A stretch of DNA of 64,000 bases, from assembly GCF_900114435.1 (NCBI RefSeq), contig NZ_FOZK01000001.1:434001-498000 (forward strand), written 5' to 3'. The DNA comes from Halomicrobium zhouii (GTDB lineage Archaea > Halobacteriota > Halobacteria > Halobacteriales > Haloarculaceae). This document shows, one piece after another, positions 1-64,000 of this stretch; position 1 is the first letter of the stretch, and each line of letters begins with the position of its first letter. The position numbers and the translations under genes were made by a program. The notes under the pieces were generated by a model. It did not search any database. It saw only the letters and a program-made list of their open reading frames with translations, and was not told the origin of the DNA.

Positions 1-2074
1 CGGCGTCGTGGCGGTCGGGCCACTCCTGGGTGACCGGCACGTTGTTCCGGACGATCTCGTTGGCGAGGTCCTCGATGGCCTCGACCTGCTCGCGCGAGAT
101 GGACTCGTAGTGGCTGACGTCGATGCGGGCGCTCTCGGTGCCCTTCTGGGCGCCGGCCTGCCGGATGTGGTCGCCCAGCACCTGCCGGGCGGCGTGGACG
201 ACGAGGTGGGTCGCGGTGTGGTGGCGCATCAGGCGCCGGCGTCGCGTCGCGTCGATCTGGCCGCGGACGAACTCGCCCTTCCCGGGGTCTTCGCTGGTGG
301 TGTGGACGATGACGCCGTCGTGGAGCTGGACGTCTGTCACCTCGCCGGTGACGTCGTCCGTCGCCAGCGTCCCGTGGTCCGCGGGCTGGCCACCGCCTTC
401 GGGGTAGAACATCGTCTGGTCCAGGACGACGTCGAAGTCGCCGTCCTCGCGGTCGAACACCTCGAGGACGACGGCCTCGAACTCCATGCGGTTCTGGTCC
501 TCGTAGTAGAGTCGCTCGGTGTCGGGCAGTTCGGCGATGCGGTCGGCGTAGGGGACGCCCGTCTCGTCCTCGAAGGCCTGGCCGCCCTCGTGGCGGCCGG
601 CGACGAGCGCGTAGAAGTCGTCGGGGACCTCGACGTCGACGTCCTTCTCGGCGGCGATCTCCTCGACCATGTCCGGCTGGATGCCGTGGGAGTCGTACAG
701 CTCGATGAGCTCGTCGACCGGGATGGCCTCGCCTTTCTCGGCGTACTCGTCGGCCAGTTGCCGGACGCGACGGCCGCCCCGGTCCAGCGTCTCGCGGTAC
801 TTCTCGACCTCGGTGCGGACGACGTCGCGGACGTGGTCGCGGTTCTCGTAGCCCAGCCGCTCGGCCTGCATGTCGACGAGTTCGTCCAGCGGCGCGTCGA
901 CGCCGACGGTGTCACAGAGCCGTTTCGTCCGGCGAAGGACCATCCGGGCGAGGTAGCCCGTGCCGACGTTGGAGGGGACGATCTCGTCGCCCAGCATGTA
1001 CGCCAGCGTCCGGCAGTGGTCCGCGATGGCGTAGATGTTCTCCAGTGGCTCCATCAGGTCGAGCAGCTCGTCGGTCGAGACGCCCACCTGGTCGGCGATG
1101 GTGTCCCGGGCGGCCTCGATGTCCTCGGCCTCGTCGATGTCCATGTGGCCGGCGAGCTTGGCGGCGCGGTGGACGATTTCGGCCTCCTCGTCGGTCATCT
1201 CGACGCCAGCGTTGTCCTTCAGGAAGGCGATCATGTCGGGGTAGATCGCCTCGTACACCGTCGGGGTCCCCTGGGACATCCACGTCCACCGTTCGAGCCC
1301 GTAGCCCGTGTCGACGACGTACGTGTCCATCGGGGCGTACGTGTTGCCGTCCTTCAGTTCGTACTCGCCCTCGGGGTCCTGCTCCATCGACATGAAGACC
1401 AGCGTCGCCAGCTCGGCGCCCTCGTAGATGACTTCGAGGGCGGGGCCGGCGTTGCCGCCGCCGACCCAGGGGTCCTCGATGTAGACGAGTTCGTCGAGGT
1501 CAGCGCCCAGTGATTCGAACAGTTCGTCGCAGTACTCGACGGTCTCCTCTTTCCAGTACACCTCGCCCTGGTAGGCGTACTGCTCGGGGTTCTCGATGTC
1601 TTCGCGGGCGTTGAACGCGTGGTGGGCCATCATCTCGAAGGCCATCGTGTGCCGGCCGGTCTTGCCCACGTTGTCGATGTCCTGCATCCGGATACAGGGC
1701 TGGCTGATGGTCAGCGGGTTGGCCGGCGGCGGCGTCGACCCCGAGGTGACCAGCGGCTGGAAGTCGTAGATAGAGGCCTGGGTCAGCAGGGCGTCGTCGC
1801 GCCACCGGTTCGCGGCGACGGGGTAGGGGTCGATGCGTTCGTGGCCGTGGTCCTCGAAGAACGAGAGGAAGGCCTCGCGCATCTCCTCCAGCGTGTACGC
1901 CTCGTCGAAGCCGGGGTCGTCGATGAAGCCGTACTCCGCACAGGGCGGTTCGCCGCAGGTCTCGCGGGACTCGTCGCGCGTCCAGAAGTGGGCCCCGCAC
2001 TCGGAACACTCCCGGCGGACGAACCCCTCCTCCTCGAAGTAGTCTAGTCGGTATTCGTCGGCGAGGTCGCTCAT
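1..2074 (-). CDS. alaS: Alanyl-tRNA synthetase, archaeal type (3' part outside the window)
   Basis: Charges tRNA-Ala in the cytoplasm. About 691 codons are present; the frame stays open at base 1, so the C-terminus lies outside. The N-terminus has the archaeal zinc module CSECG...CGEPPC. Next comes the class II core ([24 protein letters not shown], and [13 protein letters not shown] at about 200-215). The editing-domain [12 protein letters not shown] follows near residue 640, which matches the family order. The ATG at 2074 is about 29 nt downstream of a TAAAA box, which suits a leaderless start. Very secure apart from the missing end. Confidence 0.97.
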
Positions 2075-2097
2075 TGCGGTATTCTTGGCCGACCAGC

Positions 2098-2108
2098 GCC
2101 TAAAACTG
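2098..2108 (-). promoter_or_regulatory. TATA box of alaS
   Basis: On the minus strand an AGTTTTAGGC element is centred about 29 nt before the alaS ATG. This is the spacing seen before many genes in this window and predicts a leaderless mRNA. Confidence 0.5.
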
Positions 2109-2281
2109 TTCCGAAGGGGTCGGCCGACGATAGGCGAAACCGGGAGACGGCAGCCAATCACGGGCCTTGGCGGCCACGCGGTCGGGCGCCCACACCACCA
2201 GGTCGACTGGTCAGTGCAGTCACAAGACACTTGTCCCGCCTTCGAGCGTGAGACGACGCGAACCTCGCGGGGCCCAGCGAC

Positions 2282-3256
2282 CTACTTCTCGAGCGCCAGC
2301 GACGCCAGCATCGCCTCGAGCTGGACGCGCTCGTTTGCGCCCTGGGTGATGCGGTAGTCGGTCTCGCCGACGCGGTCGAGCACGCGGACGGCCTGCTCGT
2401 CGTCGAGGCCGAACTCCCACACCGACCGGTGGATCTGGTTGATGACGTCGCCGCCGGCGATGCCCTCGTCGGTGAGCAGCTCGTCGAGCTTGGACCGCGA
2501 GGCGGTGAAGTCGCCGCTCAGCGCGGACTCGACCATGGTCTGAATCTCCTCTGGGCGCGCCGTCGAGGTTATCTCGAAGACCGCTTCCTCGTCGACGACG
2601 CTCCCCGTAATCGAGGCCGCCTGCAGCCCGTTGATCGCCTTCCGCATGTCGCCGTCGGCGGCGTAGACCAGCGCGTCGACGCCGTCCTCGGTCAGTTCGA
2701 TCCCCTCGACGTCCGCGATGTGGCGGATCTCCTCCTCGACCGCCTCGTCGGAGAGTGGCGAGAAGCGGAACACGGCACACCGGGACTGGATCGGGTCGAT
2801 GATCTGGCTGGAGTAGTTACACGAGAGGATAAAGCGGACGTTGTTGGAGAACTGCTCCATCGTCCGGCGGAGCGCCGACTGGGCGTCGCTGGTCAGGGCG
2901 TCGGCCTCGTCCAGGAAGATGATGCGGTAGTCGACGCCGCCGAAACTCGTGCGCGCGAAGCTCTTGATCCGGTCCCGGACCACGTCGATCCCCCGCTCGT
3001 CGGAGGCGTTCAGCTCCAGGAAGTGCTCCTGCCAGTCCTCGCCGTACAGTTCGTGGGCGATGGTGACGGCGCTGGTGGTCTTGCCCGTCCCCGCCGGCCC
3101 GGAGAACAGCATGTGGCTCAGCTCGTTGCGGGAGACGTAGCTCCGCAGCCGCTCCACGATGTCCTCGTGGCCGACGATGTCGTCGAACGACGTCGGGCGG
3201 TACTTTTCGATCCAGACTTCCTCGCGCCCGACCGCTTCGGCCTCGGCCTCGCTCAT
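2282..3256 (-). CDS. rfcS: Replication factor C small subunit (clamp loader)
   Basis: Small subunit of the clamp loader that puts PCNA on primed DNA. It is 324 aa, the usual size. It has the RFC box WIEKYRP, Walker [10 protein letters not shown], Walker B FLDEADAL, and the SRC motif ([13 protein letters not shown]). No intein is present, although haloarchaeal rfcS genes often carry one. The same frame is open further upstream, but that stretch translates the hairpin repeats. The ATG at 3256 (MSEAEAEAV) is chosen because a TTTAAG box lies about 28 nt before it. Confidence 0.95.
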
Positions 3257-3279
3257 GGACGAAGGGTGGGTGTGGGTGG

Positions 3280-3288
3280 GCTTAAACC
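3280..3288 (-). promoter_or_regulatory. TATA box of rfcS
   Basis: GGTTTAAGCC on the minus strand sits about 28 nt before the rfcS ATG. It places the transcription start at or next to the ATG and argues against the longer upstream reading frame. Confidence 0.55.
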
Positions 3289-3300
3289 CCGCGAGGTAGG

Positions 3301-3640
3301 CTGGCGCCGAACGAAGTGAGGGGCCAGCTATATGGCGAGCGGGAGCGCCAGCGACACGCGAGCCGAGGTAGGTCGGGGCCGACCGGAGGGAGGGCCCGGC
3401 GAAACGGCGAACGGGGAACGAAGTGACCCGTGAGCCGAGGTAGGTTGGTGCGAGCGACGGGAGGCGCGAACGGAGTGAGCGCCTCCGAACGCGCGAGCGG
3501 CGGTAGCCGCGAGCAGCGAGCACCAACTAAATGGCGAGCGGGAGCGCCAGCGACAAGCGAGCCGAGGTAGGTCGGCGCCGAGCGCAGCGAGGGGCCGACG
3601 AAACGGCAAGCGGCGAGTGAAACGAGCCGTGAGCCACGGC
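3301..3640. repeat. Tandem array of hairpins with a conserved 11-nt loop
   Basis: Imperfect units of about 70-130 bp, each carrying GAGCCGAGGTAGGT or a variant, fill most of the rfcS-tauE interval. Clear stem-loops are: 3301-3308/3320-3327, loop GAACGAAGTGA; 3374-3380/3392-3398, loop GACCGGAGGGA; 3411-3415/3427-3431, loop GAACGAAGTGA; 3460-3467/3479-3486, perfect 8-bp stem, loop GAACGGAGTGA; 3571-3579/3591-3599, loop GAGCGCAGCGA. Every loop is exactly 11 nt. Three stems share a G-G mismatch at the third pair from the loop. The stems differ in sequence but stay self-complementary. Open frames on the minus strand across this block are repeat translations, not genes. Confidence 0.85.
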
Positions 3641-3943
3641 AGGTCGGTGCCGAGCGAAGCGACCCACCAGCTATACAGCGAACGGCGAGCGAACCCGCCG
3701 GGAACGGTCGATTCGGTCGCGGTTCCATTTGGGGAGACACACCACACGGAACCTCACACACAGATCTTTTCAAAGTCCAATCCAACAGCGCCGCCAATGG
3801 TCGGTAGCGTCGACGAGCACGGTCGTGATCGATCGAACACTACTCAGTCGCCCGGGGAAGCTACCCGGCAATCGCGCGCTGGTCAGTTCGGCCGGCGTGG
3901 CGGGGACGAGCCACGAGTCGCGCGTTGCCTGCCCTGAACCACG
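3641..3943. other. Intergenic region before the TauE-like gene
   Basis: Holds the degenerate end of the hairpin array up to about 3700. An AT-richer stretch (ATCTTTTCAAAG, about 3761-3775) could be a promoter, but it lies 170 nt before the ATG at 3944. I see no gene or other structure here. Confidence 0.4.
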
Positions 3944-5029
3944 ATGTCTGCGAGTTCTGCCCAGCTGGTCCAGCGGGAGTTCCTGCGGCGCCAGCACCTG
4001 TTCGTCTTCGCCGCGCCCCTGGTGTTCGTCGCGGCGGTCGTCCTGGCCGCACCGACGCCCGAGGGGGTCGGACTGTCGTACTGGCTCGACTACTGGTGGC
4101 TGTTCCCCTTTTTCCTGCTGGGGGCGACCATCGTCAACACCGTCGGGATCAGCGGGTCCGCACTGTTCGTGCCGTTCCTGATCTTCATCTTCCCGCTGCT
4201 GGCCCACCCGCTCGAACCGGAGACGCTCGTGAAGGTCGGGCTGATCAGCGAGTCCTTCGGGCTGTCGAGTTCGGCGCTGGCGTTCATCCAGTACGGCCTC
4301 GTCGACCGGCGGCTGGGGCTCACGCTCGTCCTCGGCGCGCTCCCCTTCGTCGTCGGGGGCGCCCTGCTGTCGTTCGTCATTCCCGAGCCGCTGTTTCACG
4401 CACTGCTCGCGCTGGCGCTCGTCGCCGCTGCGTATCTCATGTTCACGGCGGACCTCGGCCACGAGGAGCCAGGTGGGGGCGGCGGCGCCGACGTGGCGAC
4501 GGACGGCGGGACCGACGCGGGCCTGCCGGACGACGACGGGAAGCTGGGCCCCGCGGGCGTCGGCATCGACGACGCGGGAATGGTGACGCGCGTCGACCGC
4601 TCGGGAGACACCTACACGTACACGTGGTCGGGCTACCTCGAACGGTTCGCCAACTACGCCGTCGGCGGGCTCTTCCAGGGGCTGGCCGGCTTCGGCATCG
4701 GCGAACTCGGCATCATCTCCAAGCTCCGGACGGACGTGCCGGTCCGGGTGGCCATCGGGACGAACCACGTCGTCGTCGCGACCACGGCGATCATCGCCTC
4801 GCTCGTCCACGTCTTCGGGGGCGGTCTCGTCCCCGGCGGCCACTCCCTGAGCCTCGCGACGACGCCGTGGAACATGGTCGTGTTCACCGTTCCCGCGGCC
4901 GCGCTCGGCGGCCAGATCGCTCCCTACGTGTCGAACGCGCTCGATACGGAGACGATCAAGAAGGGCGTCGCCGTGCTGTTCGGTGTCATCTCGCTCGCCC
5001 TGTTCTTGATGGCCGCCGGCGGTATCTAG
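3944..5029 (+). CDS. TauE/SafE family membrane permease
   Basis: Predicted anion exporter of the TauE/SafE (DUF81) family, proposed to move sulfite or sulfonates. It is 361 aa, somewhat long for the family. Hydrophobic segments lie at about 20-36, 50-90, 100-120, 124-145, 150-168, 237-260, 268-292 and toward the C-terminus. Residues 172-225 form a hydrophilic Gly/Asp-rich insert between the two halves, likely cytoplasmic. The two family half-repeats are recognisable (VNTVGISGSALFVPF near 64-78; LAGFGIGELGIISKL near 247-261). It stands alone, so the substrate is unknown. Confidence 0.85.
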   Translation: MSASSAQLVQREFLRRQHLFVFAAPLVFVAAVVLAAPTPEGVGLSYWLDYWWLFPFFLLGATIVNTVGISGSALFVPFLIFIFPLLAHPLEPETLVKVGLISESFGLSSSALAFIQYGLVDRRLGLTLVLGALPFVVGGALLSFVIPEPLFHALLALALVAAAYLMFTADLGHEEPGGGGGADVATDGGTDAGLPDDDGKLGPAGVGIDDAGMVTRVDRSGDTYTYTWSGYLERFANYAVGGLFQGLAGFGIGELGIISKLRTDVPVRVAIGTNHVVVATTAIIASLVHVFGGGLVPGGHSLSLATTPWNMVVFTVPAAALGGQIAPYVSNALDTETIKKGVAVLFGVISLALFLMAAGGI

Positions 5030-5112
5030 GCGGGAGGCTGCCCGCTGTCGGAGCGCCACACCGCTTCCCATCGAACAACGCTTAATCGGCCAGCGACCAT
5101 CGACCACTACAA

Positions 5113-5847
5113 ATGGAGGTCGCCATCCTCACCGTCGGCGACGAAATCCTGTCGGGGGACACCGAGAACACCAACGCGACGTGGCTGGCCCGGCAGCTAA
5201 GGGATCGGGGAGCCACCGCCAGGCGCATCCTCACCGTCCCCGACGACGAGGAGACGATCGCCGACTACGTCCGCGAGTGGAGCGAGGCGTTCGACGCCGT
5301 CGTCGTCACGGGTGGTCTCGGCGGGACGCCGGACGACGTCACGATAGAGGCGGTCGCCGACGCGCTGGACCGGGACCTCGTCGTCCAGGAGTCGGTCCGC
5401 GAGACCATCGCCGAGAAGGCCAGGCAGTTCCGCGAGGACAACCCCGACCTCGCCGAGGACTACGCGTTCGACATCGACCTGGACGCGCAGGCGGCCCTGC
5501 CCGCGGGCGCGGAACCGCTGATCACCGACGCCAGTTTCGCGCCGGGCTGTGCCGTCGAGAACGTCTACGTCTTCCCGGGCTTTCCCGAGGAACTCCGGGC
5601 CATGTTCGCGCTCGTGGCCGAGGACTTCGGCGGCGACGCCATCTCGGAGACGCTCACCACGCCGGCGCCGGAGGGCGCGCTGTACGCGGCGCTCGAAGAC
5701 ATCCGCGGCCGGTTCGACGTGACGGTGGGGAGCTATCCCGTGAAGGGGCGGGATCCGGGGCGGGTGAAGGTGACCGGCACCGACTCGGAGGCCGTCGAGG
5801 CTGCCGTCGCGTGGCTCCGGGACGAGATCGAAGTGGTGGACGACTAG
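5113..5847 (+). CDS. CinA-like molybdopterin-binding-fold protein
   Basis: 244 aa with an N-terminal MoCF (MogA/CinA) fold: MEVAILTVGDEILSGDTENTN and VVVTGGLGGTPDDVT are the ligand-loop motifs. A C-terminal extension of about 80 aa follows. The deamidase half of bacterial CinA is absent, so it matches the short archaeal CinA-like proteins of uncertain role (pyridine nucleotide repair or Moco-related chemistry have been proposed for relatives). A CTTAATCGG box lies about 28 nt before the ATG. Its stop shares a CTAG palindrome with the stop of the convergent PIN gene. Confidence 0.85.
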   Translation: MEVAILTVGDEILSGDTENTNATWLARQLRDRGATARRILTVPDDEETIADYVREWSEAFDAVVVTGGLGGTPDDVTIEAVADALDRDLVVQESVRETIAEKARQFREDNPDLAEDYAFDIDLDAQAALPAGAEPLITDASFAPGCAVENVYVFPGFPEELRAMFALVAEDFGGDAISETLTTPAPEGALYAALEDIRGRFDVTVGSYPVKGRDPGRVKVTGTDSEAVEAAVAWLRDEIEVVDD

Positions 5848-6274
5848 AACGTCGCCGGGTCGAGTCGCGGCACGATGCCGTCGAAGTCGTCGTCGAACGC
5901 GAGTACCTGGTCGACGTCGTGGCGCTCGACGAGTGCGATGGTGGTCGCGTCCGTGAAACTCAGTCCCTGGTCGTCGAACCGATCGAGCGTCTCGACGCCG
6001 TCGACGAACCTTCACGCCCGACGAACACCATATCGACGGCGTCGGGGAACGGACCACAGCCTCGTATACGGTCCCCGACACCGCGGGCCTCTTCGGGGTC
6101 CTCGAAGCGTGAAAGCGCTAGCGTGACCGTTTCGTCGTAGACGTAGTCGCTCGTCAGAAGCCGACCGAACTCGCCGCTGATGGCGGCTCTCATGGCCGCC
6201 GTCGCTGGGTCGTGCCGCGGTGAATCTTCGTCGTGGTGGGCGTAGAAGACGCCAGTATCGACGAATATACTCAC
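5844..6274 (-). pseudogene. VapC-like PIN-domain ribonuclease with a frameshift
   Basis: Would be the toxin partner of the VapB-like gene just upstream. A GTG start at 6274 overlaps the antitoxin stop (GTGA). The first frame gives SIFVDTGVFYAHHDED...DYVYDETVTLAL up to FVGRE near 6013, then loses similarity. A second frame continues as FVDGVETLDRFDDQGLSFTD, ...VLAFDDDFDGI and ends in TAG at 5844. Together they make a normal PIN protein of about 142 aa with its acidic residues (D near 5, DE near 49, D in FTDATT, DDDFD). One base is missing near 6008-6013. This is either a genuine inactivating mutation or a sequencing error. Confidence 0.8.
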
Positions 6275-6564
6275 TCGTTCAGCGCCTCGTCTTCGTACAG
6301 AACCGCATCGATGTCGCCCTCGTCGACCGGATTGCCGGAAGCCTGCGTTCCCGAGAGCCACTGATCTCTCTCCTCGTCGGACAGTCCGTCCCAGTCGTCA
6401 CGATACGACGCGATCAGCGCGTCGCGGGACTCGAACTCCCGCTCGACGATCCGGTCCAGCAGCTCCTGCTGGGTCACGGACTGGCCCGTCTCCCGCTCGA
6501 TAGTGGCCTGGAGCTGTTCGAGCCGGGCCTTGGTCTCGTCGCTAACCGGTACCGACGTCGCCAT
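6271..6564 (-). CDS. VapB-like antitoxin
   Basis: 97 aa. The N-terminal MATSVPVSDETKARLEQL has the form of a ribbon-helix-helix DNA-binding segment. The middle is helical (ETGQSVTQQELLDRIVERE). The acidic C-terminus (EGDIDAVLYEDEALNE) would wrap the PIN partner. It ends in a 4-nt overlap with the downstream PIN gene, the standard antitoxin-then-toxin order with likely coupled translation. The ATG at 6564 is preferred to a longer frame because the RHH segment begins there. The gene is intact while its partner is frameshifted. Confidence 0.75.
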   Translation of the reverse strand: MATSVPVSDETKARLEQLQATIERETGQSVTQQELLDRIVEREFESRDALIASYRDDWDGLSDEERDQWLSGTQASGNPVDEGDIDAVLYEDEALNE

Positions 6565-6816
6565 AGGGGCGAGTAGACCGTTCTGTCTGATAAACGTTCG
6601 TCCGAGCACCAGATCCAGACGAGATTTCGCACCCGGTCAGACGGCCGCAGTCGCAACCGGGGGCCGGCATCCGGAAGCGTTCGGACGACGGTGACGGATG
6701 GTCGCCGCCGTGGCGTGGACCTGGAATGCGATCACAGTAACTGGCCAGACCGACGCGATTTCCGGCTCTGAAACTCTGCTCGGCGACCTATAGGTGAGCC
6801 GCGCGTCGGCGCCGAT

Positions 6817-7587
6817 ATGTCAACTATCCGCTCGCTCGGGGACCGGCTCGGTGCGTCCGGGGACGGCCCGTACGCCGCCGCCCTTGTGGCGCTCGGCCTG
6901 ACGGTCGTCGGCACCGTCGCAGCAATCACCGTCGCGATCGTCGCCTGGCCCGTCGCCGGACTGCTTGGCGTGAGCGACGCGGCCGCCGCACGGATACTGC
7001 TGAACAAGAGCGTCCAGATCGGATTCCTGATCGTCGCGCTCGCGTACGTCGTCTACTGCGGCGCACCGGGACGGTACGCCCGCTTCCGGCGGCCGACCCT
7101 TCGGGACGCCCTCTGGATTGTGGCCGTCTTTCCCCTTCTCAAGGCTGTCGCGCTCGTCGTCGGGCCGGTGCTGGCGTTCCTCGGCGTCGTCACGCATTCG
7201 GGTGGTTCGGCGGGCGTCCCGGAACTGGCCACGCAGCCGACGCTCCTGCTCGTCGCGTTCGTCGTCTGGTTCCTGTTCGCCGCGCCGGCCGAGGAGTTGC
7301 TCTTCCGGGGCGTCGTCCAGGGACGGTTGCGGGAGGCGTTCGACGTCGCCCCGGCGCTCGTCCTCGCTGCCGGCTGTTTCGCGCTGATGCACGTCCCGAT
7401 GGCGCTCCTCTCCGAGGGGATGGGTCCTGTGCTCGCAGTGGCCGTGGAGACGTTCGTCGGCGGCCTGGTGTTCGGCCTCGCCTACGAGCGAACGGAGAAC
7501 CTCGTCGTCCCGGCGGTGGCCCACGCGACGCTCTGGGCCGGCGGTATCGTCGAACACTACCTGTCGGTACTCTCCGCAGGGCTGTGA
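6817..7587 (+). CDS. CPBP family intramembrane metalloprotease
   Basis: 256-aa multi-spanning membrane protein of the CPBP (CAAX protease and bacteriocin-processing, Abi) family. The glutamate pair E159-E160 with R164 (PAEELLFRG), H192 (FALMHVP) and H236 (VAHATLW) match the catalytic and metal-binding motifs. Hydrophobic segments lie at about 21-50, 65-82, 100-124, 142-156, 178-200, 205-224 and 232-256. The ATG at 6817 follows a CCTATAGG box by about 27 nt. The physiological substrate of haloarchaeal members is unknown. Confidence 0.88.
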   Translation: MSTIRSLGDRLGASGDGPYAAALVALGLTVVGTVAAITVAIVAWPVAGLLGVSDAAAARILLNKSVQIGFLIVALAYVVYCGAPGRYARFRRPTLRDALWIVAVFPLLKAVALVVGPVLAFLGVVTHSGGSAGVPELATQPTLLLVAFVVWFLFAAPAEELLFRGVVQGRLREAFDVAPALVLAAGCFALMHVPMALLSEGMGPVLAVAVETFVGGLVFGLAYERTENLVVPAVAHATLWAGGIVEHYLSVLSAGL

Positions 7588-7600
7588 CACAATCTGGCGC

Positions 7601-8245
7601 TCAGAACAGCTCCATCACGCCGAACTCGAAGAAGTAGTAGGCGGCGACGGCGAGCCAGGACTCGAAGATCAGCGTCCCGGCGGCCGACAGGACGACGAAC
7701 TCTCGGAGGTCCATCTCGGCGACCCCTGCCGGGACGGTCAGCATGCCGCGAGTGAACAGCAGCGCGTTGCTGACGAGGACGGCCGGGCGACCCCAGCGGT
7801 CGAACCAGCCCTCGAACCGCTCCAGCTTCGAATCGCTGACGCGGAACCACGGCTTCTGGAGCAGCCACTCCCGACCGCCGCGCTTGGCGAGCAGGAACAG
7901 CGCCGTCTGGCCGATGGTCGCGCCGACGACGGCCACGACCATGATGAGGGCGATGGTGTCCAGCTCGTACCCCGACGGTGTCGTCGCGAGCGCGCCGATG
8001 GCGAAGGGGACGATCCCCTCGCTCGGCGCGAAGTAGAGCAACATCGCGCCTTCGAGCACGAAGATCAGGAAGAGGACGTACAGGCCGTAGGTCTCGATGA
8101 GTTCCTTGGCGAAGGCCGCGTCGCCGACGAAGAAGAGGACGACGCCGGTGATCGCTAACAGCGCGAACGAGGCGGCGATGACGAGCAGTCCGTAGTCCTC
8201 GGCGAAGACGCGGAGCCGCGAGCGCGAGGACTGCGTGGAGGCCAT
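7601..8245 (-). CDS. DedA/VTT-domain membrane protein
   Basis: 214-aa protein of the DedA (SNARE-associated, VTT) family, linked elsewhere to lipid-carrier translocation and membrane homeostasis. It has the family signature around the re-entrant loops (FAPSEGIVPFAIGALA and the RWGRPAVLVSNALLFTRGMLTVPAG region). The N-terminal 16 residues are basic and serine/arginine-rich, then about six hydrophobic segments follow. It is convergent with the CPBP gene (13 bp apart) and divergent from hemB. Confidence 0.88.
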   Translation of the reverse strand: MASTQSSRSRLRVFAEDYGLLVIAASFALLAITGVVLFFVGDAAFAKELIETYGLYVLFLIFVLEGAMLLYFAPSEGIVPFAIGALATTPSGYELDTIALIMVVAVVGATIGQTALFLLAKRGGREWLLQKPWFRVSDSKLERFEGWFDRWGRPAVLVSNALLFTRGMLTVPAGVAEMDLREFVVLSAAGTLIFESWLAVAAYYFFEFGVMELF

Positions 8246-8338
8246 TAGTCGTCTGTGAATCGCGTCGCGTGCAAATGTCTTCTGTTCGGAACGCGGCGAG
8301 GCAGTAAGGCTTTCACCGCCGATACGCTACCCGCGAGC

Positions 8339-9322
8339 ATGAACCCCACTCGCCGACCCCGTCGTCTGCGGGCCGACGGCGTCCGGTCGCTCGTCCGGGA
8401 GACGGACCTCTCGGCGTCGGACCTCATCGCACCGGTGTTCGTCGACGCGACGACCGACGAACGGGTCCCCATCGAGTCGATGCCGGGCCACGAGCGCGTG
8501 CCCGTCGCCGAAGCGGTCGAGCGTGTCGAGGAGGTGCTGGCAACGGGCGTCGAGGCCGTCATGGTGTTTGGCATCCCCGAGTCGAAGGACGACCGGGGCA
8601 CCCGGGCCTGGGCCGAGGACGGCGTCGTCCAGGCGGCCGTTCGCCGGATCAGCGAGGAGACCGACGCCTACGTCGTCACGGACGTCTGTCTCTGTGAGTA
8701 CACTGACCACGGGCACTGTGGCCTGGTGGAGGAGAACGCGGCCGACGACCCGACGCTCACGGTCCGCAACGACGAGACGCTCGACCTGCTCGCGAAGACG
8801 GCCGTCTCGCACGCACGTGCGGGCGCTGACATGGTCGCTCCCTCGGCAGCGATGGACGGGATGGTCGGGGCCATCAGGACGGGACTCGACGACGTCGGCT
8901 ACGACGAGGTGCCCATCATGAGCTACGCGGCGAAGTTCGCCTCGGCGTTCTACGGCCCGTTCCGCGACGCGGCGGACGGCGCTCCGGCGTTCGGCGACCG
9001 CCGGCACTACCAGATGGACCCGGCGAACGGTCGCGAGGCGATGCGCGAGGTGGCCCTGGACGTGGAGGAGGGCGCGGACGTGCTGATGGTCAAGCCCGCC
9101 CTGCCGTACCTCGACGTCGTCAGCGCGGTCCGCCGCGAGTACGACCACCCCGTCGCAGCCTACAACGTTAGCGGCGAGTACGCGATGCTCCACGCTGCCG
9201 CCGAGAAGGGCTGGCTCGACCTGGAGGAAGTCGCCTACGAGTCCCTGCTGTCCATCAAGCGCGCCGGCGCCGACCTCATCCTCACCTACTTCGCCGAGGA
9301 CCTGGCGAGTCGGCTGGACTGA
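8339..9322 (+). CDS. hemB: Porphobilinogen synthase (5-aminolevulinate dehydratase)
   Basis: Condenses two 5-aminolevulinate molecules to porphobilinogen in tetrapyrrole synthesis. It is 327 aa, the normal length. The zinc cysteines C117, C119 and C127 lie in [15 protein letters not shown]. The Schiff-base lysines are K199 ([18 protein letters not shown]) and K252 ([12 protein letters not shown]). The frame is open 28 codons further upstream, but similarity begins at the ATG at 8339. No other heme gene is adjacent. The product is relevant here because the nitrite reductase nearby needs siroheme. Confidence 0.96.
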
Positions 9323-9452
9323 CCGGCGAGGCGTTCACGGCCCGTCGCGTCGGTGGTTCGGGGCAGCGATGGCGCCCACTCCGATTGCCGTGTCCGCCAT
9401 CCCGGACTGTGACCGGCCGAGAGCGACATTTTCCCGCCCGAAACAGCCGAAA

Positions 9453-9460
9453 TTATTATA
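9453..9460 (+). promoter_or_regulatory. TATA box of the 9.5-kb membrane protein gene
   Basis: TTATTATA lies inside an AT-rich stretch preceded by CCGAAA. It predicts a transcript start near 9483. That places the GTG at 9481 at or before the mRNA end and favours the ATG at 9493. Confidence 0.5.
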
Positions 9461-9492
9461 TCTGACCCGTCGACACGTGCGTGCAGATACTC

Positions 9493-10203
9493 ATGGGTGG
9501 AACCAGAACCGGGATGGTCACGGTCGAGGACGTCCCCTCGAAGGCGTATCGCGGCGTCGAGATCCTGTTGCTGTTACCGATCGCACTTTACGCGCTGCTC
9601 GGCGTCGGTATCATCTTGCTCGGGTTCGGCGAGAGCGAAGCGGGGCTCATGGGCGCCGTAGCCGCGGTGAGCGCGTGGTGGGTCGGTGGCCTCGCGCTCT
9701 TCTTCGTCTCCTGGCTGTTGACGCCGGTCGTCCTCTACCTGGACACGATGAAGATCAACGAGGCGGACCTGGAGTGGCAGCCCAGTCCGGTGCTGTACGC
9801 GGTTCTCGGCCTCTTCTTCGGGTATCTGATGAAGCTCCACCACATCTACAAGCGTCACCAGTTCGTCGTCGACTGGGTCGAGCGCGACTGGTGGTGGGTG
9901 TTCGTGGCGGCCGGGACTGTCCTCCCGACCATCTTGCTCGCGCTCGCCTTCTCCGTCGGGACGAACAGTGGCACCATCGTCCCCTTCCTCCTGGTTGGTC
10001 TCGCTATCCTGACCGCCGTCCCGTTCCCGCTGGCCATCTATCGCGACGCGACCTACGTCCGGCTCAACTCCAGTGGCTGGCGGCCGAACCCGGGGAACTA
10101 CCTCAATCTCGCCGTCTTCTTCTTCGTCCTTGCGCCCGTCGTGTTCCCCATCACGGGGGGCTACTATCTGGTTCGCCGACACCGGGCGATCGGGACGGTC
10201 TGA
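9493..10203 (+). CDS. Haloarchaeal multi-spanning membrane protein of unknown function
   Basis: 236 aa from the ATG; a GTG four codons upstream gives 240. I do not recognise the family. About six hydrophobic segments are visible: EILLLLPIALYALLGVGIIL, the region around WWVGGLALFFVSWLLTPVVL, VLYAVLGLFFGYL, WWWVFVAAGTVLPTILLALAF, TIVPFLLVGLAILTAVPFPL and a C-terminal one ending ITGGYYLVRRH. A basic HHIYKRHQF follows the third segment. It is a single gene with its own strong TATA box. No catalytic motif is visible. Confidence 0.7.
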   Translation: MGGTRTGMVTVEDVPSKAYRGVEILLLLPIALYALLGVGIILLGFGESEAGLMGAVAAVSAWWVGGLALFFVSWLLTPVVLYLDTMKINEADLEWQPSPVLYAVLGLFFGYLMKLHHIYKRHQFVVDWVERDWWWVFVAAGTVLPTILLALAFSVGTNSGTIVPFLLVGLAILTAVPFPLAIYRDATYVRLNSSGWRPNPGNYLNLAVFFFVLAPVVFPITGGYYLVRRHRAIGTV

Positions 10204-10292
10204 CCGGAGCGACGAGGGCTCGCCACTCGTAACAACGGACGACACTTTCAGTTTCCGTAACGTATTCCTCCGACCCCTGTGCAGCCTCCGCC

Positions 10293-11003
10293 GTGAACCG
10301 ACAGACCCTCCTCGTCGCGCTCGTCGCCGCCGCGGCCGTCGCCGCGTTCGGCGTCGGCGCGGCGACCCTGGACGACGCCCTCGGGCCGTCGGACCCCGCG
10401 ACCGGCGGTGACGGCGAATTCGTCGACCGGCAAGGTCGCTACGGCGCGGGTCCGGCCGACGACGCGCCTCCCGTGGGTGGGTCGTGCGAGACCTGTCCGG
10501 CTACCGGCATCCAACTGACGACGACCGGCCTGCTTCCGACGGTCCCCAGAACTGTCCTCCTCGCGCTCGCCGGCCTCGGTTCGGTCGTCACCGGCTTGCT
10601 CTGGCTTCGCGCGGGTCGTGGCACTGGCGCGGCCGTCGACGGCGTCGCCGACGACCATGCGGGCCTCGACACCGACGACGACGCCGGGTCGACTGCGGCG
10701 TGGACGCCCGACGACCCGCCCGCGTCGAACCCGGTCTACCGCGCCTGGCGCGACGTCGCCGACGCCATCGACGCGAGCGACCCGGAGACGACGACGCCCG
10801 GCGAGTACGCCGCCCTCGCCAGAGAACGAGGCTGGAACGGTGTAGCCGTCGACACGCTCACCGACCTCTTTCGCCGCGTTCGCTACGGACGGGCCGAGGT
10901 GACCGACGAACGCGCCGAACGGGCACGGTCCGCCGCCGAGCGAGCGCGCGGTGGGACCGAGCACGCCGGGGCGGGCGACCCCGCGGCGGAGGACGGTCCG
11001 TGA
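10293..11003 (+). CDS. DUF4129 domain membrane protein
   Basis: First gene of a four-gene overlapping operon. 236 aa with a GTG start, an N-terminal signal-like helix (about 4-25), a second helix (about 88-108), then a C-terminal DUF4129 domain (NPVYRAWRDVADAI, TPGEYAALARERGW, DLFRRVRYG). DUF4129 is usually found with transglutaminase-like or DUF58/MoxR systems. There is a cysteine pair (SCETCPA) in the extracytoplasmic segment. It overlaps the next gene by GTGA. The role is inferred to be envelope-associated assembly with the DUF58 protein. Confidence 0.85.
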   Translation: MNRQTLLVALVAAAAVAAFGVGAATLDDALGPSDPATGGDGEFVDRQGRYGAGPADDAPPVGGSCETCPATGIQLTTTGLLPTVPRTVLLALAGLGSVVTGLLWLRAGRGTGAAVDGVADDHAGLDTDDDAGSTAAWTPDDPPASNPVYRAWRDVADAIDASDPETTTPGEYAALARERGWNGVAVDTLTDLFRRVRYGRAEVTDERAERARSAAERARGGTEHAGAGDPAAEDGP

Positions 11004-11551
11004 GAGTCCACCGCCTGCCGCTGGCCGTCGGCGTCCTCGCCACGTTCGCCGGCCTCGGTCTCGTCGTGACCGGCGGACCCGCGCCCTCGCCCGGCCCGCG
11101 CACGCTCCCGTTCGCGATGGCCGTCCTCGCCGGTGGGGCCATCGCCGCCCTCTCCGTTCTCGTCCGGTCGGCCGAGGGGCCGACGACGGAGCCGTTGCCA
11201 GACCCCGGTACCACCGCGAACGCCCGGATTCCCGGCGAGCGAGTCGACGAACGCCTCGCCGGTGTGTCGTGGCGCGAGGGGGAGACGCGGGCCGAACTCG
11301 CCGACCGGATCGAGCGGGCGGCGGTCGCCACACTCGTGCGGACCGAGGGGTGGACGCCCGCGGAGGCCCGCGAGCGGCTTCGAGACGGCACGTGGACCGA
11401 CGACGAGCGGGCCGCGGCGCTCCTGTCTGACGGCGAGGATCAACCGTCTGTGAGTGACCACGTGCGTGCGCTCGCGACCGGTGAGACGCCCTTCCAGCGC
11501 CGGGCCGACCACGCGGTGGCCGAACTCCACCGCCGGGTGGTCGACGGATGA
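11000..11551 (+). CDS. Small membrane protein of the DUF58 operon (DUF7269-like)
   Basis: 183 aa, GTG start overlapping the previous stop by 4 nt. Two N-terminal hydrophobic helices (about 5-24 and 37-56) are followed by a soluble acidic helical region containing WREGETRAELADRIERAA and TPAEARERLRDGTWTDDERA. It resembles the protein that sits between DUF4129 and DUF58 genes in haloarchaea, which I believe is DUF7269. No enzymatic motif is visible. It ends in a 4-nt ATGA overlap with the DUF58 gene, so translational coupling is likely. Confidence 0.75.
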   Translation: MRVHRLPLAVGVLATFAGLGLVVTGGPAPSPGPRTLPFAMAVLAGGAIAALSVLVRSAEGPTTEPLPDPGTTANARIPGERVDERLAGVSWREGETRAELADRIERAAVATLVRTEGWTPAEARERLRDGTWTDDERAAALLSDGEDQPSVSDHVRALATGETPFQRRADHAVAELHRRVVDG

Positions 11552-12870
11552 CCGACGCCGACCGCGTGGAGATACTGTCGGAGCGCCGGACGAACCGGTG
11601 GGTCGGGCTGGCCGGCGGGGCGCTGGCGGCCGCCGCGCTGGGACTGGTGCTCCGGTCTGCCGGGCTGTTGCTGGTCGCCGGCGTCGGCGTGGCACTTGTC
11701 GCCTACGAGCGCGTCGCTGCGCCACCGCCGGTCTCGATCGCTCTCGAACGTCGCTTCGACCCGGCCGAGCCGGGCGTCGGCGAGTCCGTCACCGTCACAC
11801 TCACCGTCGAGAACGTCGGCGAACGGACCATCGCGGACCTGCGACTCGCGGACGGCGTCCCCGACGGGGTTCGCGTCGTCGACGGCGACGCCCGTCTCGC
11901 GACTGCACTCCGGTCTGGGGCGGCGACGACGCTCACCTACGAGATACGCGGCGGCCGAGAGCGCACCGCGTTCGACCCGGCCCACGTCGCCGTCCGGGAC
12001 GTCACCGGGGTCGTCGAACGCCGGGCCCGGGTGGCCGCGGCGACCGAGACGCTGACCTGGCCCACGAACGCCGACGCGTCGACGATCCCGCTCAGTCCTC
12101 GCCGCTTGGGTGCGGTGGGCGACCTGGTGACCCGGGACGCCGGCGAGGGGCTGGCGTTCCACGCCGTCCGCGAGCACCGGCCCGGCGACCCGCTGGGCAG
12201 GGTCGACTGGCACCGACTCGCCAGGACTGGTACCCTCGCGACCGTCGAGTTCCAGCGCGAGCGGACGGCGACGGTCGTCGTCGTCGTCGACTCGCGCCCG
12301 GCGGCGAATCTGGCGCCCGGCGAGCACAGCGAGACGGCCGTCGAACGCAGCAGCGCCGCTGCACGGACGCTCGTCGAGACGTTCGGGGACGCCGGGCACC
12401 GGACCGGCCTGGCCGCGCTCGGCCCGACGCCGTGCTGGCTGCCGCCCGGTCGCGGTGCCTCCCATCGCCGTCGACTCCAGGACCGCCTCGCCGGCCATTC
12501 GGCGTTCGCGGCGTCGGGCGCGGACAGTGCGGACACCGCGGACACCGTGGACACCGGTTCGGAATCCAGCGACGACGGTCGCGGACGCGTCCTGTCCGAG
12601 CCACCGGGGGACGCGACGGTCGTCTTCCTGAGCCCGCTCTGTGACGGGGACGCCGCGGCGTTCGTCCGTCGGCTCGTGGCCCGTGAGTTCTCCGTCGCCG
12701 TCCTCAGCCCGGACCCGACCGCAGCGGGGACGACCGGCCAGCGGTTGGTCGCTCTCGAACGCCGTGAACGCCTGTGGACGGTGCGCTCGCTCGGCGTCGC
12801 CGTCCACGACTGGGAGTCCGACGAATCCCTGGATCGGCTCCTCACGCGCACGGAGGGACGGCCAGCGTGA
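11548..12870 (+). CDS. DUF58 domain protein
   Basis: 440 aa. Two hydrophobic helices near 20-55 are followed by a beta-rich extracytoplasmic region (about 60-180). The DUF58 signature VREHRPGDPLGRVDWHRLAR comes next, then a vWA-like region (TATVVVVVDSRPA). DUF58 proteins usually work with a MoxR-type AAA ATPase in assembling envelope or metal-containing complexes. No MoxR gene is present in this window. It overlaps both neighbours by 4 nt. Confidence 0.9.
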   Translation: MTDADRVEILSERRTNRWVGLAGGALAAAALGLVLRSAGLLLVAGVGVALVAYERVAAPPPVSIALERRFDPAEPGVGESVTVTLTVENVGERTIADLRLADGVPDGVRVVDGDARLATALRSGAATTLTYEIRGGRERTAFDPAHVAVRDVTGVVERRARVAAATETLTWPTNADASTIPLSPRRLGAVGDLVTRDAGEGLAFHAVREHRPGDPLGRVDWHRLARTGTLATVEFQRERTATVVVVVDSRPAANLAPGEHSETAVERSSAAARTLVETFGDAGHRTGLAALGPTPCWLPPGRGASHRRRLQDRLAGHSAFAASGADSADTADTVDTGSESSDDGRGRVLSEPPGDATVVFLSPLCDGDAAAFVRRLVAREFSVAVLSPDPTAAGTTGQRLVALERRERLWTVRSLGVAVHDWESDESLDRLLTRTEGRPA

Positions 12871-13373
12871 CTGGCTCTGCGAGCGGTATCGGGAACGCCT
12901 CCGCAGGCCGGATCACCGGTGGTGCCGCCGCGATGGCTGGACTTTCGGCGTTCGTCCTGACCGGCGTCGACACGCTCGCGACCCTCGTCGGCGTCGCGAG
13001 CGTCCTCCTGTTGCTGACCGCGCTGGGCCGGTCGAGTCGCGTCCTCGCGACGCTGGCGGGCGTCGGGCTGTTCGGCGAACTCGTCCTCGCGGCCGCGAGC
13101 GGCGCGCCCGCCGGTCCGCTGCTGGCCGCGGCCGTCGGGATTATCCTTTCGTGGACGTTCGCCCACGCCGCCATCGACCTGGCCGAGAGCGTCGGCACTG
13201 CCCCCAGTCGCGACCTCGAACTCGCCCACCTCGCCGGCACGACGGCCGTGGTGGCGGGCCCGGCCGTTGCGCTCTACCTCGTCTACTCGGTCGAGTGGGG
13301 GTCGGTTCCGCCGCTCGCGCTCGCACTGATCCTCTTCGGCGCCGTCAGCCTGACCGCCGCACTCCGCCGGTGA
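12867..13373 (+). CDS. Membrane protein closing the DUF58 operon (DUF7519-like)
   Basis: 168 aa from the GTG at 12867, which overlaps the DUF58 stop (GTGA). Almost wholly hydrophobic, with about five to six segments (for example AAMAGLSAFVLTGVDTLATL, LLAAAVGIILSWTFAHAAID, TAVVAGPAVALYLVYSV and a C-terminal PPLALALILFGAVSLTAA). I believe it matches the DUF7519 proteins that end this haloarchaeal operon. No catalytic motif is visible. Function unknown. Confidence 0.7.
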   Translation: MTGSASGIGNASAGRITGGAAAMAGLSAFVLTGVDTLATLVGVASVLLLLTALGRSSRVLATLAGVGLFGELVLAAASGAPAGPLLAAAVGIILSWTFAHAAIDLAESVGTAPSRDLELAHLAGTTAVVAGPAVALYLVYSVEWGSVPPLALALILFGAVSLTAALRR

Positions 13374-13740
13374 GTCCACGACGACCACTCTCCCGCCGGT
13401 GTGACGGTCGCTTTCGGCGGTCCGACTGACCGTTCCGAGAGGGGAGCGCGCGCGAGGATTTCGGGCCACATTCGGCTATTTTTGCGGAAACGCCCTGGAC
13501 GAACGTCGGAATCGGTGGCTGTGGGGCGTCTCCTTTCTGGACGGCCAACCACCTTATATCCATAATATTGTGCCCTAATCTGGACGGCCGTCTATTAATC
13601 TAGCACAGGATCTGGTTATCTTCAAGCTAACCCTTATGTAGTGTGATTCCCACCCCTCCTCCGTGAACTGCATGACAAAGTCGGGCGTTTACGAGAGAAT
13701 GTTGGACGTTCAATCACGATAAGCAGCCAAAACCACCAAA
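13374..13740 (+). promoter_or_regulatory. Upstream region of the amt-glnK operon
   Basis: The right half is AT-rich and gene-free. Several TATA-like elements occur: CCTTATATCC at about 13552-13561, and CCCTTATGTAG near 13630. A direct repeat of TAATCT occurs twice, about 20 bp apart (near 13577 and 13596). An inverted repeat GGTTA/TAACC with a 9-nt loop lies near 13613-13631. The last TATA implies a leader of about 90 nt before the amt ATG. Such crowding suggests a nitrogen-responsive regulator binds here. I cannot say which box is used. Confidence 0.45.
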
Positions 13741-13752
13741 GTGAACATCATA

Positions 13753-15082
<1,330 letters not shown>

Positions 15083-15090
<8 letters not shown>

Positions 15091-15448
15091 AACTGCAACT
15101 GACACTGACATCCAGATGATCACGGCGATCGTCCGCCCCGACAAGCTGGCGGACGTCAAGGAAGCACTGACCGACGTCGGCGCCCCGTCGCTGACGGTGA
15201 CCAACGTCTCCGGCCGCGGCTCCCAGCCCGCGAAGAAGGGCCAGTGGCGCGGCGAGGAGTACGTCGTGGACCTCCACCAGAAGGTGAAGATCGAGTGCGT
15301 CGTCGCCGACGTCCCCGCCGACGACGTGGTCGACGCCATCCGCGAGGCCGCCCACACGGGCGAGCCTGGGGACGGCAAGATCTTCGTCCTCCCGGTCACG
15401 GACGCCGTTCAGGTCCGCACTGGCAACAGCGGCCCCGACGCCGTCTAA
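15083..15448 (+). CDS. glnK: P-II nitrogen regulatory protein
   Basis: 121 aa. Trimeric signal protein that binds ATP/ADP and 2-oxoglutarate and plugs the Amt pore through its T-loop. The T-loop is [17 protein letters not shown], with Y60 at the position uridylylated in some bacteria. The B-loop [14 protein letters not shown] is intact. An extra eight to nine hydrophilic residues precede the usual start ([10 protein letters not shown]). It overlaps amt and is followed 4 bp later by an Lrp-family gene. Confidence 0.96.
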
Positions 15449-15452
15449 GCGA

Positions 15453-15908
15453 ATGGAGGTCGACGACACCGACCGCCAACTGCTCGCGGCCCTGGCCGAG
15501 GACGGTCGGGCGACGACGAACGACCTCTCGGCCGCGACGGGCATCTCCCCGCCCGTCGTCGAACAGCGAGTCACCGGACTCGAGAAGCGCGACGCCATCG
15601 CGGGCTACGAGGCCCGCGTCGACTACGACGAACTCGGCTTCGACGTCACCGCCGTCGTCCAGCTGACCGCCGCCGACGCCAGGCGGGCCGAGGTGCTGGA
15701 CGAACTGCGGACGGCAGACCAGTACGTCACGGTCTACGAGGTGACCGGGGAGTACGACGTCGTCGCCGTCGGCCGGTTCCGCGACACCGCCGAACTGAAC
15801 GAACGCGTCGGCGAACTCGTCACCACCGAGGGCGTCGCCGAGGTGACCACCGCGGTCGTCCTCGACACGGTCGCCGACGACCCGCTGTCGCCGCTCCGCG
15901 GCGACTGA
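15453..15908 (+). CDS. Lrp/AsnC family transcription regulator
   Basis: 151 aa. An N-terminal winged helix-turn-helix (DDTDRQLLAALAEDGRATTN and SAATGISPPVVEQRVTGLEK) is followed by the RAM/AsnC ligand-binding domain (TAVVQLTAADARR, YEVTGEYDVVAVGRFRDTAE). It sits 4 bp after glnK in the same direction, so it is probably co-transcribed. By position it may report amino-acid or nitrogen status and act on this operon; that is inference. Its short length fits the family. Confidence 0.92.
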   Translation: MEVDDTDRQLLAALAEDGRATTNDLSAATGISPPVVEQRVTGLEKRDAIAGYEARVDYDELGFDVTAVVQLTAADARRAEVLDELRTADQYVTVYEVTGEYDVVAVGRFRDTAELNERVGELVTTEGVAEVTTAVVLDTVADDPLSPLRGD

Positions 15909-16067
15909 ACCGACTGATCACGTATTTTTCGCGACACTCTACCTGGGTAGCGACTGGTGTCGACTGCCGGGTGTGACGCTGGATTCGACGGTTTCGTTCG
16001 CGAATGACTGAACTACTAGATTGATCAATTTGGGACCGAACAACTGACGGCGTTACCAACGACAAAG

Positions 16068-16163
16068 GAAAGCCCCGACGTGCTGCGGTCCCGCGGCTCG
16101 CTGCGCGCTCACTCCGTTCGCGTGCTTGCATCGCCGGGGTTCCCGCAGCACGTCGCCCCTTTC
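16068..16163 (-). repeat. Dispersed structured element, copy A1
   Basis: Reading the plus strand: GAAAG (16068-16072), then GACGTGCTGCGG (16077-16088), an inner hairpin with loop TCACTCCGTTC, CCGCAGCACGTC (16143-16154, a perfect 12-bp partner) and CTTTC (16159-16163). The family head (GACTGAAAGGGG) and tail (GGGGCTTTC...TTGTCGTT) read on the minus strand. It is the best-folded copy of the family. Confidence 0.8.
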
Positions 16164-16208
16164 AGTCCCACCTTTTGCTCCTGACGGATCGGCCGATTCG
16201 GGTGGACT

Positions 16209-16307
16209 GAAAGGGGCCGACCGCTCGGGGAAGGCGGGCGCAGTAAGCACCGCAGGCGAAGCCGAGGAGCACAGCAAGCCCCCCGACCCGAGCGGGAGGG
16301 GGCTTTC
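16209..16307 (+). repeat. Dispersed structured element, copy A2
   Basis: Opposite orientation to A1 and 45 bp from it. The head is GTGGACTGAAAGGGGC and the tail GGGCTTTCGGGCTGTCGTTT. GAAAG (16209-16213) pairs with CTTTC (16303-16307). CCGCTCGGG (16221-16229) pairs perfectly with CCCGAGCGG (16287-16295). The stem sequence is unlike that of A1 although the architecture is the same. Confidence 0.8.
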
Positions 16308-16459
16308 GGGCTGTCGTTTATCACTCCAGTGGCCGTCGTAGCTCAGATCGATCAACACAGTAGTTGAACCGCTCACGGAGAGACGACTGGTACGAACCGT
16401 CTGACACGCGAACCCCGGTCCGTCGGTGGCGTTAAGCCGTTCGCTCCGGACAGCAGCGT

Positions 16460-17101
16460 ATGAGTCTCGAAGTCGACGTCCGGAAGCTCGACCTCTTCAA
16501 CACGATGGCGAAGGAGGGGTCGAGCACGGTCGCCGACCACCTCGAACAGCTGACCGGGGTGCCGGCGGCCGTCCGGACGTCCCAGATCAACTTCCTCGAC
16601 ATCGGCGACGTGAAGACCCACATGGGCGACGCCGAGCGCGTCGGTATCTACGTCGAACTCACCGAGGCGCCCGGCGGCTACGTCCTGTTCGTCCTCGACC
16701 CGACCGACGCCAGGCACCTGGTGGGGCAGATGATGGGTGGCGTGGGGAGTGGAGACGACGGCGACGGCTTCACCGACATGGAACGCAGCGGGCTCCAGGA
16801 GATCGGCAACATCCTCACGTCCGGGTTCATCGACGGCTGGGCGAACGTGCTCGATACGACCATCGACATGGGCACGCCTCAGTTGCTGTTCGACCGCACG
16901 CCCGCCATCATCGACGACATGGGCGGCTGGCCCAGGTCCGACCTCGTGTTCGTCATCGACTCCCACATTGTGAGCAAAGACACCGACATCGACCTCACCG
17001 TCTACACCTTCCCCGAACTCCAGGCGCTGGTCGACCTCATCCAGGACATCGACCTCGACACCGACGTCGCGGAGGATTCGACCCCGGCCGACGTCTGGTG
17101 A
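16460..17101 (+). CDS. cheC: CheC-type CheY-P phosphatase
   Basis: 213 aa chemotaxis protein predicted to dephosphorylate CheY-P and adjust archaellum switching. The second family active site is intact: S110-GLQ-E114-IG-N117 within ERSGLQEIGNILTSGF. The first site (NTMAKEGSSTVADHLEQL) lacks the expected asparagine and looks inactive, so it may be a one-site enzyme. No other che gene is in the window, so it is an orphan relative to the main cluster. The start is supported by a TATA element about 27 nt upstream. Confidence 0.85.
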   Translation: MSLEVDVRKLDLFNTMAKEGSSTVADHLEQLTGVPAAVRTSQINFLDIGDVKTHMGDAERVGIYVELTEAPGGYVLFVLDPTDARHLVGQMMGGVGSGDDGDGFTDMERSGLQEIGNILTSGFIDGWANVLDTTIDMGTPQLLFDRTPAIIDDMGGWPRSDLVFVIDSHIVSKDTDIDLTVYTFPELQALVDLIQDIDLDTDVAEDSTPADVW

Positions 17102-17123
17102 ACTCCACGGTGGCTCCCCACTC

Positions 17124-18110
17124 GTGATCTCGAAACGATCTCTCCAGCGCCACCAGGTCGCGGTGTACGCCGTGGCAGTCCTGGTCGCCGTCGCCCTCGG
17201 CGTCGGCCGCCCCGGCGCGGCCCGGTCGCTGGAACGCTTGATCAATCCCGTCTTAGCGGTCCTGCTGTACGTCACCTTCCTGGAGGTGCCGTTCGTCCGC
17301 ATCCGGGCGGCGTTCCGGGACCGCCGGTTCATGGCCGCCGCGCTCGGGATGAACTTCCTCGTCGTCCCGCCCGTCGCGTGGGCACTCAGTCATTTCCTCC
17401 CACCGGAGCCGGTGATTCTCGTCGGCGCCTTCATGGTGTTGCTGACGCCGTGTATCGACTACGTCATCTCCTTCACCGACCTGGCGGGCGGCGACGCCGA
17501 GCAGGTCACGGCGGCGACGCCGGTGCTGATGGTGGTCCAGTTGCTCCTCTTGCCGGCGTACCTCTGGCTGTTCGTTGGCCCGGCCGTCGCGGGCGCCATC
17601 GAGGCCGGTCCGTTCCTCGAAGCCTTTCTCGTCATCATCGCCGGCCCGCTCGCACTCGCCTGGCTCACCGAGGTCTCGGCCGAGCGTTCGCCCCGGGCCG
17701 AGCGGTGGCAGTCGGCGATGGGGTGGTTACCGGTGCCGATGATGGGTGCCACGCTGCTGGTCGTCATCGCCTCCCAACTGCCCCGCGTGCAGGACTCTAT
17801 CGGCCAGATAGCGGCCGTCGTCCCGGTGTACGTCGCCTTTCTCGTCGTCATGCCGCTGCTGGGTCGGCTAGCAGCGGGCGCCCTCGGCATGGACGTCGGC
17901 GAGAGCCGGGCGCTCGTGTTCACCTCGGTCACCCGGAACTCGCTGGTCGTCCTGCCGCTGGCGCTCGCGCTGCCGGCGGAGTACGCACTCGCGCCGGCCG
18001 TCGTCGTGACCCAGACCCTCGTCGAACTGACCGGGATGGTCGTCCTCACGCGCGTCGTTCCCGCGTGGCTCGTTCCCGACCGGACCACTTCGTCGGCGAC
18101 CGCGTCGTAA
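17124..18110 (+). CDS. ACR3/bile acid:sodium symporter superfamily permease
   Basis: 328 aa, GTG start, about ten hydrophobic segments. LLTPCIDYVISF (C110) aligns with the cysteine segment of ACR3 arsenite exporters, and SVTRNSLVVLPLALALP with their conserved late helix. The ACR3-type proline/cysteine pattern is only partly kept, so the substrate could be arsenite or another anion. There is no ArsR, ArsC or ArsM neighbour. It follows cheC by 22 bp, but the functions look unrelated. Confidence 0.75.
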   Translation: MISKRSLQRHQVAVYAVAVLVAVALGVGRPGAARSLERLINPVLAVLLYVTFLEVPFVRIRAAFRDRRFMAAALGMNFLVVPPVAWALSHFLPPEPVILVGAFMVLLTPCIDYVISFTDLAGGDAEQVTAATPVLMVVQLLLLPAYLWLFVGPAVAGAIEAGPFLEAFLVIIAGPLALAWLTEVSAERSPRAERWQSAMGWLPVPMMGATLLVVIASQLPRVQDSIGQIAAVVPVYVAFLVVMPLLGRLAAGALGMDVGESRALVFTSVTRNSLVVLPLALALPAEYALAPAVVVTQTLVELTGMVVLTRVVPAWLVPDRTTSSATAS

Positions 18111-18194
18111 TTCGAGGGAACGGCGGCGAGCGCCTCCGCACTCCCGGCGCCACGTACCCACAGCAATTTGACCCATGCCGTCGGGACCGTCAGT

Positions 18195-18635
18195 ATGGTC
18201 CCCTCGTTCCGGACGCTCCTCCTCGGTCCCCCAGAACACCGGTTCCAGCGTCGCCTCGACCTGGTGTTCGCCGTCGGGCTCTTCCTTTGCACCTTCCTGG
18301 CGTACGCGGTCGGCCTCTTCGAGGTCACCGGTGGCGTCGTCTTCCTCGCGATGGACGCCGCCATCGTGGGTACGATCGCGGCCGCCACCATGGGCTACCG
18401 GCAAAGCGGCCTGATCTTCGGCTGGCTCGCCGCCTACATGCCGCTGCTCGGCGCCAACGCCGACCACTACCTGCTCGGCCTGTCGAGCCGCCCACTGATC
18501 GAGCGCCTCGTGGCCTTCCTCTCCCCCGACGGCCTGGTCTTCCTCGGCGTCGCCGCCGTCGTCCTCGGGACGCTCTCCTGGGCCGCCGGCCTCGGCGGCG
18601 AGCGCGTTCGAGATGCCTTCCGCGACCGTGTGTAG
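18195..18635 (+). CDS. Conserved membrane protein of unknown function
   Basis: 146 aa from the ATG at 18195 (MVPSFRTLLLGPPEHRFQRR). A longer TTG start is possible. Four hydrophobic segments are visible: LVFAVGLFLCTFLAYAVGLF, GGVVFLAMDAAIVGTIAAAT, IFGWLAAYMPLLGA and FLGVAAVVLGTLSWAAGL. I do not recognise a family. It has no motif that suggests catalysis and stands alone between two unrelated genes. Confidence 0.65.
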   Translation: MVPSFRTLLLGPPEHRFQRRLDLVFAVGLFLCTFLAYAVGLFEVTGGVVFLAMDAAIVGTIAAATMGYRQSGLIFGWLAAYMPLLGANADHYLLGLSSRPLIERLVAFLSPDGLVFLGVAAVVLGTLSWAAGLGGERVRDAFRDRV

Positions 18636-18695
18636 CGCCCGGCGAGACGCCACTGTACAAAGATTGATTTCGTATCCGCCGGCATCTCAAACAAG

Positions 18696-18890
18696 ATGGA
18701 GCTCCAGGGCCGTACCGTCTCTCGACGCGGGTGGATAGCGCTCGCCCTGCTCGTCGTCGTCGTCGCAGTTCAGTCCCGGCTGATAGCGGACGGCTCGGTC
18801 GAGCCGGTCTCGCTGTACACGGTGGAAATTGGCCTGATGACGCTGTACTGCGTATGGAAGGGAATCGTCCAGCCGCGACGCGCCAACTAA
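18696..18890 (+). CDS. Small membrane protein, 64 aa
   Basis: Two hydrophobic segments: RGWIALALLVVVVAVQSRL and a weaker EIGLMTLYCVWKGI, with a basic tail PRRAN. Codon use, with G/C at third positions, matches its neighbours and argues that it is a real gene. I do not recognise the family. It is preceded by an AT-rich AAAGATTGATTTC stretch about 35 nt upstream. Confidence 0.55.
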   Translation: MELQGRTVSRRGWIALALLVVVVAVQSRLIADGSVEPVSLYTVEIGLMTLYCVWKGIVQPRRAN

Positions 18891-18944
18891 ACCGGTGGAC
18901 GCCCGGTCGAAACTGAGGCAGTCGTTCGCTTCGCTCGGACCATC

Positions 18945-20711
18945 CTAATCATCTGCCGAAATCGGCGCCCCCTCGGCGTCGGTCGGCGCCGGACTCTCGC
19001 CGTCGTCGAAGGGGTACCACGACTGCTTGGCGTCGGTGAGCGAGAGGTCCTCGTACCCCTCGACCTCCTCCGGTTCGGCGAGTTCGACGATGGTCTCGTG
19101 GCCGGTGGCGTCGACCCACTCGCGGAACGTCTGGCCGTCCTCCCGGAGTGCGGCGTAGGCCTCGACGAGGTTGGCGATCATGCCGGGTACCTCGTCGGCG
19201 GGGACGCGCTGGCGGACCCAGTCGATGAAGGTGGGCTCCTCGCCGATGCCGCCGCCGACGCCGACGTCCATCGCCTCCACCATCTCGCCGTCCTTGCGGG
19301 CCCGCATCCCCTGGAGGCCGATGTCGGCCGTCATCGCCTGGCCGCAGTCGGCCGTACAGCCCGAGTAGTGGATCTTGATCCGGTCGACGTCGTCGGGGAC
19401 GTCGACGTGCTCGCCGAGCCAGCGCAGCAGGCGCGCGGTCCGCGCCTTCGTCTCGGTCAGCGCGATGGAGCAGAACTCCGTCCCGGTGCAGGCCATCGCC
19501 CCCTGCTCGAAGGGGTTCGGCTCGGGCGTGTAGGTATCGAGCAGCGGCTCGGTGAGCAGGTTCTTCAGGTTCCCGTCGGGGACGTTCATGATCAGGGGGT
19601 TCTGGCGGCGGGTCAGCCGCACCTCGCCGGAGCCGTAGGCGTCGGCCAGGTCCGCCAGTTCGATGGCGTCCTCGGCGGGCATGCGGCCGACGGGCACCGA
19701 GAGCCCGACGTAGTTCCGGTCGTCCTGCTGGTCGTAGACGCCGACGTGGTCGTGGGCGCCGCGCTCGGCGGGTTTGCCGGCGTTGTACGTGTACTCGCCG
19801 CGGAAGTTCGTCCCGGCGCGGGCGGGCTCGAAGGAGAGCCGCTCGACCATCTCCTCGCGGATCTTCTCCGTCCCCCAGTCGTCGACGAAGAAGCGGGCGC
19901 GGTTCTTCGAGCGGTTCTGCCGGTCGCCCTCCTCGTGGTACAGTTCGACGAACGTCCGGACCGTCTCGTAGGCCTGGTCGCGGCGGACGAACACGTCCAG
20001 CGAGCGGGCGGGGCGCGGTTCGCGGCCGCCGAGGCCGCCGCCCACGCGGACGTTGAACCCCTTGACCTCTTCGCCGTCGACGACGGTGTGAGCGGGTTCG
20101 AGCCCGATGTCGTTGATAGAGTCCTGGGCGCAGCCCTGGCGACAGCCCGACACCGAGATGTTGAACTTCCGGGGCATGTTGCACAGCGCGTCGTCGCCAC
20201 GGATGCCCGCCTGGATCTCGTCGAGCAGTTCGCGGCTCTCGACGTACTCGTCGGCCTTGCCGGCGACCGGACAGCCGGAGATGTTGCGCATCGTGTCGCC
20301 GCCGGCCGAGCGCGAGGAGACGCCGACGGCCTCGAGTTTCTCCCAGATCTCGGGAATGTCCTCGAGCTTGAGCCAGTGGAGCTGGATCGACTGCCGGGTC
20401 GTGAAGTCGACCCAGCCGTTGCCGAACTCGGGGTTCTCGACCGGCCCCTTGGCGTAGTCGCGGGCGACCTCGCCGATGGCCTGGAGCTGGCCGGGCTCCA
20501 GAACGCCGCCGCAGTTGGTCAGGCGCATCATGAAGTAGCTCTCCTGGCCGCCGCGGTGGTGGAACACCCCCCAGAACTTGAACCGGGAGAACCACTCCTC
20601 GCGCTCCTCCTCGGGGATCGACTCCCAGCCGTTCTCGGCGAACTCCTCTAGCTTCTCCCTGACGTCGTCGCCGTACAGTTCTCCTTTCCAGTCTTCCTTC
20701 TTGTGGGCCAT
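18945..20711 (-). CDS. nasD: Assimilatory ferredoxin-nitrite reductase
   Basis: Six-electron reduction of nitrite to ammonium using reduced ferredoxin, siroheme and one [4Fe-4S] cluster. 588 aa with the duplicated ferredoxin-like plus NiR/SiR repeats. The cluster/siroheme cysteines lie in ACTGTEFCS (about 408-415) and SGCTADCGQ (about 449-453). An upstream half has FTTRQSIQLHW and NISGCPVAG. It is very close to haloarchaeal NasD; a sulfite reductase is less likely given the neighbours. It is the last gene of the nitrate cluster, separated from mobA by 186 bp, so it may have its own promoter. Confidence 0.93.
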   Translation of the reverse strand: MAHKKEDWKGELYGDDVREKLEEFAENGWESIPEEEREEWFSRFKFWGVFHHRGGQESYFMMRLTNCGGVLEPGQLQAIGEVARDYAKGPVENPEFGNGWVDFTTRQSIQLHWLKLEDIPEIWEKLEAVGVSSRSAGGDTMRNISGCPVAGKADEYVESRELLDEIQAGIRGDDALCNMPRKFNISVSGCRQGCAQDSINDIGLEPAHTVVDGEEVKGFNVRVGGGLGGREPRPARSLDVFVRRDQAYETVRTFVELYHEEGDRQNRSKNRARFFVDDWGTEKIREEMVERLSFEPARAGTNFRGEYTYNAGKPAERGAHDHVGVYDQQDDRNYVGLSVPVGRMPAEDAIELADLADAYGSGEVRLTRRQNPLIMNVPDGNLKNLLTEPLLDTYTPEPNPFEQGAMACTGTEFCSIALTETKARTARLLRWLGEHVDVPDDVDRIKIHYSGCTADCGQAMTADIGLQGMRARKDGEMVEAMDVGVGGGIGEEPTFIDWVRQRVPADEVPGMIANLVEAYAALREDGQTFREWVDATGHETIVELAEPEEVEGYEDLSLTDAKQSWYPFDDGESPAPTDAEGAPISADD

Positions 20712-20727
20712 TGTATCACTCTGTCTT

Positions 20728-20761
20728 TGTAGATCTTCCTCATTCGCGCTTCATATCTACA
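20728..20761. promoter_or_regulatory. Inverted repeat upstream of nasD
   Basis: TGTAGAT (20728-20734) and ATCTACA (20755-20761) form perfect 7-bp arms around a 20-nt spacer, 17-50 nt before the nasD ATG. The position fits an operator or a leader hairpin of the nitrite reductase mRNA. The assignment rests on symmetry and position only. Confidence 0.4.
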
Positions 20762-20897
20762 CGAACGTCCTTTGTTCTACGGCTAGAATACGCGAACGCG
20801 CCGGCAATAAGGGTAATCGTCACACATTTCAAAAATTACGGCCTGGATCCGGACGAACGGTCGAAGTACAAGGACCTAGAACGCCTTATACTGCCCC

Positions 20898-21491
20898 TCA
20901 ATTTTCGATCCGTCCAGTGACGGCCGCCAGATCGGTGCGCGAGTTGACGTTCGTAAAGGGCGATCGGTACCTGGTGACGTCGTCGGCGTCGACGACGACG
21001 GGGTCCACGCGCGCGAGAACGTCGTACAGCCGCCGGGACCCCGCCGCGAGCGTACGGTCACAGGCGACGCGGCCGGCGTGGCGATCGTAGACCGCGTGGA
21101 GCGGGTGGAGGCGGTCGTCTGCCCGCGGCACGGCCGCCGAGTCCACGGCCGCGAACAGGCGCTCGAACAGCGCGGGGTCGGCGAGCGGCATGTCGCAGGC
21201 GACGACGGCGACGGCGTTCCCGCTCGCGACCCGCAGTCCGGTCCGCATGCCGGCGACCGGCCCCTCGTCCGGCACGGGGTCGACGGCCACCCGGTAGGGG
21301 ATCCCCTCCAGCGCGTCGGCGACGGCAGTCCGCTGGTCGTCCCGACAGTTCACGACGAGTTCGTCGGTCACCGCTCCCAGACGGTCGGCGACGCGACGGA
21401 TCATCGGCCGTCCGTCCACCTCGGCGAAGGATTTGTCGGCCTCGCCGAAGCGCGTCGAGCGACCGCCGGCGAGGACGAGTCCCGAGCGCAT
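20898..21491 (-). CDS. mobA: Molybdenum cofactor guanylyltransferase (nasC-type)
   Basis: Attaches GMP to Mo-molybdopterin to give the MGD form used by nitrate reductase. 197 aa. N-terminal nucleotide-binding LVLAGGRSTRFGEADKSF, then DPVPDEGPVAGMRTGLR and the acidic VVACDMPLADP metal site, in the usual order. It begins 1 bp after the narK stop, so the two are almost certainly co-transcribed. Haloferax mediterranei is described as having a comparable gene, nasC, beside its nitrate reductase. Confidence 0.93.
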   Translation of the reverse strand: MRSGLVLAGGRSTRFGEADKSFAEVDGRPMIRRVADRLGAVTDELVVNCRDDQRTAVADALEGIPYRVAVDPVPDEGPVAGMRTGLRVASGNAVAVVACDMPLADPALFERLFAAVDSAAVPRADDRLHPLHAVYDRHAGRVACDRTLAAGSRRLYDVLARVDPVVVDADDVTRYRSPFTNVNSRTDLAAVTGRIEN

Positions 21492-21492
21492 C

Positions 21493-22788
21493 TCAGTCGC
21501 CTCCGGGTTCGACCTGCGGCCCCTCCGACTCGACCGAGACGAAGCCGTCGACGTTGGCCCGGGCAGCGATCTCCGGGCGGGCGACCCAGGCGTTCAGGGC
21601 CACGATGGGGACCACGACCACCGCGACGACGGCGTACCCCCCGTGGATGGTCCAGACGTCCGCGACCGAGGCGAAGGCGACGGGGAAGGCGATGCCGCCG
21701 ACGGTGCCGACGCCGCCGACGATGCCCGCCGCCGCCCCCGACCTGTCGGGGAACATCGCGGGCACCTGCGCGAAGATGGCGCCGTTGGTGAACCCGCAGC
21801 AGAGGCCGACCAGCCCGACCGCGGCGACGGTCGGGAGGACGTTCCCCGTCAGGCCCACGGCGGTGAGGAGGACCATCGCGGCGACCACCGTCGACACGCA
21901 GATCAGCGTCCACTGCTCCCGGTAGCGCCCCGTGAACCACGGGAGGACGTTCGTCTCGCCCCGCGCGAGCCGATCCGAGACGTAGCCGCTGATCGGGCGC
22001 AGCAGGCCCGAGGCCAGCGGGAACGCCGCCGCAAACGTCGAGGCGACGACCAGGTCGGTCCCGAACCCTTCGCGGAAGTACGTCGGGAGCCAGCTGTTCA
22101 TCGAGATCTCGAGCCCGAAGCTCAGGGCGTAGCCGAGCGCCAGCGCGACGACGCCGTAGCGCGTCGCGATGTGGAGCCACGACGACAGCGTCGCGTTCTC
22201 GGCGTTCTCCGCCGCGGTGGACTCGCTGGGCGCGTCGGTCCCCAGGAGGAGGTACAGCGCTCCCATCGCCAGCGCGCCGACGCCGGTGACGACGAACGCC
22301 GACCGCCAGTCGGTCCCGAACAGCCGCGGGAGGGCCAGCGCGCCCACGGCCGCCCCTGTGTTCCCCAGTCCGGCGTAGAGGCCCTGGGCGAGCCCCAGTT
22401 GCTCGTCGGGGAACCACTGTGCGACGTGCTGGACGCCGACGACGAAGGTGAGCCCCGCCGTCGCCACCGCGAGGCGCGCGGCGAAGAACACCACGTAGTC
22501 GGTCGCGTAGGCGCTGGCGACGGAACTGACCCCGACGACAGCCAGGACTGCTCCGAACACGTTCGACGCGCCGAACCGGTCGGCGAGCCAGCCGGCGACG
22601 GCCCGTCCCGGCGGCGAGATCCAGATTGCGGCACTGGCCAGCACGGCCACGTCGGCCAGCGACAGCCCGAAGTCGTCCCCGATGGGGCCCGTAAACGGGG
22701 CGAAGGAGAACCAGACGATCACGGAGAAGTTGAACCCGGCGGTGGCCAGCGCCAGCGTCCGCCACCGGGTCATCCGGATCAGTCCCAT
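21493..22788 (-). CDS. Nitrate/nitrite transporter, NarK/NasB family, copy 1
   Basis: 431-aa major facilitator with 12 hydrophobic segments. It begins [20 protein letters not shown], matching its tandem paralogue residue for residue over most of that stretch; that is why the ATG at 22788 is preferred over a longer frame. The nitrate signature is present in both halves ([20 protein letters not shown] and [15 protein letters not shown]). Imports nitrate or exchanges it for nitrite. It lies between narK copy 2 and mobA, 1 bp before mobA. Confidence 0.93.
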
Positions 22789-23185
22789 CGACTCACCCCG
22801 GTTCGGTCCGGGCGAGGGCAGCGACCCGCGCTCGGCCGCGAGCCGGGCGGGAACCGGCCGCGACAGACTCGATCCGTGCAACCGTCCACTGAAGTCGGTA
22901 ATTCCGTTACACGCACGCAGTATTCACTACGAGATACGAAGTATCCACGCGGACTAAATGGTGTGCAACACGTTCGTCAACCTATCTCTGGCCCGGCTGG
23001 ACGGACGGTCGATATGAGGATGTGTTCCCTCTGTTTAAGGTTGTAAAGCGTGGAGAAACTGCCCGGGTATCCACACGACCGGGCGGAAACCGTCGCTCGA
23101 AGGCGGCCCCACCCGGCGACGCGACCGCCACCGGTGCGCGCCAGGTTCCCCCGGAGCAGCCGTGAAACGACGGCCTGGCCCGCCC
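22789..23185. other. Intergenic region between the two narK genes
   Basis: 397 bp without a gene. An AT-richer part (about 22895-22960) contains ATACGAAGTAT, a small perfect inverted repeat, beside AGTATTCACTACG, and may hold the promoter of copy 1. A short T/A stretch near 23030-23045 is a weak candidate for the copy-2 transcript end. Nothing else stands out. Confidence 0.4.
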
Positions 23186-24508
23186 TCAGTCCCCGCCCGG
23201 GGTCGTCGACTCGGTGCCCGACGAACCCACCAGCCAGCCGTCGGTGGTCGCCCGCCGGGCGATGTGGGGTCGGTAGACCCACGCGTTCAGCAGGACGATG
23301 GGGATCATCGAGGCGCCCACGATGGCGTAGCCGACGTGGAGGTTCGGGAGCAGCGTCGACGAGTAGACGAGCGGGTAGACGATGCCGCCCACCGTGCCGA
23401 TGCCGCCGACGATGCCCGCGACGGACCCGGAGCTGTCCGGGAACATCGCCGGGACCTGCGCGAAGATGGCGCCCTCCGCGAAGGCACAGCCTGTCCCGAC
23501 GAGGAAGCCCGCGCCGACCGCGACGAGCACCTCGCCGCTGAGGCCCGCGAACGTCATCCCGACCATCGCGACGACGACGAAACACAGGGTCAGGAACGTC
23601 CACTGTTCGCGGTAGCGCCCCGTGAACCACGGGAGGATGTCCTTCTCCTTGCGCGCGAGCAGGTCGCTGACGTAGCCGCCGATCGGTCGAAGGAGGCCCG
23701 CCGCGACGGAGAACGTCGCGGCGAACGTCGAGGCCAGCACGAGGTTGTCCGTGGCGAACCCCTCCCTGTAGTACGTCGCGAGCCAGCCGTTCATCGACAG
23801 CTCCAGGCCGAACGTCATCACGTACGCCAGCGCGAGCACGACGGTCCCGTAGCGGGTCGCCGTGTGGACCCACTGCTTGAAGGTGGCACTCTGGGCGGTC
23901 GCTTCCCGCTTCTCTTCGGATTTCGCTGCCTCGCCGAGCGCGTAGTAGGCGATGGCGAGGCCGATGGAGACGAGGCCGGTCCAGAAGAACGCCGCGCGCC
24001 AGTTCGTCTGGAAGACGGGGCCGGACCAGTCCGGCCCGAACACGCGCGGGAGGACGAGCGCCCCACCGGCGGCCCCGGCGTTCCCGATGCCGGCGTAGAT
24101 GCCCTCCGCGGTGCCGAGCTGGCCCTCCTCGAACCACTCGGAGACGTGCTGGATGCCGATGACGAAGGTGATGCCCGCCGTCGCGACGATGAGGCGAGTG
24201 ACGAAGAACACGCCGTAGCTCTCGGCGAAGGCGCTCGCGATGGAGAACACGCCGACGTAGCCCAGCACGATGGCGAACACCGCCGGCGCCCCGAACTTGT
24301 CCGAGAGCCAGCCCGTCAGGATCCGGCCGAACGGCGCGAGCCAGATGGCCGAACTCGCCAGGATCCCGATCTCGGCCAGCGAGAGGCCGAACTCCTCGGC
24401 CATCGGCCCGGTGAAGGGGGCGAAGGAGAACCAGATCAGGAACGAGAAGTTGAACCCGACGGTGGCGAGCACGAGCGTCCGCCACTTCGTCATCCGGATC
24501 AGTCCCAT
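23186..24508 (-). CDS. Nitrate/nitrite transporter, NarK/NasB family, copy 2
   Basis: 440-aa major facilitator, tandem paralogue of the downstream copy. Same N-terminus ([20 protein letters not shown]) and the same two signatures ([20 protein letters not shown] and [15 protein letters not shown]). It differs by a longer stretch after the first signature ([13 protein letters not shown]) and a charged loop [15 protein letters not shown]. Tandem carriers may differ in affinity or direction (nitrate uptake against nitrite export). It lies directly downstream of nasA. Confidence 0.93.
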
Positions 24509-24967
24509 CGGTCTCCCACCTCCACCGGACTGCCCGCCCGGTCGCTCACGCCACGCCCCGTCGATCCTCCACGATCGTTATCGGGGAAATCTGGCCATTT
24601 GTATCGTTTTCCGCCACCTCCCGTAATGTTTGGCGACTTCATGTACGGATAGTTGGTAGATTGCGACCCTATTAACGCTGGCCACACCGATCGTTCGAAT
24701 TATGGGCACTACGGTGGACGGCCGGCCACAATTAAACGAAGTAATATGCATATTATCACGATCGATCCGGTTCTGCTGCCCGTTCGCACGGTTCAGCAGG
24801 CCCCGTCTCGACGCGGCCCTGTCGGCGTAACGGGGGCCGACCGCACGACGATGCCGTCGCTACGGGGCGATCGACCGGCGCGAGAACCGACGAGGCCGAC
24901 GACTGGCGGAGTAGTGCGAGCGCGCCAGCGGCGCCCGCGTGGAGCGCCCGGTGCGCTACCCGCCTTC
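24509..24967. other. Intergenic region between narK copy 2 and nasA
   Basis: No gene. 24570-24760 is AT-rich and probably holds the narK copy 2 promoter on the minus strand. It contains a perfect palindrome at 24742-24755. 24760-24967 returns to high GC and shows nothing I can name. Confidence 0.45.
24742..24755. promoter_or_regulatory. Perfect 14-bp palindrome in the nasA-narK interval
   Basis: TAATATGCATATTA is perfectly symmetric and very AT-rich for this genome. It lies 234 nt upstream of the narK copy 2 ATG. It could be a binding site for a dimeric regulator. Assigned from symmetry alone. Confidence 0.4.
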
Positions 24968-25049
24968 ATAGTGGTGGTTGTAAGCCCTTACCGGCGTTCG
25001 ACGTGGACGGTACCGGCGAACGCCGGTAAAAAGTTACAACCACCACTAT
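24968..25049. repeat. Large inverted repeat at the 3' end of nasA
   Basis: Arms 24968-25000 and 25017-25049 are 33 nt each and match at 29 positions; the four mismatches are consecutive (17-20 of the arm). The loop is 16 nt. The outer 16 bp pair ATAGTGGTGGTTGTAA with its complement, and the inner 13 bp pair TTACCGGCGTTCG. The right arm touches the last base of the nasA stop codon. It could act as a 3'-end processing or termination structure, or be a small non-autonomous element. No target duplication is visible. Confidence 0.8.
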
Positions 25050-27199
25050 CAGTCGTCGGCGGGGACCGACAGGCTCGCGGCGTCGCGCTGGGCAGGCGCG
25101 ACCAGGCGGACGGCGCACTGCTTGAAGTTCGGTTCCTTCGACTGGGGGTCCAGCGCGTCGACGGTGAGCCGGTTCGTCGACGGGTGGTGGATGGGCAGCC
25201 AGACCATCCCCTCCGGGACGGCCGGGTCCGGTTCGACGGTCGCCGGGACCGCGGCGCGGCGGGACTCGACGACGGTCCGGTCGTCCTCGACCGCGTCGCT
25301 GCCGGCGACCGTCTCGGGGTTGATCCGCGCGACTACCAGGCCGGGGTCGTCGACGGACCGCGACCGGATCCCGGTGTTGTACCCATCGGACTCCCGTGCC
25401 GTCGTCAGCGTGAGCGAGTACTCGTCGTCGACGGGTTCCGGGAGGCCCCCCTGGGTTCCGGTGGAGAACTGCGCCTTGCCCGACGCCGTGGGAAACGTCC
25501 AGGACTCGGTGCCGTCGTCGTCCGCGTCGGCGCCGCCGTCGTCTGCATCGTCGGCACCGTCCTCCGCGTCACCAGCACCGCCCTCGTAGTAGCGGTAGCC
25601 GCCCTGCGAGTCGGCATCGGGCGCGGGCCAGCGGACGGCCTTCTCGTCGTCGAGGCGGTCGTAGCCGATCCCCGAGCAGTCGGCCTTCGTCCCCGCGGTG
25701 AGTTCGCGGAACTCGTCGAAGACGGTCTCGGGGTCGGGCGACTTCTCGGGGAACAGGTCAGGGAAGAGGCGCGCGCCGATGGTCGCGATGATCTCCAGGT
25801 CGCTCCGGACGCCGCTTGGAACCGCCGTCGCCGGGCGCACGCGCGAGACGGTGCGCTCCATGTTCATCGTCGTCCCCGAGGACTCGCCCCAGGTCGCCGC
25901 CGGCAGGACGACGTCGGCCAGTTCCGTGGTCTCGGAGCGGAAGGCGTCCTGGGCGACGACGAAGACGTCTTCGAGCCGCTCTCTGGCCGGGCCCGCGTCG
26001 GGCATCCCGGCGACCGGATTGGTGGCGACGGTCCAGACCGCCTCCACCTCGTCGTCGACGGCCTCCACGACGCCGACCGGCCCCGGCCCGGGGTCGTCTG
26101 GCAGCCGCTCGACGGGGACGTCCCAGGCGTCGGCGACGAACGCGCGCTCGTTCGGGTCCGCGAAGGGCCGCTGGCCCGGCCAGCTCCCCTTCGAGGAGCA
26201 GACGCGCGTCCCCATGGAGTTGGCCTGGCCGGTCAGCGAGAACGGGCCGCCGCCGGGCCGGAGGTTCCCCGTCGCCAGCGTGAGGTCGACGAGCGCGCGG
26301 GAGAGCTCCGTGCCCTGGACGTGCTGGTTGACGCCCATGCCCCAGTAACAGAGGGCTTTCCGGTCGAAGGCGTCGGCCAGTCTGTCGACGTCGGCCATCT
26401 CGACGCCCGCTTCCTCGGCCGCCGCCTCGGGCTCTGGTAGCGTCGCCAGCAACTCGTCGAACCCCTCGGTGGCCTCCTCGACGAACGCCTCGTCGACGCG
26501 GTCGGTCTCGACGAGGCGCGCCAGCACGGCGCGGGCGAGCGCGAGGTCTTTGCCAGGTTCGGGTGCGACGTGGCCGTCGGCGTGCTCGGCGGTCTGGGTG
26601 GCGACGGGGTCGACGACGAGCATCTCGGAGCCCTCTTCGCTTGCGGCCTGACGGATCCACCGAAACATCACCGGGTGGGCGACGGCCGGATTCGCCCCCC
26701 AGACGACGTGGCTCTCGGCCTCAGGGATGTCGTCGTAGGTACACGGCGGCGCGTCGCTCCCGAACGCCTGGTAGTAGGCCGTCACCGCGCTGGCCATGCA
26801 GAGGGTGGTGTTGGCGTCGTAGTACCGCGTCCCGAACCCGCCGCGGGCGAGTTTGCCCAGCGCGTAGGCCGCCTCGTTGGTCTGCTGGCCGCTCCCGAGA
26901 ACCGCCACGTCGTCGCCAGCGTCGAGGGTGTCCTCGAAGTGACCGACCACCTCGGCCAGCGCGAGGTCCCACGTCGTCGGAACCAGTTCCCCGTCGCGGC
27001 GAACGAGGGGCTGCGTGAGCCACTCGCCGTCGGGGTCCTGACTCTCCCTGACGCCGCGCTGGCACGCAAGTCCCTGGTTGACCGGGTGGGCCGCGTCACC
27101 CCGGACCACGTCGACGCCGTAGCCGATGTCGACGCCCTGCTGGAGGTGGCCACAGCCGACGGCACACCGCATGCACGTCGTCGGCACCCAGTCGCTCAT
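25049..27199 (-). CDS. nasA: Assimilatory nitrate reductase, molybdopterin subunit
   Basis: Reduces nitrate to nitrite in the cytoplasm with electrons from ferredoxin. 716 aa. An N-terminal [4Fe-4S] site C9-x2-C12-x3-C16...C46 is followed by the molybdopterin oxidoreductase core (GSGQQTNEAAYALGKLARGG, YWGMGVNQHVQGTE, GQANSMGTR). The C-terminal dinucleotide-binding domain (LTTARESDGYNTGIRSRS, WLPIHHPSTNRLTVDAL) is complete. An acidic low-complexity insert (about 527-555) precedes that last domain. There is no Tat signal, as expected for a cytoplasmic assimilatory enzyme. First gene of the nitrate cluster. Confidence 0.95.
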   Translation of the reverse strand: MSDWVPTTCMRCAVGCGHLQQGVDIGYGVDVVRGDAAHPVNQGLACQRGVRESQDPDGEWLTQPLVRRDGELVPTTWDLALAEVVGHFEDTLDAGDDVAVLGSGQQTNEAAYALGKLARGGFGTRYYDANTTLCMASAVTAYYQAFGSDAPPCTYDDIPEAESHVVWGANPAVAHPVMFRWIRQAASEEGSEMLVVDPVATQTAEHADGHVAPEPGKDLALARAVLARLVETDRVDEAFVEEATEGFDELLATLPEPEAAAEEAGVEMADVDRLADAFDRKALCYWGMGVNQHVQGTELSRALVDLTLATGNLRPGGGPFSLTGQANSMGTRVCSSKGSWPGQRPFADPNERAFVADAWDVPVERLPDDPGPGPVGVVEAVDDEVEAVWTVATNPVAGMPDAGPARERLEDVFVVAQDAFRSETTELADVVLPAATWGESSGTTMNMERTVSRVRPATAVPSGVRSDLEIIATIGARLFPDLFPEKSPDPETVFDEFRELTAGTKADCSGIGYDRLDDEKAVRWPAPDADSQGGYRYYEGGAGDAEDGADDADDGGADADDDGTESWTFPTASGKAQFSTGTQGGLPEPVDDEYSLTLTTARESDGYNTGIRSRSVDDPGLVVARINPETVAGSDAVEDDRTVVESRRAAVPATVEPDPAVPEGMVWLPIHHPSTNRLTVDALDPQSKEPNFKQCAVRLVAPAQRDAASLSVPADD

Positions 27200-27487
27200 G
27201 GCTCACCCCGCTGCTGGAAAATATTGCCGAACGTTTGCCCATATTTCGGCCGCATTTGTTCGAATCCCATGGGAATATCTCTTGTTTACCCCCTCGTATT
27301 CAACCTTCAAAACAGTATTCGTTCATAATCGTACACTAGAAACGTGTTCGGGTGTCTATGTGATCACCTTCGACTCGGTGGTCTCTGGACCGACTGTTGG
27401 TGTTTTAGGTTCTGATGGGAGGATCGGCGTGGGTGGAATATTACAGGATTGCGTGCGAGGAGTCGACAGCATTACCGCAAACACGTC

Positions 27488-27595
27488 GAAAGCCCTCGGC
27501 GCGCTCGAGTCGCGCGCCTCGCTGCGTTCCTCGCTCACTTCCGTTCGCTCCGGTACTTGCGTCGGCGTGCTTCCCCGACCCCGTCTCGCCCTTTC
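27488..27595 (-). repeat. Dispersed structured element, copy B1
   Basis: On the minus strand it starts GGTGGACTGAAAGGGCGAG and ends CGAGGGCTTTCGACGTGTTT. GAAAG (27488-27492) and CTTTC (27591-27595) close it. The interior is GC-rich with CGCTGCGTTC and TTCCGTTCGCTC loop-like segments. It faces copy B2. Confidence 0.7.
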
Positions 27596-27804
27596 AGTCC
27601 ACCAGGGATCGCATAGCTCGCGCCATGAAGGCGCTCGCGAATGGCTCCACCAAACCTCCCCGGTCGCTCGCCGTCCGGCGAGCGACACGCGTCCTGACCG
27701 CTCCACCGTCAGAACTCCGTTCTGACGAGCATCGCCTCGCGGTGCTCGGCTCAACGCAACCGCTCGGCCGGGAGCGCGGGGCTGCCTGTGGTCCTGGGAG
27801 GAAT

Positions 27805-27904
27805 GAAAGGGCGAGGTGCGGTCGGCGACGGCGGACGACGTAAGCACGCGAGCAACGCGAGCGCGCGCAACGAGTCCCCCGAGCCGAGCGCGCCGAGGGC
27901 TTTC
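27805..27904 (+). repeat. Dispersed structured element, copy B2
   Basis: The head AGGAATGAAAGGGCGAGG continues identically to copy C (at 33228) for about 30 bp. The tail is CGAGGGCTTTCTGGCTGTTT. GAAAG lies at 27805-27809 and CTTTC at 27900-27904. The middle differs from copy C. Confidence 0.75.
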
Positions 27905-27960
27905 TGGCTGTTTGTGGTGAAGTATTCCGAGCTAGCGGTAGTCCCTAGAGTTGAGGCGGT

Positions 27961-27985
27961 CGGGGCTTTCGAGTTGTTTGCGGTG
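27961..27985 (+). repeat. Tail fragment of the dispersed element, copy E
   Basis: CGGGGCTTTCGAGTTGTTTG followed by CGGTG repeats the 3' end of the family without a recognisable head. It lies about 60 bp after copy B2. Confidence 0.6.
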
Positions 27986-28028
27986 CCGATGACGAAGTCA
28001 GATCAAGAGACGGGGTTGCCAGCCGCAG

Positions 28029-28859
28029 TTACTCCGACTCGTGGGCCCAGAACTCGTCGGAGACGGTCACTTCCTTCTTGAACAGGGGGACCTCGTCTTT
28101 CAGGCGATTTATCCCGTCCTCCACGGCTTCGAAGGCCTCGGCCCGGTGGCCGGCCAGGATCACGACGAAGACGATGTCCTCGCTGGCCTCGACGACGCCC
28201 GTCTTGTGGTGGAGTGCGACCTCGAAGATTCCGTCGCGGTCGAGCAGGTCGCTCCGGATCGCCGCCAGTCGCTCCTCGGCGACGCCGTCGTACTTCTCGA
28301 AGGCCAGGTGTTCGGTCGGGTCGTCGTCGGGGCCGTCTCGCTCGCGCACGCGCCCGGTGAAGGTGGCGATGGCGCCGGCCCGATCCTGCCGGGCGGATCG
28401 TTTCACCCGCGCGGCGAGCGAGCCCAGCGTCTCGTAGGGCTCTCGTTCGTGCAGCGCGTCGACCACCGAATCGAGGGCCAGGTCGTCGGCGGTCGGCGCC
28501 GCGGTAACCCGCGCTCCCTCGTGGTCCCGACCCCCCAGCGCGACGGTCGGGATCGCGGCATCGGAGAACCCCTCGACGAGCGCGTAGTCGTAGTCGGGCG
28601 CTAGCTCGTCCAGCGCGTCCACGAGGGTCCGATCGGCGCCCGTGGCGAACCAGCCCTCGTCGTCGGTAATGCCGTAGGTGGCCTGCGCGCCCGCGGCGCG
28701 GTGGCGGGCGGTGTCTTTGCCATCCGTGTCGACGTCGGGCGAGTGGGTGAGGTGCTTGACCGTCGCGACGGACCCGCGCTCCGAGAGGCGCTCCGCCAGG
28801 CGCTCGACGAGCGTGGTCTTGCCCGCGTCGGAGGGACCGGCGATTCCCAGGACGTACAC
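28029..28859 (-). CDS. MobB-MoaE fusion: GTP-binding domain plus molybdopterin synthase large subunit
   Basis: Two steps of Moco synthesis in one chain. Residues about 1-150 are a MobB-type P-loop domain (VYVLGIAGPSDAGKTTLVER, then KHLTHSPDVDTDGKDT and YDYALVEGFS). Residues about 165-277 are MoaE, the catalytic subunit that sulfurates precursor Z (AGAIATFTGRVR, FEVALHHKTG, ILAGHRAEAFEA, PLFKKEV). The GTG at 28859 begins at the P-loop strand; a GTG at 28898 would add 13 residues. It is divergent from moaC. No separate moaE is seen. Confidence 0.9.
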   Translation of the reverse strand: MYVLGIAGPSDAGKTTLVERLAERLSERGSVATVKHLTHSPDVDTDGKDTARHRAAGAQATYGITDDEGWFATGADRTLVDALDELAPDYDYALVEGFSDAAIPTVALGGRDHEGARVTAAPTADDLALDSVVDALHEREPYETLGSLAARVKRSARQDRAGAIATFTGRVRERDGPDDDPTEHLAFEKYDGVAEERLAAIRSDLLDRDGIFEVALHHKTGVVEASEDIVFVVILAGHRAEAFEAVEDGINRLKDEVPLFKKEVTVSDEFWAHESE

Positions 28860-28955
28860 GTTTTCGAACGGGACCCGGACGTACGTATAGTTTCTCACCG
28901 GCGCAAACGTCGTTCGCGTGGAAAGGGGTTAGTGGCTCGCCCCGGACCATAGGGT

Positions 28956-29428
<473 letters not shown>

Positions 29429-29432
<4 letters not shown>

Positions 29433-29989
29433 GCGACCACCACGACCGTGGCAATCACGGAGACAACGGTCACGACGACCACCACGACCACAACCACCAC
29501 GACCACCATCACCACGGGGCCGACGAGACCTGGTCGTTCGCCGTCCTCACGATCTCGACCTCGCGCTCGGCGAGCGACGACCGGAGCGGGGCGGTGGCCC
29601 GCGAAGCCATCGAGAGCGCCGGCCACGAGGTCACAGTACAGGAAATCGTCACGGACGACGAGGACGAGATCGCCGAAACCATCGACTCGCTCCTCGGCGA
29701 CGTCGACGTCGTCGTCACCAGCGGCGGGACGGGGCTGACGCCCGACGACGTGACGGTGGAGGCTCTCCGCCCGCTGCTGGAGAAGGAACTCCCCGGCGTC
29801 GGCGAGTACTTCCGGCGGCTGAGCCACGAGCAGGTCGGGACGATGGCGATGCTCTCGCGAGCGACCGCGGGGGTCGCCGACGGGACGGCCGTCTACGCCT
29901 TCCCGGGGAACCCCGACGCCGTCGAACTCGGCGTCGAGAAAGTACTGTTGCCCGAAATCGACCACGTCCTGGGGCTGGCCCGACGATGA
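29429..29989 (+). CDS. moaB: MoaB-type molybdopterin adenylyltransferase with a histidine-rich N-terminus
   Basis: 186 aa from a GTG that overlaps the moaC stop (GTGA). Residues about 35-186 are a standard MoaB/MogA fold (FAVLTISTSRS, VVVTSGGTGLTPDDVT, GTMAMLSRATAGVADGTAVY, FPGNPDAVE), which adenylylates molybdopterin before metal insertion. The first 33 residues contain 13 histidines plus many Asp/Asn, for example DHHDHNHHDHHHH. That is not part of the family core and looks like a metal-binding extension. Confidence 0.92.
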
Positions 29990-31215
29990 CGGCCGTCGGC
30001 GAGCGGACGGCGGTCGACGACGCGCGGGCGGCGCTCCTCGACCTGATCACGCCCGTCGAGGAGACCGAATCCCTCCCCGTCGCCGAAGCCGACGACCGGA
30101 TCATCGCGACCGACATCGACGCCCCGCGAGCCGTCCCGCACTACGACCGCGCCGCGATGGACGGCTTCGCCGTGCGAGCGACGGACGTCGTCGACGCCGG
30201 CGAGCGCGCGCCCGTCAGGCTCGCACTCGCCGAGTGCGATGACGAGGAGGGCGACAACGAGGGCGACGAGGCCGGCGGCCCAGGGCAGGCGGTCTCTGTC
30301 GACACCGGTGAGGCGATGCCGGCCGGCGCCGACGCAGTCGTGATGGTCGAACGGACCGAGCTGGTCGACGGCGAAGTGCTCGTCTTCGAGGCGGTCGCGC
30401 CCGGCGAGAACGTGGGGGCCGAGGGCGAGGACGTCGAAGCCGGCGCGCGACTCTTCGACGTCGGCCATCGGCTCGCACCGGCCGACCTCGGACTCCTCCA
30501 GGTGGTCGGTCTCGACGCCGTCGACGTCTTTCGACGGCCCAGGGTCGTCCTCATCCCGACCGGCGAGGAACTCGTGAGCGCCGACCCCGACCCGGGTGAG
30601 GTCGTCGAGTCGAATAGCCTGACCGTCGGCCGGTACGTCGAGCGCTGGGGCGGCGACACCGAGCGATTCGAGCCCGTCACCGACGACAGCGAGGCGCTCC
30701 GGGCGGCCCTGCGCGAGGCGAGCGAGGAGCGCGACGCGGACCTGATCCTCACCCTCGGCGGCACCTCCGCAGGCGAGCGCGACCGGGTGCCCGGTGCGGT
30801 CGAGTCCATCGGCTCCGTCGAGGGCCACGGCGTCGCACTCCAGCCGGGCCACCCAGTCGGTTTCGGCACCGCCGGGGAGACGCCGGTCGTCATGCTGCCG
30901 GGCTACCCCGTCGGCTGTCTGGTCGCCGCGACGGCGCTGGTCCGGCCCGCCGTCAGTCGGCTGGCCAACCGTCCTCTCGCCGATCTGCCGACCACCGAGG
31001 CGACGCTCTCCCGCAAACTCGCCAGCCCCGTCGGCACCAGGACGTACGCCCGCGTCGCCCTCGACGACGGCGTGGCGACGCCGATTCGCGCCCGGGGGTC
31101 GGGCGTCCTCTCCAGTGTCACCGAGGCGGACGGCTGGGTCGTCGTCCCCGAGGAGACGGAGGGGTTCCCGGAGGGCCACACCGTCGCCGTCGAGAACTGG
31201 AGGGCCGAGCAATGA
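29986..31215 (+). CDS. moeA: Molybdopterin molybdenumtransferase MoeA, first copy
   Basis: Inserts molybdate into adenylylated molybdopterin. 409 aa, full length, ATG overlapping the moaB stop. Signatures: HYDRAAMDGFAVRA, DTGEAMPAGADAVVMVE, VVLIPTGEEL, TLGGTSAGERD and QPGHPVGFG with VVMLPGYPVG. A short acidic insert (about 85-97, DEEGDNEGDEAGG) lies in the first domain. It is followed directly by a second moeA fused to a binding-protein domain. Confidence 0.94.
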   Translation: MTAVGERTAVDDARAALLDLITPVEETESLPVAEADDRIIATDIDAPRAVPHYDRAAMDGFAVRATDVVDAGERAPVRLALAECDDEEGDNEGDEAGGPGQAVSVDTGEAMPAGADAVVMVERTELVDGEVLVFEAVAPGENVGAEGEDVEAGARLFDVGHRLAPADLGLLQVVGLDAVDVFRRPRVVLIPTGEELVSADPDPGEVVESNSLTVGRYVERWGGDTERFEPVTDDSEALRAALREASEERDADLILTLGGTSAGERDRVPGAVESIGSVEGHGVALQPGHPVGFGTAGETPVVMLPGYPVGCLVAATALVRPAVSRLANRPLADLPTTEATLSRKLASPVGTRTYARVALDDGVATPIRARGSGVLSSVTEADGWVVVPEETEGFPEGHTVAVENWRAEQ

Positions 31216-33101
31216 GCGACCGCACCGAGTTCCTGACGCTGGCCGACCCCGACGCGGTCCGCGAGACTATCGCCCAATTCGACCTGGGCGGCGACACCGA
31301 GACCGTCCCGCTCGCCGAGGCGCAGGGGCTCGTCCTCGCCGAACGGGTCGACGCGGACCTGGCCGTACCGGGGTTCGACCGGGCGAGCATGGACGGCTAC
31401 GCCGTCCGGGCGACCGACACCGTCGGCGCCAGCGAGGCCGCGCCGACGGTCCTCGAGATCGTCGACGAGGTCCACGCCGGCGAGGAACCGGACGCCGACG
31501 TCGACCCGATGACCGCCGTCGAGGTGTCGACCGGGGCCGTGATGCCGGCCGGCGCGGACGCGGTCGTGATGGTCGAGCGGACCAGCCGCCGGGAGTCGGA
31601 CGTCGCGATCAGGACTACCGTCACCCCTGGCGATCACGTCATGCCGGCCGGCGACGACGTCGCGCCGGGCGAGCGGGCGCTCGGGCCTGGAACCGTCGTG
31701 ACGAACCGGGAGATCGGCCTGCTGGCCGCGCTAGGTCGCGAGACCGTCGCGGTCCGGGACCGACCCCGCGTCGCCGTCGTCTCGACGGGCGACGAACTGG
31801 TTTCCCTCGGCGACGACCTCCACCCCGAACGCGGCGAGATATACGACGTCAACGGGCAGTCCATCGCCGCCGCGGTCCGCGACGCCGGCGGCGAACCGGC
31901 GGTGTACCCCACCGTTGGCGACGACACCGCCGAAATGAAACGGGTCCTGCGGGAGGCCGCCGCCGACTGCGACCTCGTGACGACCTCCGGCGCCACCAGC
32001 GCCGGCGCGGTGGACGTCCTCTCCGAGGTCATCGCGGACGGCGGCGAGCAACTGCACCACGGCGTCGCCATCAAGCCCGGCAAGCCGACGCTGGTCGCCC
32101 GCCTTGACGGGGCGCCGTTCGTCGGCCTCCCGGGCTACCCGGTGTCGGCGCTGTCGGTGTTCCGGACGCTCGTGGCGCCCGCCATCCGCGAGGCGGCCGG
32201 GCGCCCGCCGCTGGAGCGACCCGAGCGCCGGGCCGAACTCAGCGAGGACGTCCACTACGACGAGGGGCGCCACCGACTCCTCCCCGTCGGGCTGGTCACC
32301 GACGGCGCGGGCGGGACGCTCGCCTACCCGGTCGACAAGGGCAGCGGCGCGACGACGACGCTGACGAACGCCGACGGCATCGTGGAGATGGCCGCCGAGA
32401 CGTCGCTGCTGGAGGCGGGTACGGCCGTCACCGTCGCCCTGTTCGGCACCGACGTCCGCCCGCCGCGCCTGTTCGGCGTCGGCGAGGCCGACCCGGCTCT
32501 CTGGGACCTGCTCGACGGCGTTCCCCGGACGCGCTTCCTCGCCGTCGGGTCGGCCGAGGGCGACCGCCGACTCGCCGATGGCGTCCCCGACGTCGCCGTC
32601 GTGACGGGGGACGACGAGGGCGCTGCCGGCACGCCACTCGGCGGCTGGACGCGCGAGTGGGGAATCGTCGTCGCACCCGACACGGCGGCGGCCGCGGGAA
32701 TCGACGGCCTGGCCGCCCTCGTCGACGGCGACTGGCGGTTCGTCAACCAGGGCCGGTCCGGGCTGCGCGACGCGTTCGACGCGGCGCTCGACGACCTGGC
32801 CGCCGAACGGGACGCGACGCGCGGTGAACTCGTGAACGCCATCGACGGCGCGCAACGGACGGCGCCCGGCCACGAGGGTCCCGCACGCCGGGTCGCCGCG
32901 GGCGACGCGGACGCAGGCCTCGCACTCCGGGCGACGGCCGAGGAACTGGATATGGGGTTCGTCTCACTCGGTCACCAGTCCGTGGAAGTCCGGGTCAACC
33001 CGGACCGGGTCGACAAGCCCGGTGTGGCCGACCTCCGGGCGGCGCTGGCCGACGCGCCGGCGACGGTCGGGGACGTTCCCGGCGTCTCCTGGGACGGGTA
33101 G
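31212..33101 (+). CDS. MoeA fused to a periplasmic-binding-protein-like (LysR substrate) domain
   Basis: 629 aa; ATG overlaps the previous stop by 4 nt. Residues 1-about 405 are MoeA (GFDRASMDGYAVRA, STGAVMPAGADAVVMVE, VVSTGDELVSLGD, TTSGATSAGAVD, KPGKPTLVARL). Residues about 415-625 resemble the PBP/LysR substrate domain of MoeA-PBP proteins, including FVNQGRSGLRDAFDAALDDL where relatives keep an N-R-x-x-GSG-R-type motif. The added domain is thought to sense molybdate, tungstate or the pterin. Paired moeA genes may separate Mo from W insertion; that is inference. Confidence 0.9.
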   Translation: MSDRTEFLTLADPDAVRETIAQFDLGGDTETVPLAEAQGLVLAERVDADLAVPGFDRASMDGYAVRATDTVGASEAAPTVLEIVDEVHAGEEPDADVDPMTAVEVSTGAVMPAGADAVVMVERTSRRESDVAIRTTVTPGDHVMPAGDDVAPGERALGPGTVVTNREIGLLAALGRETVAVRDRPRVAVVSTGDELVSLGDDLHPERGEIYDVNGQSIAAAVRDAGGEPAVYPTVGDDTAEMKRVLREAAADCDLVTTSGATSAGAVDVLSEVIADGGEQLHHGVAIKPGKPTLVARLDGAPFVGLPGYPVSALSVFRTLVAPAIREAAGRPPLERPERRAELSEDVHYDEGRHRLLPVGLVTDGAGGTLAYPVDKGSGATTTLTNADGIVEMAAETSLLEAGTAVTVALFGTDVRPPRLFGVGEADPALWDLLDGVPRTRFLAVGSAEGDRRLADGVPDVAVVTGDDEGAAGTPLGGWTREWGIVVAPDTAAAAGIDGLAALVDGDWRFVNQGRSGLRDAFDAALDDLAAERDATRGELVNAIDGAQRTAPGHEGPARRVAAGDADAGLALRATAEELDMGFVSLGHQSVEVRVNPDRVDKPGVADLRAALADAPATVGDVPGVSWDG

Positions 33102-33227
33102 CGAGTCTGCGAACGCTGCTCTCCGTCCGGCGCCATGACTGTCTCCAGCCGAACGCAGTCTGGCCGGGAGCGCGTTTTATCGCGCGACCAGGGGAAGGGC
33201 AGGGCTGCCGTGTTGTCCTGGAGGAAT

Positions 33228-33327
33228 GAAAGGGCGAGGTGCGGTCGGCGAAGTCCGACCCCGCAAGCACTGGAACGAAGTGAAGGGCGCAGCGGGGTCG
33301 CACGAGTCGAGCGCTCCGAGGGCTTTC
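33228..33327 (+). repeat. Dispersed structured element, copy C
   Basis: The head GGAGGAATGAAAGGGCGAGG is identical to copy B2, and similarity extends about 40 bp upstream (GCCGGGAGCGCG, GGGCTGCC). The tail is GGGCTTTCCTTTGTCGTTTG. GAAAG (33228-33232) and CTTTC (33323-33327) close it. Inner hairpins are GGTCGG/CCGACC and one with the loop GAACGAAGTGA. GTGCG (33239-33243) can pair with CGCAC (33299-33303). Confidence 0.75.
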
Positions 33328-33376
33328 CTTTGTCGTTTGCAGATCCGTTCCTGGTTTGCGGGCTGGCAGACCGGGA

Positions 33377-35476
33377 TCACGCAGACGCGGCGACTTCACC
33401 ATCGTTCAGGGCTTCTGCGAGCAACTCGGTCACGCCCACGATCTCCAGTTCGTCCTCGAAGCCGCCGGTCTTGCGGCCGTCCTCGAACATCGTGGTACAC
33501 ATCGGGCAGGCGACGACGAACTTCTCGACCCCGCTTCCGGCCTTCGTATCCTCCACCGCCTCCCGCAACCGCTCTTCACTCGGCTTGCGCTCCTCCTCGA
33601 CTTCGATCCAGAGACCGCCGCCGCCACCCCCGCAACAGAACGAATCTTTCCGGTTGCGGGGCATCTCCACCCGCTCACACCCCGTCGCGTCCACGAGCTC
33701 CCGGGGCGCCTCGAACTCGCCGTTGTAGCGGCCCAGGTGGCAGGGGTCGTGGAAGGTGACGGTGTAGTCCAGAGTCGTCGGCACGTCGAGCGCACCGGTC
33801 TCCACCAGGTCCGCCACGACCTGGGTGTAGTGGAAGACGTCGTCCTCGCCCCACTCGCAGGCCTCGAACTCGGGGTACTCGTTCATGAACGTGTTGTAGG
33901 CGTGGGGGTCGGTGGTGACGATGCGGTCGAACTCGCAGTCCTGGATGGCGGCGGCGTTGTCCTCGACGAGCATCTCGTAGAGGCCCTCCTCGCCGACGCG
34001 GCGGACGTCGTTGCCGGCGTTCTGTTCGTCCTCGTAGAGGATGCCGTAGGAGACGTCTGCAGCCTCGAAGACGCGGGCGAGCGCTTTCGCTATCTCCTGG
34101 TTCCGGCCGTCGTAGCTGGGGTAGTCGCCGACGTACCAGAGGAATTTGACGGCCTCCTCGCGGGCGTCGGGGACGTCGAAGTCCAGTTCGTCGGTCCAGT
34201 CCGGACGTTTGCGCTCGGGGTCGCCGAAGCTATTCCCGTGCTGGAAGACGTTCATCATGGCGTCCTGGGCGTGTTCGTCCATCTGGCCCGACTCCGTCAG
34301 GCGGCGGTTCATCTCCGTGAAGCTGGTGAGGTGTTCGATCTCGACGGGACAGCTGTCCATGCAGGCCATGCAGGCCAGGCAGGACTCCATCGTCTCGCTG
34401 TCGACGACGGAGGTGCCACCGTCGGCGATGATGGGCATCTCTCCCGCCTCCCCGGCGTCGCGCTCCTCGCGGTAGCGCTTCAGGTCGAGGATGACGTCCC
34501 GTGGGTCAAGCGGCCGGCCGACGTCCTTCGCGGGGCAGGCGTCCGAGCACCGGCCGCACTTGGTGCAGGCGTCCTGGTCGAGCAGCTGTTTCCACGAGAA
34601 GTCGTCTATCTCGTTGGGGCCGATCTCCTCCGGGGCGGCGTCGGCGGGCACGCCCGGTAGTCTCACCCCGGCCTTCTCGTCACGGGTGAGGACGTTGGCG
34701 AACGACGAGAGCATGTGGAACGGCTTGGCGTAGGGGACCCAGGCGACGAACCACAGCGCCAGCAGCGAGTGGCTCCACCAGACGGCGGGGTACGCCGCCG
34801 TCGCGAGTTCCGGCGTGACGCCCGCTCCCTCGAACGCGCGGGCGACGGTCCAGCCGACGAAGCTCACCGTCTCGAAGCTGACGTCCCGCGTCGCCGACGT
34901 CCCGAGGATCCGGACGCCCTCGGTGAGGTAGCCGCCGACGCCCAGGAGGAAGAGCGACCAGACCAGCAGGTGATCGGAACTGTCGGTGTGGCGACCCCAG
35001 AGCCGGTCCATGTGGACGCCGTAGCGCCGCCAGATGGCGATTCCCAGTCCCACCACGAACAACAGCCCCATCAGGTCCATCACGAATGAATAGGAGAGGT
35101 AGAAGTCGCCGACGAAGAACGAGTCGCCGGTCAGCGGCCGGTAGAGGTCCATGTCGATCCCCAGGATAGTGGTCCCGGTGAGCAGCGTCAGAAAGCCCCA
35201 GAAGACGAAGGAGTGCCACAGGCCAGCGACCCAGTCGCGGTCGAACTGCTTCTGGTTCGACAAGACGATGCCGGCGGCCGTGACCACCCGGGCAGGGAGG
35301 TCGTCGAGTCGCGGGAACGGGTCCTCGCTCGCGCGTGCGTACCGGGAGAATCGCCCGTAGACGCCGACGAGGAAGACGAGGATCGCCACCGCCGAGAGGT
35401 AGTAGAAGATCGCTTTCCCGAGCGGGCTGATCTGCCAGAAGGTGGGCCGCGTGGCCGCCTGGAGCGGCAATGTCAT
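33377..35476 (-). CDS. Membrane-bound HdrD/GlpC-like iron-sulfur oxidoreductase
   Basis: 699 aa. The N-terminal third (about 20-270) has five hydrophobic segments with histidines, like the cytochrome b subunit NarI (LWHSFVFWGFLTLL, WWSHSLLALWFVAWVPYAKP). Next is a [4Fe-4S] pair: CTKCGRCSDACP (about 295-305) and CLACMACMDSCP (about 362-373). The C-terminal CCG module has DPCHLGRYNG, FCCGGGGGGLW and CPMC (about 577, 616, 658). An earlier CCG-like region lacks the cysteines. This layout matches proteins proposed to pass electrons from electron-transfer flavoprotein to menaquinone; that function is inferred. Confidence 0.88.
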   Translation of the reverse strand: MTLPLQAATRPTFWQISPLGKAIFYYLSAVAILVFLVGVYGRFSRYARASEDPFPRLDDLPARVVTAAGIVLSNQKQFDRDWVAGLWHSFVFWGFLTLLTGTTILGIDMDLYRPLTGDSFFVGDFYLSYSFVMDLMGLLFVVGLGIAIWRRYGVHMDRLWGRHTDSSDHLLVWSLFLLGVGGYLTEGVRILGTSATRDVSFETVSFVGWTVARAFEGAGVTPELATAAYPAVWWSHSLLALWFVAWVPYAKPFHMLSSFANVLTRDEKAGVRLPGVPADAAPEEIGPNEIDDFSWKQLLDQDACTKCGRCSDACPAKDVGRPLDPRDVILDLKRYREERDAGEAGEMPIIADGGTSVVDSETMESCLACMACMDSCPVEIEHLTSFTEMNRRLTESGQMDEHAQDAMMNVFQHGNSFGDPERKRPDWTDELDFDVPDAREEAVKFLWYVGDYPSYDGRNQEIAKALARVFEAADVSYGILYEDEQNAGNDVRRVGEEGLYEMLVEDNAAAIQDCEFDRIVTTDPHAYNTFMNEYPEFEACEWGEDDVFHYTQVVADLVETGALDVPTTLDYTVTFHDPCHLGRYNGEFEAPRELVDATGCERVEMPRNRKDSFCCGGGGGGLWIEVEEERKPSEERLREAVEDTKAGSGVEKFVVACPMCTTMFEDGRKTGGFEDELEIVGVTELLAEALNDGEVAASA

Positions 35477-35664
35477 GTGATATCACCCATCGTCCTGCCG
35501 CTTAAGTCTTGCTGGGCCCCGCCGCAGTCTGTCGGAAACAGAATCGGTGTTCAGAGTTCACGCCCCACTGGCTGCGGTCGTACTGTCCAGCTATCTGCCG
35601 CATTCCCGCCCGTTTGGCCCGTTCCCGACAGATACTTACCCGTCCGTCCACCCTTTCACGGTCG

Positions 35665-36270
35665 ATGGACGAGAAGACCGAGGAACTGCGCGACATCTTC
35701 GTCGACGTCGCCGGCGAGGAGACCGTCACGGAGTCCCAGGAGGAGTCGCCTGGTTCGCTCACCACCGACGAGGACGGGGTGGACGACCGCATCGCCGCAG
35801 TTATCGAACGCATGCGCGACCGGTACGACTTCGACTCCGGGCTCGACGACGAGCGACTCGCCGCCGTCGTTCGCGGGTTCTACGACGGCGACGACGACGC
35901 CACTATCGCCGACGACCTGGACGTCGCACCGGAGGACGTCTTCGACGCCAGGCTTGATCTCCACCTCTTCCGCGACGCTGACACCGACGCGCCGTTCGAC
36001 CTCGCACCGCTCCGCAAGCGGGCCGGAGACGACGTCGCGACGCTGGCCGACGACCTCGACGTCGCGCCCGAGGCGGTCCGTCACTACCGCCGGGTCGTCA
36101 CCGCCCAGAACGAGGCCCGGCAGGTCAGCCAGCGCTTCCAGGCCGAGTTCGAGGAGGCCCTCGCCGACGCCGGCCTCACGGCGATGACCGACGCGATGCC
36201 CGAGAACGGCCTCGACGACACGACCGAGGACATCGGCTCGCTCGAAGAGGACGCGGACGTCAGCTTTTAG
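35665..36270 (+). CDS. Conserved haloarchaeal acidic protein (Cmi4-like)
   Basis: 201 aa, starting MDEKTEELRDIFVDVAGEET. From memory it resembles haloarchaeal proteins annotated as conditioned medium-induced protein 4; I cannot confirm this. Two copies of an AVVRGFYDGDDDATIADDLDV / DVATLADDLDVAPEAV helical motif (about 70-100 and 115-135) look like HTH-type repeats (D-x2-A-x-LADDL-x-VAPE). There is no membrane segment. A GATACTTACCC box about 27 nt before the ATG supports the start. The mechanism is unknown. Confidence 0.65.
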   Translation: MDEKTEELRDIFVDVAGEETVTESQEESPGSLTTDEDGVDDRIAAVIERMRDRYDFDSGLDDERLAAVVRGFYDGDDDATIADDLDVAPEDVFDARLDLHLFRDADTDAPFDLAPLRKRAGDDVATLADDLDVAPEAVRHYRRVVTAQNEARQVSQRFQAEFEEALADAGLTAMTDAMPENGLDDTTEDIGSLEEDADVSF

Positions 36271-36331
36271 CGCCGGCCACCCCGGCGGCGCGGCCGACCC
36301 TTTATCAGTGAAGACGGGACCAGAGCGGTCC

Positions 36332-36982
36332 ATGCACGCCTTCCGCGACCTGGAGACCGCCGCGTACTGCGCCCGGAAGCTGTACCACCGCCGCCGCGAC
36401 GCCGACGTCGAGATACCCGACGTCAGCGACGTCCGGTCACTGGCCTTCCAGTACGAGCACCTGCTGGCCGTCGACGCGGCGCTGCTCGCCGCACCCATCG
36501 AGGTCTCGCCCGGCGCGTTCCGCGACCGACTCCGAACGGCGAGCGACGACCTCGATTCGTGGGACGAACTCGCCGACCCGCCGCTGAAGAACGCGTTCCT
36601 CGAAGGGAAGGACTGTCGCGGCGTCGCCCACAAGGTGCTGGAAGACCCGCTCGCCCCGTCGCTGGTCTTCGCCGGTCGCCCGCCCGAAGACGGCGTCTGG
36701 GAGCCCCAGTCCGTCCGACTCGTCGCCGCCGCCAAGGCGCTCTCCTGGGAACGCGAACGGCAGGTCGACCGCGCCTACGCCGAGTACCCGGCCTACGGCG
36801 TCGTTCGCGAGATCGAACTGACGACGCGTCGCACGGGCGACTACCGCCGCGCGCTCCGGACCGCCGAGTCCATCGACGGCCCGCCGCCGCGGACGTCGAA
36901 CGGCGCCAAGTGCGAACCCTGCGAGTACCGGGAGTCCTGTGGCACGCGAACGCGGTCGCTCAAGAGCATCCTGAAACCGTGA
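36332..36982 (+). CDS. Cas4/Dna2-related Fe-S domain protein, nuclease motifs unclear
   Basis: 216 aa. The N-terminal AAYCARKLYHRRR and C-terminal CEPCEYRESC give the four-cysteine pattern of Cas4/RecB-type [4Fe-4S] proteins. The AKALSWERERQVDRAYAEYP segment resembles their late helices. I cannot find the catalytic D...E-x-K of the RecB nuclease core, so it may be inactive or very divergent. No cas gene or CRISPR array is nearby. The start at 36332 fits a CCCTTTATC box about 27 nt upstream; a longer start would precede the predicted mRNA end. Confidence 0.6.
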   Translation: MHAFRDLETAAYCARKLYHRRRDADVEIPDVSDVRSLAFQYEHLLAVDAALLAAPIEVSPGAFRDRLRTASDDLDSWDELADPPLKNAFLEGKDCRGVAHKVLEDPLAPSLVFAGRPPEDGVWEPQSVRLVAAAKALSWERERQVDRAYAEYPAYGVVREIELTTRRTGDYRRALRTAESIDGPPPRTSNGAKCEPCEYRESCGTRTRSLKSILKP

Positions 36983-37048
36983 TTCCCGGGTGGCTCGGGG
37001 TTTCACCGTTCGCACATAAGTCGGCCCCTCCCGTCGGTCGGGCCCGGC

Positions 37049-37630
37049 CTAGTTACTCCGGAGCCACATCTGGACGGCCGTCACCATCCCACCGTCCCGC
37101 AGTATCTCCTCCTCACCGACGTCGACGACCGTGGACTCTGCCCCGAGCGTCTCGCCGCCGTCGAGGACGACCGCCGCCGCCTCGCGAATCTCGTCGTCGA
37201 GGTCCGCGACCCGGCGGACGCTCCCCTCGCCGCTGACGTTCGCGCTCGTCGCGGTGAGTGGGCCGGCCGCGGCGAGGAGGTCACGGGCCAGTTCGTGCTC
37301 GGGTACCCGGATCCCGACGCGGTCGCGCCCGCCCGTCAGTTCGTCGGGCACCTGGTCGCCCCGCTCGACGACGACGGTGACGGGGCCGGGGAGGAACGCC
37401 CGCATGAAGCGCTCCTCGCGCTCGGTGGGGTTGGTGTACTCGAGGGCGGTGTCGACGTCCGGGACGCCGAGTGAGAGCGGGTCGTCGGGGTCCCGGCCCT
37501 TCGCCGCGAACACCCGCTCGACAGCGTCGGGATCCAGTGCGTCCGCTCCCAGCCCGTACACCGTCTCCGTCGGGTAGACGACGAGGTCGCCGTCCTCGAC
37601 GGCTCGTGCGGCGCGTTCGATCTCGGTCAT
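37049..37630 (-). CDS. Threonylcarbamoyl-AMP synthase (Sua5/YrdC family)
   Basis: Makes threonylcarbamoyl-AMP from threonine, bicarbonate and ATP for the t6A modification of ANN-decoding tRNAs. 193 aa, YrdC domain only, without the C-terminal Sua5 extension. Motifs: VVYPTETVYGLGADA, AKGRDPDDPLSL, FLPGPVTVVVER, RVGIRVPEH and PLTATSANVSGEG. It is convergent with the Cas4-like gene and divergent from the thioesterase gene. Confident on family. Confidence 0.93.
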   Translation of the reverse strand: MTEIERAARAVEDGDLVVYPTETVYGLGADALDPDAVERVFAAKGRDPDDPLSLGVPDVDTALEYTNPTEREERFMRAFLPGPVTVVVERGDQVPDELTGGRDRVGIRVPEHELARDLLAAAGPLTATSANVSGEGSVRRVADLDDEIREAAAVVLDGGETLGAESTVVDVGEEEILRDGGMVTAVQMWLRSN

Positions 37631-37740
37631 GGCTGGTGGTCGGTCGGGCGATGGAAAAAGCGTGACGGGTCACTCACCACGCGCGGCCCGTTCCTTCCCG
37701 TTCTGGAGGGCTTATCCCGCGTACCCTCCTCTCACTGGCA

Positions 37741-38229
37741 ATGAGTCTCGAAGCCGTCTTCAACGAGATCCCGTTCGTCGAGTCGCTGGGCATCGAGGTG
37801 ACCGAGGCCGCCAATGGCCACGCCGAGGGGCGACTCCCGCTCCGGGAGGAACACACCACTAATCCGCACGGCGGCGTCGCCCACGGCGGCGTCACCTACT
37901 CGCTGGCCGACACCGTCGGCGGCGCGGCCGTCGTCTCGCTCACCGGTGACGTCGCGCCGACCGTGGACATGCGCATCGACTACCTCGCGCCGGCGACGGC
38001 CGACCTGACCGCGACGGCCGACGTCGTCCGCAACGGCGGGAGCGTGGCCGTCGTGAACGTCGAGGTGCACGATGCGGACGACCACCACGTCGCCACGGCT
38101 CGCGGCGTGTACAAGACCGGCGGACAGAACGGGGAGTCACCGTGGACCGAGGACGCTGACAGCGAGGCCGACGTCGCCGACGGTGACGGCGGCGGCGGTG
38201 CGGACGACGGGATGGACGACGACCGCTAG
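37741..38229 (+). CDS. PaaI-family hotdog-fold thioesterase
   Basis: 162 aa. The hotdog core (1-about 128) includes HGGVAHGGVTYSLADTVGGA, the PaaI/YbgC-type active-site helix, and APTVDMRIDYLAPA. It probably hydrolyses acyl- or aryl-CoA thioesters. The last 35 residues are an acidic Asp/Gly tail beyond the fold. A GGGCTTATCC box is about 28 nt before the ATG. Its stop shares the GCTAGC palindrome with the stop of the convergent antiporter gene. Confidence 0.88.
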   Translation: MSLEAVFNEIPFVESLGIEVTEAANGHAEGRLPLREEHTTNPHGGVAHGGVTYSLADTVGGAAVVSLTGDVAPTVDMRIDYLAPATADLTATADVVRNGGSVAVVNVEVHDADDHHVATARGVYKTGGQNGESPWTEDADSEADVADGDGGGGADDGMDDDR

Positions 38230-40085
38230 CTGGCGTCGCTGTTGACGAACGCCATCCCCTCGCGGACCGAGTCGTTCCGGCCAAGCAGCGTCAGCATGTC
38301 CCCGCGCTCGACGACGAAGTCGGCGGTCGGGACGTCGGTCTCCCCGTCGCGGGTGATGAGTGCGATGAGGCAGGCGTCCGGAAGCATCGGGCCGACCTCG
38401 CTGACGGGCTTGCCGACGATGTCGTCGTTGGTCACCTCGACCTCCTGGACGTCGCCGACGCGGCCGACGTCGGTCATCCAGTGGGCGATGGCGGGCCGTT
38501 CGATCTGGTTGTCGATAGCCCAGGCCGTCGCCATGGACGAGGAGATAGTCCGGACCCCGAGGTCCTCGAAGGCGTCGACGTTGTCGGGGTTGTTCGCCCG
38601 CGCGATGACCCGCTCGACGTCGAACTTCGACTTGGCAAGCTGGGCGACCAGCAGGTTGGCGTCGTCGTCCCCGGTGGCGGCGACGACGGTCTTGGCGTTC
38701 TCGGCGCCCGACGACCGGAGCACCTCGGTGTCGGTGCCGTCGCCCTGGTGCACCGTGTACCCCTCGTTCCGGGCTCTCTCTACCACTCGGTCCCGCTCTT
38801 CGACGATGACCACGTTCTCGCCGCGGTCTTCGAGGCGTTCGGCGAGCGATCGGCCCACCTTGCCGCCTCCGACGATGATGACTCTCATTGGTATCACTTC
38901 GAGGTATTCGGCGATCTTCCGCGCGAGGCCGCCCTGGAAGACGGCGGTCAGCAAGATCGCCAGGAAGACGGTCCCCAGCAGGACGTCGGCCTGCGTCTCC
39001 AGGCCCTCCGCCCTGAGTTCGACGGCGAACAGCGTCGCGACGGAGGCGGGGATGATCCCCCGCGGGCCGACGAACGACATGAAGAGGCGCTCGCCCGTCG
39101 AGAACCGGTCGCCGGCCGTCGAGAGCAACACGAGCGCCGGGCGGACGACCAGCGCGATGAGGCCGACGACCAGCAACCCCTCGAACCCGACCACCTCCAG
39201 GGTGCGGATGCTGACGAGCGACGCGAGCGCGATGAAGACGAACGAGAGCACGAGCAACGTCACGTCGCCCTTGAAACTCTCTATGTCGTGTTCGTAGGGG
39301 ATGTCGGCGTTGCCGAGCAGGAACCCGGCCGTCGCGGCCGCGGCGACGCCGGCCTCCGTCGCCTCGTAGTTGGCGGCCGCGAAGGCGACCAGTGCGCCAG
39401 CGAGGACGAGCAACCGGGCGTTGCGCGGGGCGTCACCCGGCGAGAGGTCGACGTACCGCAGCAGGTAGTAGACGAGGCCGGCGACGATGACGCCGAACAG
39501 GAGGCCGACGCCCAGGCGCGTCACGAACGCCTGCTCCAGGCTCTCGATGGAGGCCGCCGGGTTGACGCGGTTGAAGAAGACGACGGCCATGATCGCCGCG
39601 GACACGTCGTTGACGATCCCCTCCGTCTCCAGGGCCGCCGCGACCCGGTTCCGGACCGGGACGACCCGCAGGATCGGCGTGACGACGGTGGGACCGGTCG
39701 CGACCAGCAGCGACCCGATGACCAGCGACAGGTCCCAGGGAACGTCCAGGACGAACTTGACGGCAGCGGCCGTCCCGACGAGCGCGATGACGGCACCTAT
39801 CGTCACCAGCCGGATGGCCGCCGCGGGGGCCTCGCGTATCCGCTCTATCTTCAGGTGAAACGCGCCCTCGAAGACGATGATCGCGACGGCGAACCCGACG
39901 ATGGTCGGCAGCGCCTCGCCGAACGTCTCCTGGGTGACCAGGTCGAGGCCGGGTTCACCGATGACCAGCCCCACGACGATGTAGAAGATGATCGCGGGCA
40001 CCTGAAGCCGGTCTGCCAGTATCTGGGCGACGACCCCGATGGCGATGATCCCGGCCACGAGCAACAACAGCGTCGACTCGGCCAT
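38226..40085 (-). CDS. NhaP-type cation:proton antiporter with RCK/TrkA regulatory domains
   Basis: 619 aa. Residues 1-about 395 form a CPA-family antiporter with about 12 hydrophobic segments, including GPTVVTPILRVVPVRNR and EGIVNDVSAAIMAVV with the family acidic residues. Residues about 400-520 are a TrkA-N nucleotide-binding domain (MRVIIVGGGKVGRSLAERL, QGDGTDTEVLRSSGAENA), and about 535-610 a TrkA-C domain. Exchanges Na+ or K+ for protons, gated by nucleotide. A GTG at 40091 would add two residues. A GTTTTATACGG box lies about 30 nt upstream. Confidence 0.92.
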   Translation of the reverse strand: MAESTLLLLVAGIIAIGVVAQILADRLQVPAIIFYIVVGLVIGEPGLDLVTQETFGEALPTIVGFAVAIIVFEGAFHLKIERIREAPAAAIRLVTIGAVIALVGTAAAVKFVLDVPWDLSLVIGSLLVATGPTVVTPILRVVPVRNRVAAALETEGIVNDVSAAIMAVVFFNRVNPAASIESLEQAFVTRLGVGLLFGVIVAGLVYYLLRYVDLSPGDAPRNARLLVLAGALVAFAAANYEATEAGVAAAATAGFLLGNADIPYEHDIESFKGDVTLLVLSFVFIALASLVSIRTLEVVGFEGLLVVGLIALVVRPALVLLSTAGDRFSTGERLFMSFVGPRGIIPASVATLFAVELRAEGLETQADVLLGTVFLAILLTAVFQGGLARKIAEYLEVIPMRVIIVGGGKVGRSLAERLEDRGENVVIVEERDRVVERARNEGYTVHQGDGTDTEVLRSSGAENAKTVVAATGDDDANLLVAQLAKSKFDVERVIARANNPDNVDAFEDLGVRTISSSMATAWAIDNQIERPAIAHWMTDVGRVGDVQEVEVTNDDIVGKPVSEVGPMLPDACLIALITRDGETDVPTADFVVERGDMLTLLGRNDSVREGMAFVNSDAS

Positions 40086-40152
40086 CTTCACTACGCTCTT
40101 CCAGTCTCTCCCGTATAAAACCCGTCTGACCGCGTCGGTGACCGGGCCGCTC

Positions 40153-41061
40153 TCAGGACTCCCTGCGGTCCAGATACGTCAACACGCCGCGGACGTTCAT
40201 CCCCACCTCGGCGGCCGACTTCTCCTCGCCCCAGATGTCGGGCGTGTCGACCGTCTCCCTGAACCGCTCGATGACGGCGTCGTCGTCACCCAGTTCGTCG
40301 CGGGCCGACTCGACGTCGGCCACCCACGCGGACAGAATCTCGGCGTAGGTGTCGAGGCGACCGGCCGTCCGTGCCGGTCCGAAGTGGCCGTACAGCAGCC
40401 ATTCGGGGTCGATCGCTTCGAGCGTCTCGACGTCGTCCAGCGCCCGTTCCAGGTCGAAGTTCGACGGCGGGCTCGTGACGTGGACCTCGTCGGTCGACGG
40501 GCTGTAGATGCCCGCCGCATCGGCCGTGAACACCCCGTCGATTTCGGGGTCGTGAAAGACGACCTGGTGGGGCGCGTGCCCCGGCGCGTGGTGGACCGCC
40601 AGCGCGTGGTCGCCCAGTTCGATCCGGTCGCCGTCCTCGATCTCGACGATCCAGTCCTCCGGCACGGGCTCGGGTTCGACGTAGTACTGGATCTGGTCGC
40701 CGACCGCCGCCTTCGTCCCCTCCCAGAGCCGCTCGGGGTCGACGAGGTGGCGCGCACCGCTCTCGTGGACGTACACCGCCGCGTCCTCGAACTCCTCGAC
40801 CAGGAACCCCGCCCCGCCCGCGTGGTCGAGGTGAACGTGGGTCGCCGCGATGACCTCGACGTCCTCCGGGTCGATCCCCGCCGCCTCGACGGCGTCGAGC
40901 ACGCGCTCGTAGTTCGTCCCCAGGCCCGTGTCGACCACGGCGGGACGCTCGGCGTCGATCACGTACACCGAGCCGTACTCCTCGACGCCGTACATCCCGG
41001 TGTCGACGTACCACAGGTCCTCGTGCACCTCGCTCGCGTGCGTGACGTCCCCGATTGCCAT
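40153..41061 (-). CDS. Metallo-beta-lactamase-fold hydrolase
   Basis: 302 aa. The metal motif is THVHLDHAGG (H75, H77, D79, H80), with later histidine HHAPGHAPHQVVF, the acidic FTADAAG and HFGPARTAG. The closest general type is the lyase/hydrolase-like MBL proteins that end in a helical C-terminal extension (here about 215-302). The substrate is unknown. It has a CGCTTAACC box about 27 nt before its ATG. Confidence 0.85.
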   Translation of the reverse strand: MAIGDVTHASEVHEDLWYVDTGMYGVEEYGSVYVIDAERPAVVDTGLGTNYERVLDAVEAAGIDPEDVEVIAATHVHLDHAGGAGFLVEEFEDAAVYVHESGARHLVDPERLWEGTKAAVGDQIQYYVEPEPVPEDWIVEIEDGDRIELGDHALAVHHAPGHAPHQVVFHDPEIDGVFTADAAGIYSPSTDEVHVTSPPSNFDLERALDDVETLEAIDPEWLLYGHFGPARTAGRLDTYAEILSAWVADVESARDELGDDDAVIERFRETVDTPDIWGEEKSAAEVGMNVRGVLTYLDRRES

Positions 41062-41504
41062 GTCTGCACTCCCGGGTGGCCGCTGGTTAAGCGTTGGTGT
41101 CGGCGGGCCGTCCGGTGAACGGTCACGTGGTTCTCAATCGTGCTGACGTGAGTGCTGCTGTGCAGTCGACGGGGTTATACTGTAAATTTCCCACCATCGG
41201 CGAAAGCAAAGTTAGCGTCCAAAGTTTGGATCAGCCGTCGAGGACCCACAGTCGGCAGGGCCGGCCGGCGGGAGATCCAAAGAAAATGGCGAAAGTTTGG
41301 ATATTGCCTCCGTCAGATCAAAGTAGATCGAATTGGACCCCGCCCGATTCAAAGAAAACGACTGAAGTTTTTATTCGGTGGTAGCGGGCAGTGGGCGTTC
41401 CACTATGATACGCACGTCATCGCACCGACTTCCCTCTGTACTGCTGTGTCACACGCCGACTCACCATCGACACGTATACGGAGAGCGCCCGAGAATCCCG
41501 AGAC
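41062..41504. other. Intergenic region before serS with AT-rich near-repeats
   Basis: 443 bp without a gene. A motif around AAAGTTTGGAT recurs: 41218-41230 is a perfect TCCAAA-G-TTTGGA palindrome. ATCCAAAGAAAATGGCGAAA begins at 41275 and ATTCAAAGAAAACGACTGAA at 41347, 72 bp apart. AGTTTTTATTCGG near 41366-41377 is a possible TATA element, giving a serS leader of about 100 nt. Confidence 0.5.
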
Positions 41505-42887
41505 ATGTTGAGCAGGCAGTTCGTCCGGGAGAACCCCGACGTCGTGCGGGACGCCATCGAGCACAAGGGCGTCACCGGCGTCGACCTGGACGAGATCCTC
41601 GAGATCGACGAGGAGTGGCGGGAGCTGAAAGCCCACGGCGACGACCTGCGCCACCAGCGCAACGAGGTCTCCAGCCAGATCGGCGAGTACAAGCGCGAGG
41701 GCGAGGAGGAGCAGGCCCAGGCGGCCATCGAGCGCTCCTCGGAGATCAAGGAAGAACTCCAGGACGTCGAGGACCGGGCCGACGAACTCGAAGCGGAATT
41801 AGAGGAACGACTCCTCGAAATTCCCAACGTCCCTCACGACTCCGTCCCCGTCGGCGAGGACGAGTCGGACAACGTCGAGCGCTATCGCGAGGGGTTCGAC
41901 GACCTCCGGGACCTCCCCGACGAGGTCGTGCCCCACTACGACCTGGGCGAGGAACTGGACATCCTGGACTTCGAGCGCGGCGCCAAGGTCACCGGCGGCG
42001 GGTTCCAGTTCGTCAAGGGCGACGGCGCGCGCCTGGAACGGGCCCTCATCCAGTTCATGCTCGACGTCCACCGCGAGCAGGAGTACGTCGAGGTCTCCCC
42101 GCCCATCCCGGTCAACAGCGCGTCGATGAGCGGGACGGGCCAGCTTCCCAAGTTCGACGAGGACGCATACCGCGTCGGCGCTCGCCACGGCGACGACTAC
42201 GACGACGACGACCTGTGGCTGCTCCCGACGGCGGAGGTGCCGGTCACCAACATGTACCGCGACGAGATTCTGCTGGACGACGACCTGCCGGTCAAACACC
42301 AGGCCTTCAGCCCGAACTTCCGCCGCGAGGCCGGCGAGCACGGGACGGAGACCCGGGGCTACGTCCGCGTTCACCAGTTCAACAAGGTCGAACTCGTCAA
42401 CTTCGTCCGCCCGGAGGAGAGCTACGACCGCCTGGAGGGGCTCCTCGACGAGGCGACGGAGGTCCTCGACCGCCTGGAACTCCCCTACCGCGTGCTCGAC
42501 ATGTGCACCGGCGACATGGGCTTCACCCAGGCCAAGAAGTACGACGTCGAGGTGTGGGCCCCCGGCGACGACATGGACGAGGGCCCCGCGGAGGGCGGGC
42601 GCTGGCTCGAAGTCTCCAGCGTCTCGAACTTCGAGGAGTTCCAGGCCCGCCGCGCCGGCATCCACTACCGGCCCGAGCGCCACGAGTCGGCGGAGTACCT
42701 CCACACGCTCAACGGCAGCGGCGTCGCCGCGCCGCGCGTCATCGTCGCCATCCTGGAGTACTACCAGAACCCCGATGGTACGGTCGACGTCCCCGAGGCG
42801 CTCCAGCCCTACATGGGCGGCCAGGAAGTCATCGAGGGCCACGACCCCATCGGCGAGACCGCTGTCGGCGAGGGCGACGGGGAATAA
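41505..42887 (+). CDS. serS: Seryl-tRNA synthetase
   Basis: 460 aa, the common bacterial/haloarchaeal type rather than the methanogenic one. An N-terminal long coiled-coil arm (about 25-105, very Glu/Arg-rich) is followed by the class II core: [53 protein letters not shown] and [18 protein letters not shown]. The ATG at 41505 begins [19 protein letters not shown], the usual N-terminus. Secure. Confidence 0.96.
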
Positions 42888-42908
42888 CGACAACGAGTAC
42901 CGGTCCTG

Positions 42909-43091
42909 ATGTTCGATTTCTCGCAGGTTGAGCGGGACGAACTGAAGCTGGCTCTGGGGACAGCCGTCGGCATCGGCGTCGTCTCGTTCGCGACGTCGAT
43001 GGCCGACGGGCTCGCCGGCCGACTGGGCTGGGCGGTCGCCATGGCCGCCGTCGCGGCGCTCACCGTGGTGCTGCTTACGGCACTCGACTAA
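42909..43091 (+). CDS. Small membrane protein, 60 aa
   Basis: Soluble head MFDFSQVERDELKLALG, then two hydrophobic stretches (TAVGIGVVSFATSMADGLAG and GWAVAMAAVAALTVVLLTAL). It lies 21 bp after serS in the same direction and may share its transcript. I do not recognise the family. Codon use matches neighbouring genes. Confidence 0.6.
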   Translation: MFDFSQVERDELKLALGTAVGIGVVSFATSMADGLAGRLGWAVAMAAVAALTVVLLTALD

Positions 43092-43115
43092 GGAGCGTCC
43101 TCACCTCGACCGAGC

Positions 43116-43385
43116 TCACGACTCGGCCTCGCCGCCTTTCCACGTCTCGCGCGTGGGGTTGACGACGAGGTAGTCGTCGAGGCCCTGGATGCTGGAGGCG
43201 GGGAGGCGGACGCGTCCGTCGTCCGTCCGGTCGAAGCCGTGGAGGTCCCCCTCGGGAGTGACGACGACGGAGACGAGTTCGCCGGTCGTCGTGTTCATCG
43301 TGACGTTGTGCACCGTGCCGAGGCGTTCGCCGTCGGCGCCCATCACCGGCCTGTCGGAGAGCTGCGTTGCGAGGACCTGTCGCAT
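43116..43385 (-). CDS. PRC-barrel domain protein
   Basis: 89 aa, a single PRC-barrel: LSDRPVMGADGERLGTVHNV, TTGELVSVVVTPEGD and RVRLPASSIQGLDDYLVV. Haloarchaeal members are small cytoplasmic proteins, some proposed to interact with CetZ-type division proteins; the role of this one is not known. The ATG at 43385 is preceded by TTTTAATTAC at about 25-30 nt, so the mRNA is probably leaderless and the longer open frame upstream is not used. Confidence 0.85.
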   Translation of the reverse strand: MRQVLATQLSDRPVMGADGERLGTVHNVTMNTTTGELVSVVVTPEGDLHGFDRTDDGRVRLPASSIQGLDDYLVVNPTRETWKGGEAES

Positions 43386-43494
43386 AATCCGGACTGCGCA
43401 GGAAGAGTAATTAAAACAACTGGTCGGTTCAGTGACGACCGACGCGTCCGGACGACAGTTTCGCTCGACGGCAGCGACCGTCCAGCGCCCCTCC

Positions 43495-43821
43495 TCACCG
43501 TGTGTAGGTGCGGATCTCGGCAATCCGGTCGCCGTCGAAGGCGAAGACGTCGACGAACGCCGCGATCAGGTTTCCGTCACTCCCTATCAATCGCCCTTCG
43601 ACAGCCACGCCGTCTGACCGTTCGAACACGGCGTCGACGGGGTGGGAGGTGTCGGTCTGGGGCCGCTCCTCGCGCATGAACTCGAGAAAACGGTCGCGCC
43701 CCTCGAAGGCGCGGTCCGGCCGTGACTGGGCGAAGTCGGGGGCCAGCAGGTCGGCGAGGCGGTCGTACGTCTGGTCGTCGAGCGCGTCGTAGTACGCACG
43801 GGCCATCGCCGTCCGGTCCAT
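43495..43821 (-). CDS. SnoaL-like (NTF2-fold) protein
   Basis: 108 aa, complete small NTF2-like fold: MARAYYDALDDQTYDRLADL, PDFAQSRPDRAFEGRDRFLEF, DGVAVEGRLIG and AFVDVFAFDGDRIAEIRTYT. The family includes ketosteroid-isomerase-like enzymes and many proteins of unknown substrate. It is downstream of the peroxiredoxin gene in the same direction, with a 17-bp tandem repeat between them. Confidence 0.8.
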   Translation of the reverse strand: MDRTAMARAYYDALDDQTYDRLADLLAPDFAQSRPDRAFEGRDRFLEFMREERPQTDTSHPVDAVFERSDGVAVEGRLIGSDGNLIAAFVDVFAFDGDRIAEIRTYTR

Positions 43822-43854
43822 GCGAGCGACGACGGAGGCCAGCGACTACAATCC

Positions 43855-43914
43855 GGCGGTCAGCGTCCGTTGGCGGTCAGCGTCCGTCGGCGGTCAGCAT
43901 CCGTCGGCGGTCAG
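43855..43914. repeat. 17-bp tandem repeat, 3.5 copies
   Basis: Units at 43855, 43872 and 43889 read GGCGGTCAGCGTCCGTY, with one G-to-A change in the third. A partial fourth (GGCGGTCAG, 43906-43914) runs through the stop codon of the peroxiredoxin gene. It is very regular and local; replication slippage is the likely origin. Confidence 0.85.
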
Positions 43915-45683
43915 TAGCCACTACCGCCGCTCTCGTCGCTCGGTTCGTCAGCCTCGTCTCCACCGTCTTCGTCCTCCCCGTCCTCGTCCGCAGCCAGGTC
44001 CTCGGCCGTCGGGATGTCGGCCAGGTCCTCGTCGCTGGCGCCCTGGGGCTCGTCGTCCAGGACGTCGTCGTCGTCGCCCGGCCCGTCGGTGTCCAGCGCA
44101 TCGTCGCTCCCGTCTGGCTCCAGCGGGTCGCCGCCGCCGGGTCCGGATCCGTCGCCTCCCGCGGGTTCGAGCGACCGGGACGCGCCGGGCGCTGGCGAAC
44201 CGCCGCTCGACAGGTCGGCGTCTGGGTCCGCCGGTGCGTCGTCGGGCGACTCGGCGAGCGGGTCCACCCCGTCGTCCGCCCCGTCCGCATCCCCGTCCAG
44301 TTCGCCGCCCCCGTCGTCGTCGAGGGGCGCCCGTTCGCCGTCGTCGGACGGGTCCTCGTCCGCGGCGGCCCGGTTGGCGGCCTCGGCGGCGGACTGGCTC
44401 GCCTGCATCTCCGCCTCGAGTTCCTTCAGGTCGTCGTCGTCGATCTCGTCGTCGCCAGCGTCCTCGGCGCCGTCGTCGCCTCCGACATCACTCCCGTCGA
44501 CCCGCTCGTCCGTCCGCTCGGGCGGCGCGTCGACCATGCTCGTGGGCGCCTCCTCGAGTTCCTCGCCTTCGGGATTGTCGGGCTGACTCGCGGTGAGCTC
44601 GGCCTCGATCTCCTGGAGTTCCGCGTCGTCGATTTCGCCGCCGGACTCCTCCCCCTCGGCGTCACCGTCGACGTCCGTACCGGCGAATTCTGCCTCGGCT
44701 CCTTCCGCTTCGCTCTCGGCGGCTTCGTCGATGTCGACCGCCAGCGCGCTGTCGCCCTCCGCTTCCTGGGGAAGGAAGCTATCGTGTTCGTCGTCGGCGT
44801 CCTCGTCGGGCGGCCAGTCGTCGGGGTCGACCGGTTCGCCCAGGTCGCGGGCGGTCTCCAGGGGGCCCTCGGCGTCGTCGCGCAGGCGCTGGCCCTCCGC
44901 GCCGCGGCCGCTGGAGTACTCGCTGGCTGACTTGCTCAGCCAGTCGGCGGCCTGCCACAGCGCCGTCGCCTTCTCCTGTGATCGCTCGTAGTACGCCTCG
45001 AACGTCTCGTCGTCGACGAACCGGGCCGAACTGTCCAGGTGGTCGGCGGCCTCCTCGAACTCCTCACGGGCGCGCCTGAAGTCCGACTGGGCGACCATCC
45101 ACTCCGAGTCGCGGTACGACCCCATCGCGCTGGTGAAGGCCCGCCGCCCCTCGGTGTAGTGGGCGTGGCCGACCCGGTAGCGGGCGAAGGCGGTGTCGTC
45201 GCCGCCGGTGTCGGCGATGGCGTCCTTGATCTCCTCGCTGCGAGGGAGTTCCGCCATGTCGCGCGTGCTCCAGGCGTACTGGATCACGCCGTCGTGGTCG
45301 ACGACGAACACCGCCCGTTCGACCAGTCGCTGGCCGACGTCGTCCTCGAAGTCGACGCCGTAGGTCTCGGCGACGTCGTGGCTGGTATCCGAGAGGAGGG
45401 GGATGTGCAGGTCGTACTCGTCGGCGAAGGCCGCGTGGCTGTAGAGGGTGTCCGGCCCGATAGCGAGCACTTCGACGTCCTTCTGCATCGTGAACAGGTC
45501 GAGTTCGTCGAGATCGGAGTCGAAGTCACAGGCCGGGTTGAAGTCGGCCGGGTAGAACGCCAGTATCACCACGTCGTCACCGAGGAACTCCCCGAGGGCG
45601 ACGCGGCGGTGTTCCCCGTCGACCAGTCCCGGGAGTTCGAACTCCGGTGCGTCGGTTCCCGCTGGGATCACTGGCAAAACCAT
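43911..45683 (-). CDS. Peroxiredoxin-like redoxin with a long acidic tail
   Basis: 590 aa from the ATG at 45683 (MVLPVIPAGTDAPEFELPG); a CTTAAG box is about 25 nt upstream. Residues 1-about 160 are an AhpC/BCP-type thioredoxin fold with one cysteine, C52, in FYPADFNPACDF. The usual PxxxTxxC has N49 in place of Thr. About 160-300 is helical (HYTEGRRAFTSAMGSYRDSE, SQEKATALWQAADWLS). About 300-590 is Asp/Glu/Gly-rich and probably disordered, with repeated short helices (DDAELQEIEAELTASQ near 345, DDDDLKELEAEMQASQ near 410, a weaker one near 547). Confidence 0.85.
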   Translation of the reverse strand: MVLPVIPAGTDAPEFELPGLVDGEHRRVALGEFLGDDVVILAFYPADFNPACDFDSDLDELDLFTMQKDVEVLAIGPDTLYSHAAFADEYDLHIPLLSDTSHDVAETYGVDFEDDVGQRLVERAVFVVDHDGVIQYAWSTRDMAELPRSEEIKDAIADTGGDDTAFARYRVGHAHYTEGRRAFTSAMGSYRDSEWMVAQSDFRRAREEFEEAADHLDSSARFVDDETFEAYYERSQEKATALWQAADWLSKSASEYSSGRGAEGQRLRDDAEGPLETARDLGEPVDPDDWPPDEDADDEHDSFLPQEAEGDSALAVDIDEAAESEAEGAEAEFAGTDVDGDAEGEESGGEIDDAELQEIEAELTASQPDNPEGEELEEAPTSMVDAPPERTDERVDGSDVGGDDGAEDAGDDEIDDDDLKELEAEMQASQSAAEAANRAAADEDPSDDGERAPLDDDGGGELDGDADGADDGVDPLAESPDDAPADPDADLSSGGSPAPGASRSLEPAGGDGSGPGGGDPLEPDGSDDALDTDGPGDDDDVLDDEPQGASDEDLADIPTAEDLAADEDGEDEDGGDEADEPSDESGGSGY

Positions 45684-45856
45684 TCTCGCTCCCGCACTTA
45701 AGCGTACGTGCCGATTCGGAGGCCGATATCCCCGGCGCGAGTCGATTTTCGTCGCGGAGAACCTCACTCACCGGAGCGCGTCGGTGACCCTCGACGGGTG
45801 ACGACGCGTGGTGCTCGGCGAGTACCCCGTTTCGGCCGCTGAATCGGCGTTCGTGG

Positions 45857-45866
45857 GGCTTTTAGC
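45857..45866 (+). promoter_or_regulatory. TATA box deciding the tsr3 start
   Basis: GGCTTTTAGC is centred about 27 nt before the GTG at 45889. This matches the spacing of the other leaderless genes and argues against a GTG at 45808, which would add 27 residues not typical of the family. Confidence 0.5.
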
Positions 45867-45888
45867 CCGCTCTCCCCTACCGGTCGTC

Positions 45889-46434
45889 GTGGACCTACAC
45901 GTGCGCTACGAGGGCGACGACGACCCGAAGAAGTGCAGCGCGCGAAAACTCGCGCGCTTCGACCTGGCAGAGCTACACGAGGCGACCCGCTCGACGCCGC
46001 CAGGCATCGTCCTCAACCCCTTCGCCGACCAGGCGCTCTCGCCAGCGGACGCCCCGGGGCCCGGCGACGGCAAGCGCCACGACCGCCTCGTCGCGCTCGA
46101 TTGCTCCTGGGAGACCGCCCAGCGCGAGGCCTTCGACCTGGAGGGGATCCACCGTTCACTCCCCTTCCTCGTCGCCGCCAACCCCGTCAACTACGGCACC
46201 GCCTTCCAGCTCAACACCGTCGAGGCCTTCGCCGGCGCGCTCTGTATACTCGGCGAGCGCGACCACGCCGAGGAGATCCTCTCGAAGTTCACCTGGGGCC
46301 ACACCTTCCTGGAACTGAACGAGGAACCGCTCCGGCGCTACGCGGAGTGCGCGGACAGCAGCGAGGTCGTCGCCGTGCAGGACGACTACCTGGTCGCCGA
46401 GGACGACCCGGACCGGGAACCCGAATCCTCCTGA
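45889..46434 (+). CDS. Tsr3 family rRNA aminocarboxypropyltransferase (DUF367)
   Basis: 181 aa. Uses S-adenosylmethionine to add an aminocarboxypropyl group to a small-subunit rRNA nucleotide during ribosome maturation. N-terminal [19 protein letters not shown] is the RLI/DUF367 segment. The core has [41 protein letters not shown] and [19 protein letters not shown]. The GTG start at 45889 ([10 protein letters not shown]) is supported by the TATA box. Confidence 0.92.
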
Positions 46435-46477
46435 CGGCGACCGCGGGGCCGCGGTCACTGGCCCAGTCACTCGAGCG

Positions 46478-48364
46478 TCACTCGTCGTCCGCCTGCGGCC
46501 GTACGGCGTCGCCGACAGTGAAGTGCGAGAGGGCGAACACCAGCGGGGCCGAGTACTCGGTACTCACCGAGTTCGCGGCGAAGGCTCCCTGGTCGTCGAC
46601 GTAGGCCTTCGCCGGCGGCGGTTGCTCGGACTCGATGTACTCGTCGAGCACCGGGTCGCCGCCGTCCTTGTTGGGGCCGCCGACGAGGTAGCCCGGGATG
46701 GTGACGTCGGCACTGGCGCTGATGCGGTCGTGCGGGTGCTCCGGCGGGTTCTTGCCGACGCCCGTGACGTAGGACCTGGTGGTCGGCGTCCGACCGAGGA
46801 CGTAGTGGACCTGGTCGAGCGCCGCGTCGACGTACGCCTCGTCGGCCTCGACGGCGTTCGCCACGAGGAGGAGGACCGCCTCGCCGATGGCGACCCTCGT
46901 CGACCCCCAGTAGTACTGTCCCTCCGTCAGTGCGACGTTGTACCCGTCCCGACGGATCTGCTGGACCTGGCTGTCAGCGTACGCGAGAATCGCGTCCTCG
47001 ACGGACGAGCGCCGGTCCGGCGCGGCCGCGTCGGCGGTGTAGTAGGCCCATTGACCGAGCGGGAACGTCCTGTACCACTCGACCGGCCAGGGTTTGGCCG
47101 AGAACTGGTCCGCGTGTTCGCGTTCGAGGTAGTCGGCGTACTGTGACTCGCCCGTCGTCTTGAGCAGTTCCGCCGCGGCCCAGAAACGGTCTCCGGCGTC
47201 GCCCAGTGTGCCGGGATTCCGGTAGCTGCTGGAGCCACCGTTCTGCCCCTCGTCGTGCCGGAAGTACGGCTCGGGGTTGTCGAGGAGGAACGACCAGGCC
47301 GCCTCCGCGTTCTCGAGAGCGCGAGAAGCGAACGCCGGGTCGTACTCCTCGTAGACGCGGGCGGCGAGCGCCATCGCGCCGGCGAACTGGGCGGTGCCGA
47401 ACGTCGACAGGCCGAACACGTACCGCTGCTGGGTGTCCGCCGCCGGCGGGGCGAACGATGGCCACTCGGTCCCGGCGACTTTGTGGTAGACGGCGCCGTC
47501 CTCGCGTTGCATCTTCTCCAGCCACTCCAGTTCGAACCTCGTCTCTGCGAGGAGGCCCGGCAGCCAGACGGGTGCCGTCTCGTCGGCCAGCGCCGCGTCG
47601 ATACCCAGTTGGCCCGATTCGAAGACTGCGGGATTTCGCTCGTGTGCCAGTAGCATCTGGGCGACGGACACCGCTGCCAGGGGGACGTACTTCCCGTAGT
47701 CGGCCGCGTCGTACCAGCCACCGGCGACGTCGATCTGCTCGCCCTCGTCGTGGAACTCGTCCGAGAAGTACAGCTTCGCCTCGCTGTCCTGCGTGTGACC
47801 GGGCCGCAGTTCGAGCCCCGTGACGTCGTCGTCGATTTCGGTGTTCGACCGCCTGAGCGTGTAGGCGCGACACGTCGCCGCGAGCGCCTCGCCGTAGACC
47901 CCCTCGTCGACGGTAAACGTGTACGACCCCGCCGAACCGTCTGCGGTCCTGAGAGCGTACGTCCCGGGGGTAGAGAGGTCGCTGAAGTCCGCCTGCCGGA
48001 CGGTGTCACCGGAGGACTCGTCGTCGATCTCGTCCCCGAGTTCGCCGCTCTCGACCACCGAACGGCTGTCGACGTCGACGACGTCGAACGCCTCTGCGGG
48101 GGTCCTGACGACGGCGACCTTCTCGTCGCCCGGGCGGTAACCGACCTGGTCGACGAGCACGTCTTTGCCCACCGTCGCGGGCTCCGTCACCGTCGGCTGG
48201 GGCGTCTCGGTCGGCGTCGCTGTCTCGGTTGGCGTCTCCGTTTCGGTCGGCACGCCGCGTCGCCGGTCGTACGGACTCGGACACCCGGCGAGTGACGTGA
48301 CTCCTCCCAGGCTCGCGGCGAGGTACGCGCGCCGAGAGGCTAACGACCGCCGCTCGTCGGACAT
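46478..48364 (-). CDS. Glycoside hydrolase family 9 (cellulase-type) lipoprotein
   Basis: 628 aa. Tat lipoprotein signal: SRRAYLAASLGG with lipobox LAGC (C28). A Thr/Glu/Pro linker (about 38-60) leads to a CelD_N-like Ig domain (VLVDQVGYRPGDEKVAVV). An (alpha/alpha)6 GH9 barrel follows with GGWYDAADYGKYV, carrying the aspartate pair that activates water. RTPTTRSYVTGVG and NPPEHPHDR follow late in the barrel. Where the general acid Glu is usually found (NEVAxDY) this protein has NSVSTEY. It probably acts on beta-glucans outside the cell. The upstream extension of the open frame is not coding. Confidence 0.88.
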   Translation of the reverse strand: MSDERRSLASRRAYLAASLGGVTSLAGCPSPYDRRRGVPTETETPTETATPTETPQPTVTEPATVGKDVLVDQVGYRPGDEKVAVVRTPAEAFDVVDVDSRSVVESGELGDEIDDESSGDTVRQADFSDLSTPGTYALRTADGSAGSYTFTVDEGVYGEALAATCRAYTLRRSNTEIDDDVTGLELRPGHTQDSEAKLYFSDEFHDEGEQIDVAGGWYDAADYGKYVPLAAVSVAQMLLAHERNPAVFESGQLGIDAALADETAPVWLPGLLAETRFELEWLEKMQREDGAVYHKVAGTEWPSFAPPAADTQQRYVFGLSTFGTAQFAGAMALAARVYEEYDPAFASRALENAEAAWSFLLDNPEPYFRHDEGQNGGSSSYRNPGTLGDAGDRFWAAAELLKTTGESQYADYLEREHADQFSAKPWPVEWYRTFPLGQWAYYTADAAAPDRRSSVEDAILAYADSQVQQIRRDGYNVALTEGQYYWGSTRVAIGEAVLLLVANAVEADEAYVDAALDQVHYVLGRTPTTRSYVTGVGKNPPEHPHDRISASADVTIPGYLVGGPNKDGGDPVLDEYIESEQPPPAKAYVDDQGAFAANSVSTEYSAPLVFALSHFTVGDAVRPQADDE

Positions 48365-48477
48365 ACTACCCCATTTCCGAAGGGTAGCAAAAGGGTTGTG
48401 CCGAAAGGCTATTGGTGGTCCCACATGGGTCGCTGTACCGCTGGTTTCGACCGACAGTTCGTCACGCGCTACGACCG

Positions 48478-49527
48478 CTACTCCCACCGGAATCCCACTG
48501 GATCGGACGGCGGATCGAGCGGACTTCGCGGGAGTCCGCTCTGGGGTTCCGGCGCGTTGTAGCCGCCGGGAGCGACGTCGTTCGGCCCATCCGGATAGCA
48601 CAGCGACGCCAGGAGCTGGATCTGGCCGCGACCGACGTCGAGTTCGAACTGGCCGCCGCCGTACAGTGAAATCCCGTTTCGCTCGCAGTAGGCCAGAAAG
48701 TCGAGCAGTGACTCGACGGTGCCGAACCGCGAGGGCTTGCAGTTGAGCCACTCGGGGTCGAACGGCAGCGTCTCGACGCTCTCGACGCCGGTGATGGGGT
48801 AGTCCCACGACACCCGATTCTCGTGGCCGTCGAACACCGAGCGAGTCTCCTCGGTGACGCCCGGGTCCTCGACGACGGCGTCGGGGAACCCCGTCACGAT
48901 ACGGCGATAGAACGCCGGTTCCACGGGCGTCTCGACCTGCGAGTCCTCGTAGAGGGCCTTCAGGTCCACCACGCGGACGGCGTCGGTGTCGGCCAGGTGG
49001 GCGACCACGTCCGCGTCCCACGCCGGCGTCGGGTCGAGTTTGAACTCCGTCGCCGGGTCGACGTCGAGCCAGTGGTCGACCCGGTCTGTCGACGGGGTTC
49101 CCTCGTCGTCCTCGGCGAGTCGCGTCGAGACGACGAACCGCACCGGGTCGTACTCCCGGCCGAGGGCGCTCCCGAGGTCCGTGTCGGCCTGATTCAGGGC
49201 CAGGTCCAGCGCCGCGCTCTCGAGGGCCCATCGCCGATAGTGACGGGACGCCTCGCGCTGTGGCGGTTCGGGCCACAGGTCGACGTCGTCGAGAAACGCG
49301 GAGAACGAGTCGAGCGTGTACTCGCCGGACAGGTCGGCGTCGAACGCTTCGAACGCGTCGTGGTCCTCGGTGTCGTAGGTGACGTCCTCACCTTTCCCCT
49401 CGACGCCCTCCCCGCGCACCGTGACGGTGGTCGTCACCCGTGTGAACCCGCTGGAGGTGTCCTTCTCCTGCCGGGTGAGGTCGTACCCTTCGATAGTAAG
49501 TGGCTGGTCCGCGACCCGGTCGTACAT
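48478..49527 (-). CDS. Enolase-superfamily protein (mandelate racemase-like)
   Basis: 349 aa. An N-terminal capping domain is followed by a barrel with likely metal ligands in [20 protein letters not shown] and NRVSWDYPI, and a lysine in LNCKPSRFG. The canonical K-x-K base is not obvious (EFKLDPTP). It resembles o-succinylbenzoate-synthase/muconate-cycloisomerase relatives kept in haloarchaea as enolase-like proteins. Substrate unknown. A CCGTTAAGCCC box lies about 25 nt before the ATG. Confidence 0.75.
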
Positions 49528-49709
49528 ACTCGCACGTCGGGCTGCCGGGGCTTAACGGCGGTGGACCAGGGGACCAGTATCCGCGACTGATCAGACTACC
49601 GGGTGGGGCTTTCAGGTCGTTCGAGGTCCCTCTCCGGTCGTTTCCGCGTCTATTGACTCGAGAGGCGGATTCGGAAACGCTTAACCACGCAGGCCCGTCA
49701 AGGGTGGGT

Positions 49710-49859
49710 ATGGCCAAGTTCGAGCAAGCGTCGGAGCGACTCCTCAACAAACAGATCTGCATGCGCTGTAACGCCCGGAACCCCGGCGGTGCCGAGAAGT
49801 GCCGCAAGTGCGGGTACAAGAAGCTTCGGCCGAAAGCGAGCGAACCGCGGTCGACCTGA
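49710..49859 (+). CDS. rpl40e: Ribosomal protein L40e
   Basis: 49 aa zinc-ribbon protein of the large ribosomal subunit. The ligands are C17, C20, C31 and C34 ([20 protein letters not shown]), followed by a basic tail. The ATG at 49710 lies about 28 nt after GAAACGCTTAACC, a clear BRE/TATA pair. Length and sequence are as expected for archaeal L40e. Confidence 0.95.
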
Positions 49860-49914
49860 TTCTGCGGCCACTGTTCGGATCTTCTCCGAGTCGCGAGCGC
49901 TAGCTCTCTTCTCC

Positions 49915-50526
49915 CTATTCGTCGGGGTACTTCGGCTCTCTGCGCTCCGCCCGCTCGAGCGCGCGCTCGACGACCTCGCGGACGTCGCCCTCGAACACGC
50001 CGCCGTGCCCCGAGTACATCTGCTCGACGGAGTGGGGCATGCGGTCGAGCAGGTGGCGGATAGACTCGACGAGCCGGTCGCGTGACTGGCCGGCCATGTC
50101 GGTTCGGCCGAAACTGCCGTCGTCGAAGGCGCCGTCGTCGTGGACCACGACGTCGCCCGAGAACAGCGCGGACTCGGAGACCAACGAGACGTGGTCGTCG
50201 GCGTGGCCCGGCGTGTACACCACCTCGAATTCCTCGTCGCCGATCTGGACCGAGTCGCCGTCTTCGATCCTCTGGGCCCGTCGCGGGTGGTCGCCGTAGG
50301 CGTACAGGTCGGCGTCGAAGGCGTCGAGGACCGAATCCAGCTCCGCGACGTGGTCGCCGTGCTGGTGGGTGAGGACGACCCGCTCCACGCCGTCGACGTG
50401 GTCTCTGATCGCGTCGACGACGCCAGGGTAGGCGCCGGCGTCGACCAGCGTCGTGACTTCGCCGTCGACGAGGTAGGCGTTGCAGGTGAACGACTCCGCG
50501 GCGTCGGTAACAGTGTGGACCGCCAT
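49915..50526 (-). CDS. Metallo-beta-lactamase-fold hydrolase (glyoxalase II-like)
   Basis: 203 aa from the ATG at 50526; an ATG two codons earlier is possible. Metal motif LTHQHGDHVAEL, later VYTPGHADDHVSL, LFSGDVVVHDDGAF and the terminal SGHGG histidine, all in order as in glyoxalase II-type hydrolases. It could hydrolyse S-acyl glutathione analogues or other thioesters; haloarchaea lack glutathione, so the substrate is open. Convergent with rpl40e. Confidence 0.85.
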   Translation of the reverse strand: MAVHTVTDAAESFTCNAYLVDGEVTTLVDAGAYPGVVDAIRDHVDGVERVVLTHQHGDHVAELDSVLDAFDADLYAYGDHPRRAQRIEDGDSVQIGDEEFEVVYTPGHADDHVSLVSESALFSGDVVVHDDGAFDDGSFGRTDMAGQSRDRLVESIRHLLDRMPHSVEQMYSGHGGVFEGDVREVVERALERAERREPKYPDE

Positions 50527-50631
50527 GGACACGTGGTCGGCCGGTCACCGCTTGAGTGTGGCGAAGTAGTGTAAGATTGCCAACTTTTGCGGCGAGTGAT
50601 TTTTCAATAAGAACCTCATAGTCTTTCGTGT

Positions 50632-50817
50632 ATGGGGTTTGGGAGCTACGACGAATCGGAACAAGATAATCAGGAGTATGACACGGACTTCGAAGACGAC
50701 GAGGGTGTCGACACGGCCGAGAACACCCACGAAGGCGAGGTCGAGTACGAGTTCACGGCCTCGAACGACGAGTTGCTGGACCGTCTGAAGGACATCAAGA
50801 CCGACGAGAACACGTGA
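50632..50817 (+). CDS. DUF5786 family small acidic protein
   Basis: 61 aa starting MGFGSYDESEQDNQEYDTDF and ending with a short helix EFTASNDELLDRLKDIKTDE. This is the haloarchaeal DUF5786 pattern: highly acidic, no cysteine, no membrane segment. It overlaps the start of the DUF99 gene (GTGATG), so the two are translationally linked. Function unknown. Confidence 0.85.
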   Translation: MGFGSYDESEQDNQEYDTDFEDDEGVDTAENTHEGEVEYEFTASNDELLDRLKDIKTDENT

Positions 50818-51389
50818 TGAAGGCCGGGGCTCGCGCCCTCGGCGTCGCTGAGTCGTATCGCGACCAGACCAGCACGCTCGCCGGCACCGTCGTGCGAGCG
50901 GACAGGGTCACTGACGGCTTCGTTTTCGGGAGCTGTACCGTCGGCGGCAGCGACGCGACCGCTGCCGTCTGCGACCTGGTCGCCCGCCTCGATCGCGAAG
51001 ACGTCCAGTACCTCTTCGTCGCCGGCATCGCTCCCGCCTGGTTCAACGTGCTCGACCTGCACCGGATCCACGAAACCACTGACCTCCCGGTGCTCTCGGT
51101 CGCCTTCGAGGAGAGCCTCGGCCTGGAACCGGCCATCCGCGAGGCGCTCGACGACGCCGACGTCGTCCGCGACCGGCTGGCGACCTATCACGACCAGCCC
51201 GACCGCCGACGACTCTCGGTCAACGACGAGACCGTCTTCGTTCGCAACGTCGGCATCGGGGACGACGCGGCGAACGACGCGGTCCGTGGGTTCACGCCCG
51301 AAGGCGGTCGACCCGAACCGCTCCGCGTGGCGAGACTGGCCGCCAGGGCCGCCGACGAGTTCGTTCGCGATGGCTTAGGCGGTGATTAA
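50817..51389 (+). CDS. DUF99 family protein (endonuclease V-related fold)
   Basis: 190 aa from the ATG at 50817; a GTG at 50814 adds one residue. Archaeal DUF99 (UPF0215) proteins are predicted to share the endonuclease V fold. Visible segments: ALGVAESYRDQTSTLAGTVV, YLFVAGIAPAWFNVLDLHRI and LPVLSVAFEESLGLEPAI. Activity has not been shown for most members, so DNA-repair nuclease is only a prediction. Co-transcribed with DUF5786. Confidence 0.82.
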   Translation: MKAGARALGVAESYRDQTSTLAGTVVRADRVTDGFVFGSCTVGGSDATAAVCDLVARLDREDVQYLFVAGIAPAWFNVLDLHRIHETTDLPVLSVAFEESLGLEPAIREALDDADVVRDRLATYHDQPDRRRLSVNDETVFVRNVGIGDDAANDAVRGFTPEGGRPEPLRVARLAARAADEFVRDGLGGD

Positions 51390-51437
51390 GGACGAACTGG
51401 CGGCCGTGCGGTAGGAAGCGTGATTCGCGCCGGACGG

Positions 51438-51456
51438 GGTGGCGCTAGGCGCCACC
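51438..51456. terminator. Perfect hairpin after the DUF99 gene
   Basis: GGTGGCGC-TAG-GCGCCACC is an 8-bp perfect stem with a 3-nt loop, about 50 nt after the DUF99 stop. There is no T-run after it, so its role in 3'-end formation is uncertain. Confidence 0.4.
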
Positions 51457-51477
51457 TGTTGCGCGAACGGCGCGAGC

Positions 51478-51505
51478 GGGCCGAGGGCTTTCCCCTGTTT
51501 GCGGT
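51478..51505 (+). repeat. Tail fragment of the dispersed element, copy D
   Basis: CCGAGGGCTTTCCCCTGTTT followed by GCGGTG repeats the family 3' end. There is no GAATGAAAGGG head within the preceding 90 bp, so this copy is truncated. Confidence 0.6.
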
Positions 51506-51550
51506 GTTTTCGTCGACTCCTAGCGAGCGTCCAGCAAAACCGTCTCGGAA

Positions 51551-52255
51551 TCAGTTATCCAGCATCGAGAGCACGCGCAGGACGAGTTGCAGGACGTGGA
51601 CGAACACGCCCATGACGGCGACGTAGATACCGAGGGCGTTGCGCAGGTCGCTCTCGTAGCGGTTGGCTTTGACGGCCCAGATCTCGTAGGTCAGGTCGAC
51701 GACGAAGCCGAGGAAGAACAGCAAGCCGGCGACCAGCATGAGCATCGGGTTGATGAAGAAGCCGACCGCACCGAGCGCGAATCCGCCGATGAAGAAGCCC
51801 CAGGAGTACTTCTGCCAGTTGGCGAAGGAGTGGTCCGTCTTGAACACGACGAGGGCGACGACCGCCGTGATGAGGCCCGTGATGACAGCGGTGATGGCAA
51901 GCGCCGGGATCCAGAGCCCCTGCTGGCCGCCGAACGCGGCGAGGATGGCCGCGCCGAACAGGCCGTAGCCGGCCTGAATCATCGTCACGCCGACGCCGGC
52001 CAGCGGGTAGTTCCCGCTCTGGACTCCCTTGTTGGCGACCCAGAACCCGCCCCCGACGGTGACGACGAAGACGGCGATGCCGATGAAGAAGTTCGAGAAC
52101 AGCAGCTGTGCGATGGGGCCCACCGCGTAGGCCAGCACCAGCATCAGGACGACGTTGAGGACGACCAGCGCCGTGGCCATCCCGGTGATCTTGCCGAGGT
52201 TGAGCGACGGCGTCGCGTGTCCGCCCATCGCGTCGTGTTCGAATGAGTTACTCAT
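51551..52255 (-). CDS. Bax inhibitor-1/YccA-like membrane protein
   Basis: 234 aa, about seven hydrophobic segments. The hydrophobic profile and the late VGFFINPMLMLVAGLLFFLG and DLTYEIWAVKA segments fit the BI-1-like (TMBIM/YccA) family, whose members are calcium-leak or membrane-stress proteins. The assignment is by fold pattern rather than a sharp motif. The ATG at 52255 follows TACATAAAGG by about 27 nt. Confidence 0.7.
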   Translation of the reverse strand: MSNSFEHDAMGGHATPSLNLGKITGMATALVVLNVVLMLVLAYAVGPIAQLLFSNFFIGIAVFVVTVGGGFWVANKGVQSGNYPLAGVGVTMIQAGYGLFGAAILAAFGGQQGLWIPALAITAVITGLITAVVALVVFKTDHSFANWQKYSWGFFIGGFALGAVGFFINPMLMLVAGLLFFLGFVVDLTYEIWAVKANRYESDLRNALGIYVAVMGVFVHVLQLVLRVLSMLDN

Positions 52256-52312
52256 CGACCGTTCGTTACGCACGATCCTTTATGTACCTTCTCCACTGTC
52301 AGATAGAATTCA

Positions 52313-52834
52313 TCACTCCCACTCGCGTGCGAGCAGGCCGAACAGCGCCGCGTCGACGAACTCACCCTCGACGCGGTAGGCCTCCCGCATGGTGCCCTCG
52401 CGTTCGAACCCGGCCTTCTCCAGGACGCGCATCGACGCCTCGTTGCCCGCGAACACGCGGGCCTGGATCCGGTGGAGTTGCCGGTCGTGGAACGCCCACT
52501 CGGCCAGCAAGTCGACGGCCTCCGTGGCGTACCCCTGTCCGCGCTCCGACTCGACGATCCAGTAGCCGATTTCGCCGTGACCGCTCACGTCGTTCACGTT
52601 GAACGCCCAGGCGTAGCCAATTGGGTCCTCGTCCCGACAGGGGAGAAAATCCACGAAGCTATCGTCGCTCTCCTCGACCATCTCGCGCACGTCGGCCACG
52701 GACTGGGGGTCGTGCTGGCTGGTGTATCGCCGAATCTGCGGGCTGTTCCACTGGCTCGCGATGAATTCGCAGTCGTCGGGCGTCACCGTCCGAAGGGTCA
52801 GGCGGTCGCCGGCGAGAAACGCAGGTCCTGGCAT
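52313..52834 (-). CDS. GNAT acetyltransferase, RimJ/RimL type
   Basis: 173 aa. Signatures: LTLRTVTPDDCEFIASQWNS at the N-terminus, GHGEIGYWIVESERGQGYAT (acetyl-CoA loop) and QARVFAGNEASMRVLEKAGF, typical of the protein-N-terminal or side-chain acetylating RimJ/RimL subgroup. Substrate unknown. A CCGTTATTCC box is about 27 nt before the ATG. Confidence 0.88.
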   Translation of the reverse strand: MPGPAFLAGDRLTLRTVTPDDCEFIASQWNSPQIRRYTSQHDPQSVADVREMVEESDDSFVDFLPCRDEDPIGYAWAFNVNDVSGHGEIGYWIVESERGQGYATEAVDLLAEWAFHDRQLHRIQARVFAGNEASMRVLEKAGFEREGTMREAYRVEGEFVDAALFGLLAREWE

Positions 52835-52910
52835 GCCGACGACTGCTCACACGAGCGGAATAACGGTTGCCGTCGCGTGGCACTTCCCCACACACCGGCC
52901 ACCGCCGGCG

Positions 52911-54038
52911 CTACAGCCGCTCCAGCACGGCGTCCGAATCGTACTGCAACGTCAGCTCCCGGGAGCGGCCGCGTCCCTCGACGTTGGTGTAGCTTGCCTC
53001 GATTATACCCAGCTGGTCGAGCTTGTTGATGATCTCCGAGTAGCGCGTGTAGCCCAGGTCGGTCTGGTCGTTGAACGCCTCGTAGATGTCGCCGGCGCGC
53101 TCGCCGTCGTTCTCGGCGATGACCTCGACGAGCGCGCTCTCGGAGTCGGTGAGTTCGCCCAGCCGCCGGGAGAGGTGGACGTACTTCGACTTGTCGTAGG
53201 CCTTCTCGACGTCCTGGGCCTCGACGGAGCGCGAGGCCCGCATCTCGGCGTTCATCCCGGCTCGCCGGAGGAGGTCGATGCCGACCCGGAGGTCACCGCC
53301 CTGCTCCTCGGTGAACTCGGCCACCCGGTCCAGCACCTGCGTGCCGACGGCGCCCTCGTGGAAGCCCCGGTCGACGCGCTCTCTGAGGATGTCGACGATC
53401 TCGGTCTGGTCGTACTTGTTGAAGTAGATCTCCTCGGGGCGGAAGACGCTCTGGACGCGCGTGTCGAGTTCGTCGATGACGTCCAGGTCGAGGTCCGAGG
53501 AGATGCCGATGACGCCGATCCTCGCGCCCGAGTGGGCCTCGTGCGCACGCAACAGCGAGTACAGCGTGTCGCTGGCTTCCGACTCGTAGAAGAGGTAGTT
53601 GACGTCGTCCAGCGCGACCACGAGCACTTCCTCGCGCTCGACGAGGCGGTCGGTGATCTGCGAAAAGAGCTTCTTGAAGGAGATGCCCGACGACGGCGGC
53701 TCGTAGTCGAATATCTCGGCGAAGAGCCGCGAGAACACGGCGTAGCGGGTGGAGTCGACCTGGCAGTTGACCCGCACCGCCTGGACCTCCGTCTGGGCGC
53801 GCAACTCGTCGAAGAGTATCTGCGTCGCCGTCGTCTTGCCGGTCCCGGGCGGCCCCCGGGCGATGACGTTCAGCGGCCGGGAGCCCCGGACCGCGGGCCG
53901 CAGCGAGTACTTGAGCGTCTCCATCTGCGTCTCCCGGTGTTTGAACGTCTCGGGGAGGTAGTCGATCTCGAAGACGTGCTCGTTGCGGAACACGGACTCG
54001 TCCCACCCGAGCATATCGTCTCCGGGGTCGTCGCTCAT
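52911..54038 (-). CDS. Orc1/Cdc6 family replication initiator
   Basis: 375 aa from the ATG at 54038. AAA+ domain with Walker A RGPPGTGKTTATQ (about 63-75), Walker B VLVVALDDVNYL, and sensor/arginine segments (IGVIGISSDLDL, GGDLRVGIDLLRRAG). The C-terminal winged helix (about 285-375) has TRYSEIINKLDQLGIIEASY. It is one of the several Orc paralogues typical of haloarchaea. No origin-like AT-rich repeat cluster is seen next to it. A GTG nine nt upstream is possible, but a CGTTAAGTG TATA box favours the ATG. Confidence 0.92.
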   Translation of the reverse strand: MSDDPGDDMLGWDESVFRNEHVFEIDYLPETFKHRETQMETLKYSLRPAVRGSRPLNVIARGPPGTGKTTATQILFDELRAQTEVQAVRVNCQVDSTRYAVFSRLFAEIFDYEPPSSGISFKKLFSQITDRLVEREEVLVVALDDVNYLFYESEASDTLYSLLRAHEAHSGARIGVIGISSDLDLDVIDELDTRVQSVFRPEEIYFNKYDQTEIVDILRERVDRGFHEGAVGTQVLDRVAEFTEEQGGDLRVGIDLLRRAGMNAEMRASRSVEAQDVEKAYDKSKYVHLSRRLGELTDSESALVEVIAENDGERAGDIYEAFNDQTDLGYTRYSEIINKLDQLGIIEASYTNVEGRGRSRELTLQYDSDAVLERL

Positions 54039-54094
54039 CACTTTCACTGGGGTGCTGGCGACACTTAACGATTTACCACTTACGGTGAAAGTGA
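54038..54094. promoter_or_regulatory. Inverted repeat flanking the orc1/cdc6 promoter
   Basis: TCACTTTCAC (54038-54047) and GTGAAAGTGA (54085-54094) are perfect 10-bp inverted copies, 37 nt apart. They flank the TATA box (about 54061-54069). The inner copy overlaps the A of the start codon. The arrangement looks like an autoregulatory operator, possibly bound by the Orc protein itself. Confidence 0.55.
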
Positions 54095-54181
54095 AACCGC
54101 AAGAGGGCGATGGGGCCGATCGCGGGAACGCGTGACAATCGCACGCTAGCCGTACTCCGTTCGCAGAAACCGACGTCCGAA

Positions 54182-54643
54182 CTACTCCACTTCCACGGTC
54201 CCGACCATCCCGCTGGTGACGTGGGGCACGCAGACGTAGTCGTACGTCCCTTCGACCTCGAAGGTGTGTTCGAAGGTCTCGCCCTCCTCGTTCGTGGCGA
54301 AGCGGTCGTCCCCCTCGTAGGAGGCGAAGGGCTCGGCGTCCTCGGGCAGCGACACCGCGCCGGCGCTGTCGTGGTCGGGATTACAGGAGACGTTGTGCGT
54401 GGGGCTCTCGAACGTCCACGTCACGGTCGTTCCCGTCGAGACGCTGATCGTCTCCGGCGAGAACGTGAGCGACCCGCCGGGAGCGACCGCGACTTCGTTC
54501 CCTTCGGCGCCGCCGTCGCCCGAATCGTCGCCCGATCCGTCGCCGCCGTCACCGCCCGACCCGTCGTCGCCGTCGCTACTACAGCCCGCGAGCCCCGCGA
54601 GCGAAGACCCGGCTATCGTCCCCAGCAGTGTCCGTCGTCGCAT
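54182..54643 (-). CDS. Halocyanin-type blue copper lipoprotein
   Basis: 153 aa. Tat lipoprotein signal RRRTLLGTIAGSSLAGLAGC with the lipid-bearing C21, then an acidic Gly/Asp/Ser linker (22-48) and one plastocyanin-like domain. The type 1 copper ligands are all visible: H83 (PTHNV), C138 (YDYVC), H141 and M146 (HVTSGM). Mobile extracytoplasmic electron carrier tethered to the outer face of the membrane. Confidence 0.95.
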   Translation of the reverse strand: MRRRTLLGTIAGSSLAGLAGCSSDGDDGSGGDGGDGSGDDSGDGGAEGNEVAVAPGGSLTFSPETISVSTGTTVTWTFESPTHNVSCNPDHDSAGAVSLPEDAEPFASYEGDDRFATNEEGETFEHTFEVEGTYDYVCVPHVTSGMVGTVEVE

Positions 54644-54702
54644 GCCCGTGGAACGGGCCGCCCCGGACAGGTACCTTTCGGTCGGTGCATCGCCGCGCCC
54701 GG

Positions 54703-54930
54703 TCAGACCGTCCGGCCGTACCGACAGTTCGGACAGTAGAGCTGTCCGTCCCGGACGAGCAGCAGGCTCCGTTCGCACCGCCGACAGGGATGCGTGACCG
54801 AGGCGATGCCGGTCTCCCGGGCGACGGCCTGCAGAGTGTTCTGTAGCTGTTCCACGCGATCCTCCGTCTGCGCGAGCCGCTCTCTGAGATCGGCGCACTC
54901 ACCCGCCAGTCGTCGGTGCTGTCTGTCCAT
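54703..54930 (-). CDS. Small coiled-coil/zinc-ribbon protein
   Basis: 75 aa from the ATG at 54930. The first half is a heptad-rich helix (CADLRERLAQTEDRVEQLQN). The second half has two CxxC knuckles, HPCRRCERS and YCPNCRYG, which probably bind one zinc. No known family assigned. It lies upstream of the halocyanin gene in the same direction. Confidence 0.65.
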   Translation of the reverse strand: MDRQHRRLAGECADLRERLAQTEDRVEQLQNTLQAVARETGIASVTHPCRRCERSLLLVRDGQLYCPNCRYGRTV

Positions 54931-55089
54931 GGCTGTGTGGGATGGCAACGTACTACACGTAGGTGGCCTGCTGGCGTAAAGCTAGCGGGCGACGGGATAG
55001 TCGAATCCATCGCTGTCGTGCGATTTTGAATGCGTCGCTGCGGTTGGACTCGAGCCGGGTCAGCACGAAGCGAGGGCCCGGCCTGCCTC

Positions 55090-55216
55090 ACGGCTCCCTG
55101 CGGTCGCCGTTCGGCATATAGGTGGTTCCTCACTCCGTTCGGAACCACCCTACTCCTCACGGGTCGCTTCGCTCCCCGTTCGCCGTTTCGACGGTCTTCG
55201 CTCCGCTCAGACCGTC
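55090..55216. repeat. Four hairpins with 11-nt loops at the 3' end of the MutS-family gene
   Basis: Stem-loops: ACGGC/GCCGT (55090-55110) with loop TCCCTGCGGTC; GGTGGTTCC/GGAACCACC (55121-55149) with loop TCACTCCGTTC; ACGGG/CCCGT (55159-55179) with loop TCGCTTCGCTC; GACGGTCT/AGACCGTC (55190-55216) with loop TCGCTCCGCTC. All stems are perfect, all loops are 11 nt, and the last stem ends exactly where the stop codon begins. Same loop family as the array near 3.3 kb. Confidence 0.9.
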
Positions 55217-57256
55217 CTACTCCTCGAACTTCGCCAACAGATCGTCGTAGAAACCGGCCCCAGCTTCGGGCTCGCCGCCGTTCGCCGCCGTTCGCTCGCC
55301 GTCTGCTAGCTTCTCCACGATCAGCTCCGGCGTCGAGCGCGCGAGCGTCCCCTTGACCGGCGAGCGGTTCACCCGGAGTTCGCCCTCGACCAGTCCCTCG
55401 GCCTGGATGCCGTCGACGGTGAGGTCGGTGCCGGCGGCGTCGATGACGTCGCCCGCGAGGTGGGAGACGAACACGCCCGTCGCGTTGCGCTCGCCCAGCG
55501 CTTCGAGGATGCCGGCGATGATTGTCGCGGCGGCGCCGGGTTCGGTGATACTCTCCAGTTCGTCGACGAGCACCATGATCGGTCGGTCCGAACTGATATC
55601 CGTCACCAGTCCACTGAAGTCCCGCAGCGTCGCCTCGAAGGCGCCGGCGTCGAGGGTGCCCTGGGTCTTGGCGTGGTAGTGGAGTTCCGCGACGCGTTCG
55701 ACGCGGGCCGACGCGGCGGGGACGGGCAGGCCCATGTGGGCCAGGATGGTCACCAGCGCCACCAGGTCCAGGGTGGAGGTCTTCCCCCCGCTGTTGACGC
55801 CCGAGAGGATGGCCATCCCCTCGACGCGGTAGTCGACCGGGTCGACGTCGTCGAAGGGGACGTCCAGCAGCGGCGAGCGCCCGCCCTCGATGGCGAAGCC
55901 CGGTTCTTCCTCGGGCTCCCCGTCGACCCCGCCCACGGCGGGCATCGCGCACTCGAAGTCCGCGGCGAACCGGGCGACGGCCAGTTCCACGTCGAGTTCG
56001 AGGGCGGCGTCGACCAGCGACTCGGCGTCCGCGCGCAGGCCCGCCAGGTCGCCGGCCACCTCGCGCTTGAGGCGGGCCGCCCGGCGGTCTCGCGCAGTCG
56101 TCAGCTCCTCGCGCAGGCGCGACACCGCGCCCTCGTCGCGGTCGACGGGGTAGGTCGGCTCGTCGGGGACAGCCATCCGCGCCGTCGACTCCGCGTCCCG
56201 CAGGTCGAGCGCGTCGACGAGGTGGTCGCGGGCCTTCTCGACGGCGCGGTCGTACTCGTCGGCCAGTTCCCGGGAGAGCAGGGAGTCGACGCCGGCGCCT
56301 CGTTCGACCAGCGACAGCAGGTCGGTCCCCTCGATGGTGACGTCCCGTTCCTCGATGGCCTCCCGCAGGTGGTCGTTGGCCACCGATTCGGCCGTCGACA
56401 CCGCGGCGTCGAGGTCGTCGACGGCCGTCGACAGGCGGTCGAGTTCGCCGTCGTCGCGGACGCCGCCGTCCTCGTCGAGACGGTCGAGTGCGGATTCGAG
56501 CGCGTCCAGATCGCAGGGCGAGTCCAGGCCCGCGGCTCGATGGACGTTCACCGCCGCCTGCAACCGGTCCCGGTTCCGTGCGAAGAAGGCCAGCGGGCGC
56601 TCGGGAACGACGTCGGCCGGGGTCTCCAGGGCGTCCGGTTCGACGCGGACGTCGCCCTCCACCTCGACGCCGGCGAAGGACTCGTCGAGCGCGACCACCG
56701 TCGCATAGCTGCGCCCGAGCTCGGCGAGCTGACGCGTGTCGTCGACGATTTCGACCGATATCTCAGGAATCGCGGACTGGGCTTCGGCGTAGCGCTCGGC
56801 GTCGCTCGTCGCGAGACACCGGTCCCTGACGCGGACGTCGCCGGGTTCGACGAGTGGCTCGACGTCCTCCAGGGCGGCCAGCACGTCGGTATCGGGTTCG
56901 CGGTCCATCGCACGTTCGGCGAACTCGCGGACCTCCTCGATGCGCGCGGGCACCGAACTGGGATAGATCGTCTCCAGGCGTTTGGCGGCGTAGTCCGTGA
57001 CGGTCCGCGCCTGGAGCAGGTCGAGCGCGTCCCGGTAGAGTTCGCGGGCACGGTCGGTCGCCAGGAAGCCGCCGGGGTCGTCGTGGCCGTCCCGGATGGC
57101 CGCGCGGGCGATGCGGGCAGCCCGCCCCTCGCTGATCCCGGGCGCGCGGGCCAGTTCGGCCACGTCCCCCTCGCGGAGCGCGCGCTCCGGGTCGTCGAGT
57201 TCGGCGAGCGCGTCGGCCGTCTTGCTGCCGACGCCGGAGACCGATTCGAGGTCCAT
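55217..57256 (-). CDS. MutS-family ATPase with N-terminal helix-hairpin-helix (MutS5-like)
   Basis: 679 aa. The N-terminus (1-60) has two HhH-like segments (MDLESVSGVGSKTADALAEL, APGISEGRAARIARAA). A long middle of helical core/clamp type follows, with no mismatch-recognition domain. The ATPase (about 495-640) has GVNSGGKTSTLDL, HYHAKTQGTLDAGAFE, PIMVLVDELESITEPG and VFVSHLA. The architecture is that of the MutS5/MutS2 relatives, linked to recombination or crossover control rather than mismatch repair. The ATG at 57256 begins at the HhH. Confidence 0.88.
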   Translation of the reverse strand: MDLESVSGVGSKTADALAELDDPERALREGDVAELARAPGISEGRAARIARAAIRDGHDDPGGFLATDRARELYRDALDLLQARTVTDYAAKRLETIYPSSVPARIEEVREFAERAMDREPDTDVLAALEDVEPLVEPGDVRVRDRCLATSDAERYAEAQSAIPEISVEIVDDTRQLAELGRSYATVVALDESFAGVEVEGDVRVEPDALETPADVVPERPLAFFARNRDRLQAAVNVHRAAGLDSPCDLDALESALDRLDEDGGVRDDGELDRLSTAVDDLDAAVSTAESVANDHLREAIEERDVTIEGTDLLSLVERGAGVDSLLSRELADEYDRAVEKARDHLVDALDLRDAESTARMAVPDEPTYPVDRDEGAVSRLREELTTARDRRAARLKREVAGDLAGLRADAESLVDAALELDVELAVARFAADFECAMPAVGGVDGEPEEEPGFAIEGGRSPLLDVPFDDVDPVDYRVEGMAILSGVNSGGKTSTLDLVALVTILAHMGLPVPAASARVERVAELHYHAKTQGTLDAGAFEATLRDFSGLVTDISSDRPIMVLVDELESITEPGAAATIIAGILEALGERNATGVFVSHLAGDVIDAAGTDLTVDGIQAEGLVEGELRVNRSPVKGTLARSTPELIVEKLADGERTAANGGEPEAGAGFYDDLLAKFEE

Positions 57257-57322
57257 CAACTGTGACCGGGTACCCGCCCGTTCGGCAAAAGGGTTGTCGC
57301 TCTCACGCGTCCGGTCGCACGC

Positions 57323-57489
57323 CGATAGACTCACTTTGTTCGTCTATCGAGCCCGGCCTCACGCAGTTCGGCCGGACGCCGGCTGACTCCCGTTGGTCGT
57401 CCGTCGAGCCCACGCTCACTCCGTTCGCGTGGACGCCGGCAGACTCGCTCCGCTCGTCTCCCGAGCCCGGCCTCACGCAGTTCGGCCGG
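57323..57489. repeat. Tandem hairpins with 11-nt loops between the MinD and MutS-family genes
   Basis: Stem-loops: CGATAGAC/GTCTATCG (57323-57349), loop TCACTTTGTTC; CCGGCC/GGCCGG (57353-57375), loop TCACGCAGTTC; a mismatched stem with loop TCCCGTTGGTC near 57388-57398; CCACGC/GCGTGG (57410-57432), loop TCACTCCGTTC; AGAC/GTCT (57441-57459), loop TCGCTCCGCTC; CCGGCC/GGCCGG (57467-57489), loop TCACGCAGTTC. GGACGCCGGC with GACTC recurs between units. Confidence 0.9.
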
Positions 57490-57501
57490 ACGCCGACGCG
57501 A

Positions 57502-58278
57502 CTAGTCCGCCGAGACGCTCTCGGTTCCGGTCGCCCCGCGTCGCTGGGGGGCGTCGAGGGCCACGCTCGCGGGGGCGTCGACGGCTCCCTCCTCACTGTC
57601 TTCCCAGCCGTCGTGGCAGGTCACGAGCGTCGACGCGAGCGAGCGGTAGGCGTCACCCGCCGGGCCGGTGGTGGCGGGCGCCGCGTCGACGGCGGCGTCC
57701 TCCGGAACCGCGCCGAGGAGGGGGACGCCGAGTCGGCCGGCGACGTCGCCGAGGTCGGTGTCCGCAGTCGTGCGCGTCACCACGGCGCCCAGTACCGTCG
57801 CCTCGGCGTGGTCGACGAACTCGGCGGTCTTGGCGACGTTGTCGACGGCCTCCTCGTGTGGCGTCGTCACCAGCACGGTCCCGTCGGCCAGCCCCGTCGC
57901 GACGAGCGCCTCGTGGCTCAGCCCCGCGCCGGTGTCGACCAGGACGACGTCGTACTCGTCGTCGAGCGGGTCGACCACCGCCTGCAGGTTCGCCGGGTCG
58001 GCCTGCTCGAAGTGTTCGATGGTCTGGCCGCCGGCGACCAGGTCCGGCCCGTCGTCGACCGCGACGAGGACGTCGTCGACGACCACCTCGCCCGCCAGTA
58101 CCGAGTGGATTCCCGATTCGGTCGGCTCGCCGAGGACCTCGGCGAGGTTCGGCAGTGCCAGGTCGGCGTCGACCAGGACGACGTCGAAGCCGGCGTCGTG
58201 CAACGCGACGCCGAGCGACGCCGTCGTCGTGGACTTGCCGACGCCGCCCTTGCCGCCCGCGATGGTATAGACCCCCAT
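57502..58278 (-). CDS. ParA/MinD family P-loop ATPase
   Basis: 258 aa. Deviant Walker A IAGGKGGVGKSTTTASLGVA at the N-terminus, VVLVDADLALPNLAEVLG (switch I region) and DVVLVDTGAGLSHEALVA (switch II). Archaeal MinD-like proteins position cell-surface or motility complexes rather than a MinCDE system. A C-terminal amphipathic membrane helix is not obvious; the tail is low-complexity. The start at 58278 is supported by ACTTTTACAACC about 30 nt upstream. Confidence 0.9.
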   Translation of the reverse strand: MGVYTIAGGKGGVGKSTTTASLGVALHDAGFDVVLVDADLALPNLAEVLGEPTESGIHSVLAGEVVVDDVLVAVDDGPDLVAGGQTIEHFEQADPANLQAVVDPLDDEYDVVLVDTGAGLSHEALVATGLADGTVLVTTPHEEAVDNVAKTAEFVDHAEATVLGAVVTRTTADTDLGDVAGRLGVPLLGAVPEDAAVDAAPATTGPAGDAYRSLASTLVTCHDGWEDSEEGAVDAPASVALDAPQRRGATGTESVSAD

Positions 58279-58317
58279 GGGGCTGTGAGTTCGCGATTCT
58301 CGGTTGTAAAAGTGCGT

Positions 58318-58331
58318 ATGACGCACGTCAT
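58318..58331. promoter_or_regulatory. Small inverted repeat between the divergent minD-like and larE genes
   Basis: ATGACG-CA-CGTCAT lies just upstream of the minD-like TATA box and in the shared upstream region of larE. It could be a regulator site for either gene. Evidence is symmetry and position only. Confidence 0.3.
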
Positions 58332-58488
58332 CGGACCGCCGGACGTCGCCGGGATCTGCGGGGAGAAGACGGCTGTTGGCGGCCGTCTGACCGGGGCCGT
58401 AGTCACGGCGGACGCCGTCGTGTCAACCGTCCGGAGACACGACGCGAGACGCAACGGACTTTTCTCTCCGCGTACCGAACGACAGCCC

Positions 58489-59367
58489 ATGACTGCCGTC
58501 GCGGCCAAACTCGACGCTGCTCGCGCCGACCTCGCCGAGCGTGACGCCGTCCTGATCGCCTTCTCCGGCGGGGTCGACTCCTCGGTCGTCGCCGCCATCG
58601 CCCACGACGCGCTCGGCGACGACGCCGTCGCCTGCACCGCCAAGAGCGAGACGCTCCCGGCGGCCGAACTCGAGGACGCCAACCGCGTCGCCGAGGAGAT
58701 CGGCATCCGCCACGAGATCGTCGAGTTCTCCGAACTCGACAGCGAGCAGTTCGTCGCCAACGACGACGAGCGCTGTTACCACTGCCGGTCGATGCGCCTC
58801 TCGGCCATGTACGACGAGGCCCGCGAGCAGGGCATCGACGTCGTCTGCGACGGCACCAACGCCTCCGACCCCGGCGAGGGCCACCGGCCCGGCCTCCGCG
58901 CCGTGGAGGAACTGAACGCCTACTCGCCCCTCCTCGAACACGACATCACCAAGGAGGAAGTGCGAGAGATCGCCCGCGAGTACGGCCTCTCGGTCGCGGA
59001 CAAACCCTCGATGGCGTGTCTCTCCTCGCGCATCCCGACGGGCCTGGAGGTCACCGAGGACCGCCTCTCCCGCGTCGAGAAGGCCGAGCGACTCCTGCGG
59101 ACCTGGGGCTTCGAGCAGTTCCGCGTGCGCGACCACGACGGCCTCGCCCGCATCGAAGTGGGCGAGGAGGAACTCGACGTGGCGCTGGATCCGGACTTCG
59201 TGCGGGCGGCCCGGGACCACATCGCCGACGTCGGCTTCGACCACGTCACGCTGGACCTGCACGGCTACCAGACCGGGAGCGTGAGCCCGGCCGCCGAGGC
59301 CGAGGACGAGTCCGCCTCGGCCGACGACCTGCTCGGCACCGACTACCCGACGGCGACCGAGGACTGA
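58489..59367 (+). CDS. larE: LarE-type sulfur transferase (ATP pyrophosphatase)
   Basis: 292 aa. PP-loop AFSGGVDSSVVAAIA (24-38), then RCYHCRSMRLSAMYDEA with C96 and C99, and MACLSSRIPTG with C177. LarE thiolates the pyridinium precursor of the nickel-pincer cofactor. Enzymes with one cysteine sacrifice it; those with three are reported to hold a [4Fe-4S] cluster and turn over, and this one has all three. larB and larC are not in the window. The C-terminal 25 residues are an acidic tail. Confidence 0.9.
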   Translation: MTAVAAKLDAARADLAERDAVLIAFSGGVDSSVVAAIAHDALGDDAVACTAKSETLPAAELEDANRVAEEIGIRHEIVEFSELDSEQFVANDDERCYHCRSMRLSAMYDEAREQGIDVVCDGTNASDPGEGHRPGLRAVEELNAYSPLLEHDITKEEVREIAREYGLSVADKPSMACLSSRIPTGLEVTEDRLSRVEKAERLLRTWGFEQFRVRDHDGLARIEVGEEELDVALDPDFVRAARDHIADVGFDHVTLDLHGYQTGSVSPAAEAEDESASADDLLGTDYPTATED

Positions 59368-59442
59368 CGGAGGACCGGACGCGGTTCGACGGTGCCGGTT
59401 CGACGCCGTGGCGCACGCTTTCAGCGCCGGAAACTCCGCTCG

Positions 59443-59453
59443 CGATTTTATAG
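59443..59453 (+). promoter_or_regulatory. TATA box of the bactofilin-like gene
   Basis: CGATTTTATAG is about 30 nt before the ATG at 59479. It sets the start and shows that the operon running into SAMP2 does not depend on larE transcription. Confidence 0.55.
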
Positions 59454-59478
59454 GGGGTCCGTGAGAAAATTCGATCGA

Positions 59479-60531
59479 ATGACTCGCACAGCGCTCACGC
59501 TGATCGTCCTCGTCGCACTGCTCGCCTCCCTCCCGGCGGTCGCGGCGGCCGAGACGCGCAGCGGCGGCACCGTCGTCGTCGAGGAGGGCGAGACCGTCGA
59601 CGACGACCTGGAGGCCTTCGCCGGCTCAGTCGTCGTCCGCGGCACCGTCGCGGGCGACCTGACGACCGCGGGCGGGGACGTGCGCATCGCCGAGTCGGGC
59701 ACCGTCGAGGGCGACGTCGAGATGTCCGGCGGCTCCATCGAGATCGCGGGCAACGTCACGGGCGACGTCGAGGCCGGCGGTGGTTCCGTCCGCCTGGCCG
59801 ACACCGGCCGGATCGGCGGCTCGCTCCAGGCCGGCGCGGGCTCCATCTACGTCGACGGGGTCGTCGGCGGCGACGCGGAACTGGGCGCCGACACGATAAC
59901 GCTCGGCCCGGACGCCCGCATCGAGGGGAACCTCACCTACAACGGCGACCTCTCGCGGGCCGACGGCGCGACGGTCGAGGGGACGGTCACCCGAGACGAG
60001 AGTATCCAGACCGGTGGCGGCCCGGTCCCGTCGTTCGCGGGCCCGGTGTTCCAGGTCTACGGCGCGCTCGCGACGCTCCTGCTCGGCGCCGTCCTGCTGT
60101 TCGCCTTCCCGCGGTTCTCGACCGAGGTCGCGGACCGCGTCGCGGGGGACCCGGTCCGGACCGGCGGTATCGGCATGCTCGTCGCGCTCGGGGTCGTGGT
60201 CGGGCTCGTCCTGCTGTTCGTCACGTTCATCGGCATCCCGCTGTCGCTGGCCGGGCTCCTCCTCTTCCTGGTGGTGCTCTGGGCCGCCTCGGTGTACGGC
60301 CGCTACGCGCTCGGCGAGTGGCTGCTGTCGCAGGCGGGCCTGGACAACCGCTGGCTCGCGCTGGTCGTCGGCGTCGCCGTCGTCGCGCTGGTCGGACTGG
60401 TCCCCCTGCTCGGCCAGCTCGTCCAGACCGTCGTGCTGGTGCTCGGGTTCGGCGCCCTCGTCCTCGGCATCTGGGAGGGCTACCGGAACCGGGGCGAGGC
60501 CGCGCCGGCCGCCGCCACCGACCCGATCTGA
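59479..60531 (+). CDS. Bactofilin-like (polymer-forming) domain membrane protein
   Basis: 350 aa. A cleavable-type signal sequence (TRTALTLIVLVALLASLPAV, 2-21) is followed by a beta-solenoid of short repeats with G-D/V pairs (for example GSVVVRGTVAGDLTTAGGDV, GNVTGDVEAGGG, about 30-195) as in bactofilins. Then come four or five membrane helices (about 205-335). The exported solenoid plus membrane anchor suggests a cell-surface scaffold; that role is inferred. First gene of a run with SAMP2 and a GNAT gene. Confidence 0.82.
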   Translation: MTRTALTLIVLVALLASLPAVAAAETRSGGTVVVEEGETVDDDLEAFAGSVVVRGTVAGDLTTAGGDVRIAESGTVEGDVEMSGGSIEIAGNVTGDVEAGGGSVRLADTGRIGGSLQAGAGSIYVDGVVGGDAELGADTITLGPDARIEGNLTYNGDLSRADGATVEGTVTRDESIQTGGGPVPSFAGPVFQVYGALATLLLGAVLLFAFPRFSTEVADRVAGDPVRTGGIGMLVALGVVVGLVLLFVTFIGIPLSLAGLLLFLVVLWAASVYGRYALGEWLLSQAGLDNRWLALVVGVAVVALVGLVPLLGQLVQTVVLVLGFGALVLGIWEGYRNRGEAAPAAATDPI

Positions 60532-60574
60532 TGGGTGACGACACGCTCAAGGCCGTCGCAGCCAATCGTCGGCC

Positions 60575-60775
60575 ATGAACGTCACCGTCGACGTCGTTGG
60601 CGAGGACAGCCACGACGTGGCCGTCGACGACGACGCCACCTACGCAGACCTGCTCGCCGCCGTCGACCTGAGCCCCCACGCGGTCTCGGTGATGGTCGAC
60701 GGCCACACCGTCCCGGAGGACCAGCCGGTCGACGCCGACCACGTCCGCGTCGTCCGCCTCATCAAGGGCGGGTAG
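60575..60775 (+). CDS. samp2: Ubiquitin-like small archaeal modifier protein, SAMP2 type
   Basis: 66 aa beta-grasp protein ending in the diglycine RLIKGG. It begins MNVTVDVVGEDSHDVAVDDD and has the length and sequence I recall for Haloferax SAMP2. SAMP2 is conjugated to lysines of target proteins and also donates sulfur for tRNA thiolation after activation by the E1-like UbaA. The stop is immediately followed by the ATG of a GNAT gene. Confidence 0.92.
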   Translation: MNVTVDVVGEDSHDVAVDDDATYADLLAAVDLSPHAVSVMVDGHTVPEDQPVDADHVRVVRLIKGG

Positions 60776-61186
60776 ATGCGGGTCCGCGAGGCCGATCCCG
60801 GCGAGGTCGCGGCCGTCCGCAACGTCCTCGACGGCGCCGCGCTAGCGGTCGACCACGATTTACTCCGCGAGTGTCTCGACCAGGGCGCCGTCCTCGTGGC
60901 GACGAGTACGGACAGTAGCAGCGACGATACGGCTGAAACGGACGCCACCGTCCTCGGCGCGCTCGTCCTCGACGGGGACCGGATCGACGCCGTCGCGGTC
61001 CGGCGGAACCGTCGCGGGCAGGGGATCGGAACCGAACTGGTCGAGGCCGCCGCCGCCCGCCGAGACCGCCTCGTCGCCGAGTTCGACGCCGGCGTCCGGC
61101 CGTTCTACGAACGGCTGGGGTTCGACGTCGAGCCGACGGCCGACCCAGACCGATACAGGGGCCTGTGGACCCCGGAACGGCCCTGA
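60776..61186 (+). CDS. GNAT acetyltransferase coupled to SAMP2
   Basis: 136 aa. The acetyl-CoA loop is VRRNRRGQGIGTELVEAA, followed by FDAGVRPFYERLGFDVEP. The start codon follows the SAMP2 stop with no gap (TAGATG), so translation is very likely coupled. Substrate unknown; a role in modifying SAMP2 or its targets is only suggested by position. Confidence 0.85.
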   Translation: MRVREADPGEVAAVRNVLDGAALAVDHDLLRECLDQGAVLVATSTDSSSDDTAETDATVLGALVLDGDRIDAVAVRRNRRGQGIGTELVEAAAARRDRLVAEFDAGVRPFYERLGFDVEPTADPDRYRGLWTPERP

Positions 61187-61200
61187 ACTGGCGTGTCACC

Positions 61201-61214
61201 CGAAACGATTATAT
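61201..61214 (+). promoter_or_regulatory. BRE/TATA element of the RDD gene
   Basis: CGAAACG-ATTATAT is a textbook haloarchaeal BRE plus TATA. The predicted transcript starts near 61236, leaving a leader of about 14 nt that includes AGGTAG, a possible weak ribosome-binding site. Confidence 0.65.
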
Positions 61215-61249
61215 CTGGACACTAAGATCACCTTCCAGGTAGCTAACTC

Positions 61250-61825
61250 ATGTCAGCAACGATCGCCCAGCGAGCGGCCGACGCCACGTCGGACCGGCTC
61301 GTCGCGTATCTCATCGACTTCGCGTTACTGAGCGGCGCCGCGTTCGTGCTGTGGATCATCGCCGCCGTGGTCAGTTCGGTGCTCTCGTTCGGTGCCGGTA
61401 TGGGGATGGACGCGGCTGATCCCGCCGCGGTCACTAGCGGGTCCCTGCTCGCCACGATGGCGGTCAACGTCGTCGTCTACGGCGTGCTCTGGCTCGCCAT
61501 CGGCGCGATACTGGTGTGGTACTTCGTCTACTACGCCGACGACGGCCAGACGTTCGGCAAGCGGTCCCAGGACGTCGCGGTCGTCAGCGACGACGGCGCC
61601 GCACCGTCGAAGCGCCAGCGCTGGATCCGGGCCGGTATCCTGCTCGCGCCGTTCCCCCTGATGGCGCTCCTCGGCGCCGTCCTGCAGGGACTCGGCTTCG
61701 TCTTCGCGGCGTTCATCATGGCCGTCTGGCTCGTCATCGAGGCCGCCGTCATGTTCCTCAGCGACGACGGCCAGCGCATCGGCGACCGGGCCGCGAACAC
61801 CTACGTCGTCGGCACCGACGGCTGA
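61250..61825 (+). CDS. RDD family membrane protein
   Basis: 191 aa. The motif set fits RDD: R-x6-D in TSDRLVAYLIDFALLSGAAF near the N-terminus, then YYADDGQTFGKRSQDVAVV after the middle helices. About four hydrophobic segments. Some RDD proteins act in Na+/H+ exchange in halophiles; others are structural. There is no partner gene beside it. Confidence 0.85.
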   Translation: MSATIAQRAADATSDRLVAYLIDFALLSGAAFVLWIIAAVVSSVLSFGAGMGMDAADPAAVTSGSLLATMAVNVVVYGVLWLAIGAILVWYFVYYADDGQTFGKRSQDVAVVSDDGAAPSKRQRWIRAGILLAPFPLMALLGAVLQGLGFVFAAFIMAVWLVIEAAVMFLSDDGQRIGDRAANTYVVGTDG

Positions 61826-61860
61826 ACGAGTGGTTCACGGCCTCGTTCGCCTGTCCGCGC

Positions 61861-62313
61861 TCAGGTAGTCCGCCCGGTGAGCGACTCTATCTGTAACTCC
61901 CACAGCTCGACGGTCACGTCTTCGACAGCCTCGTCGAAGATCCGGAGCGGTTCGAACGCCTCGTTGATCGCGACCGCGTCCCACGCCGGGTCGTCGTCGG
62001 GGACCTCCCGGAGGTCTCCCCTGGCGAGGACGCTCCAGGACGTCAACGCCTCGGGGTCGTCCGTGGGTTCGGCGTCGTGGACGACGTACGTCGCCGTGGT
62101 CGTCGCGTCGGCGAACGACAGCTTCGTGCTCCCCGGATGGTCGCCCAGGTGGAAGTACAGCGACCCGTCCCGGTACTCGTGGACCAGCGGCACGGCGTAG
62201 GCCTCGTCGCCGTCGGCCAGTGCGAGCACGCCGGTCGGCGTCTCGCGCAGGTACCGCTCTACCTCCTCGTCGTCGAGTCCGCGCGTGTACGCGAACTCGA
62301 TGTCGGTGTCCAT
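61861..62313 (-). CDS. Pyridoxamine 5'-phosphate oxidase-fold protein
   Basis: 150 aa. A split-barrel FMN-binding fold is suggested by PTGVLALADGDEAYAVPLVH, LYFHLGDHPGSTKLSFADAT and WSVLARGDLREVPDD. It resembles the flavin/F420-binding PNPOx-like proteins common in haloarchaea. Substrate unknown. ATCTTAAGGCG lies about 27 nt before the ATG. Confidence 0.85.
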   Translation of the reverse strand: MDTDIEFAYTRGLDDEEVERYLRETPTGVLALADGDEAYAVPLVHEYRDGSLYFHLGDHPGSTKLSFADATTTATYVVHDAEPTDDPEALTSWSVLARGDLREVPDDDPAWDAVAINEAFEPLRIFDEAVEDVTVELWELQIESLTGRTT

Positions 62314-62343
62314 ACCTGATCGACGGTGCGTCGCGCCTTAAGA

Positions 62344-63756
62344 TCAGACCAGCGGCTCCACGACGTCGCGCCCGGCGTCGAGCAGCTCGTCGACGCGCGC
62401 TTCGCTCCCGGCCTCGGCGTACACCCGGAGCTTCGGCTCGGTGCCGGAGGGGCGGACCAGCACCCACGTCCCGTCGGCCAGCGTCATCTTGAACCCGTCC
62501 ACCGTCGAGACGTCGGCGACGCCCTCGCCGGCCACCGACTCGGGGAGGTCGGCTTCGAGTTTCTGCAGGACGGTGGCCTTCCGGTCGTCCGGGCAGTCGA
62601 CGCTGACGCGGCCCTGGTGAATCTCGCCGTGTTCGGAAAGCAGCGCGTCGACGCGGTCGTCCAGGGGCTCCTCGGCCGCGGCGGCCGCGGCCAGCAGCGC
62701 GACGAGGACGCCGTCCTTGTTCCGGAGGTGGGCACTGACGCCGAAGCCACCGGACTCCTCGCCGCCCATCAGCGCGTCGTGCTCGCCCATCGCCGCGGCG
62801 ACCCACTTGAACCCGACCGCCGTCTCGTGGACGGACTGGCCGTGGGCCTCCGCGACGCGGTCGACGATGCTGCTCGTGGAGACGGTGCGGACGACGTCGC
62901 CGGATGCGCCGGATAACAGGTCGTCGTACACCGACGCGAAGAAGAGGTTCGGGTCGAGGAAGCCGCGCTCGGGCGTGACGATGGCGACCCGGTCGGAGTC
63001 GCCGTCGTTGATGACGCCCAGGTCGGCGTCGCCCGAGGTGACCGTCTCCGTGAGTTCTTCGGCTCGCTCGGCCACCGGTTCGGGCGCGCCGCCGCCGAAC
63101 TCGGGGTCCTGTTCGCAGCGGAGGCGCTCGACGTCGGCGCCGGCCCGTTCGAGCAACCGGTCGGTGACGCCGCGGCCGCTGCCGTGCATCGCGTCGTAGG
63201 CGACGCGGAGCCCCGAGAGGTCACGGCCGCCCGCCCGCAGGTCGTCGACGAACGCCAGCGCGTGGTCGAGGTACGGCCCGACGAGGTCCGTCTCCTCGAC
63301 GTCGCCCCACTCCTCGTCTGGCAGGCTCTCTGGCTCGGCGAGGTTCGCCACGACGTCGTCGGTGACGTCGGGGAGCGCCGGCGCCCCGTCGCCGGGGACG
63401 AACTTCACGCCGTTGTACTCCGGCGGGTTGTGGGAGGCGGTGATCATCAGCGCGCCGGCCAGGTCGCGGTCCCGCACCGTCCAGGCGACCACCGGCGTCG
63501 GCGCGTCGCGCTCGGGCAGGACCACGTCGAAGCCGTTGGCACACAGGACGCGGGCCAGTTCCTCGGCGAACCCGCGGGAGTGCTCGCGGGCGTCGTAGCC
63601 CACGGCGACCGGCGCCGTCTCTCCCTGGTCCCGCAGGTAGGTCGCGACCGCCTGGCCGACCATCCGCACGCGGTCGTCGGTGAACTCGTCCAGCGTCGCG
63701 CGCCAGCCGTCGGTGCCGAACGCGATGGCGTCGGCGCGCGCCTCGTCGTCGGTCAT
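62344..63756 (-). CDS. Phosphohexomutase (phosphoglucomutase/phosphomannomutase family)
   Basis: 470 aa, all four domains present. FGTDGWRATLDEFTDD at the N-terminus, phosphoserine loop LMITASHNPPEYNGVKF, metal loop VINDGDSDRVAIV, sugar loop MGGEESGGFG and phosphate-binding RPSGTEPKLRVYAEA. Interconverts hexose 1- and 6-phosphates. The preference for glucose, mannose or glucosamine cannot be read safely from these motifs. The ATG at 63756 starts MTDDEARADAIAFGTDGW. Confidence 0.93.
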   Translation of the reverse strand: MTDDEARADAIAFGTDGWRATLDEFTDDRVRMVGQAVATYLRDQGETAPVAVGYDAREHSRGFAEELARVLCANGFDVVLPERDAPTPVVAWTVRDRDLAGALMITASHNPPEYNGVKFVPGDGAPALPDVTDDVVANLAEPESLPDEEWGDVEETDLVGPYLDHALAFVDDLRAGGRDLSGLRVAYDAMHGSGRGVTDRLLERAGADVERLRCEQDPEFGGGAPEPVAERAEELTETVTSGDADLGVINDGDSDRVAIVTPERGFLDPNLFFASVYDDLLSGASGDVVRTVSTSSIVDRVAEAHGQSVHETAVGFKWVAAAMGEHDALMGGEESGGFGVSAHLRNKDGVLVALLAAAAAAEEPLDDRVDALLSEHGEIHQGRVSVDCPDDRKATVLQKLEADLPESVAGEGVADVSTVDGFKMTLADGTWVLVRPSGTEPKLRVYAEAGSEARVDELLDAGRDVVEPLV

Positions 63757-63821
63757 AGAGTACGATGCTCGCCGGGCGAGCAAAAAGGTCCGGTTCGGCG
63801 ACAGGTGCCCGTCGCGGCGGG

Positions 63822-64000
63822 CTAGGGGGCGTCGCCGTCGACGAGCGCTTCCTTCTCGGCACGGGAGAGCTGTTTGACCTCCCACTCCCTGCGCATGGCC
63901 GCGGACCGGGAGCCGAACGCCTCGACGTGGACGAGTTCGACGGGCGTCCGCCCGCGCGTGTACTTCGCGCCCTCGCCGCAGTCGTGTTCGTCGACCCGCC
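63822..64000 (-). CDS. GIY-YIG domain protein, 3' part only
   Basis: The last 58 codons of a gene that continues past the right edge. The visible part (RVDEHDCGEGAKYTRGRTPV, LVHVEAFGSRSAAMRREWEV, KQLSRAEKEALVDG) matches the C-terminal two thirds of the UPF0213/YhbQ group of GIY-YIG nuclease-fold proteins. The GIY-YIG motif itself lies outside. The stop is TAG at 63822. A CTTTTTG run about 35 nt after the stop could end the transcript. Confidence 0.85.
   Translation of the reverse strand, partial: RVDEHDCGEGAKYTRGRTPVELVHVEAFGSRSAAMRREWEVKQLSRAEKEALVDGDAP

Follow-up and report, generated by a model that had tools for sequence, protein, structure and literature searches.

The inverted pair of hairpin arms at 16068-16307 of the window (the whole 64,000-nt stretch analyzed, C1:434001-498000 of G000, a 4.25-Mb haloarchaeal genome called here the own genome) is quite probably an old short-form member of a family of non-autonomous transposable elements (MITEs). 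We assigned the family to MITEs of the haloarchaeal IS6-like type because the same ends and 8-bp duplications bound elements that carry IS240-type transposase genes. The family itself, the ends and duplications in sister species, the matching IS240-type ends, the intergenic position, the presence or absence in relatives and the covarying stems are all read from the sequences; the transposase that mobilizes copies in trans would most likely be a haloarchaeal one of the IS6-like type. An earlier note had taken the pair for a free-standing structured element; it is instead the interior of a transposable element that is bounded by terminal inverted repeats and, among sister species, by target duplications of 8 bp. 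A complete short copy comprises outer terminal inverted repeats, two inward-facing arms of ~100 nt and a spacer of 30-50 nt; a DDE transposase supplied by a 695-697-bp haloarchaeal IS6-like element elsewhere (ISH14/ISH29-like) probably binds these outer repeats, and would insert the element with an 8-bp target duplication.

Structure of the window copy

Arm A1 (16068-16163) is a hairpin of ~100 nt whose folding strand, read outward from the spacer, is the minus strand, and arm A2 (16209-16307, folding strand plus) is inverted relative to it; the inner spacer between them (16164-16208) is closed by AGTCCCACC (16164-16172) and GGTGGACT (16201-16208). The facing arms, their coordinates, the GAAAG/CTTTC closure of both, the 12-bp stem of A1 (GACGTGCTGCGG/CCGCAGCACGTC) and the 9-bp stem of A2 (CCGCTCGGG/CCCGAGCGG) are in the sequence just as the earlier note described them. 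Against dinucleotide shuffles, the RNA folding z of the two strands was -5.3 and -5.6 for A1 and -2.5 and -3.5 for A2. The extent of 16068-16307 given in that note is correct for the arms, but the element is larger, since outer inverted repeats flank the pair: AACTACTAGATTGATC on the left (16011-16026, plus strand, outward similarity possibly to ~15999) and GATCAACACAGTAGTT on the right (16350-16365, minus strand, outward similarity possibly to ~16378). The whole element measures ~355 bp, has no transposase gene inside, does not have the structured ~190-nt centre of the long form, and has a predicted gene on either side, at 15453-15908 and 16460-17101.

The loop TCACTCCGTTC of A1 (16109-16119), which had been proposed to link the family to hairpin arrays, is no signature of the family; it is exact in only 11 of 139 own-genome arms, with a looser form in 86, so that the proposed link depends on a motif exact in a minority of arms. 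Short hairpins outside the arm family, with a conserved loop CACTCCGTTCG and unrelated stems, were observed in the window at 3468-3478, 55130-55140 and 57416-57426, and this loop is also found at the tip of some arms.

Three further members are present in the window: a complete long-form copy, arm, centre and arm, at 27488-27904 (R1, the covariance model described below, E 1.4e-17 and 2.5e-19), a half element with one arm at 33223-33327 on the minus strand (R1 E 5.7e-24) and a centre remnant upstream from ~33195, and a remnant with terminal GCCGAGGGCTTTC at 51400-51492 on the plus strand, which has a larger copy at the matching place in G006, the nearest relative.

Termini and target duplications

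Short inverted pairs of the sister species end in 17-bp terminal repeats of the GGTAGTGTTCAGATAAG type. The exact core GTGTTCAGATAAG occurs 59 times in G001 and 39 times in G003 (reversed control, 0) and forms inverted pairs 210-515 bp apart; an autonomous arm-bearing version was not found, as no exact-core inverted pair in G001 or G003 was spaced by more than ~515 bp. Target duplications were examined in 18 elements with recognizable ends, from G001 and G003, which are of the same genus, and from two further genomes (L143, L144), the sister-genome elements being ~264-403 bp long. Perfect 8-bp direct repeats stood directly outside the ends in 12 of the 18, all 12 mutually different, and two more had one mismatch. 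The duplication test is informative only once the terminal repeats fix the end positions; when 8-bp repeats were sought without such an anchor, anywhere outside the arms, they turned up at 2 of 152 pairs, about chance level.

IS240-type (PF13610) transposase genes sit in elements of 695-697 bp with GGCGGTGTTCAGATAAG/GGTAGTGTTCAGATTAG ends, and three copies of this transposase element in G004 have perfect 8-bp duplications. An IS6-like element of 695 bp in the own genome (L355, G000:C1 ~775550-776250, gene at C1:775839) has an open frame for the transposase, the ends GGCAGTGTTCAGATTAG/GGCGGTGTTCAAATAAG and a duplication that is not intact, and is the likely relative, in this genome, of the source transposase. 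ISH14 and ISH29, published IS6-type elements of haloarchaea, measure 696-697 bp and have GG ends and 8-bp duplications, and it has been argued that the archaeal IS6-type group perhaps merits its own family (PMC6807381).

The window subfamily has other ends, namely 16-bp terminal repeats of the form AACTACT..TTGATC. The window outer repeat pattern AACTACTGTGTTGATC, with at most 2 mismatches, was found 6 times in the own genome, 12 times in G006 and 0 times in the control, and such repeats mostly bound elements of 355-411 bp. The ends of the window copy (AACTACTAGATTGATC/AACTACTGTGTTGATC) differ from the canonical IS-type ends, their relation to GGTAGTGTTCAGATAAG is no more than suggestive, and the three window copies have no single end type in common. 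No target duplication was found at the window copy or at window-subfamily ends. Matching IS6-like ends hold for canonical copies only. The lack of a canonical terminal repeat and of a target duplication at the window copy counts against the MITE reading, as do the differing end types of the window copies. The window subfamily would be assigned to an IS6-like transposase through its family membership and not through its own ends, having presumably descended from elements of, or been moved by, the same kind of transposase.

Family size, distribution and forms

With A1 as a BLAST query, the own genome gave 56 matches; 277 sites of the inner motif GGNGGACTGAAAGG were counted there vs 56 in the control. 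A covariance model (R1) built from 42 aligned own-genome arms detected a total of 144 there (E <= 0.01). The own-genome arms form 79 distinct groups, none of which (0/79) lies inside a predicted gene, and much of the unannotated repeat sequence between genes in these genomes is explained by the family. Based on simple codon-usage gene calling, the own-genome groups were in tandem (35), convergent (23) and divergent (19) contexts, with no clear preference for promoter or downstream positions, and a terminator or promoter role was rejected on these contexts. R1 was positive in 43 of 59 genomes (the own genome included), the hosts including Halosimplex, Halorussus, Halonotius, Haloparvum, Halovenus and Natronomonas, and it had no match at five non-haloarchaeal control loci that contain the inner 17-mer by chance. 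Rfam gave no match above the gathering score, a tRNA aside, in the window and three further long-form loci, and a description of the family was not found in the literature, where the search was limited to open-licence papers. At the flanks of 15 own-genome arms (one cluster), a tandem repetition of the outer end (GAAAGCCCTCGGCGCGCTCTCTGGAGTCGGAATCGAGACCGCCAACAACCA) precedes a full arm.

The family has two forms. In the long form, arms flank a structured centre of ~190 nt, which has covarying hairpins of its own and is present at ~50 places in the own genome (53 scored matches) and in only 9 of the 59 genomes; the short form, with arms 30-50 nt apart, is the form in most other genomes. While most genera are without the centre, G029, of a different genus, has 25 long-form centres, which may reflect horizontal spread of the long form.

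The arms also vary in their inner domain, of which there are two classes with the outer stems common to both. The second class, with the other inner domain (GTCGCTGAGCGGGATATCC..GGATAGNGCCCGCTCAGCGAC), was seen in L151, L153, L173, L189 and similar loci (Halosimplex, Halorussus). Some arm tips have gained perfect nested hairpins with the outer fold retained, such as GAGAGAGCGAAGCTCTCTC beside CGAAAGAGCGCGTACGCGCTCTTTCG (L039, L052, L091, L037: arm tips and centre loops).

Covariation and the folding strand

The conserved fold with covarying stems that the earlier note claimed extends far beyond its two copies. When covariation was scored with the structure fixed beforehand, the 42 own-genome arms had 172 cells with two-sided changes vs 53 +/- 5 after shuffling and 28-33 with slid partners, comparisons that are not probabilities because the relatedness of the copies is uncorrected. 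Two-sided changes occurred in 19 of the 25 pairs, and 92.6% of stem cells were paired in the preset structure. Among 66 arms of other haloarchaea the corresponding figures were 231 vs 65, in an alignment biased towards the model because it was fitted to it. The outcomes named beforehand as speaking against a conserved structure (no covariation, stems made by composition) are excluded by the 42 and 66 arms.

Each arm folds on one strand, the outward-read one, as shown by the non-canonical stem cells of 125 own-genome arms: G.U was found 101 times on this strand vs 16 on the other, G.G 109 vs 10, and G.A 35 vs 4, and 15 columns favoured the outward strand vs 3 for the other (p 0.0075). The non-canonical pairs of other haloarchaea lean to the same strand. 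A mutation bias of the genome strand would cancel between A1 and A2, whose genomic senses are opposite. The outward strand, which is rich in purines, is more stable than the other strand under both RNA and DNA energy parameters, a comparison which therefore does not separate RNA from DNA; shuffled arms reproduced about half of the strand energy difference, because of this purine richness, and since the energy comparison is partly compositional, the strand claim rests on the pair counts. These counts are compatible with RNA and single-stranded DNA alike and make no distinction between the two.

MITEs are usually viewed as a passive stretch that separates two sites of transposase binding, and to our knowledge conservation of an internal fold across genera is not expected of them, so that transposition alone does not explain the covariation. 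We infer that the arms fold as one strand, either RNA or single-stranded DNA, and that selection acts to keep this fold; most likely, a step in the life cycle of the element itself reads it. Here the two elaborate hairpins of a MITE family, whose internal loops are conserved and whose pairs exchange freely, have been retained on one strand only and in many haloarchaeal genera, and the keeping of the fold across genera points to a fold-reading step in transcription, transposition or host escape. Such a step is testable because sister species hold young, intact-ended copies near likely source transposases. A further, more tentative proposal, which we consider possible but doubtful, is a haloarchaea-wide structured RNA borne by the transposon, in which the arms, together with the ~190-nt centre in the long form, are made as RNA whose fold serves transposition or the host.

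The matching of the stems could also come from a mutational process, namely template-switch correction of imperfect palindromes, and not from selection on the fold. Nearly all stem changes are indeed two-sided and perfect, with one-sided changes to a standard pair very rare, and the perfect nested hairpins at arm tips fit such a process as well. However, unpaired positions that correction would erase (the internal TC/TTC loop, one site with G.G or G.T, and another with T.T or G.T) are kept in almost all copies, and the mismatches are strongly one-sided by strand, a pattern not expected of symmetric correction; we therefore regard this process as an unlikely source of the covariation.

The strong covariation of the arms, the conserved centre with its own covarying hairpins, and the strand-specific non-canonical pairs on a purine-rich outward strand would also suit a free-standing family of structured RNA genes, regulatory or catalytic, that was dispersed by duplication and in which the mobile-element features are secondary. 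Such a family is quite unlikely in view of the terminal repeats and 8-bp duplications found in sister species and of the opposite senses of the arms, owing to which no single transcript folds both in the favoured sense; the gene contexts, which show no positional preference, and the negative Rfam search also count against it.

Age and rearrangement of the window copy

The DNA of G006 is ~90% identical to the own genome. The window subfamily is old, because several copies are common to G000 and G006, and the window copy is itself old: its ends are diverged, no duplication is left, and its interior is inverted in G006. At the matching locus of G006 the element is present with one arm truncated and with the interior inverted between the terminal repeats; reversing this interior brings A2 and its outer flank into close alignment, with the terminal repeats left where they are. 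At other sites common to the two genomes, the arms diverge much more than the surrounding DNA. Presence and absence were also found: a short pair of G006 is absent at the matching own-genome site (~20 bp there vs ~380 bp), and arms are missing from the own-genome site that corresponds to one long form of G006.

The inversion relative to the ends is not a product of simple transposition, and in this it counts against the MITE reading. It would follow directly if the element were an invertible segment, with the AACTACT..TTGATC terminal repeats as sites for inversion of the interior, since the interior is opposite in G006 and the repeats are in place. This was seen at one locus only, with one arm truncated in G006, ordinary inverted-repeat recombination or a second insertion would look alike, and no recombinase was identified, so that we consider an invertible segment improbable and retain the MITE as the reading of the window copy.

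Comparison with known systems

Membership among PATEs or other IS605-type elements was rejected since the family has terminal inverted repeats and target duplications, and SMR membership was rejected on the 8-bp duplications in sister species. An element of REP/BIME, PATE or SMR kind moved by a Y1 (HUH) transposase that recognizes single-stranded DNA hairpins is very improbable: the inverted pair of imperfect one-strand hairpins resembles BIMEs, Y1_Tnp genes are present in the own genome, and haloarchaea are rich in PATEs and in ~110-bp SMRs with inverted ends, but IS605-type elements and PATEs are without terminal inverted repeats or target duplications (PMC3119063), both of which the family has in sister species, SMRs lack the target duplications that canonical copies show, and nothing ties the own-genome Y1 genes to the element.

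The MITE of IS6-like type resembles ISH14 and ISH29 (PMC6807381) in its GG-starting terminal inverted repeats of 14-17 bp and its 8-bp duplication, and the partners found here are of 695-697 bp with a PF13610 transposase. It differs from them in that the window element has no transposase, measures ~355 bp and contains two inverted structured arms, for which the 697-bp elements have no room, and in that the window-subfamily ends are unlike IS ends. With haloarchaeal MITEs (PMC3119063) it has in common that it is non-coding, shorter than 500 bp and of high copy number, with terminal repeats shared with transposons and a target duplication in young copies; no description of conserved, covarying hairpin arms or of a structured centre was found for them, a difference that is drawn from descriptions only. 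SMR-A of Haloquadratum (PMC3119063), likened here by description only, is ~100-110 bp long like single arms and has inverted ends, whereas SMRs are without target duplications and insert into PATE palindromes.

The works-like comparison is with REP/BIME elements of bacteria, since in both cases inverted pairs of imperfect hairpins lie between genes and one strand folds. REPs are 20-40 nt long and tied to Y1 (RAYT) transposases, whereas here the arms measure ~100 nt and the element has ends of the DDE-transposase type. The new part is the architecture: covarying one-strand arms and an optional structured centre in a MITE.
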